Program-made: the position numbers and the translations under genes
Notes under the pieces: generated by a model
What the model saw: the letters and a program-made list of their open reading frames with translations, nothing else
What the model was told of the DNA's origin: nothing
Database searches by the model: none
Part shown: positions 1 to 64,000 of the stretch, one piece after another
Layout: every line of letters starts with the position of its first letter
How positions within the stretch are numbered: position 1 is the first letter of the stretch
From: Salvelinus alpinus
Lineage: Eukaryota > Chordata > Actinopteri > Salmoniformes > Salmonidae
Assembly (NCBI RefSeq): GCF_045679555.1
Contig: NC_092100.1
Span: 34,101,106-34,165,105 of the forward strand
Direction: 5' to 3'
DNA length: 64,000 bases

Positions 1-499
1 GTTCCAAACGTCTTCCATTTAAGAATGATGGAGGACACTGTGTTCTTGGGTACCTTCAATGCTGAAGAAATGTTTTGGTTCACTTCTCCAGATCTGTGCC
101 TCGACACAATCGTGTCTCAGAGCTCTACGGACAATTCCTTTAACCTCATGGCTTGGTTTTTGGTCTGACATGCACTGTCAACTGTGGGACATTATTTAGA
201 CAGGTGTGACTTTCCAAATCATGTCCAATCAATTGAATTTACCAAAGGTGGACTCCAATCCAGATGTAGAAACATCAAGGATGATCAATGGAAACAGGAT
301 GCACCTGAGCTCAAGGTTTATCTGTTATATATTTTTAATACACTTGCAAAATTTTCTAAAAACCTGTTTTCGCTTTATTATGATGTATTGTGTGTAAATT
401 GCTAAATAATATCTATATTTAATCTATTTTAGAATAAGGCTGTAACGTAACAATGTAGAAAAAGTCAAGGGGTCTGAATACATTCCGAAGGCACTGTAT
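1..499. mobile_element. Terminal part of a Tc1-like transposon, cut by the window edge
   Basis: The stretch ends in a Tc1-type terminal repeat, with the phrase 'aagtcaaggggtctgaat' and a final cactgTA, and runs off the left edge. Residues of a transposase N-terminus should lie on the minus strand outside or near position 1. The short plus-strand ORFs here (184-405 and 206-397) are fortuitous. The family is one of at least five Tc1-like families in the window. I recognise the terminal repeat as a salmonid type; the boundary at about 499 is seen directly. Confidence 0.75.
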
Positions 500-608
500 G
501 CAGCAGGTGAGTTTCAAGTTCGGGGAAAGTCATTTTCAACCAAAAAAATGCACCTTTATAAAGGAGGGTCACGTGACCTACAAACGCAATGGTCAAAAGA
601 CTCTTATA

Positions 609-1949
609 CAGTTATAGTCGGAAGTTTACATACACCTTAGCCAAATACATTTAAACTCAGTTTTTCACAATTCCTGACATTTAATCCTAGTAAAAATTCC
701 CTGTCTTAGGTCAGTTAGGATCACCACTTTATTTTAAGAATGTGAAACGTCAGAATAATAGTAGAGAGAATGATTAATTTCAGCTTTTACTTCTTTCACC
801 ACATTCCCAGTGGGTCAGAAGTTTACATACACTCAAATAGTATTTGGTAGCATTGCCTTTAAATTGTTTAACTTGGGTCAAACGTTTTGGGTAGCCTTCC
901 ACAAGCTTCCCACAGTAAATTGGGTGAATTTTGGCCCATTCCTCCTGACAGAGCTGGTGTAACTGAGTCAGGTTTTTAGGCCTCCTTGCTCGCACACGCT
1001 TTTTCAGTTCTACCCACAAATTTTCTATAGGATTAAGGTCAGGGCTTTGTGATGCCCACTCCAACACCTTGACTTTCTTGTCCTTAAGCCATTATGCCAC
1101 AACTTTGGAAGTACCCTTGGGTTCATTGTCCATTTGGAAGACCCATTTGCGACCAAGCTTTAAGTTCCTGACTGATGTCTTGAGATGTTGCTTCGATATA
1201 TCCACATAATTTTCCATCCTCATGATGCCATCTATTTTGTGAAGTGCACCAGTCCCTCCTGCAGCAAAGCACCTCCACAACATGATGCTGCCACCCCTGT
1301 GCTTCACGGTTGGGATGGTGTTCTTCGGTTTGCAAGTCTCCCCCTTTTTCCTCCAAACATAACGATGGTCATTATGGCCAAACAGTTCTATTTTTGTTTC
1401 ATCAGACCAGAGGACATTTCTCCAAAAAGTACAATCTTTGTCCCCATATGCAGTTGCAAACCGTAGTTTGGCTTTTTTTAATGGCGGTTTTGGAGTAGTG
1501 GATTCTTCCTTTCTGAGCGGCCTTTCAGGATATGTCAATATAGGACTCGTTTTACTGTGGATATAGACACTGTTGTACCTGTTTTCTCCAGCATCTTCAC
1601 AAGGTCCGTTGCTGTTGTTCTGTGATTGATTTGCACTTTTCGCACCAAAGTACATTCATCTCTAGGAGACAGAACGTGTCTTCTTCCTGAGCGGTATGAC
1701 GGCTGCGTGGTCCCTTGGTGTTTATACTTGCACACTATTGTTTGTACAGATGAACGTGGTACCTTCAGCGTTTGGAAATTGCTCCCAAGAATGAACCAGA
1801 CTTGTGGAGGTCTTGGCTGATTTCTTTTGATTTTCCATAATGTCAAGCAAAGAGGCACTGAGTTTGAAGGTAGGCCTTGAAATACATCCACAGGTACACC
1901 TCCAATTGACTCAAATGATGTCAATTAGCCTATCAGAAGCTTCAATAAG
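609..1949 (-). mobile_element. Sleeping Beauty-type (salmonid Tc1) transposon, one end missing
   Basis: The outer terminal repeat starts after a TA at 607-608 and contains 'gtcggaagtttacatacac' near 617. A second, inner copy (gtcagaagtttacatacac) lies near 815-835. This is the IR/DR arrangement of the Sleeping Beauty group. The transposase remnant on the minus strand fills about 1,840-780. The far end stops near 1,949, where L1-like sequence begins, so the right terminal repeat has been lost and the copy cannot be mobile by itself. Confidence 0.85.
780..1840 (-). pseudogene. Decayed Sleeping Beauty-type Tc1 transposase
   Basis: Tc1 transposases cut and paste their own element with a DDE catalytic triad after a paired-like DNA-binding domain. 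Reading leftwards, the fragments show the PRSSVQT and YRSGRR motifs of the DNA-binding half, then [11 protein letters not shown] (first Asp), a region with MDNEPKGTS (second Asp, normally DNDPKHTS), and [12 protein letters not shown] (catalytic Glu). The pieces sit in at least three frames: about 1,924-1,535, 1,655-1,092 and 1,067-780. A stop replaces Lys in the Ala-Lys-Trp-Leu region near 1,092, and the N-terminus carries a small deletion. The length matches the usual ~340 codons apart from these breaks. It is a dead copy. Confidence 0.85.
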
Positions 1950-2788
1950 AGAGGATGAGGCGGTGGTTACACATGCTGTTGGTGCAGCAATTCAAGGAGT
2001 GAAGGAACAAGTTGCTACCTTGCAAGATAAACTGGACATCCACATGGGATCAGTTCGAGCGCTAATAGAAAAGGTGGATCACATTCAGACTGAGGCAAGG
2101 GGCCTAAAAAGGGACGTGAACATCTGCACTTGAGAAGATGCGATTCAAAATGGCGCCGTTTGAGGTTCAAGACAGACGCAATAGCGTGAGGGTCACAGGG
2201 ATTGCTACAAACCGGGAGGGAGGTGATGCATTTGCTTTCCTGCAAGAAATTCTTCCCAAATGGATTCCGTACCTTGGTACTACTCCGAATCAAATGGAAA
2301 GGGCCCACATTATCTACAACGAAAATGCAAAGGAGGACAACCCCCAGACCATGGTCTTCAAGGTTATTAGATACCAACGCTATTCTACAAGGAACACGGG
2401 AAGCAAGAAAGAATGCACCCATCCAAGATGCCGAGAGAACCATATGTTTTATGCGGACTACAGTGCCTTCACAAATGAGCGAAGGAAAGCATTTGCAGAT
2501 GTCCAGAGGGAGTTGTACACGCAGGGCATACCCTCTTTTCTGATCTATCCCGCTACCCTGCGACTTACTACTTTCAACGGTGAGCAGCTCTCCTTCACCT
2601 CGGCAAAAGAGGCAGAGGAATGTCGGAGAAGGCTCCCGGGCGACAGGTCTACACGCCCCCCACAAAGAGAGTGCTTTCCTTTACGGATGCCGAGGACGGG
2701 TCCGGACAGCAGGATGATAAGGAGGCGGAGAATGAAATGGGAGCAACTGGGCGCTAAAGATGCAGCTAACCGGCTAGCTAATGTTTAG
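1950..2788 (+). pseudogene. L1-type ORF1 remnant
   Basis: L1 ORF1p is a trimeric, single-strand nucleic-acid chaperone that coats LINE RNA. The N-terminal piece (to 2,133) reads as a charged helix with heptad-like leucines and valines, compatible with the trimerising coiled coil. The second piece (2,138-2,788, 216 codons) starts at the RRM region and continues into the C-terminal domain. The two pieces are separated by a stop and a small frame slip. The 3' end degrades into a basic tail without a recognisable end. A host gene is unlikely because no splice structure is needed and the flanks are LINE-like. Confidence 0.7.
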
Positions 2789-3510
2789 TTGACTACTGAA
2801 CTCTTATATATCTTTATTTTGGACAGGAACTTCACCTAGTACTGAAACAGAGGACGCTTTCCTTCACTGCTGGAGATAAGGATTAACATTAGCTGGCTAG
2901 CGGAGCTGGAGGCTGTTCAAACGGTTGACTTTATTTTGGACACTTTATTTGATTTCTTCATTATTATTAATATTATCATTATTATTTAGTCCCGGATTAC
3001 AGAAAATATGGTAATGTTTTCACTGTTTGAACTTTTGGATTTACAGCAATCGTCGGACTATCTAACGTTTCAACGACATTTAAAAAGAGGTATGTTGGAA
3101 CGCGCACGCGACACGAGTGGTGTGGGCAGCATGAGTATGTGCGTCGCTCCAATACAAATGGCCTGCGATGCTTTCAGATAATAATCCCCTGGTTAAGTGG
3201 ATGTGAACTATAAGGTAAATAAAACAAAACATTGGCGTTTTAATACGACTCTTCTTCAAAACGAATTGTTCGTGGCTGAATTTCAAGCCAAAGTAGTTGA
3301 ATTCTTAGCAAAAAACAAGGACCCTGTAGAGGACCCAAGGTTTACATGGATGGCTACTAAACGGTTTATCAGAGACCTTACATCTCCTTTTGCGTCTCAC
3401 CTCAGTAAAGCCAGGAATCACAGAATCAAGTTATTGGAGATTTTTTTTTTTTTATCACTTGAACAGAACCTGAAAATAATTACTCAAATAATGTCAGCAA
3501 TGATTTGAGG
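1950..3510 (+). mobile_element. L1-like LINE fragment (ORF1 plus a piece of ORF2)
   Basis: Positions 1,950-2,788 resemble an L1 ORF1 (RNA-binding protein). A coiled-coil-like start of repeated charged and hydrophobic residues is followed by the RRNSVRVTGIA-type RRM start and the CTD signature around 'RKAFADVQREL...GIPSFLIYPATL'. A stop near 2,133 and a frame change break it. Positions 3,197-3,460 resemble the L1 ORF2 linker after the endonuclease ('RWRFNTTLL'-like, 'FIRDLTSPF', 'KARNHRIKLLE'). Between them lies A/T-rich inter-ORF sequence, and most of ORF2 is missing. The element is an old, deleted fish L1-type copy. Confidence 0.75.
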
Positions 3511-5165
3511 GTGGTAAAACTGGAAATTAATGATTTATTCACAGGATGTACTTTGAACAACCGACAAGGCCAACATTCCCGTCATTGGCAAGAGAAAGAG
3601 ACGCAGGTACAGACACAGAGCGGGGTGCCTCGTAAGGATTCGTAGACGGCGAGTGGGAAAGCTGCCGTTACCGTCAATATTACTTGCCAACGTGCAATCA
3701 TCGGACAATAAATTAGACGAGGTACGATCACAAATATCCTACCAACGGGACATCAGAAACTGTAACATCTTATGTTTCATGGAATCGTGGCTGAATGATG
3801 ACATGGATATTCAGCTAGCGGGATACTGCACCGGCTAGATAGAACAGCACACTCTGGTAAGACGAGGGGGGGGGGTCTGTGCGTATTTTTAAACAACAGC
3901 TTGTGCACGAAATCTAAGGACGTCTAGATTTTGCTCGCCTGAAGTAGAGTATCTTATGATAAGCTGTAGACCACAATATTTGAGTTTTCATCCATACTTT
4001 CGTGGCTGTTTATTTACCACCACAGACGGATGCTGGCACTAAGACCGCACTCAGTCAGCTGTATAAGGAAATAAGCAAACAGGAAACCGCTCACCCAGAG
4101 CCGGCGCTCCTAGTGGCCAGGGACTTTAATGCAGGGAAACTTAAATCAGTCTTACCTAATTTCTATCAACATATTAAATGCGCAACCAGAGGGGGAAAAA
4201 ATCTACATCACCTTTACTCCACACACAGAGATGCATACAAAGCTCTCCCTCGCCCTCCATTTGGTAAATCTGACCACAATTCTATCCTCCCGATTCCTGC
4301 TTACAAGGAAAAATTTAAGCAGGAAGCACCAGTGACTCGGTCTATAAAAAAGTGGTCAGATGAAGCAGATGCTAAACTACAGGACTGTTTTGCTAGCACA
4401 GACTGGAACATGTTCCGGGATTCTTCCGATGGCATTGAGGAGCTGCCGCTTTCAAGGTGCGGGACTCTAACCCGGAAGCTTAAAAGAAATCCTGCTATGC
4501 CCTCCGACGAACCATCAAACAGGCAAAGCGCCAATACAGGGCTAAAATTGAATCGTACTACACCGGCTCTGACACTCACCTTATGTGGCAGGGCTTGCAA
4601 ACTATTACAGACTACAAAGGGAAACACAGCCGCGAGCTGCCCAGTGACACGAGCCGACCAGACGAGCTAAATCACTTCTATGCTCGCTTCGAGGCAAGCA
4701 GCACTGAGGCATGCATGAGAGCATTAGCTGTTCAGGACGACTGTGTGATCAGGCTCTCCGTAGCCGACGTGAGTAAGACCTTTAAACAGGTCAACATTCA
4801 CAAGGACGCGGGGCCAGACGGATTACCAGGACATGTGCTCCGGGCATGAGCTGACCAACCCGCAGGTGTCTTCACTGACATTTTCAACATATCCCTGATT
4901 GAATCTGTAATACCAACATGTTTCAAGCAGACCACCATAGTCCATGTCCCCAAGAACACTAAGGTAACCTGCCTAAATGACTACACAGCCATAGCACTCA
5001 CGTCCGTAGCCATGACGTGCTTTGAATGGCTGGTAATGGCTCACATTAACACCATTATCCCAGAAACTCTAGACCCACTCCAATTTGCCCAAACAGATCC
5101 ACAGATGACAGAATCTCTATTGCACTCCACACTTCCCTCTCCCACCTGGACAAAAGGAATAGCTA

Positions 5166-6763
<1,598 letters not shown>

Positions 6764-7852
6764 TATGTAAGAATTCTGTTCATTGACTATAGCTCAGCAT
6801 TCAACACCATAGTCCCCTCAAAGCTCATCCCCAATCTCAGAACCGAAAAAACTCCCTCTGCAACTGGATTCATGACTGGCCACCTCCAGGCGGCGAGGGT
6901 AGGCAACAACACATCAGAAAAGATCATCACCACGGGGGCCCCTCCTGTACTCCCTGTTTAACCATGCGTAGCTGTGCACAACCCAAACACCATCATCAAG
7001 TATGCTGACAACACGACGGTGGTAGGATTGATCACTGACGACGAGGCAGACAGCCTACAGGGAGGTCAGAGTGTCGGTGTCCACATCACTATGGAATTAA
7101 CATGGTCCATGTACACCCACACAGTTGTGAAGAAGGCACGACAGCGCCTCGTCCCCCTCAAGAGGCTGAAAAGATTTGGCATGGGCCCTCAGCTGCACAA
7201 TTGAGAGCATCTTGATTGGCTGCATCACAGCAAGGCACCCGACCGCAAGGCACTACAGAGGGTGGTGAGTACGGCACAGTACATCACTCGAGCCACGCTC
7301 CCTGCCATCCAAGACCTCTATAACAGGCAGTGTCAAAGGAAGGCCCAAATAATTGTCAGACTCCGGCCACCCAAGCCACTGTTCTCTTCACTAATGCACC
7401 AAGTCTGGAACCAACAGGACCCTGAACAGCTTCTACCCCCAAGCCATAAGACTGCTACATAGTTAATCCAGTTAACTATTCGTTAACTATTTAACTCTTT
7501 GCATTGACCCTTTTTAGCACCAACTCTTGCACTGACTATGCACACTCACACATAATTAAACTGACATCACACACGCTGCTGCCACTGCCTACTATCTATC
7601 CTGTTTCCTAGACACTTTACCCCTTCCTACAGTATATCTACCTCTACCTCGTACCCATGCATAGCGACTCAGTACTGGTATTCCCTGTATATACACTGTA
7701 GCCAAGTTATTTGTACTCTATTGTTATTCACTGTGTATTCCGCTTGTCACTATTTCATTTTAATGTCTATATTGTTGCAAAAGCATTTCACTATTAGCCT
7801 ACACCTGTCGTTTACAAAGCATGTGACAAATAACATTTGATTTGACTCAACA

Positions 7853-8591
7853 TGTTGGTCTTTGCTGTTACACAAACAAAAGGAAACTTAAATTTTGTGA
7901 GGATAATTCCTACTGTATTGTTTGACCAATCCACTCTCTTTACTCCATAAATGACTTATCTGTAATTTGTGACAAAGATGTCACATTTCATATTACTGAC
8001 TTAGCACAAACACAGCTTGTACCCAACCCCTCCCAACAGAAACTACCTGGGCTGACACACACACTACCATGCTAACTACTCCCTCTGTTGGATTACAACT
8101 GCCATCTCATGATCTGTCTGAACATTTCAGTCCTCTATTACATGTCCCCAAACTCAGTCCTGGGGCCCCTCCGGGTTCACGCTTAGTCCCCCCCCCCAAA
8201 CCGAGATGTGGCAGTGTGGACTATGGTGTCACACCCTCTATATTTTTGGTAAAACCTGACTGAGGCACTGTGTGAAATCAAGGACATTAGACAGAAGTAA
8301 TTTGCATCAGTTTGGTCCTGGTTTCATCTCATTCCAGATTGCCACTCAGCCAGGCAAGTGAATGTGTCACCCTCAGGTTTGTCTAGTGTTGGCTTTGGCA
8401 CAATACCAGAAAGGAGCAAATTCACTTCCACCAGAGAGACCTAAAGCGTGTGGCTGCCAAAGATGAAGCATGAGTACATTACACATTAACGCAATCTACA
8501 GAGAATTACATACATATACTGAAATATCCAGAACACATGAACATAGACAAGCAAAGTTAAATCCTCAGAAAAACACAATTTAACAGGTGAA
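7853..8591. other. Stretch with no recognised gene or element
   Basis: After the LINE tail I see only short ORFs, a C8 run near 8,191 and no splice-like or repeat signature I can name. It lies downstream of the arf5 gene on the minus strand and may be plain intergenic sequence. Confidence 0.5.
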
Positions 8592-10016
8592 TTTATTTTG
8601 AGATCTTTTATAAAACAATTAGTTATCACATCATTCAAAGTTGTGAGGCAGCTTCCAGAAGAAGTCAGTCAGCTGGAATGTATGCCTAGCTCGGGGAGTG
8701 GGTAGGGGTATGTGTGGAAGGGTCAGATTAAGTGTGCAAAATCAGCCAGAAGAGCACACCTAACCACAACCATGCGGAGCTGAGCCAAAGCATGCCACTG
8801 CACTATACAACACTGATATTGGCCTTGTTCCAATGCTTAGAAAACACAATTTCTGCTTCTTCCCTTTAGGTCATCAAAGATTGGTCAAGTGAGGACAAGG
8901 TTTCCACTGCATTGTTTCAAGCCAGTATTTCTTAAATCTAATAACGTTCAAGGAAGGGCAGGAGGGAAGAAAACATTTAAGTATTAGAACAGGCCCAGTC
9001 TGGGTTAGGTGCTGCTTATTCTCACAAAACAGCCTCGTGTGGTTTCAACTTGCTTGAGGTAGAAGTCATACCTAAACACAGCTCCTAGATCAGATAACCC
9101 ATCCTAACCTGAACAATAAGGTGGATGAAAAAGTATTCAGCCCGTTTCAATGCTTAGTGGCTGCAACTACCTAACCATTTCAGATTCCCAGTTTACATCA
9201 AAGCACATAAGGAAATGGGTTATTGCATAAAAAATTAAAAGGACAAGTGTCAAGAATCTCATATTTTCTAAGTGGAGAACCCAGAGCAAACCTACTCTAC
9301 AATGAGATGAAGAAAATAGTAAGTACCAGGAGCCAACTGTTTCCAGTGGTTCCAGTCACTAAAGGAGTTCCATTTGGCTCCCAGCGCAGAAAGACTTCCT
9401 CAAACATCTTGAGGTTTATGGCATCAGTGTCTTCATCTCATTCTAGAAGCTTCTGTCCTTCCCGAGGTGACATAGAATGGCAATGAGGTCACAGGGGTAA
9501 GGTTGTTTCAGTGAAAATGTCCATGAAGTCTAGTGGAGCTGAACACTTTGAGGTAGAAGTTGCCCTTAACCACAGATCTAGGATCAGATTACAACACACC
9601 CAATCCTAATCTTAACCATAGGCATATACAAAACAATAAGAAAAAAGTGTGACCCAGGATCAGCGTTTTGGGGCAACTTCGACTCAGTTGAACAATGTGG
9701 AAAGAGGGGTCGTCTCCATGGTGTCTCAGAGCAGCAATTTCTAAACATGCAACAGAGCGACAGTTGATCTGCTGCGAGACATGAGGTTGGGGAAAATGTG
9801 AAGATTAGACAAGTATCTGAAGCGATGACAAAGTAAAAAGAGTAGTAACATAATAACATGTTCCAATAGGTATTGATTGCATTGTCCACAAGTTCTGTCC
9901 ACTCTAGGGGCACAGGTTCTTCAAGACCAAAGTTGATTAAAGGTGTCAGTCTCTCTCTCCCCGAGGTGTTCTCACCCTCTATCGTTCTCTGCTTCTCTCG
10001 CCTGTTATGTCCGGTA
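8592..10016 (-). other. Probable 3' UTR of the arf5-like gene
   Basis: Reading leftwards from the stop codon at 10,017-10,019, no coding sequence or clear mobile element appears for 1.4 kb. The first clear AATAAA on the minus strand is at 8,597-8,592 (TTTATT on the plus strand). The end point is an inference from this signal only; an earlier non-canonical polyA site is possible. Two similar 'gaggtagaagt' segments at about 9,056 and 9,551 form a weak internal duplication. Confidence 0.4.
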
Positions 10017-18972
<8,956 letters not shown>

Positions 18973-19128
18973 GTTGTGAGTGAATGTCAAAATTTGAAGC
19001 AAAGCTTTTCTAAATTCTTGTCGTTGTTGAGACGAGGCGTGAATCGTTCTGTTTGTGACACCCAAAGCAAGAATCGTTTATTTCTGTCCTCTGATGCTGC
19101 TGCCACGTCCGGGCCAACGTGGAACTCC

Positions 19129-19136
19129 TGACGTCA
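19129..19136. promoter_or_regulatory. Palindromic CRE (TGACGTCA) upstream of arf5
   Basis: A perfect full CRE lies 157 bp upstream of the arf5 ATG on the minus strand, inside what should be the promoter or 5' UTR. Such sites bind CREB/ATF proteins, and class II Arf genes are known in mammals to be induced by the CREB3 family during Golgi stress. The sequence is certain; function is inferred. Confidence 0.6.
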
Positions 19137-19489
19137 TCTATTTGACTCAACTTTATTAGTAATACAGTGGGTTCAATGTGGTCATGGAAATTGAACAACA
19201 ACAATAATATTAACCCACTAATGCAAAGCCAGGTGTCTTGACAAACATTATCGTAAGTAAAACGACTCTGCATTTACGGGTTCGACCGACCCAACACTAC
19301 TCATTTGTATCACATTAAAAAAAATTAGTAAAAGGTAACTTGTTCACACTGATTTTGCCAGCCAGCTGCAGTTCAATTGTGTGGCACCAGATGTCATTAC
19401 AACACGGTTACGCTATTATTGCAATGCGAACTAATGTCACATCAGATTGACCCTCTGGTCAGTATTTCCCGAGGAAGAGTCGATGTACT

Positions 19490-19905
19490 GCATTTACTGA
19501 ATATAGAAGTACAAAAGTATGTGGACACCCCTTCAAATTAGTGTATTTGGCTATTTCAGCCACTCCCGTTGCTGACAGGTGTATAAAATCGAGCACACAG
19601 CCATGTAATCTCCATAGACAAAACATTGGCAGTAGAATGGCCTTCCTGAAGAGCTCAGTGACTTTCAACGTGGCACCGTCATAGGATGCCACCTTTTCAA
19701 CCTGCTAGAGCTCCCCTGGTCAATTGTAAGTGCTGTTATTGTGAAGTGGAAATGTCTAGGAGCAACATCGGCTCAGCGCGAAGTGGTAGGCCACACAAGC
19801 TCACAGAATGAGACCGCGGCGCCTAGTGCTGAAGCACATAGCAAATTCAATTATTCTGTCCTCGGTTGCAACACTGACTACCAAGTTTCAAACTCCCTCT
19901 GAAAC
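19490..19905. mobile_element. Tc1-like fragment (family with 'agtatgtggacacccc' ends)
   Basis: The stretch starts 'acaaaagtatgtggacaccc', the terminal repeat also seen at the right end of the element at 41,358-42,354. It keeps the family's 5' untranslated part and a few transposase codons on the plus strand before breaking off. It abuts the next fragment directly, so one of them landed in the other or both were joined by deletion. Confidence 0.75.
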
Positions 19906-19909
19906 TCCC

Positions 19910-20100
19910 TACTTATTTTCCACCATAATTTGCAAATAAATTCATAAAAAATCCTACAATGTGATTTTCTGGATTTCTTTTCTCATTTTGTCTGTCATAG
20001 TTGAAGTGTACCTATGATGAAAATTACAGGCCTCTCTCATCTTTTTAAGTGGGAGAACTTGCACAATTGGTGGCTGACTAAATACTTTTTTGCCCCACTG
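19910..20100. mobile_element. Solo right end of the Tc1 family at 5,166-6,763
   Basis: This sequence is nearly identical to 6,570-6,763, including the whole terminal inverted repeat that ends in tttgccccactg before TA (20,101). The opposite end and the transposase are absent. Confidence 0.88.
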
Positions 20101-20427
20101 TATAGATCATCTTTGGTATTTCTCAGCGCACCATAGCATCTGACAGCACAATTTAACATCAGAGGGTAGCATGCATTTTTTTATCCTCCTCATCATGCAT
20201 GTCATTCAATTCTAAAGTGTGAGGGATGTCATGTGTTTGTTTCTGCAGTGGGCAGGGACCAATGTCACACATTATAGAGATTGTTTGAAACATAAACTTG
20301 CACGCACGACGTGCACACACACGACAGGTGTAGAGCACACCTGACTAACTGAGGATATTCTGTGCAATAGATGTGCAAAACGTGAGACTTCTGTGTTATC
20401 AGGAGTGTGCTGCCCCAATCAATCCAT

Positions 20428-20740
20428 CACATTTATTTTATAAAGCACTTTTTACATCAGCAGTTATCACAAAGTGCTTATACAGATACCCAGCCTAAAA
20501 TAAGAGCAAGCAATGCAGATGTGGACGCACAGTGGCTAGGAAAAACTCCCTAGAAAGGCAGGAACCTAGGAAGAAACCTAGAGAGGAACCAGGCTCTGAG
20601 GGGTGGCCAGTCCTCTTCTGTCTGTGCTGGTGGAGATTATAGAGTACATGGCCATTAAAGCCAGATCGTTCTACAAGATGTTGAAATGTTCATAGATGGC
20701 CAGCATGGTCAAATAATAATCACAGTGGTTATAGAGGGTG
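20428..20740. repeat. Salmonid interspersed repeat
   Basis: It contains the very common block 'gctaggaaaaactccctaga' and 'aaacctagagaggaaccagg'. I recognise it as a high-copy salmonid/teleost repeat, probably a LINE 3' region, but cannot assign the family. Confidence 0.65.
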
Positions 20741-21119
20741 TAACAGACACTTAGGGCAGCTAGCCTACTATCACAGTCTACTATCACAGAGAAATGTGTT
20801 AATCGGGTATTAAGAGTAAACAATGTTTTTACTGCATTTTAGTATTTCTCATCTGTATTTGTGTGTCCCATAAAGAAATAACTTCAATGGCCCCATATTC
20901 TGGAATCTCCAGGTTATGCAAGGATTCATTTCAATCTCTGGCCTTTTCTAAAAATCTCCAAACCTGTATGAGTCATGGTTCATTGACAGGCAAAAGAAAG
21001 CCATGCACGGCATTCCCGAGGGGGCATTCCTTCACCTGTCCCGTGCTGCGGGGCTTTTCGTTGTGCAGGTAAGTGGACACGTGACAGACCGGTCCAAGGT
21101 GCAGATATCTTTGTGCCAT

Positions 21120-21129
21120 GGGCGGGGCC
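21120..21129 (+). promoter_or_regulatory. GC box near the first exons of the tmem116-like gene
   Basis: GGGCGGGGCC lies 141 bp upstream of the ATG at 21,270, inside the predicted 5' UTR intron. It could bind Sp1-type factors for an alternative promoter. No convincing TATA box is seen. Confidence 0.35.
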
Positions 21130-21269
21130 ATCTGTTAATAACCCACTCAGATTTATGGAAAGAATCATATCTTTTGTGCTGTGGACCACATGGATAACGC
21201 TTTCTTTATTTCAGGCTAAGGACAGGTTCGCTTTGAATAACAAGGTGGCAATTGTGCGGCTCATTCACT

Positions 21270-28747
<7,478 letters not shown>

Positions 28748-28802
28748 TGGAAGAGGAAGCGAGACATTCCACTCGCAAGTTTTTTCTGGTTCATATACAG
28801 TC

Positions 28803-28808
28803 AATAAA
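28803..28808 (+). terminator. Polyadenylation signal of the tmem116-like gene
   Basis: AATAAA lies 55 bp after the stop codon in otherwise gene-free sequence, giving a very short 3' UTR. It is the first canonical signal downstream. Confidence 0.55.
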
Positions 28809-28829
28809 CTAAACAGACCAAACCCAGCT

Positions 28830-30715
28830 ACTAATGCAATGGTGCTATGGGAGAGCCACCCCCTTAAGATGAAAGGAATTGACCATTTTTGGTCAATGGT
28901 AAACGGCCTGAGTGGGACATCTCATCTATCCACCATTTTTGGGGGCGCCCTTGAGGCCTGACCTCTAGCCCTTAACCCTGACTCGAGAGATGCTGCTGGT
29001 GGAATTCTCCCTCTGGCCCAGATCTAGAAAGAGTTTACCCTGCTCAAATACTAACCTTCACCATTGAGGAAAGCGATTCAACACTGGACTTAGATCAGTT
29101 TCTAGGGATAACTTCATTCCTCTACTCCCACTGGGAGTCTGGAGCCAAGGCAATGGAGTTTACTATGTACTTATTTTAGTGTTATTTATTCTGAAAATAA
29201 TCTTCAATGCTTTAATATTCATTTTTTAGTACTGTGTTATTTCTGTAAGATGGGTTGATAAGGTGATTATTATGATGAGTTGTAGAGCCAGATGGGCCGG
29301 AGAATAATAGAAGTCAACATGATATGACAATGATTCTCATTTGATTAATTCATTGATTAATATGGTTTACAAAGCACTTCCTTAAGGGTTGGGGGATGGG
29401 CCCCTTTCACAATTTCCAATAGATAGCTAGAGTTACTATGGCAGGAATTGTCTACAACATAGCAAACAATGTAACTAGCAAGCATAGCAAGTTATCATTT
29501 GTACACATTCAGTCTTTTGTATCAGGTTGTAAGTCACTCTGGATAAGAATGTCTAATAAATGACAAAAATGTCAATGTAAATATAGTATCACCCTGAACA
29601 AACTGAAGAAATATCAGGTGTATATTTTTTATTCTATCATTTGACATCAATGATCCCTTAATTTTGGGGGGGCATTTAGCAAATTGCAGGTCTGCTGAGT
29701 GCAAACCTGGACGTTGTGAAAATTCTGTGCAACTTTCAGCACATTTACTGTGAACACTGAGGTTGTACTCGCTTTAAGTTCGTTTTAACAGTGGCCAAGT
29801 AGGCTACTGTTGCTATTTGATCATAATATAGGCTTACCAGAGTGGCCTACCATCAATAACAATGGAGAAAATGCATCCCATAACACATGGAAATAGCTGT
29901 TCTATCATTCAAGCCTGTCTCAAATTACACACTGCCCCTTTAAGACAAAAAAGCTCTTTATTTGACTAGCTTTTCAAAGATGTCTAGAAATGTTGACATT
30001 TTGTGCTCTTGTAGGAAGCAATCACTCTCCTATTGCTGACTACACATTATCTATAACTGAGCTAATAACTCACTTGATCACAATTGCCACAGTAAAGGGA
30101 AACGTTGATAGTGTTAACTAACAGGGAAAACTCTAGAAAGTTGAGTCAAGTTCAATCTCCTGCTTCTCTCTGTGGGCTGATATTTCTTCTGTGCTCTGCA
30201 AGGCAATCCTGGGGGAGCTGCGGGGAAGTCACAAGCTACTGCGCGCAGCTTAAAGGGAATATTGTTTGACATGTGTATAAAAGTAGAAAAATAAGAATGT
30301 GAGTCATTTTGCATTTATTTGTTGACCAGTACTGTATTATATTTTGGCAAGTATACCTTCTTTTGTGGCCAGTAAAATCCCAGGAGAACATTTCATAACA
30401 TGTTGTTATGATGTTTTATTTGTACAATAAATGCATTCTTACCCAGTCCCATTCTACTGATATTCTCCTAATCTCTTTTATGGTAACCTAAGAAAAGAAT
30501 GGTTTAGTCCTATGGTGACCTTGTATCATAATGACTTCAGACATCGGAGTGCTGAGTCAAGTGGTGACATAGATGAGATAGGATTTTGTGCTGTGTCAGG
30601 CCCAGTCAGTGTGTGACTATACATGTTGAAGTATGTAATGAGAGACATGAGAGTTTAAAAGATTAAGGTCACGCACCTTGCTTCGATTCAGCCAGAAGAC
30701 CATTAGTGAGGTCAA
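28830..30715. other. Intergenic sequence between tmem116-like gene and repeats
   Basis: No gene or ORF with support. A LINE/SINE-type tail (gtaagtcactctggataaga) lies at 29,528-29,580, a relic of an L2-like 3' end. The rest shows no structure I can name. Confidence 0.5.
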
Positions 30716-30719
30716 GATG

Positions 30720-31292
30720 TTGGGTGGTTACGTATTACTCGCAGTCGGCATTCCAATTCATCCCAAAGGTGTTCGATGGGGTTGAGGTCAGGGCTCTGTG
30801 TAGGCCTGTCAAGTTCTTCCACACCGATCTCAACAAATCATTTCTGTATGGACCTTGCTTTATGTAAGGGAGTTTTCATTGTCATGCTGAAACAGGAAAG
30901 GGCCTTCCACAAACTGTTGCCACAAAGTTGGAAGCACAGAATTGTCTAGAAAGTCATTGTATACTGTAGCATTAAGATTTCCCTTCACTGGAACTAAGGT
31001 GCCTAGCCCGAACCATGAAAAACAGCCCAATACCATTATCCCTCCTCCACCAAACTTTATAGTTTGCACTATGCATTGGGGCAGGTAGCGTTCTCCTGGC
31101 ATCATCCAAACCCAGATTTGTTTGTCAGACTGCCCGATGGTGAAGTGTGATTCATCACTCCAGAGAAGTCCAATTGTGGCGAGCTTTACACCACTCCAGC
31201 CGACGCTTGTCATTGCACATGGTGATCTTAGGCTTGTGTGCGGCTGCTCGGCCATGGAAACCCGTTTCATGAAGCTCCCGACGAACAGTTCT
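30720..31292 (-). mobile_element. Tc1-like fragment joined to a LINE fragment
   Basis: The minus strand encodes the catalytic half of a Tc1 transposase of the same family as 41,358-42,354: [12 protein letters not shown] (Asp), [25 protein letters not shown] (Asp) and, after frame changes, [16 protein letters not shown] (Glu). The terminal repeats are not seen. It abuts LINE sequence at about 31,292. Confidence 0.8.
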
Positions 31293-31795
31293 TGTAACCA
31301 GACACCTAGGTATTTGTAGTTGTCCACATATTCTAAGTTAGAACCGTCCAGAGTAGTGATGCTGGACGGACGGGCAGGTGCGGGCAGCGATCGGTTGAAG
31401 AGCATGCATTTAGTTTTACTTGCATTTAAGAGCAGTTGGAGGACACGGAAGGAGAGTTGTATGGCATTTAAGCTCGTCTGGAGGTTAGTTAACACAGTGT
31501 CCAAAGAAGGGCCAGAAGTATACAGAATGGTATCGTCTGCATAGAGGTGGATCAGAGAATCACCAGCAGCAAGAGCAACATCATTGATGTATACAGAGAA
31601 GAGAGTCGGCCCGAGAATTGAACCCTGTGGCACCTCCAAAGAGACTGGCAGAGGTCCGGACAACATGCCCTCCGATTTGACACACTGAACTCTATCAGAG
31701 AAGTAGTTGGTGAACCAGGCGAGGCAGTCATTTGAGAAACCAAGGCTGTTGAGTCTGCCGATAAGAATGTGGCTATTCAATGACTCTATGTACAT
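31293..31795 (-). mobile_element. LINE reverse transcriptase fragment
   Basis: The fragment encodes the palm of the same RT as 60,520-61,926, including [23 protein letters not shown] and the catalytic YADDTILY intact. It lacks both the fingers and the C-terminus. The reading frame runs without a stop into the adjacent Tc1 fragment, producing one 311-codon chimeric ORF (31,795-30,860). Confidence 0.85.
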
Positions 31796-31799
31796 AGGG

Positions 31800-32225
31800 C
31801 AGCAGTCTCTAAGGTTCAGGCTAGAGAACGGGGTGGGAGCTGGCTAGAAACTGCGACTCAGTTCAGGGCAGGGTACTGGGCAGAGGCCGGCTAGTGGTGA
31901 CTATTTAATCGTCTGATGGCATTGAGAAAGAAGCTGTTTTTCAGTCTCTCGTTCCCAGCTTTGATGCACCTGTCCTAACCCCTTCATGGGGTGAACAGGC
32001 CGTGGCTCGGGTGGCTGAGGTCCTTGATGATCTTCTTGGCCTTCCTGTGACACCGGGTGCTGTAGATGTCCCGGGGGGCAGGCAGTGTGACACATTGAGC
32101 TGACCGCACCACCCTCTGAAAGCTCTGTGGTTGCGGTCGGTGCAATTAATTGTCGTACCAGGTGGTGATACAGCCCTACAGTATGCTCTCAATGGTGCAT
32201 CTGTAGAAGTTTGTGAGGGTCTTAA
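31800..32225 (-). mobile_element. Rex1-like LINE 3' fragment
   Basis: On the minus strand, in alternating frames, the text follows the C-terminal part of the Rex1-like family. The transcribed block includes 'tgtgacaccgggtgctgtag' and ends with a Rex1-like upstream piece near 32,200. It contains frameshifts throughout and no open reading frame. Confidence 0.65.
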
Positions 32226-33970
32226 GGGCCAACCCGAAATATCCCCCCTCACTCCTAACCCCCCCATGTCCCCTCATGTCAATGCCCCCCTCACTCCATT
32301 ATCATACGTTCCACATACACCCCTTCCCTCACAACCTCTCTCCTCAATCAATCTGTCCCACCCTATCCCTCCTAATATAAACACCTCCCTGCAGACACAA
32401 CAGTGGTTCAGGTCGAGAGGTCACTCTATATTGACACTACACCACTGTTAATGGTTAGCCAGAGAGACCCAGGGCAGGTACTATATGACGTTTTGTGTTA
32501 ATGGTTGATCAGGACAAGGTGTTATATAACACATAATTTGACTACTGGGTTACCTACACAAAGAGATATACAGGCACAGTCTGTGGAAAATGGAGAGTTT
32601 CATAGTAAGTATTTGTGTTTACCTACTTTGCCATGGTACACACTCCCTAGAGCCAGAAGGTCAGTGGTGTCGTTTTACTTGACATGGCAAGGTACACTTT
32701 ATAAGGACACATTTTGTTTCCCAAATCCCTTATAGCGTGAAGATCATTGGTTGAATATTGACATTCAAAGTATTGTGAACCTCAGCTCCAAGGTCAAGCA
32801 AGCCTGACAGAAAACTCTTAGGAAGGCCCATATTATGCAATCTAGGGTGATGGAACCCATATCCTCAATCCTGCATCTGAACTCCTGCCATTTGGAAAGC
32901 TCTTCTGTTGCCCCCATTGTAAGACTAACAGGAGGAAATGTCTTTTGCTGTAGCCATTAGACTGGTCAATGAACTAAGAAAAACATGAAATCTGCCCTGC
33001 ACCAGCTAAGCACTTAACCCAGACATTAAACACATAATGTATTGTTTGAACTTTCTATAAAATAAAATAGCATTCTTTACAGTTATTATACAATATTGAA
33101 GTATATTCTCCATGGAAATCCAACAAAACATTTTTGCATGGAAACCAAATGTATGCAAATGGAGGTTAATTTGCGTTATTGATAACGTATCATAAAGTAA
33201 ATAGTCATCCACATTGGAGCCCAAGGCAGAAAGACCCGGACGCTCTGGGAGAGAGTCGTAGCTTTTCCTAGTAACACCTCGACATTGATAAAAACTATTT
33301 TGTTGTGTTGACATTCTTCTTTTCTCTATTTTCACCTCAATGTTTAGATGACAATTGTGCACCTCTTCCATGTTTATTTACTGTTAAAAGTAATCCATGT
33401 AACAATTGAGCTATACTTTCGATTTCTTAGATAGCTATTTCAATTCTGCTCTCTCTCACTAACTTTAGAGCCATGGAGTAGAGACAATTTATCTACAAGT
33501 TGATTGGTAAGTCTCGTAATTATTTATTAACCCCTCTTCCTCCTGTTTCAAATAACTCATGTCCAATACTGTTATTTGATGCTGTGTCTGAAATCTATGA
33601 ATCTTTTAACATCTGTACTTCCTGTATGTGTTTGTACTTCCTGTGTGTCTCTGGCCCACAGGTGCTGAGACAGGGGTGAAAATAGTGAATTTCTACAGCA
33701 CCTACAGAGACAAAAGCCATAGTTAGGTCCTGTGCCTTTTCACTTTTCAGCAGGCTGTACTCTGATTTGAGATCAGTCCACAGTTGCGTGCTTAACTTGT
33801 CAGCGCATGTCTGCCGTTGACATGGATCATCTATGCCAAAGTTCTAGTTGCATGTGATTATGTTATCTGTGAATCAGGTCATTAGTGAATACTGTGCATG
33901 CTTTTTAAATAAAGTGAGTTATACTATTTTAATTATTAATTACATCAATAGAAGTTAATTGTATTTTTTG
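32226..33970. other. Intergenic stretch without recognised features
   Basis: A C-rich start (32,240-32,400) leads to A/T-rich sequence. A 121-codon ORF on the minus strand (33,371-33,006) shows no domain or composition that supports a gene. No repeat ends are visible. Confidence 0.45.
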
Positions 33971-33973
33971 TTA

Positions 33974-36312
33974 CAGTTCTTTCCAATTGCTAACACACTA
34001 AAATGACATGCACAGCACAATTATTTAAACTGACACACAGAGAGCAAAACCTCTTCTCAAGTCTCCAAAAGTCTAAACACATTTTCTGCTTTACACACAT
34101 TTTGCAATTCAAAATGGCACTTTTTAAATGCACTGCACACGGTTCTCTGCATAAGACACAACAATCTGACATAAAGTCACATGTTTGCCATTTCAAAACA
34201 CTGCCATTCAAAATGACACTACATGAGCTAATTGGCCAATACATGTGCCACCTGGCCAAACACCTCAATGGTTAATTGTTACCACTTCAATCAAGAAGTA
34301 AGCACTATGAAAAGACCACAGGTGAGTACTTTTTGTTTTACAACAACAATGGAAGCCGTTGCAGAGAGAGGAAGAGGAAGAGGGAGGGTAAGAATGAGAG
34401 GGGGAGGAAGAGTGAGAGGTAGGGGTAGAGCTGGTAGAGGAGTTCATGGCCAAAGAAGACAACATCTTTCAAAAGAAATCAGAGCAACCTTAGTTGATCA
34501 TGTCATCAACCATGGGTTGACAATGCGAGAGGCTGGACAGAGAGTGCAGCCCAACTTGAGCCGTTTAACTGTCGCCTGTATCATCCGGACATTTAGACTG
34601 GAGTACAGGTATGTAACCAAAATTTCTTTCACACTATGTAGTACACCCCATGTCATAGTGTATCAGTTGGGTGACACCTGTTTACTTCATGAATGGCTGA
34701 TGTCATACACTAACTGCACAAATCTCCTGTAGAATTTATTCTACTGTGGGGGAAATATCTTTAGGCTGCATTGTCCAAGCCATATATTTTTGTTTTTTTG
34801 TTTTTCTAAAGGACTGAGAGACGTAACCATGGTGGAGGAAGGGGCCAAATGTTCACCGGGGTACAGGAAGCTGCCATTGTAAACTTGGTTTTGGAAAATA
34901 ATAAAATCAGATTACGAGAAATTCAAAGCCACATCATCCAAGACAACACCATATTCAACAACATTCAACGAGTCAGTCTGTCCACATTGGCTCGCATTCT
35001 CAAGTGAAACCAAATCAGAATGAAACAACTTTATAAGGTGCCGTTTGAGAGAAACTCTCAAAGAAACAAAGAGGTCAGACGAGCATATGTGGATGTAAGT
35101 ACAATATTGACTGCAGTACACTACACGCAACATTGTTTCCCAGTGTACTGGATAACACCATATTGACTGCTTTTGTTCTTTGTTTTCAGGGAGTACTGGA
35201 AATGGATGCTCATGCAATCCCACATGAGTTCATCTTTATAGATGAGGCTGGATTCAACCTGGCAAAGACCAGAAGAAGGGGGAGAAACGTCATTGGCCAC
35301 AGAGCCATTATAGATGTTCCTGGCCAACGTGGCGGGAACATCACAATGGCCGCTGCCATCTCCAATACGCATGGTGTCCTCCACCGTCATGCCAACCTTG
35401 GACCATACAACACAGCCTATATTCTCACATTTCTGGACAGTCTCCACAACATTCTCATACCACCAGAGCGTATGAATGATGCAGACCATCAAAGAACCCG
35501 GTACGTTGTAGTATAGGACAACGTGAGCTTTCATCGTGCAGCCCCAGTCCAAAACTGGTTTGCTGACCACCCACCATTTCTCATGCAATACCTCCCACCA
35601 TACTCACCATTTCTGAACCCCATAGAAGAGTTATTTTCGGCATGGCGGTGGAAGGTATACGACCGGCAGCCCTTTGTGCGCATGCCTCTTGTGCAGGCTA
35701 TGGGAGAGGCATGTGATGAGATTGATGTGGGTGCGATTCAGGGATGGATAAGGCACTCAAGGCACTTCTTCCCTCGATGTCTGGCAAGGGAAGATATTGC
35801 CTGTGATGTGGACGAGGCGTTGTGGCCAGACCCAGCTGTGCGGCAAGATGCTGCCTAATTATTTTTCTTGCCCGCAATTTTCTTTTTCAGTTTACTGTTT
35901 TTTTGTGAGCATATTTTTGTTCAGTCCAATGTAAATATATATGCTGTGCATATGTTGCACTGACTTGTTTGGTGAAAAATAAATAAATATTTCTGTGCAT
36001 CTGAAGAATTTTCTAGAATTTGAACTATTTTAGTATTATGGCAAAGCATACTAAAGATGAGAGTGCTTTTCATTATGCCCAACAGTGTGTAGTTGGTTAG
36101 ACAAAAATCTGGTAATATGAATGAAGTGTGTGCCATTTCGTGCAAACCTTTGATTTTGATAATGCTATATGTAGTTTTGGTTGCAGTGCTTCATTTTGCA
36201 GGATATATGAGGTATTTTGCAGTTTGGGTGTGTGGTTTTGTGAATTGTGTTAAGTATTTTGATAAAACCAGCCTAATTTGCAAAATTGTGTTTTAGCAAT
36301 TGGGAAAAACTG
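33974..36312 (+). mobile_element. IS630/Tc1-mariner element with an intron-containing DD35E transposase
   Basis: The ends are inverted copies of about 26 bp: cagttctttccaattgctaa on the left and, as complement, cagtttttcccaattgctaa on the right. TA flanks both sides (33,972-33,973 and 36,313-36,314). At 2,339 bp it is longer than the Tc1 elements around it. Inside is one transposase gene with two typical GT-AG introns. Subterminal regions (33,990-34,340 and 35,900-36,290) are A/T-rich with 'attttgca' and 'tgtgttta' motifs. It is an intergenic insertion complete at both ends. Confidence 0.88.
34349..35858 (+). pseudogene. Spliced DD35E transposase (IS630-Tc1-mariner superfamily), two nonsense codons
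   Basis: The enzyme would excise and insert the surrounding element. Exons 34,349-34,608, 34,812-35,094 and 35,190-35,858 join in frame to about 403 codons. The N-terminus (residues 5-36) is a run of Arg and Gly, like an RGG box. Next come helix-turn-helix regions (HGLTMREAGQRVQPNLSR; KIRLREIQSHII). The catalytic core keeps IDEAGFN (Asp), a Gly-rich RGGNITMAAAIS segment, DNVSFHR (Asp) and PPYSPFLNPIEELF (Glu), with 35 residues between the last two. TGA at 35,005-35,007 (LK*NQ) and TAG at 35,514-35,516 (VVV*DN) each look like a single base change. Otherwise it is well kept, so loss was recent or the copies nearby in the genome are active. It is clearly unlike the DD34E Tc1 elements elsewhere in the window. 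Confidence 0.82.
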
Positions 36313-36429
36313 TAATGGAGAAACTCATTGTTGAGGAATGTGTTTGCTTCTTAAATTGCTTATAGAAAAATTGCTTGTAGTATTATATGTTTTTATTACA
36401 TTGTATGCTTGAATGTTGTACACTGTATC

Positions 36430-36515
36430 AATTGTGTTCATGCAGGGCTCCCATGAAAAAGAGACCTTGGTCTCAATGGGACTTTCTGCTAAAATAAAGG
36501 TTAAATAAATGTAAT
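36430..36515. repeat. LINE-type 3' tail fragment
   Basis: The block 'gggctcccatgaaaaagaga...tctcaatgggac' with a 'aaataaaggttaaataaat' end is a common teleost LINE tail. Nothing else of that element is present. Confidence 0.6.
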
Positions 36516-36519
36516 AAAA

Positions 36520-37089
<570 letters not shown>

Positions 37090-37504
37090 AGAGTTAGTTC
37101 ACAGTTCTGCTGGCAGTGAATTATTTTGAATAAGAGCTATGTTCTGACTCATTACTGAAGTATTTTCTGGTTAATGTGTCTTAATATGGTGTAGCTTAGA
37201 TGGGAAGACCTGTGTTTTATTCCCAGGCTTATATCAGTCCTTAGTAGTCATATATCATTGTCTTACCCAACTTAGTTGAGGTAGGTAATGCACTTATTGT
37301 AGCTCTGCATAACTAAATAACTCAAATGTGAATACATTTTGCTTGTATATTTCATGCATTCAATTGGGGGAGATTAAAAATGGAGGAAATGGTATCCAGA
37401 TCAATATCCTAAATACAGACCATCTATTCTAAAACTCCCCCACATGATTGGAGAAGTAATCTCAGCCAACCAACCACTGCCCATAGGGTGGTTCTGACAA
37501 GCTA

Positions 37505-38301
37505 CAATGAGCTACAAATGTTTTGGGACAGTGACACATTTATTTATTTTTTGGCTCTGTACTCCAGCACTTTGGATTTGAAATGATACGATCACTATAA
37601 GAACAGAATATATTTCTAAACACTTTTACATTAATGTAGATGCTACGATGATTACGGCTAATCCTGAATGAATCGTGAATAATGATGTGAGAAAGTTACA
37701 GACACAAAAATTATACCCCCACCCAAAATGCTAACATCCCCTACTATTGTAATAGGGTTAGCATGTCTTGGGGGTATGATATTTGTGCATCTGTAACTTT
37801 TTCACTCATCATTATTCACGATTCATTCAGGATGATCCTTAATCATGGTAGCATCTACATTAATGTAGAGGTGTTTAGAAATATATTATATTCTTATTTA
37901 CAAGAAAAGTGACTCCAAAATGATACAATACATTATTTACCATTCATTTCTGTTGGGCACAAAATGATCTGAAACACAACCAGAACAAACAGCAAATTCA
38001 TCCAACAAATTTGTAGAGCCACTAGGAATATTGGACCAAATACTAAACCTTTGACTACTTTAATACACATATAAGTGAATTTGTCCCAATACTTTTGGTC
38101 CCCTAAAATGTGGGTACTATGTACAAAAAGTGCTGTAATTTCTAAACAGTTCACCCGATATTGATGAAAATACACTCAAATTAAAGCTGACAGTCTGCAC
38201 TTTAACCTCACAGTCATTGTACCAAATCCAAAGTGCTGGAGTACAGAGCCAAAACAACAAAAAATGTGTCACTGTCCCAAAACTTTTGGAGCTCACTGTA
38301 T
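37505..38301. mobile_element. Palindromic MITE with Tc1-like ends
   Basis: The outer ends are inverted: tgttttgggacagtgacaca at 37,518 and tgtgtcactgtcccaaaact ending near 38,288, with 'gctctgtactccagcacttt' also mirrored. The centre is a second, large inverted repeat (about 37,606-37,735 against 37,745-37,892), where 'cattaatgtagatgctac' mirrors 'gtagcatctacattaatg'. No coding sequence. A non-autonomous fold-back-type element. Confidence 0.8.
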
Positions 38302-38329
38302 ACAGTATGTATATTGTTTGTACATTTGG

Positions 38330-39254
38330 TTGTTTATTGGTTGTATATTGCTTGGTTGTATTAGTCAGGGTTTCAAGAGGGATTTTCTTGCCTGCGTAGT
38401 GGTGTGACAGACCATTACAGGAAGCCTCATAAAACCATGCTGTCTCAGCAGAGTGTTCAACCGAAACCACGGCCAACTCACTCTGATCCTCATCTACCAC
38501 AGCCACATGGTTCACTCACCATCAACTCACCCCAGTCACCAAGAGCTGCATTCTTTAATATATTCAACAACAAAGCAAAACAAAATCAATCAAAACAAAA
38601 CAACAACACAATGATACAAGGCATCCTTCATCATTATCATCCAGTGCTAACGTAACACAATTCTCCATCAACTATCCTCTCTATACAAAATACAAAATAC
38701 AAAATCAACAAATGGAGAGAAAAAACCTTTAGGGAAAAAACGTTTTGGGGAAAAATACACAGTGAGGTTTGTCATGAAAGAAATAAGAAATATACACTAT
38801 ATGGCCTGTCTCCGGCCTTGGAGACAGTATTTGTTAAAGCAGGCCCACTTTAAGGACACACTCCATAAATTCTCTTTTCCCTGTGGCAGAAACATGAAAT
38901 ACAAACATAATTAACTTAAAACAAAACATCAGTGTGTTCCTGTTCCTCTTCTTTTTTGGTTGTCATACTTGTGGTTTGCATACCAGATTGTCACCTTCAA
39001 AAAAGTGTCAGTGTGCACTTTTTAACGGTGATCGAAGTTACGGATGATGCCTTTAACTCGTAGATCCAGTGCAACAGGATAGTCAAAGTTTCAGAGATAC
39101 CAGAGAGAGTGTCTAGGTTAGAGGTTGGGGTCCAATCTATTTTCCTTCATAGTAAATGTGTCAAGGGATACTGATTGTTTTTCTATCACAAATGTTCTCT
39201 CCTTCCTCCACCACATCCTCCTTTCTGTTCCCTTCCTCCTATCCTCATTCTCTC
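38330..39254 (-). other. Probable 3' UTR of neto2
   Basis: Downstream of the neto2 stop (39,255-39,257) there is no other coding sequence. An AATAAA on the minus strand lies at about 38,336-38,331, just before the MITE. It is a candidate polyA signal; the true end is not proven. Confidence 0.4.
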
Positions 39255-42200
39255 TCAGAAGTCCATGGACATCGATCTCTGCTGAGACATCTCACAGATG
39301 GATCTCATGCTCATCCCTCTGCGTACATACACATCACACCTCCCTCCTTCCACCTCCTCTTCTCCCTCCTCTTCCATTACCCTATCCTCCCTCCCCCTTA
39401 CCCGGTCCACCAGGCCCTCGCCTCCCACCAGTCCTACCTGTTTCATACTAGGCCAGCTCTTCTTCCTCAGGCTGCTGTTGACGCCTCTCAGAGAGGGTAG
39501 GGAGCCTGGCTGACCCTGGGTGAACTTGCCCCGGAAGGGGGGCAGCTCCATGGATCCTATGCCCACAGAAGAAGCACGTCGGCTGAGGTTGGCGGAGGCC
39601 TGGGAGCCACAGTGGTGCTCATGGATGCAGCGTGAAGTGGTGGAGGAACGTCTCAGAGCGTTGAGAGACTGGAGTTCTTCTGGTAGGTCGATGTCCGTAG
39701 ACAACTCCTTAGGATGACAAAGATAATGATAACCATCTTCATACAGTGATCATCGTCATCATCCTCCTTACCACCGTCATCATCGTCATCATCACTACTT
39801 TATAAACTAAGTGAAGTAAAGCAAAGTAAAATACAGGACTAAAACATCAGTAGCATAATAAACTACACTGAACAAAAATATAAACCCAACATGTAGCTGA
39901 AATAAAAAATCCAAGAAATGCTCCAAAAGTACAAAAAGCTTATTTCTCTCAAATTTTGTGCAGACATTCATTTACATTCCTATTAGTGAGCATTTCTCTT
40001 TTGCCAATATAATCTGTCAAGAAGCTGATTAAACAGCATGATCATTGCAATTGGTATGCTGACTGCAGGAATGTCCAGCAGAGCTTTTACCAGACAATTG
40101 AATGTTAATTTCTCTACCATAAGCTGCCTCCAACGTCGTTTTAGAGAATTTGGCGGTACGTCCAACCGGCCTCACAACCGCAGACCACGTGCTTCTTCAC
40201 CTGCGGGATCATCTGAGGGGAGGTGGGGGGTGGGGGATGCTGAGGAGTATTTCTGTCTGTAATAAAGCCCTTTTGTGGGGAAAAACTCATTCTGATTGGC
40301 AGAGCCTTGCTCCCCAGTGGGTGGGCCTATGCCCTTCCAGGCCCACTCATGGCTGCACCCCTGCCTAGTCATGAAATCCATAGATTTAATTTATTTCAAT
40401 TGACTGATTTCCTTATATGAACTGTAACTCAGAAAAATCATTGACATTTTTGCATGTTGCGTTTTATATTTTGGTTTGGTATATATCATTAAGTCTAGAT
40501 GTTAAACCCACCTTCTCTCTGAGTGAGAAGAGTTCGTAGTGCGGAGGTTCAAACACTTCCTTGAAGTCAGCTCCATTGAAAAGGGCACTCTTCCGCGCCA
40601 CCACCTGTTAACATACAAGGGTTAGGATCCCACAAGCGTGATAGACGCTTTATTTCTCTCGACGACCCAGACCCATGCCACTCGTAAAATAGTAACGTGC
40701 TTCATTTTACGAATTTTGTTCATTCACACACAGACGATTGACTGTCAAACATAATTTGTAATATTTGTCAACATTTGGTTGCTTACACACCTTCTTGCGT
40801 GGCTGTTTGACCTGCACCAGTATGGAGATGATGAGGAGGAGGAGGACGAGTCCTGTAGACACACCTATAATTGTCCCATGGGTCTTAGTAATGTGATGGA
40901 ATATACCTTTAGGCTTCTTCTCTACAGAGAGACAGAGAACGAGAGACTTAGGGTTCCAAAATTCCGATAACTTTTGCAAAATTCTTAGAAAACCTGGTGG
41001 AAGGATTCTGGATTTCCTGCTCATTCCCTACCGATTCCGGGAATCGTCCAACAAAAATGTGTTTTTCCTCTTGATGTGAAATATGAAGATGATATTATGA
41101 AAATATAATACAGTATAACATAACATGTGTCTCACCTTTACAGTTGCTCTCGTCCCAGGGAAAGACACAGTTCTGCACCCCGTTACACACCAGAGAGTTG
41201 TTGATGCACATGCTACTGTGACAGAAGAACATGTCGCCTGAACATGGGGCTGCAACACACACACGCACGCACACAGCACACACACACAAATCATTTTTTA
41301 TTTCATCGATATGATGAGCCATTATGTTAGTTGTAACCTATACTAGCACAGTTATGCTACACTACATGACCAAAAGTATGTGGACGCCTGCTCGTCGAAC
41401 ATCTAATTCCAAAATCATTGGCATTCAAGTTCTTCCATACTGATCTCGACAAACCATTTCTGCATGGACCTTGCTTTGTGCACAGGGGCATTGTCTGTCA
41501 TGCTGAAACAGGAAAGGGCTTTCCTCAAACTGTTGCCACAAAGTTGGAAGCACAGAATCGTCTAGAATGTCATTGTATGCTGTTGCGTTAAGATTTCCCT
41601 TCACTGGAACTAAGGTGCCTAGCCCGAACCATGAAAAACAGCCCCAGACCATTATTCCTCCTCCACCAAACTTTACAGTTGGCACTATGGATTGGAGCAG
41701 GTATAGTTCTCCTGTTCTCCTGCCATCCGCCAAACCCAGATTAGTCCGTTGGACTGGCAGATGGTTGAGTGTGATTCATCACTCCAGAACGCTTTTCCAC
41801 TGCTCCAGAGTCCAATGGCGGCAAGAGTTACACGACTCCAGCCGATGCTTGGCATAGCAGATGATGATCTTAGGCTTGTGTGTGGCTGCTTGGCCACGGA
41901 AACCCATTTCATGAAACTCCTAATGAACAGTTCTTGTGCCGACGTTGATTCCAGAGGCGGTTTGGAACTCGGTAGCGAGTGTTGCAACCGAGGACAGACA
42001 ATTTTTATGTGCTACGTGCTTCAGCACCCAGAAGTCCCGTTCTGTGAGCTTGTGTGGCCTACCACTTTGTGGCTGAGCAGTTGTTGCTTCTAGACATTTT
42101 CACTTCACAATAACAGCCCTTACAGTTGACCGGGGCAGCTCTAGCAGGGCATACATTTTACGAACTGACTTGTTGGACAGGTGGCATCCTATGACGGTGC

Positions 42201-45200
42201 CACATTGAAAGTCTCTTAGCTCTTCAGTAAGGCCATTTTACTGCCAATGTTTGTCTATGGAGATTGCATGGCTTTGTGCTCGATTTTATACACCTGAAAT
42301 AGCCGAATCCACTCATTTGAAGGGGTGTCCACATACTTTTATATATATAGTGTATGTAAACCTATAGCGTAAGAGAAAAAAAAATCTGAAACAGCTATGT
42401 GAAGTCTCAGCTACAAGAGGATACAATTATGTTACAGTTTTTTACACTCGCTTTGGTGCTATTTTCATAAGTATGTGGTGAATTTGTAATGCCCGCTATT
42501 GTATGTTCAGAATGTTTGATTGTGCATTCGTTGTGGTTTCACACATCTTTCTGAGTCATTCATGCAAAAACATTCATCAGTGATTCATGCAAATGTTTTC
42601 TGTGAAATACCATGAGAACATTTAATTCAGTCACCAATACATCAGATAATGATAGGTTCACCATTTAGTTATTTTAACTACCATTAAAGCCAATAGCAAA
42701 AAATACAAGATACACATTGCAAAACTGTTATTTTTGCAGTGCTGAATGGAACCAAGTAGTAGATGGTAAATATATTCCATATAGTATTTGATTATAATTT
42801 GACATGCACCACACAGTACACATAGTACATAGGACAAATCATCAGAAATAGGGGTATTGTTAAACAGTTGGCTATTTTATATTTTGTATTTTTATTTAAC
42901 TTCTACTTGGTCACAATCCCGGATCCGGGAGCACCCTCATCAGTAAAAAAGCTGACTAGCATAGCCTAGCATAGCGCCACAAGTAAATACTAGCATCTAA
43001 ATATCATGAAATCACAAGTCCAAGACACCAGATGAAAGATACACATCTTGTGAATCCAGCCATCATTTCCGATTTTTAAAATGTTTTACAGCGAAAACAC
43101 AATATGTATTTCTATTAGCTAACCACGATAGCAAAAGACTCAACCGCATATTTTCACCATTTTTTTACCGCATAGTTAGCTATCACAAATTCGACCAAAT
43201 AAAGATATAAATAGTCACTAACCAAGAAACAACTTCATCAGATGACAGTCTGATAACATATTTATTGTATAGCATATGTTTTGTTCGAAAAATGTGCATA
43301 TTTCAGGTATAAATCATAGTTTTACATTGCAGCCACCATCACAAATCTCACCAAAGCAGCTAGAATAACTACAGAGACCAACGTGAAATACCTAAATACT
43401 CATCATAAAACATTTATGAAAAATACATGGTGTACAGCAAATGAAAGACAAACATCTTGTGAATCCAGCCAATATTTCAGATTTACAGCGAAAACACAAT
43501 ATAGCATTATATTAGCTTACTACAATAGCCTACCACACAACCGCATTCATTCAACGCAACGTTAGCGATAGCGACAAAACCAGCAAAAGATATCTATTTT
43601 TTCACTAACCTTCACATTCTTCATCAGATGACAGTCCTATAACATCATATTACACAATACATATATGGTTTGTTCGAAAATGTGCATATTTAGCGGCACA
43701 AATCGTGGTTTTACAATGTGAATACGTTGTCAAAATGCAGAAATATTGTCCGGAGAAATCTTGGAGAGGCACCTAATCTAATCAAATAACTAATCAAAAA
43801 CTTTACTAAAAAATACAGGTTGGACAGCAAATGAAAGATACACTAGTTCTTAATGCAACCGCTGTGTTAGATTTAAAAAAAATAACTTTAGTACGACATA
43901 CAGCTTACGTTATAGCGAGACAGCGCCCAAAATAAGGGCGGAAAATACGTCTAAACATTTGACAGAAATACGAAATAACATCATAAATGGTTCCTACTAT
44001 TTGATGAGCTTCCATCAGAATTTTGTACAAGGTGTCCTTTGTCCAGAATAATCGTTGTTCGGTTGTAGAATGTCGTCTTCATCTCTCGAATTAGCAACAA
44101 AAGCTAGCCATGTGGCGCAGGAGTGTCCAACGCACCATAACGCAAGACAAAGGAAATACCGAAAATCGCAATAAACTGATATGAACTGATATAAGTCGGT
44201 TTAAAATAACTAGTTTATGATGTTTTTAACACATATATCAAATAAAATCAGAGCCGGAGATATCTAACGTCTATAACGAAAGCTTTTCAGAACGCAATCC
44301 AGAAGTCCTTCTCGCGCCAAGCTGAACGGTGAAAAGACTGGTCTCGTTATTCCAAGAGGTCTTATTCGGCCTCAGATAAAGCTATACACCCCATTCCACT
44401 TCTCACTGTCTATTGACATCTAGTGGAAGGCGTATGCAGTGCATGTAGACCCATAGATTTCATGCAAATTAATAGGATGACCCTGGAACAGAACCCCCGA
44501 TTTCAGATTTTTCAGTTCCTGACAGGAAGTTTGCTGCAAAATGAGTTCTGTTATACTCAGAGATATAATTCAAACGGTTTTAGAAACTAGAGAGTGTTTT
44601 CTATCCAATTGTAATAATAATATGCATATTGTACGAGCAAGAATTGAGTACGAGGCAGTTTAATTTGGGAACGATTTTTTACAAAGTGAAAACAGAAAAG
44701 GTTTAAAGGTTAAAGGTTTTAACCTTTATTTAACTAGGCAAGTCAGTTAAGAACAAATTCTTACAGTGAATTGCCTTCTAGTCTGTCCCAGATGCGAATA
44801 TATGGATATTATTATTACCATTGGATAGAAAACACTCTGAAGTTTCTAAAACTGTTTGAATTATGTCTGTGAGTATAACAGAACTCATATGGCAAACTTC
44901 CAAACAGAAAGTGGAAATTCTGGGGCTGGTTGATGTTAAACTCATCGTCTATTCACATCCCAGTAAGATATGGATCTGTTCGCACTTCCAACGCCTTCCA
45001 CTAGATGTCAACAGTCAGTAGAACGTGGAATGAAGCCTCTAGTGTGATGTGGGGCCGGATGGCAGCTATTTGAGTCAGTGGTCTGGCAGAATGCTAGTTC
45101 CTGGTCACGCGCGCTAGTCATGATATGGCCATGTGTTCCATTACTCTGTAGACAAAAACGAATGCTCCGGTTGGAACGTTATTGGATATATCCAAGATAA

Positions 45201-48200
45201 TTGTGTAGTTTAGAGTAAATTGTCAAGGTAACCTAGCCAGCTACACTTTCAAACTAAGTCAACAACGCAGCCACTGCTAGCTAGCCTACTCCAACAGCCA
45301 GCAGCACTGTATCATTTTAGTCAATAAGATTTCTTTTTTTTTTGCAACGAAAGCTTAACTTTCTGAACATTCGAGACGTGTAGTGTCATTCCAATCTCCT
45401 TTGCATTAGCGTAGCCTCTTCTGTAGCCTGTCAACTATGTGTCTGTCTATCCCTCTTCTCTCCTCTCTGCACAGACCATACAAACGCTTCACACCGAGTG
45501 GCCGCCGCCCCTCTAACCTGGTGGTCCCAGCGCGCACGACCCACGTGGAGTTCCAGGTCTCCGGCAGCCTCTGGAACTGCCGATCTGCGGCCAACAAGGC
45601 AGAGTTCATCTCAGCCTATGCTTCCCTCCAGTCCCTCGACTTCTTGGCACTGACAGAAACATGGATTACCACAGATAACACTGCTACTCCTACTGCTCTC
45701 TCCTCGTCTGCCCACGTGTTCTCGCACACCCCGAGAGCTTCTGGTCAGCGGGGTGGTGGCACTGGGATCCTCATCTCTCCCAAGTGGACATTCTCTCTCT
45801 CTCCCCTGACCCATCTGTCTATCGCCTCCTTTGAATTCCATGCTGTCACAGTTACCAGCCCTTTCAAGCTTAACATCCTTATCATTTATCGCCCCCCAGG
45901 TTCCCTTGGAGAGTTCATCAATGAGCTTGACGCCTTGATAAGTTCCTTTCCTGAGGATGGCTCACCTCTCACAGTTCTGGGTGACTTTAACCTCCCCACG
46001 TCTACCTTTGACTCATTCCTCTCTGCCTCCTTCTTTCCACTCCTCTCCTCTTTTGACCTCACCCTCTCACCTTCCCCCCCTACTCACAAGGCAGGCAATA
46101 CGCTTGACCTCATCTTTACTAGATGCTGTTCTTCCACTAATCTCATTGCAACTCCCCTCCAAGTCTCCGACCACTACCTTGTATCCTTTTCCCTCTCGCT
46201 CTCATCCAACACTTCCCACACTGCCCCCACTCGGATGGTATCGCGCCGTCCCAACCTTCGCTCTCTCTCCCCCGCTACTCTCTCCTCTTCCATCCTATCA
46301 TCTCTTCCCTCTGCTCAAACCTTCTCCAACCTATCTCCTGATTCTGCCTCCTCAACCCTCCTCTCCTCCCTTTCTGCATCCTTTAACTCTCTATGTCCCC
46401 TATCCTCCAGGCCGGCTCGGTTCTCCCCTCCTGCTCCGTGGCTCGACGACTCATTGCGAGCTCACAGAACAGGGCTCCGGGCAGCCGAGCGGAAATGGAG
46501 GAAAACTCGCCTCCCTGCGGACCTGGCATCCTTTCACTCCCTCCTCTCTACATTCTCCTCTTCTGTCTCTGCTGCTAAAGCCACTTTCTACCACTCTAAA
46601 TTCCAAGCATCTGCCTCTAACCCTAGGAAGCTCTTTGCCACCTTCTCCTCCCTCCTGAATCCTCCTCCCCCTCCCCCCTCCTCCTCCCTCTCTGCGGATG
46701 ACTTCGTCAACCATTTTGAAAAGAAGGTCGACGACATCCGATCCTCGTTTGCTAAGTCAAACGACACCGCTGGTTCTGCTCACACTGCCCTACCCTGTGC
46801 TTTGACCTCTTTCTCCCCTCTCTCTCCAGATGAAATCTTGCATCTTGTGACGGCCGGCCGCCCAACAACCTGCCCGCTTGACCCTATCCCCTCCTCTCTT
46901 CTCCAGGCCATTTCCGGAGACCTTCTCCCTTACCTCACCTCGCTCATCAACTCATCCTTGACCGCTGGCTACGTCCCTCCCGCCTTCAAGAGAGCGAGAG
47001 TTGCACCCCTGCTGAAAAAACCTACACTCGATCCCTCCGATGTCAACAACTACAGACCAGTATCCCTTCTTTCTTTTCTCTCCAAAACTCTTGAACGTGC
47101 CGTCCTTGGCCAGCTCTCCTGCTATCTCTCTCAGAATGACCTTCTTGATCCAAATCAGTCAGGTTTCAAGACTAGTCATTCAACTGAGACTGCTCTTCTC
47201 TGTGTCACGGAGGCGCTCCGCACTGCTAAAGCTAACTCTCTCTCCTCTGCTCTCATCCTTCTAGACCTATCGGCTGCCTTTGATACAGTGAACCATCAGA
47301 TCCTCCTCTCCACCCTCTCCGAGTTGGGCATCTCCGGCGCGGCCCACGCTTGGATTGCGTCCTACCTGACAGGTCGCTCCTACCAGGTGGCGTGGCGAGA
47401 ATCTGTCTCCGCACCACGTGCTCTCACCACTGGTGTCCCCCAGGGCTCTGTTCTAGGCCCTCTCCTATTCTCGCTATACACCAAGTCACTTGGCTCTGTC
47501 ATATCCTCACATGGTCTCTCCTATCATTGCTATGCAGACGACACACAATTAATCTTCTCCTTTCCCCCTTCTGATAACCAGGTGGCGAATCGCATCTCTG
47601 CATGTCTGGCAGACATATCAGTGTGGATGACGGATCACCACCTCAAGCTGAACCTCGGCAAGACGGAGCTGCTCTTCCTCCCGGGGAAGGACTGCCCGTT
47701 CCATGATCTCGCCATCACGGTTGACAACTCCATTGTGTCCTCCTCCCAGAGTGCTAAGAACCTTGGCGTGATCCTGGACAACACGCTGTCGTTCTCAACT
47801 AACATCAAGGCGGTGACCCGTTCCTGTAGGTTCATGCTCTACAACATTCGCAGAGTACGACCCTGCCTCACACAGGAAGCGGCGCAGGTCCTAATCCAGG
47901 CACTTGTCATCTCCCGTCTGGACTACTGCAACTCGCTGTTGGCTGGGCTCCCTGCCTGTGCCATTAAACCCCTACAACTCATCCAGAACGCCGCAGCCCG
48001 TCTGGTGTTCAACCTTCCCAAGTTCTCTCACGTCACCCCGCTCCTCCGCTCTCTCCACTGGCTTCCAGTTGAAGCTCGCATCCGCTACAAGACAATGGTG
48101 CTTGCCTACGGAGCTGTGAGGGGAACGGCACCTCCGTACCTTCAGGCTCTGATCAGGCCCTACACCCAAACAAGGGCACTGCGTTCATCCACTTCTGGCC

Positions 48201-51200
48201 TGCTCGCCTCCCTACCTCTGAGGAAGTACAGCTCCCGCTCAGCCCAGTCAAAACTGTTCGCTGCTCTGGCACCCCAATGGTGGAACAAACTCCCCCACGA
48301 CGCCAGGTCAGCGGAGTCAATCACCACCTTCCGGAAACACCTGAAACACCACCTCTTTAAGGAATACCTAGGATAGGATAAAGTAATCCTTCTAACCCCC
48401 CCCCCTTAAAAGAGTTAGATGCACTATTGTAAAGTGGTTGTTCCACTGGATATCATAAGGTGAATGCACCAACTTGTAAGTCGCTCTGGATAAGAGCGTC
48501 TGCTAAATGACTTAAATGTAAATGTATATGATAACAACATCCTGAAGATTGATTCTCTACTTAATTTGACCAGTTTATTCGACCTGGAATATAACTTTTT
48601 TAAGTTTTCGTCCGAGTTCGCCTGGACCGGTGCCAGCGTTTGGACATGTGAACTAAACGTGCCTGCAAAAGTACACTAGTAATGGACATTATCGAACAAA
48701 ACAACGATTTATTGTGGAAATAGGATTCCTGGCACTGCATTCTGGTGAAAGATCATCAAAGGTAAGGGAATATTTATGATGTAATTTCGTATTTCTGTTG
48801 ACTCCAACAAGGCGGAGAAATGTTGTGTATTTCTGAGCGCCGTCTCAGATTATTGCTGTCACGTTCTGACCATTGTTCTTTTGTGTTTTCGTTGTTTTAG
48901 TGTTGGTCAGGACGTGAGCTGAGTATGCATTCTATGTTGTCTGTTTCTATGTGGGTTTCTTGTTTGGCCTGATATGGTGCTCAATCAGAGACAGGTGTTT
49001 TGCGTTGTCTCTGATTGGGAACCATATTTAGGTAGCCTGTTTTGTGTTGGGGTTTGTGAGTGGTTGTCTTCTGTCTTTGTGTCTATGCACCAGATAGGAC
49101 TGTTTCGGTTTTTCACGTTTGTTGTTTTGGTATTTTGTAGTGTTCACATTTTTGTCATTATTAAAACATGATAAACACTAACCACGCTGCACTTTGGTCC
49201 GATCCCTGCTACACCTCCTCTTCAGACGAAGAGGAGGAAATCTGCCGTTACAGAACCACCCACCAAAAGAGGACCAAGCAGCGTGGTAACGGGCAGCAGC
49301 GGCAACAGCAGCAGCAGCGGCCAAGTACACACGACTCCTGGACATGGGAGGAAATTCTGGACGGTAAGGGACCCTGGGTTCAAGCTGGAGAATATCGCCG
49401 CCCTCGTGAAGAGCTGGAGGCAGCTAAAGCCGAGTAGCGGTGGTATGAGGAGGCAGAACGCAAGCGTGGCTAGAAGCCAGAGAGGCAGCCCCAAAAATTT
49501 CTTAGGGGGGGGCACACGGGGAGTGTGGCGAAGTCACGTTGGAGACTTGCGCCAACTTCCCGCGCTTACCGTGGAGAGCAAGAGTACGGGCAGACACCGT
49601 GTTATGCGGAAGAGCGCACGGTGTCTCCTGTACGTGTGCATAGCCCGGTGCGGTACATCCCAGCTCCTCGTATCGGCCGGGCTAGAGTGGGCATCGAGCC
49701 AGGTGCCATGAAGCTGGCTCAACGCATCTGGTCTCCAGTGCGTCTCCCTGGGCCGGTGTACATGGCACCAGCCTTACGCATGGTGTCCCCCGTTCGCCAG
49801 CACAGCCCAGTGCGGGTTATTCCACCTCGCCGCACTGGCCGGGCTAAGGGGAGTATTCAACCAGGTAAGGTTGGGCAGGCTCGGTGCTCAAGAGCTCCAG
49901 TACGCCTTCACGGTCCGGTATATCCGGTGCCACCTCCTCGCACCAGCTCAGTACCACCAGTGCATACACCACGCACCAGGCTTCCTGTGCGTCTCCAGAG
50001 CCCTGTTCCTCCTCCACGCACTCGCCCTGTGGTGCGTGTCTCCAGCCCGGTACCACCAGTTCCGGCACCACGCACCAAGCCTACTGTGCGCCTCAGCAGG
50101 TCAGAGTCTGCCGTCTGCCCAGCGTAGCCTGCGCTGCCCGTCTGCCCAGCGCCACCTGCGCTACCCGTCTGCCCAGCGCCACCTGCGCTGCCCGTCTGCC
50201 CAGCGCCGTTTGAGCTGCCCGTCTGCCCAGCGCCATCTGAGCCGCCCGTCTGCCCAGCGCCATCTGAGCCGCCCGTCTGTCCAGCGCCATCTGAGCCGCC
50301 CATCTGTCCTGAGCCGCTAGAGCCATCCATCAGTCAGGAGCCGCCAGAGCCGCCCGCCAGTCAGGAGCCGCCGGAGCCGCCCGCCAGTCAGGAGCCGCCG
50401 GAGCCGCCCGCCAGTCAGGAGCCGCCGGAGCCGCCCGCCAGTCAGGAGCCGCCGGAGCCGCCCGCCAGTCAGGAGCTGCCAGAGCCGCCCGCCAGTCAGG
50501 AGCTGCCCTTCAGTCATGAGCTGCCCTCCAGTCATGAGCTGCCCTTCAGTCATGAGCTGCCCTCCAGTCATGAGCTGCCCTTCAGTCATGAGCTGCCCTT
50601 CAGTCATGAGCTGCCATTCAGTCCGGAGCTGCCATTCAGTCCGGAGCTGCCCTTCAGTCCGGAGCTGCCCTTCAGTCCGGAGCTGCCCTTCAGTCCGGAG
50701 CTGCCCTTCAGTCCAGAGCTGCCCTCAGCCATGAGCTACCTCTCAGTCATGAGCTACCTCTCAGTCATGAGCTACCTCTCAGTCATGAGCTACCTCTCAG
50801 TCATGAGCTGCCCCTCAGTCCTGAGCTGCCCCTCAGTCCTGAGCTGCCCCTCAGTCCGGAGCTGCCTCTCAGTCCGGAGCTGCTTCTTCAGTCCAGAGCT
50901 GCTTCTTCAGTCCAGAGGCGTCTTTCAGTCCAGAAGTGTCCCTCAGTCCTGTGGGCTCATTTAGTAGGGTTCCCAGGCCAGGGTCGGCGGCGAGGGTCGC
51001 CGCTCAAAGGAGGACACTAAAGCGGACAAAGACTATGGTGGAGTGGGGTCCACGTCCTGCGCCAGAGCCGCCACCGCGGCTGATATGGTTCTCAATCAGA
51101 GACAGGTGTTTTGCGTTGTCTCTGATTGGGAACCATATTTAGGTAGCCTGTTTTGTGTTGGGGTTTGTGGGTGGTTGTCTTCTGTCTTTGTGTCTATGCA

Positions 51201-54200
51201 CCAGATAGGACTGTTTCGGTTTTTCACATTTGTTGTTTTGGTATTTTGTAGTGTTCACGTTTTTGTCATTATTAAAACATGATAAACACTAACCATGCTG
51301 CGCTTTGGTCCGATCCCTGCTACACTTTAGGAAAAAGCATACCATGCAATTGTAACGGCAGATTTCCTCCTCTTCGTCTGAAGAGGAGGAAATCTGCCGT
51401 TACAATTGCATGGTATGCTTTTTCCTAAAGTTTTTAAAAAATCTGACACAGCGGTTGCATTAAGAACAAGTGTATCTTTAATTATATGTAAAAGATGTAT
51501 CTTTCATCAAAGTTTATCATGAGTATTTCTGTTATTTGACGTGGCTCTCTGTAATTACCCCGGATATTTTAGAGGCATTTCTGAACATGGCGCCAATGTA
51601 AACCGAGATTTGTGGATATAAATATGCACATTATCGAACAACACATAAATGTATTGTGTAACATGATGTCCTATGAGTGTCATCTGATGAAGATTATCAA
51701 AGGTTAGTGATTCATTTTATCTCTATTTCTGCTTTTGTGACTCTATCTTTGGCTGGGAAAAATGGCTGTGTGTTTTTTGGATTTGGTGGTGATCTAACAT
51801 AAATACAGTATATGTTGTGTTTTCGCTGTAAAACATTTTAAAAATCGGACACGATGGGTAGATTAACAAGATGTTTATCTTTCATTTGCTGTATTGGACT
51901 TGTTAATGTGTGAAAGTTACATATTTCAAAAAATATATATTTGAATTACGCACGCTGCCTTTTCAGCGGAATGTTGTGGGTGTTCCGCTAGCGGAACCCC
52001 TGGGCTAGAAAGGATAATGGCCGGAATGGAGTAAATGGAATGGTGTCACATTTCTTTTGGTTTTCATGTGTTTTATATCATTCCATTTATTCCATACCAG
52101 CCATTACACTATTCCAGCCATTATTAGGGTCGGTCCTCTTTTCAGCAGCCTCCACTGATTTCTGCCCAATGGAACATTGTACAAGATCACATTTTCTACA
52201 TGACTTGTCAACTAATACAGTATCACCTGTTTCTCAGCTTACAGTGTATCAATGAAATTCAGATATTGAGTGGAATATCTTGTAATACAACCCAGGTATT
52301 TCAGCAGTGCATTTTATACTACACTATCATTCCAAATGGTAGCACATAGTGGAAAAAGTCACTATGTGCTACCATTTGTAATTATAGTGTAGTATAAAAT
52401 GCACTGCTGAAATACCTGGGTTGTATAACAATATATTCCACTCATTATTTGAATTTCATTGATACACCTGAGTCACATCCATATATGATTTGGTTTAACA
52501 TTCAAACATAAAATGCTGTCAAATTGATACGTTTATGAGGTAGAAATATAGAATTTTACAGTGTTCAGCAGTTATCAAACTATATACGTTAACTAGGCAC
52601 TACATCACTTTGGCTCAGTAGTTACCAGTTTGAGTAGTTTGATAAAGTGATAATTAATTGTATTGTTAACAAATGACAATAAATTATATCAAAAGTAAAG
52701 TGAATATTGAATTTTGAAAAGCAGATACTTAAAGAGTGATTTGGTGCAGTGAACAAGTGACTTTGTGAATGTTTTTGTTTTACTCAGTCAGTTGAAAATG
52801 TCCTTAGAGTTTTGAAACATGAGCCATTTTGATGATCTGTTTTGATTTTTGTGCTTAAGAGTTGTGAAAATGTACCACATACTGTACTTGTAAAGAAAAT
52901 CACGAAAGTGATAAAAAAAAAGTAAGTATGAGCAATAGAAATACAGGAGAGTTACAAAGAGGTCAAGTGAGAGAGACACACAGTAGATAAGGATGAGATG
53001 AAGAAAGCGGGAAAGGGGAAGCGTAAGACAGATTCAGTGAAAGAGTGAGCCTGTGAGGGAAAGAGAGAGAGAGATAGAGAGAGTGATAGAGAGGTAAAGT
53101 GAGTGCGTGATAGACTCATGGTAGGCCAAACAGGTGAAGAAAGGGGTGAAGAGAAAGACAGAAAGAACGTGTTGGACTCACGGTCTGCGAAAGACGTGAA
53201 GAGCATGCGAAAGCGGCTGAGTCTGCTGCCTTCGTCGGCCCACATCCTGACCACGCCCACCCCGTTGTCAAGCATTACGTCAGTGGCAACGGTACTGCAG
53301 AACTTGGCCTGCAGCGACCATGATGTCACAGTAAATAAACAATTAATTAAAACGATAAAACATGATGATATGACAAACAAAAAGTATGACAACAATAAAC
53401 TCATTATCACATGTATCACTGCACAACCTTTTTTCCGATAAGTAGGTAATATTGATTAGTGCTAACTTTAGTTTTATTATGAATGCGCACAATGTGGGAA
53501 TGATATGCATTACTGCATAGTAGTGAGTGAGCGAGTGAGTCAGTGAATGAGTTCTCATTTCAACTCCTACCTTGAGGTCCTCTATGGCACTGCTGCCGTC
53601 GTACACGGCCACAAAGTTCTTCTTACACTCGTTGGAATTCTCCAGCTGATACTCCAGAAACCGCAGGTAGATCTGACCAAGACAAAAGGGAGAGAAACAG
53701 ATGGATGGAGGGAGTGGAGGGAGTTGTTAAAGAGGGTAGATATAGATATTTAGATATAGATTTTTAGATATAGATATTTAGATATAGAGAGTTGAGACAT
53801 GTCATAGAGGTGTAATAGACCTTGAAGTTGGGCGGAGCTCGTATGGTCCAGATACAGTCGACCGCCTGGTCAGGTTTGACTTTGTCCTCCTCCTCCACCT
53901 GACCGGACCGGATCATACCATCAGCTCCACTTAGCTCAAACTGACAGTCTGACAGATAGGGGGGGAGGGGGGAGGAGAGAGAGGGAAAGACAGGGAGAAA
54001 GAGAGGTGATACGGTGGGATGAAGAAACACATATGATCTTGTTAAATCCAGTTAAATAAAGTGTTATATTATTATTATCTAGTTGAAGAAGGGGTTAAAG
54101 TGTTGATAAATTACCTGGAATAGGATTTAATATTCCTCCCACGTGGAGGTGAAACTCTGGATCTGAAAAGAAGCTGAAGTCAATGTTTGCTCCTAAGATG

Positions 54201-54787
54201 TGTTACCTACAGTAAAGTGCTAACTGTGGTTGAGGGAAATTACTTGCAGAAAATATGTACTGGACCCTGACGGCTAGATGTGTTATGTTGGATTGAGTTA
54301 GCCACTCCCTGCAGTAAAAGTGTGTGTTGTAGTTCATTAGCTGTGGTTCAGGTAAATTACTTGCGGTAAAGGTAAGTATAGAAGTGTATTACCTGTGTAA
54401 AAGGTGTGTTGTGGTTCATTAGCTGTGGCTTAGGTAAATTACCTGCGGTAAAGGTGTACTGGACCCTGAAGCCCAGTCCCTCCAGCTCCTCATCACTGGA
54501 GAAGCGGATCCAGATGAATCGTCCGCTGGAGAGCACCAGGCCTGGGCTGGAGGAGCCACAGAAGCGGTTGATCAGAGGAGAGAAACTGAACGGACCATCT
54601 CTCACCTCGATGTGGTCGAAACGACACTCAAAGGATGGCTCAATGTAAAAGATGTCATCAAACAGAAGCTCGATCCTCTGACGGGGCAGGGCTGGGAGGG
54701 GAAGGAGAGTAGGTGTCACTATTTGGCCAAGGTAGAAAGGGCGCAAATATGACGCTCTGTGTCAAGATATGTAAGAGTTTTAATCGA

Positions 54788-54832
<45 letters not shown>

Positions 54833-56533
54833 ATGTGTGTGTGCGTGTGTGTGTGTTACCTTCCAGTATGTAGAGGCACTCCTTGTTGGGAGGGTAGATT
54901 TTAGGGTAGTTTGGAGAACTGAACTGCCCCCCGTTGATGTTTCTGATCCAGGTGCCACACTGTCGGGCATTCTGGGAAATCTTACCCACATTCTGAGAGT
55001 CTACGGATGCCATGGAAAAAACAATCACACCACACACCAGGAAGTAAACATTTATTAGTACAGTGATGTCACCGATATTATTCAGGTGTAGAAACAGCTT
55101 GATTATGCGGGTACTTATATATAATGGGGGTGACTCCAAAAGCACTGTCTTAGTTTGATTTTCAAAACTTGAAATTAACACACATGAATTAACGTATGTA
55201 TTCCTTGAAAGACATCACATACTCAACAAATCACAACTGAGTTTCTGTGACATTTCAGATATTAAATACACTGAACAAAAATATAAACGCAACATGCAAC
55301 AATTTCAAAGAATTTACTGAGTTACAGTTCATATACGAAATCAGTCAATTTAAATAAATTTATTAGCTCCTAATCTATGTATTTCACATGACTGGGGATA
55401 CAGTATGTATCTACTGGCCACAGAAAGCTTTAAAAAAAATAGGCCTCAGGACCTCGTCATGGTATTTTTGTGCATTCAAATTGCCATCGATAAAATGCAA
55501 TTGTGTTCGTTGTTCGTAGCTTATGCCTACCCATACCATAACCCCACCGCCACGATGGGGCACTCTGTTCACAACCTTGACATCAGCAAACCGCTCGTCC
55601 ACACACCGCCATACACGTGGTCTGCGGTTGTGAGGCTGGTTGGACGTACTGCCAAAATCTCTAAAACAACGTTGAAGGCGGCTTATGTCAAAGAAATGAA
55701 CATTACATTCTTTGCAACAGCTCTGGTGGACATTCCTGCAGTCAGCATGCTAATTGCACACTCCCTCAAAACTTGAGACATCTGTGGAATTGTGTTATGT
55801 GACAAAACGGCACATTTTAAAGTGGCCTTTCATTGTACCTAGCACAAGGTGCACCTGTATAATGATCATGCTGTTTAATAAGCTTCTTGATATGCCACAC
55901 CTGTCAGGTGGATGGATTATGTTGGCAAATAAAAAAATCTATACAATGACAACTGTTGACACAGCAGATGCTGCCTGCTATGTATTATAGGTATCTTTCA
56001 TACAAATCTTAACTTTGTGACCCATTCTATATATCTGTTGTTCGTCATGTAGGTTGAAAGGGGTGTATCTTTCCTATAAAAGATCTCAGTAGCCTTTGTG
56101 TTGCCGCTCTCAACGGATCATTAGAAACGGTGATTTGTCGACAAGCCATTGCTATTGCAAAGCTCTCACTATTAAAGATTTAGTTTAAGTATAACTCTGA
56201 CTTGTGTGATAAGTTTGTCTCTCCTCATTTGATAGTAAAGAAATTAACCACCACATGCCCAAAATTTGTGAGCAATAAGATTTTTGTGCATATTGAACAT
56301 TTCTGGGATCTTTTATTTCAGCTCATGAAACAAGGGACCAACATATTACATGTTGCATTTATATTCTTGTTCATTGAATTAAAACAAACATTCACCCTAA
56401 ATAGAACACATTTCTGCCATACAAATGAGATCACACCCACCTTTGGTTTTCTGTGCCAGTGCAAAGCCTTCCTCTATCAGAAAGAGAGCTACCCAGACTG
56501 GATGGGGGTTGAATAGGGCATAGAGAGTAAATC

Positions 56534-56610
<77 letters not shown>

Positions 56611-56656
56611 AGGGATAAAGAATAAAAAGACAGACACTCTGAAACCCGAGGACCAT
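39255..56656 (-). CDS. neto2: Neuropilin and tolloid-like protein 2 (kainate-receptor auxiliary subunit)
   Basis: NETO2 is a type I membrane protein that modulates kainate receptors and binds KCC2. Coding exons (minus strand) are 56,656-56,638, 56,497-56,441, 55,000-54,860, 54,691-54,443, 54,162-54,115, 53,948-53,821, 53,672-53,571, 53,308-53,182, 41,249-41,136, 40,921-40,791, 40,604-40,512 and 39,707-39,255. They total 1,662 nt, 553 residues (human about 525), open throughout. The order is: signal peptide ([14 protein letters not shown]); CUB1 (about 37-155; [26 protein letters not shown]); CUB2 (about 173-290; [30 protein letters not shown]); LDLa with six Cys (about 293-328, [15 protein letters not shown]); a membrane helix (about 347-366); and a tail with [15 protein letters not shown] and [22 protein letters not shown] and KTHGTIIG favour NETO2 over NETO1. 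The first exon (19 nt) is the weakest call. The tail is longer than human, with an acidic Glu/Gly insert near 39,330-39,390. Confidence 0.95.
39862..40490. mobile_element. Tc1-like remnant in neto2 intron 11
   Basis: The left end starts 'actgaacaaaaatataaac' and the right end, as complement, carries 'atgcaaaaatgtcaatgat' and 'gagttacagttcatataag'. This is the same family as 55,268-56,383. A stretch at about 40,038-40,200 ([22 protein letters not shown]) keeps the transposase helix-turn-helix on the plus strand. Most of the transposase is deleted. Confidence 0.78.
41358..42354 (-). mobile_element. Tc1-like transposon in neto2 intron 8
   Basis: The ends are tacactacatgaccaaaagt at 41,358 and, as complement, tacactatatatataaaagt ending at 42,354, which are inverted. 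At 997 bp it is shorter than a complete element, because the C-terminal part of the transposase next to the left end is gone. It is the same family as 19,490 and 30,720. Confidence 0.85.
41425..42250 (-). pseudogene. Truncated Tc1-like transposase
   Basis: Two pieces (41,987-41,685 and 41,733-41,425) on the minus strand contain [12 protein letters not shown] (first Asp), [18 protein letters not shown] and [10 protein letters not shown] (second Asp). The segment with the catalytic Glu (SPDLNPIE), present in the relative at 30,720-31,292, is missing here. The N-terminal helix-turn-helix is decayed (42,000-42,250). It cannot be an active enzyme. Confidence 0.8.
42360..42896. other. neto2 intron 8 sequence without recognised features
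   Basis: A/T-rich with no ORF and no repeat end seen. Confidence 0.4.
44705..44775 (-). repeat. SINE/LINE tail near the centre of the fold-back repeat
   Basis: 'acctttatttaactaggcaa' and 'gtcagttaagaaca' are the complement of the tail of the SINE at 15,190-15,408. It lies between the two inner mirror blocks. Confidence 0.6.
45200..48530 (+). mobile_element. L2-like LINE, nearly complete and apparently young
   Basis: The element holds one long ORF (45,437-48,376) and a 3' tail 'gtaagtcgctctggataaga' and 'gcgtctgctaaatgactta' (48,477-48,525), the L2-type tail also borrowed by fish SINEs. The 5' boundary is uncertain (about 45,200-45,430). It inserted into the fold-back repeat in neto2 intron 8, antisense to neto2. 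Confidence 0.85.
45437..48376 (+). CDS. LINE ORF: AP endonuclease plus reverse transcriptase (L2-like)
   Basis: This protein nicks target DNA and copies the LINE RNA at the nick. The 979-codon frame has no stop. The endonuclease is at residues about 45-280, with LALTETWI (Glu), [13 protein letters not shown] (Asp, Asn) and [11 protein letters not shown] (catalytic SDH). The RT follows at about 480-770: [62 protein letters not shown], and the catalytic [10 protein letters not shown]. The C-terminal domain has [26 protein letters not shown] and [13 protein letters not shown]. All catalytic residues expected in both domains are present. The true start may be further upstream or by another ATG, since the first 25 residues look unlike an EN start. 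A separate ORF1 was not found. Confidence 0.88.
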   Translation: MCLSIPLLSSLHRPYKRFTPSGRRPSNLVVPARTTHVEFQVSGSLWNCRSAANKAEFISAYASLQSLDFLALTETWITTDNTATPTALSSSAHVFSHTPRASGQRGGGTGILISPKWTFSLSPLTHLSIASFEFHAVTVTSPFKLNILIIYRPPGSLGEFINELDALISSFPEDGSPLTVLGDFNLPTSTFDSFLSASFFPLLSSFDLTLSPSPPTHKAGNTLDLIFTRCCSSTNLIATPLQVSDHYLVSFSLSLSSNTSHTAPTRMVSRRPNLRSLSPATLSSSILSSLPSAQTFSNLSPDSASSTLLSSLSASFNSLCPLSSRPARFSPPAPWLDDSLRAHRTGLRAAERKWRKTRLPADLASFHSLLSTFSSSVSAAKATFYHSKFQASASNPRKLFATFSSLLNPPPPPPSSSLSADDFVNHFEKKVDDIRSSFAKSNDTAGSAHTALPCALTSFSPLSPDEILHLVTAGRPTTCPLDPIPSSLLQAISGDLLPYLTSLINSSLTAGYVPPAFKRARVAPLLKKPTLDPSDVNNYRPVSLLSFLSKTLERAVLGQLSCYLSQNDLLDPNQSGFKTSHSTETALLCVTEALRTAKANSLSSALILLDLSAAFDTVNHQILLSTLSELGISGAAHAWIASYLTGRSYQVAWRESVSAPRALTTGVPQGSVLGPLLFSLYTKSLGSVISSHGLSYHCYADDTQLIFSFPPSDNQVANRISACLADISVWMTDHHLKLNLGKTELLFLPGKDCPFHDLAITVDNSIVSSSQSAKNLGVILDNTLSFSTNIKAVTRSCRFMLYNIRRVRPCLTQEAAQVLIQALVISRLDYCNSLLAGLPACAIKPLQLIQNAAARLVFNLPKFSHVTPLLRSLHWLPVEARIRYKTMVLAYGAVRGTAPPYLQALIRPYTQTRALRSSTSGLLASLPLRKYSSRSAQSKLFAALAPQWWNKLPHDARSAESITTFRKHLKHHLFKEYLG
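48857..49252 (+). repeat. 5' LTR
   Basis: 396 bp, TG...CA type. From 48,969 to 49,214 it matches 51,080-51,325 with few differences. It contains a probable polyA signal region ('attattaaaacatgataa') and ends in a hairpin: cctcctcttc, agac, gaagaggagg (about 49,214-49,238). Confidence 0.85.
49168..50964 (+). pseudogene. Proline-rich repeat ORF of the LTR element, three in-frame stops
   Basis: One frame runs from an ATG inside the 5' LTR (49,168) to 50,964, 599 codons, interrupted only by TAG at 49,435, 49,471 and 50,125. The N-terminus has an acidic SSSDEEEE stretch, a Gln-rich run (residues about 41-50) and [13 protein letters not shown]. The middle has degenerate '[13 protein letters not shown]' and 'PAPRIGRAR' units. 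Then come tandem units [18 protein letters not shown] and [19 protein letters not shown] base loss near 50,725 changes the last units to 'MSYLSV'. No catalytic domain is seen. It might be a Gag-like or purely structural protein; I do not recognise a family. Confidence 0.6.
50128..50930. repeat. Minisatellite coding proline-rich units
   Basis: Tandem units change along the array: about 27 bp (ctgcccgtctgcccagcgcc...), 27 bp (gagccgcccgccagtcagga...) and 18-36 bp (gagctgcccttcagtc...). Unit lengths are multiples of three, so the frame is kept for most of the array. Confidence 0.9.
51080..51404 (+). repeat. 3' LTR, deleted at its start and inverted at its end
   Basis: It matches the 5' LTR from 'tgatatgg' onward. 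The first ~112 bp are missing, so the internal 'gccaccgcgg' abuts the LTR middle directly. After 'gctacac' (51,325) an inverted copy of the LTR end plus host flank is inserted. Confidence 0.85.
51324..51431. repeat. Perfect 52-bp-arm palindrome at the LTR/host junction
   Basis: Arms 51,324-51,375 and 51,380-51,431 are exact reverse complements around a 4-base loop (gtct). The right arm contains the LTR end (to 51,404), the target duplication and 22 bp of host repeat; the left arm is their inverted copy. Confidence 0.97.
52015..52157. mobile_element. Decayed copy of the attcc-type MITE
   Basis: It resembles 27,896-28,090: 'aatggccggaatggagtaaa', 'attccatttattccatacca' and 'cagcagcctccact' at the end. 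The left terminus is worn away. Confidence 0.7.
52244..52467. repeat. Near-perfect palindrome with ~107-bp arms
   Basis: Arms 52,244-52,350 and 52,360-52,467 are reverse complements with few differences: gtgtatcaatgaaattcag against gaatttcattgatacac, and gcacatagt against actatgtgc at the centre, with a 9-base loop. No terminal repeat of a known transposon is evident. It is in neto2 intron 8. Confidence 0.92.
52470..53181. other. neto2 intron 8 end, no recognised features
   Basis: A/T-rich, then a 'gagagag'-rich stretch (53,040-53,100) just downstream of exon 8. No ORF with support. Confidence 0.45.
54789..54860. repeat. (GT)n/(GTGC)n microsatellite touching neto2 exon 3
   Basis: GT and gtgc units end directly at the 5' splice site of exon 3 (exon end 54,860, donor gtaaca). 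The repeat occupies the first 70 bp of intron 3 as read on the minus strand. Confidence 0.9.
55268..56383. mobile_element. Tc1-like transposon remnant in neto2 intron 2
   Basis: The ends are inverted: actgaacaaaaatataaacg at 55,272 and, as complement, 'aacaagaatataaatgcaac' near 56,372. The transposase on the minus strand survives at 55,602-55,411 ([36 protein letters not shown]), and the 5' piece with 'ataatgatcatgctgtttaa' is near 55,860. It is the same family as 39,862-40,490. Confidence 0.8.
56536..56607. repeat. (GA)n microsatellite in neto2 intron 1
   Basis: About 70 bp of pure GA; on the neto2 strand it is (CT)n, about 40 bp upstream of the exon 2 acceptor. The predicted intron 1 is only 140 bp, so half of it is this repeat. 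Confidence 0.95.
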
Positions 56657-57522
56657 CAGCGGCGCAGCTGCTACTGGTGTTTCAGTGTGGCAAGAGACAG
56701 CGCGCTGAGGGAGCTGTCACTTCAGCATCACTGGGCCGCTTGCGCACTGAATCACCCGCTTTTCTACCACGAGCTGATGTGGGCATCATGCGCCTCTGAC
56801 TAATGTCTGTCAACTGAGCATCCATTGCTGATGAAAAGGAAAAGGAAATGGATACACAAACGCATGCAGGCTCGCGCGCGCAAACACAACACACGCGCAA
56901 ACACAACACATACGCAAACAGAGGCCGACCAGCAAAACAACCACACCAAGAAAGAGGCTGACGGATGGCACACACACCCACACCCAGTCTAAACTCACAT
57001 ATGTACATCTCCTCCTCCGCTCAGTTTCCTCACAGGATGGCTTGCTGTTAATAGGCTACAAAGCTTTTCTTCGTTCCTTGCTTTCTTCCTTACATACCCG
57101 CCTCCTTTACGCTTATCAGGGTAAAACGTTATAATCGACTTTTACAAACCACAACTTTCCTCATAGAATGCAATTGACACTATCTCGCCGCTGATAAGAC
57201 ACTGCTACGTGTTTTTGTTAAAAGCTCCAAATATAGACATATACAATGTAATTGATCGATTGATTGATCAACGACTCCGAATCCCTGTCATCTCAAATAA
57301 TGAAAAAAAATGAACGGAAATCATCATTATCCCAAAACTGGCTACTTGTTCAATAAAAATCCCACGAAGTGATGAAGCCTCTGTAAATATTGCTTCTTTG
57401 TGTAGATGGGTAAAGCATTGTTTTGAGAAACATGAAACTAAAAGTTCTGTTTCATTTGTAGGTTCAGCCATTCAGAGAAAGAGACTCTCTCACTCTCTCT
57501 CTCGGAACTAGCTGGCTGCGGC

Positions 57523-57580
57523 CCTTTTTAAAGATTGGACACTGCTGGCGCAGGCACCGCAGTAGCTATCGCGCATGCAC
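57523..57580 (-). promoter_or_regulatory. Probable neto2 promoter (CCAAT and A/T-rich box)
   Basis: On the minus strand a CCAAT (57,538-57,534) is followed four bases later by a TTTAAAAAG stretch (about 57,531-57,523), with GC-rich sequence and a GCGCATGC motif upstream (57,571-57,578). The neto2 ATG lies 0.87 kb downstream. A C tract of about 22 (57,580-57,601) bounds it. Position and motifs are seen; promoter activity is inferred. Confidence 0.4.
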
Positions 57581-58884
57581 CCCCCCCCCCCCCCCCCCCC
57601 TCCATGATTCCCTTTACTCCTTCGTTTTTTTTCGAGCGTTTGATTAATAGGGATAACCAACTTTCGTTATTTTTGATTTGATTGTTTAATTACCAAAAAA
57701 ATAAAAATAATAATAATCATGTTTTCAATTGTTTTTGTTTCAGCAGTGTCTCTCTACCTGTCACCCACCCACCCACGCACGCACCCACACACACACGCAC
57801 ATGCAGGCTGTGCCAGAAGCACATTATTCTTATTATGCATCTAATACACTCAATTCAATTTAAGGGGCTTTATTGGCATGGGAAGCATGTTTACACTGTC
57901 AACGCAAGTGAAATTAATAATAAACAAAAGTGAAATAAACAATACAACATTTACAGTAAACATTACACTTACAAAAGTTCCAGAGGAATAGTATGGCTAT
58001 ATGCAGTGTTGTGACGATGTGCAAATAGTTAAAGCACAAAAGGGAAAATAAATAAACATAAACATGGTTTGTATTTACAATAGTGTTTCTTCTTCACTGG
58101 TTGCCCTGGTCATAAATCTTGCTACTGTGATGGCACACTGTGGTATTTCACCCAATAGATATGAGAGTTTATCAAAATGGGATTTGTTTTCAGATTATTT
58201 GTGGGTCTGTGTAATCTGAGGGAAATATGTGTCTCTAATATGGTCATACAGTTCCAAAATGGCGTAGCAGTCAGACGTCTTCATCCTGTCGTGTCCCTTG
58301 TATATATCTTTTTCTTCTATCTACCTACCAGCTATCAGTTAGAAAACCATTGCTAGTGGTCATCAGCTAACCTTTAGCTCGGAAAGCTCTCGCCAGTTCG
58401 AACAACGTGACTCAAACCAGAGCATAACGGACCTATTTCTCTCCATATCCCCGGATTCCTACCGCAAACTCTGAACATTTTCTTCTGGATCTTCGCAACT
58501 AGCTAACCGCAATCCCGGGTGACCACTCCTGGCTAGCGTTTCCATCACGGAGCAAGCACCAATTAGCCTGAAGCTACCCGGCCAGGGCTCCTGTGCTACC
58601 ACCGAAGCCCACTCCTGGGCTACAATATACGGACCCCTTCTACTGCTGGTATGGGGCACGGAACCCCGCCGATCCTCTACGACTGGAATACCGACATAAT
58701 CTGCCCTAGGACTCCAACAGGCCCCTCAGGCACGACGCCCGCTGAAGGCCCATTCTGCTAACCTGCTAGGCCTGCTACCTACCTAGAGCTACCTGGAACC
58801 CTACTAATTCCACGACTGGTCTATCGACGTCACCGCACGAAGAGGCAAAAACAGACTTACCCCCATCGCGACGTCCCCCAAAGG

Positions 58885-59080
58885 CTAACTTGCCTGCCCC
58901 GGTCTGCTAACTGCTAGCTTGCCTGCCCCGGTCTGCTAACTGCTAGCTTGCCTGCCCCGGTCTGCTAACTGCTAGCCCCTGCTAACTGCTTGCTTGCTAA
59001 CCCGGTCTGCTAACTGCTAGCTTGTTTAGCCCCGGCCTACTAACTGTTAGCTTGTTAGCATTGGCCTGCTAACTGTCTCA
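58885..59080. repeat. Tandem repeat in the LINE 5' UTR
   Basis: A unit of about 29 bp (gcctgccccggtctgctaac followed by tgctagctt) is repeated three times and then in shorter, decayed forms. Confidence 0.88.
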
Positions 59081-59534
59081 ATCGCTGTGTCCCCAGTCAG
59101 CCCAACCACTCACTGGGCCCATATGTTCACTTGGCTACGCATGCCTCTCTCTAATATCAATATGCCTCGTCCATTACTGTCCTGGTTAGTGATTACTGTC
59201 TTATTTCACTGTAGAGCCTCTAGCCCTGCTCAATATTCCTTAACCAACCGTGTTGTTCCGCCTCCTACATATGCGATGACATCATCTGGTTTAAACATCT
59301 CTAGAGACTATATCTCTCTCATCATTACTCAATGCCTAGGTTTACCTCCAATGTACTCACATCCTACCTTACCTTTGTCTGTACACTATGCCTTGAATCT
59401 ATGCTATTGAGCCCAGAAACCTGCTCCTTCTACTCTCTGTTCCGAACGTGCTAGATGGCCAGTTCGTATAGCATTTAGCCGTACCCTTATTCTACTTCTC
59501 CTCTGGTGATGTCGAGGTTAATCGAGGTCCTGCA

Positions 59535-62401
59535 GTGCCTAGCCCCACTCCCCAGGTGCTCTCATTTGTTGACTTCTGTAACCGTAAAAGCCTTGGTTTC
59601 ATGCATGTTAACATTATAAGCCTACTCCCTAACTTTGTTTTACTCACAGCTTTAGCACACTCTGCCAACCCGGATGTCTTAGCCGTGTCTGAATCCTGGC
59701 TTAGGAAAACCCCTGAAATCTCCATCGCAAACTATAACATTTTCTGCCAAGTTAGAACTGGCAAAGGGGGCAGTGTTGCAATCTACTGCAAAGATAGCCT
59801 GCAGAGTTCTGTATTACTATCCAAGTCTGTACCCAAACAATTCGAGCTTCTACTTCTAAAAAGAGACTTTCCAGAAACAAGTCTCTCACTGTTGCCGCTT
59901 GCTATAGACCTCCCTCTGCCCCCAGCTGTGCCCTCGATACCATATGTGAATTGATTGCCCCCCATCTATCTTCTTAGCTCGTGCTACGAGGTGACCTAAA
60001 CTGGGACATGCTTAACACCCCGGCCATCCTATAATCTAAGCTTGATGCCCTCAATCTCACAGAAATTATCAATGAACCTACCAGGTACAACTCCAAATCC
60101 GTAAACACGGGCACCCTCATAGATGTCATCCTAACTAACTCGCCCTCCAAATACACCTCTGCTGTTTTCAATCAAGATCTCAGCGATAACTGCCTCATTG
60201 CCTGCATCCGTAATGGGTCGGCGACCAAACGACCACCCTTCATCACTGTCAAACGCTCCCTAAAACACTTCTGCGAGCAGGCCTTTCTAATCGACCTGGC
60301 CGGAGTATCCTGGAATGACATTGACCTCATCCCGTCAGAAGATGTTGCCTGGCTATTCTTTAAAAGTGCCTTCCTCACCATCTTAAATAAGCATGCCCCA
60401 TTCATAAATTTAGAACTAGGAATAGATATAGTCCTTGGTTCAACCCAGACCTGTCTGCCCTTGACCAGCACAAAAACATCCTGTGGTGTTCTGCATTAGC
60501 ATCGAACAGCCCCCGTGATATGCAACTTTTCAGGGAAGTTAGGAACAAATATACACAGGCAGTTAGGAAAGCAAAGGCTAGCTTTTTCAAACAGAAATTT
60601 GCATCCTGTAGTACTAACTCAAAAAAGTTCTGGGACACTGTAAAGTCCATGGAGAATAAGAGCCCCTCCCAGCTGCCCACTGCTCTGAGGCTAGGAAACA
60701 CTGTCACCACCGATAAATCCACTATAATTGAGAATTTCAATAAGAATTTCTCTACGGCTGGCCATGCTTTCCACCTGGCTACCCCTACCCCGGTCAGCTG
60801 CCCGGCACCCTCCACAGCAACCCGCCAAAGCCCCCACCATTTCTCCTTCAACCAAATCCAGATAGCTGATGTTCTGAAAGAGTTGCAAAATCTGGACCCC
60901 TACAAATTAGCCGGGCTAGACAATCTGCACCCTCTCTTTCTAAAATTATCTGCCGAAATTGTTGCAACCCGTATTATTAGCCTGTTCAACCTGTCTTTCT
61001 TATCGTCTGAGATTCCCAAAGATTGGAAAGCTGCCGCAGTCATCCCCCTCTTCAAAGGGGGTGACACTCTAGACCCAAACTGCTACAGACCTATATCTAT
61101 CCTACCCTGTCTTTCTAAGGTCTTCGAAAGCCAAGTTAACAAACAGATTACCGACCATTTCGAATCCCACCGTACCTTCTCCGCTATGCAATCTGGTTTC
61201 AGACCTGGTCATGGGTGCACCTCAGCCACACTCAAGGTCCTAAACGACATCATAACCGCCATCGATAAGAGACATTACTGCGCAGCCGTATTCATCGACC
61301 TGGCCAACGCTTTCGACTCTGTCAATCACCACATTCTTATTGGCAGACTCGACAGCCTTGGTTTCTCAAATGATTGCCTCGCCTGGTTTACCAACTACTT
61401 CTCTGATAGAGTTCAGTGTGCCAAATCGGAGGGCCTGTTGTCCGGACCTCTGGCAGTCTCTATGGGGGCGCCACAGGGTTCAATCCTCGGGCCGACTTTC
61501 TTCTCTGTATACGTCAATGATGTTGATCTTGCTGCTGGTGATTCTCTGATACACCTCTACGCAGACGACACCATTCTGTATACGTCTGGCCCCTCTTTGG
61601 ACACTGTGTTAACTAACCTCCAGACGAGCTTCAATGCCATACAACTCTCCTTCCGTGTCCTCCAACTGCTCTTAAACGCAAGTAAAACTAAATGCATGCT
61701 ATTCAACCGATCACTGCCCGCACCTGCTCGCCCGTCCAGCATCACTACTTTGGACGGCTCTGACTTAGAATACGTGGACAACTACAAATACCTTGGTGTC
61801 TGGTTAGACTGTAAACTCTCCTTCCAGACTCACATTAAGCATCTCCAATCCAAAATTAAATCTAGAATCTGTTCCTATATCGCAACAAAGCATTCTTCAC
61901 TCATGCTGCAAAACATACCCTCGTAAAACTGACCATCCTACCGATCCTCAACTTCGGTGATGTCATCTATAAAATAGCCTCCAGCACTCTACTCAACAAA
62001 CTGGATGCAGTCTATCACAGTGCCATCCATTTTGTCACCAAAGCCCCATACACTACCCACCATCGCGACCTGTACACTCTCGTTGGTTGGCCCTGGCTTC
62101 ATACTCGTCGCCAAACCCACTGGCTACAGGTAATCTACAAGTCTCTGCTAGGTAAAGCCCCACCTTATCTAAGCTCACTGGTCACCATAGCAGCACCCAC
62201 TCGTAGCACGCGCTCCAGCAGGTATATTTCACTGGTCACCCCCAAAGCCATTTCCTCCTTTGGTCGTCTTTCCTTCCAGTTCTCTGCTGCCAATGACTGG
62301 AACGAACTGCAAAAATCTCTGAAGCTGGAAACACTTATCTCCCTCACTAGCTTTAAGAACCAGCTGTCAGAGCAGCTCACAGATTACTGTACCTGTACAT
62401 A
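59535..62401 (+). pseudogene. LINE endonuclease/reverse transcriptase with stops
   Basis: The endonuclease part shows LGFMHVNIISLLPNFV and LAVSESWL (Glu) at 59,590-59,700. It then breaks at a stop near 59,952 and others to 60,500. From 60,520 a 468-codon frame is open: FRPGHGCTSATLKVL, VFIDLANAFDSVNH (Asp), [14 protein letters not shown] and [12 protein letters not shown] (catalytic Asp pair). A frameshift near 61,870 separates the C-terminal domain (LTILPILNFGDVIYK, LGKAPPYLSSLVT, FSAANDWNELQKSLK) that ends at 62,401. The RT active site is intact but the protein as a whole is broken. Confidence 0.85.
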
Positions 62402-63425
62402 GGCCATCTATAATTTAGCCCAAACAACTACCTCTTCCCCTACTGTATTTATTTATTTTGCTCCTTTGCACCCCATTATTTCTATTTCTACTTTGCACAT
62501 TCTTCCACTGCAAATCTACCATTCCAGTGTTTTACTTGTTATATTGTATTTACCTCGCCACCATGGCCTTTTTTTGCCTTTACCTCCCTTATCTCACATC
62601 ATTTGCTCACATTGTATATAGACTTATTTTTCTACTGTATTATTGACTGTATGTTTTGTTTATTCCATGTGTAACTCTGTGTTGTTGTATGTGTCGATTT
62701 TGCTATGCTTTATCTTGGCCAGGTCGCAGTTGCAAATGAGAACTTGTTCTCAACTAGCCTACCTGGTTAAATAAAGGTGAAATAAAAAATGTTTAAAAAA
62801 TACATTTGGCAGGAGATCAGGAAGTGCTGCTCAGTTTCTACTTAATTTTGTGGGCAGTGAGCACATAGACTGTCTTCTCTCGAAAGCCAGGTCTGCCTAC
62901 GGTGGCCTTTCTCAATAGCAAGGCTATGCTCACTGAATCTGAGTCAGTCACAGTGGTCAGGTATTATGCCACTGTGTACTCTCTGTTTAGGGCCAAATAG
63001 CATTTTAGTTTGCTACATTTTTTTGTTAATTATTTTGAATGTGTATAATGATCTTTTAGTTTTTTCGTGATTTGGCTGGGTCTTATTGTGTTGCAGTCAT
63101 AGGGCTCTGTGGGGTATGTTTGTGTTTTGGAACAGAGCCCCAGGACCAGATTGCTTAGGGGACTCTTTCCGAGGTTCATCTCTCTGTAGGTGATGGCTTT
63201 GTTATGGAAGGTTTGGGAATCGCTTCCTTTTTGGTGATTGTATAATTTAACAACTCTTTTCTGGATTTTGATAATAAGTGGGTATCGGCCTAATTCTGCT
63301 CTGCATGCCTTATTTGGTGTTTTACGTTGTACACAGAGGATAGTTTTGCAGAATTCTGCATGCAGTCTCAATTTGGTGTTTGTCCCATTTTGTGAATCCT
63401 TGGTTGGTGCATTCTCTCTCACTCG

Positions 63426-64000
63426 ATTACACTGTAATAAACATACACACCAACACCACTGTACTGTTCAAGACTACACTGACTGCCTCTTCTGAACTGC
63501 TGCTGGCATGGGAGGCAGTTCACTCTTACATCCTTCATTAGTATACAGTGGTTCCTCCTTTAAAAGTTGTGCCATACTGCGGCACACCTTGCGTGCTGCT
63601 GCAGCATTCTGTGGCACGTCATTTAATTGTCAGACATTTTTTCTGTTAATGCAAGTTATTGCTAGTTTGACCACCAGATGGCATCTTTGAAAAGCATTTG
63701 ATAGTATTCCATATTGGTATTACCAGAGAATTTAAAACCTTTTTGTAATAACATAGTATATGGGATTGATTTTAAGAAATATGGCTTAATTAATTTGATT
63801 AATATTATGTTGTTTCTATTCAGAGAAAAACGAAACTCCAGGGTTTCCGTTAGGATTGAATGGAACATATGGCGCTGTACAACGTGACGGTCGGGAGTAG
63901 GCTACAGGATTGGAGGATTCAAAATTGTTTGCCTTCATTAGACAACTTTGTTCAAATATTTCTGTAAATCAGTGATATTTATTCCCATAGTAATTCGTTA
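63426..64000. other. Window end without recognised features
   Basis: A/T-rich sequence with no ORF or repeat end that I can support. Confidence 0.45.

Follow-up and report, generated by a model that had tools for sequence, protein, structure and literature searches.

A multi-copy IS630-Tc1-mariner-type element with two apparent introns in its transposase gene in Salvelinus alpinus

A stretch of 64,000 nucleotides from Salvelinus alpinus (hereafter the window) carries, at positions 33974-36312, a transposon whose transposase gene is split into three parts, which raises the question of whether the two interruptions are genuine introns or the debris of decay, and of where such an element belongs among its relatives. 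Reading of the window sequence, its inverted repeats and flanks, together with a comparison of target sites, shows a complete element of 2,339 bp bounded by TA duplications at 33972-33973 and 36313-36314 (no strand assigned), as had been proposed in a first-pass annotation made from the letters alone. The inverted arms as detected span 33971-33998 and 36288-36315; inside the TA duplication, the outermost 25 bp of the left (33974-33998, +) and right (36288-36312, +) ends agree at 22 of 25 positions, close to, though one base short of, the 26 bp first given. Exon 1 (34349-34608, +) encodes the Arg/Gly-rich N-terminus that had been pointed out before, followed by a part that aligns with the beginning of IS630 proteins from bacteria; it gave no Pfam match and may bind DNA. 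Intron 1 (34609-34811, +; 203 bp, phase 2) is a GT-AG intron running from GTATGT to CTAAAG. Exon 2 (34812-35094, +) comprises a putative DNA-binding segment and a linker, matches the Pfam family HTH_32 weakly (under the cut-off) and holds an in-frame stop at 35005-35007. Intron 2 (35095-35189, +; 95 bp, phase 0), also GT-AG, runs from GTAAGT to TTTCAG, and exon 3 (35190-35858, +) encodes a DDE_3 catalytic domain with a predicted RNase H-like fold, in which a second in-frame stop lies at 35514-35516. The second Asp and the Glu of the catalytic triad are separated by 35 residues (DD35E), in agreement with the first-pass annotation. The three exons add up to 1,212 nt, and only the removal of both introns brings them into one frame, giving a 403-residue transposase in which the two nonsense codons appear to be all that breaks the coding frame. 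Neither intron has a length divisible by three; intron 1 contains stops in all three frames and intron 2 in two of three, including the frame that continues exon 2. The TA duplication, short terminal inverted repeats and DDE domain are features of the IS630-Tc1-mariner (ITm) group, and the sequence as a whole supports an element of this type with two genuine introns, a DD35E triad and an Arg/Gly-rich N-terminus, belonging to a different lineage than the Tc1 elements of this genome.

An ordinary Tc1/mariner element, either DD34E or of the DD35E family Traveler, could give a similar picture if random, intron-like insertions had broken its frame. The window copy has indeed decayed, as its two nonsense codons indicate, and Traveler, a Tc1-like family with a TA duplication, occurs in fish, Salmo salar among them, according to the available part of its description (PMC7093834). 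We searched the genome (2.37 Gb, 928 contigs) at the DNA level, scored 40 of 1,059 first-look candidates and fetched 39 loci, which together with the window copy form a 40-row alignment. The same two interruptions occur in all 39 copies, and all four splice dinucleotides are kept in 37 of them; across the 40 rows, intron 1 has GT in 39 and AG in 40, and intron 2 has GT in 38 (with one GG and one alignment gap) and AG in 40. An intronless copy, which the first-pass annotation would have taken as a sign of plain decay, was looked for among the 39 and none was found, nor did any of the relatives examined lack the introns while keeping a continuous joined frame. Unspliced read-through is seen for intron 1 in 0 of 39 copies and for intron 2 in 2 of 39, within the stretch tested and with decay elsewhere weakening the test. 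The spliced frame is open in 5 of 39 copies, and four combine an open frame with the splice dinucleotides and the triad motifs, encoding fully spliced transposases of 402-405 residues in three cases and of 487 residues in one with a repeat expansion. Copies free of the two stops are thus present in this genome; the stop at 35005-35007 occurs in only 1 of 40 rows and that at 35514-35516 in 2 of 40. The identical layout recurs in the 39 copies and in six copies from other subfamilies (described below), more than chance would give. In addition, Traveler is described with one frame of 304-350 residues (in the same partial source, PMC7093834) against about 400 residues in three exons here, and the element protein reaches 20.9 bits with an intact Tc1, compared to as many as 79 bits with bacterial IS630. 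We therefore regard a broken Tc1 or Traveler element as extremely improbable.

The copies also record the recent history of the element. Their median pairwise difference is 2.9%, with nearest neighbours mostly 1.3-3.0% apart; three rows (L122, L124 and L129) stand 10-11% off, probably because arrays or ends are poorly aligned there. Codon positions 1 and 2 do not differ from position 3 (p=0.46 for differences confined to single copies, p=1 for shared differences). The introns differ at a near-coding level, and the untranslated columns show about twice as many differences, which is likely due at least in part to misalignment. We read the window copy as a product of one burst, after which the coding parts of the copies decayed neutrally. 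If each site is assumed to change a few times per billion years, this burst would be a few million years old.

To reach further back, more distant relatives were collected with a protein query of 108 residues of exon 3, for which 150 of 1,586 candidates were scored: 55, including the window copy, are at least 90% identical, and the other 95, many of which share the same open-frame lengths, are 64-73% identical. Six copies of the latter group, 65-72% identical to the window element, were examined as a sample of other subfamilies. In all six, the breaks between exons 1 and 2 and between exons 2 and 3 fall at the same residues. Intron 1 measures 122-214 bp in five of the six (L172 keeps its donor where expected, but decay has shifted the best join), and intron 2 measures 76-121 bp in all six, with the acceptor displaced in L169. 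Changes between copies in exon 3 cluster at third positions, and among 21 pairs dN/dS was 0.04-0.15 in 11, saturated in nine and 0.82 in one close pair. We also compared the window copy with four of the subfamily copies: its intron 1 aligns no better than shuffled sequence with three of them and better with one, while the alignment of exon 3 is strong with each. The intron positions are kept, their sequence is mostly lost and the exons are constrained, and we therefore take both to be real introns. Judged by these alignments, they are old, predating the split of the subfamilies sampled in this genome, and the exons bear the mark of past purifying selection; splicing itself we infer. The GT-AG introns of 203 and 95 bp originally proposed thus stand, on in-frame joining and on a layout shared by all copies compared. 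The simplest reading is that the introns arose once and persist since the frame requires their removal. One copy calls for caution: in L167, intron 2 (114 bp) is open in frame and leaves a 346-residue uninterrupted stretch, so that its retention would add 38 residues.

Alternatively, the introns could be kept for what they do, by letting the element escape HUSH-type silencing of intronless DNA or by restricting the transposase to certain tissues. Both positions have been retained even though intron 1 has mostly diverged beyond recognition. Precedents exist for both roles. In the P element, introns in the transposase gene can restrict expression to certain tissues. In human cells, HUSH represses intronless transgenes and introns protect them, according to the portion of PMC8770142 at hand; the same portion describes limited or no protection by short introns. 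The introns of this element measure only 76-214 bp, which is why the odds of a silencing-escape role are low. Moreover, the frame needs splicing in any case, and the conservation of the introns requires no regulatory role. We consider such a function unlikely, and return to persistence through the need to restore the frame.

The target sites are informative about how the element moves. TA is present on both sides at 30 of the 40 sites, and on one side, as aligned, at the other 10. Among 29 distinct two-sided sites, 24 have the context T-TA-A, while TTAA makes up 7.7% of the TA sites in the window (binomial p=1.7e-22, with the window as background). This preference for TTAA is stronger than expected of Tc1-type elements. 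With at most two mismatches allowed, a pattern made from the ends has 206 occurrences in the genome and its reversed control has 0. Among the matches listed, five end-pattern pairs about 1.3 kb apart and sharing one variant lie at G000:C2:79458116-79608104; they are likely shorter, non-autonomous relatives arranged in a local array. Taken together, the element in the window is very probably a decayed copy of a cut-and-paste ITm transposon whose intact version would be spliced and would transpose into TA or TTAA. We propose that the host would transcribe an intact copy and splice the two introns from the transcript, allowing a protein of about 400 residues to be made that combines an N-terminus rich in Arg and Gly with a DNA-binding part of the helix-turn-helix type and a catalytic DDE domain. 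Bound to the 25-bp ends, this transposase would cut the element out and integrate it at TA, in most cases within TTAA, with duplication of the TA. The introns would be kept at least since the protein is unreadable unless they are removed.

Both ends of the coding sequence show repeat expansion in some copies. A C-terminal coding stretch (35799-35840, +) is single in the window copy and tandemly amplified in 10 of the 39 others (L117, L121-L125, L127, L128, L133 and L134), as arrays of 2 to 50 units of 42, 35 or 31 bp. This end acts as a minisatellite seed, and the unit lengths vary between copies, which suggests that arrays were born independently and repeatedly. In L121, seven 14-residue units lie in frame and account for the 487-residue protein. 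At the other end, the purine-rich stretch coding for Arg and Gly (34349-34466 in the window) is expanded in three of the 39 copies (L118, L126 and L133).

The placement of the element relative to bacterial IS630 and to Tc1 bears on a further explanation, namely that a bacterial IS630-type element entered animals apart from Tc1/mariner and gained introns later, leaving a lineage of its own alongside Tc1/mariner, pogo, Gambol and Sailor. With the 403-residue protein as a tblastn query, 375 of 72,556 plasmid records match (best listed E-value 6e-20), and 11 of the 20 matches listed fall on genes annotated as IS630; an intact 340-residue Tc1 from the same genome matches a single record (5e-6). Against 86 bacterial ORFs, phmmer gives the element up to 79 bits (median 44), compared to up to 37 bits for Tc1 (median 22.8; 81 of 86 matched), although these scores are biased because the ORFs were recruited with the element protein (the best 80 of 351) or from the plasmid hits, the plasmid comparison alone being free of this bias. 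Four bacterial homologues align colinearly across both exon junctions. Searches of the plasmids with shorter pieces are mixed, with no matching record for 113 residues of exon 3, and seven and none for Tc1 pieces of 135 and 229 residues. Nor do profiles separate the element from Tc1. The IS630 profile NF033545 (curated cut-off 100 bits) gives 28.2 and 46.3 bits for exon 3, scored as separate pieces, and 23.5-49.0 bits for four of five Tc1 pieces of the window; DDE_3, which the window's Tc1 copies match as the element does, gives 29.2 and 38.1 bits for exon 3 and up to 57.2 bits for Tc1. In a tree, the nine fish rows group as a single clade with a support of 100, placed with a long stem among the bacterial rows; however, trees in which the fish rows and Tc1 are constrained to one side score higher and are not rejected (p-AU 0.84 and 0.79), in a comparison made without mariner, pogo, Gambol, Zator or Sailor rows. 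Full-length similarity thus favours IS630, while the trees leave the placement against Tc1 undecided. We see a separate entry from bacteria as a real possibility that falls somewhat short of being probable. A combined version, in which a vertebrate ITm lineage descended from IS630 apart from Tc1/mariner gained two introns, keeps them across several subfamilies for transposase expression, through splicing control or silencing escape, and inserts almost only at TTAA, is rather improbable.

The intron-bearing ITm transposon that we favour shows that two introns can persist over long periods in a multi-copy ITm lineage of vertebrates, and that searches for single-frame transposases can miss such intron-split families. 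The occurrence of open-frame copies and several subfamilies in one genome makes a role of the introns in transposition, and repeated IS630 entry, directly testable. Elsewhere in the window lie other apparent mobile elements. The Tc1 family represented at 5383-5787 (-) has 207,498 first-look candidates in the genome, and of the 150 places scored, which include that of the window, 148 show 100% identity across 135 residues, many with 361-residue frames; this family is a young and possibly active burst. Further Tc1-type transposase genes, broken but still matching DDE_3 or the HTH of Tc1/Sleeping Beauty, lie at 11479-12515 and 1538-1924, the latter adjoining a frame at 1095-1655 that has no Pfam match and resembles Sleeping Beauty (85% over 116 columns). 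Long frames at 45410-48373, 60391-61923, 22182-23414 and 30863-31843, two of them of 988 and 511 residues, look by eye like non-LTR retrotransposon proteins.

How does the element compare with named systems? Spliceosomal introns are carried by the transposases of C. elegans Tc1, Minos and plant mariner-like elements, which belong to different lineages and probably differ from this element in the numbers and positions of their introns. Taken strictly, the introns of C. elegans Tc1 and Minos contradict the rule that Tc1-like transposons carry one intron-free gene. That rule is stated in the accessible part of a paper on fish (PMC4683633). Our literature search found no paper that names a family with the two-intron gene structure, a possibility that had been raised at the outset, and the structure does not appear in the available parts of PMC7386202, PMC7325037, PMC1192797, PMC7599744, PMC9341512 and PMC5718144. 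The gene structure is therefore well supported and, as far as searched, undescribed, while this kind of element appears to be known to repeat libraries by label. We take the bacterial insertion sequence ISRm11 to be of the IS630 type. In teleosts, 'ISRm11' is the label of a Tc1/Mariner subgroup (PMC4746887, in part) and 'DNA/TcMar-ISRm11' appears in repeat annotation (PMC10770143, in part); the autonomous teleost Tc1/Mariner elements in the available part of PMC4746887 are all Tc1 or pogo. Our family would likely receive this label. The suggestion of a separate fish lineage accordingly holds as far as the separation from the Tc1 of the same genome goes, but the word fish in it draws on one genome and on that label. 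Sailor (DD82E), a proposed ITm superfamily of bacteria and eukaryotes, has 78-111 residues between the second Asp and Glu, in the accessible section of PMC8533490, compared to 35 here. Traveler shares the 35-residue spacing, yet its published description, as far as available (PMC7093834), has one open frame in an element of about 1.5 kb that is closest to DD34E/Tc1, and we rejected identity with it on that single frame; the present element has three exons, and its top scores are to the bacterial IS630 set recruited largely with its own protein, while a union with Tc1 is not rejected in the tree. Membership of DD34E/Tc1 was likewise rejected on spacing: an intact copy (L175) is of the same fold class, with an uninterrupted 361-residue stop-to-stop frame and a spacing of 34, bearing out for that copy the earlier remark that the other Tc1 transposases are intronless DD34E. 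Bacterial IS630 (NF033545, for example in Nostoc) shares with the element the DDE_3 domain and colinearity along the spliced protein, at about 21-35% identity. Its members differ in having no introns, in a length of 314-339 residues (in four annotated plasmid members) and in a spacing of 34 in 83 of 86 ORFs (35 in two and not found in one), and to this plan the element adds its Arg/Gly-rich head and a C-terminal tail.
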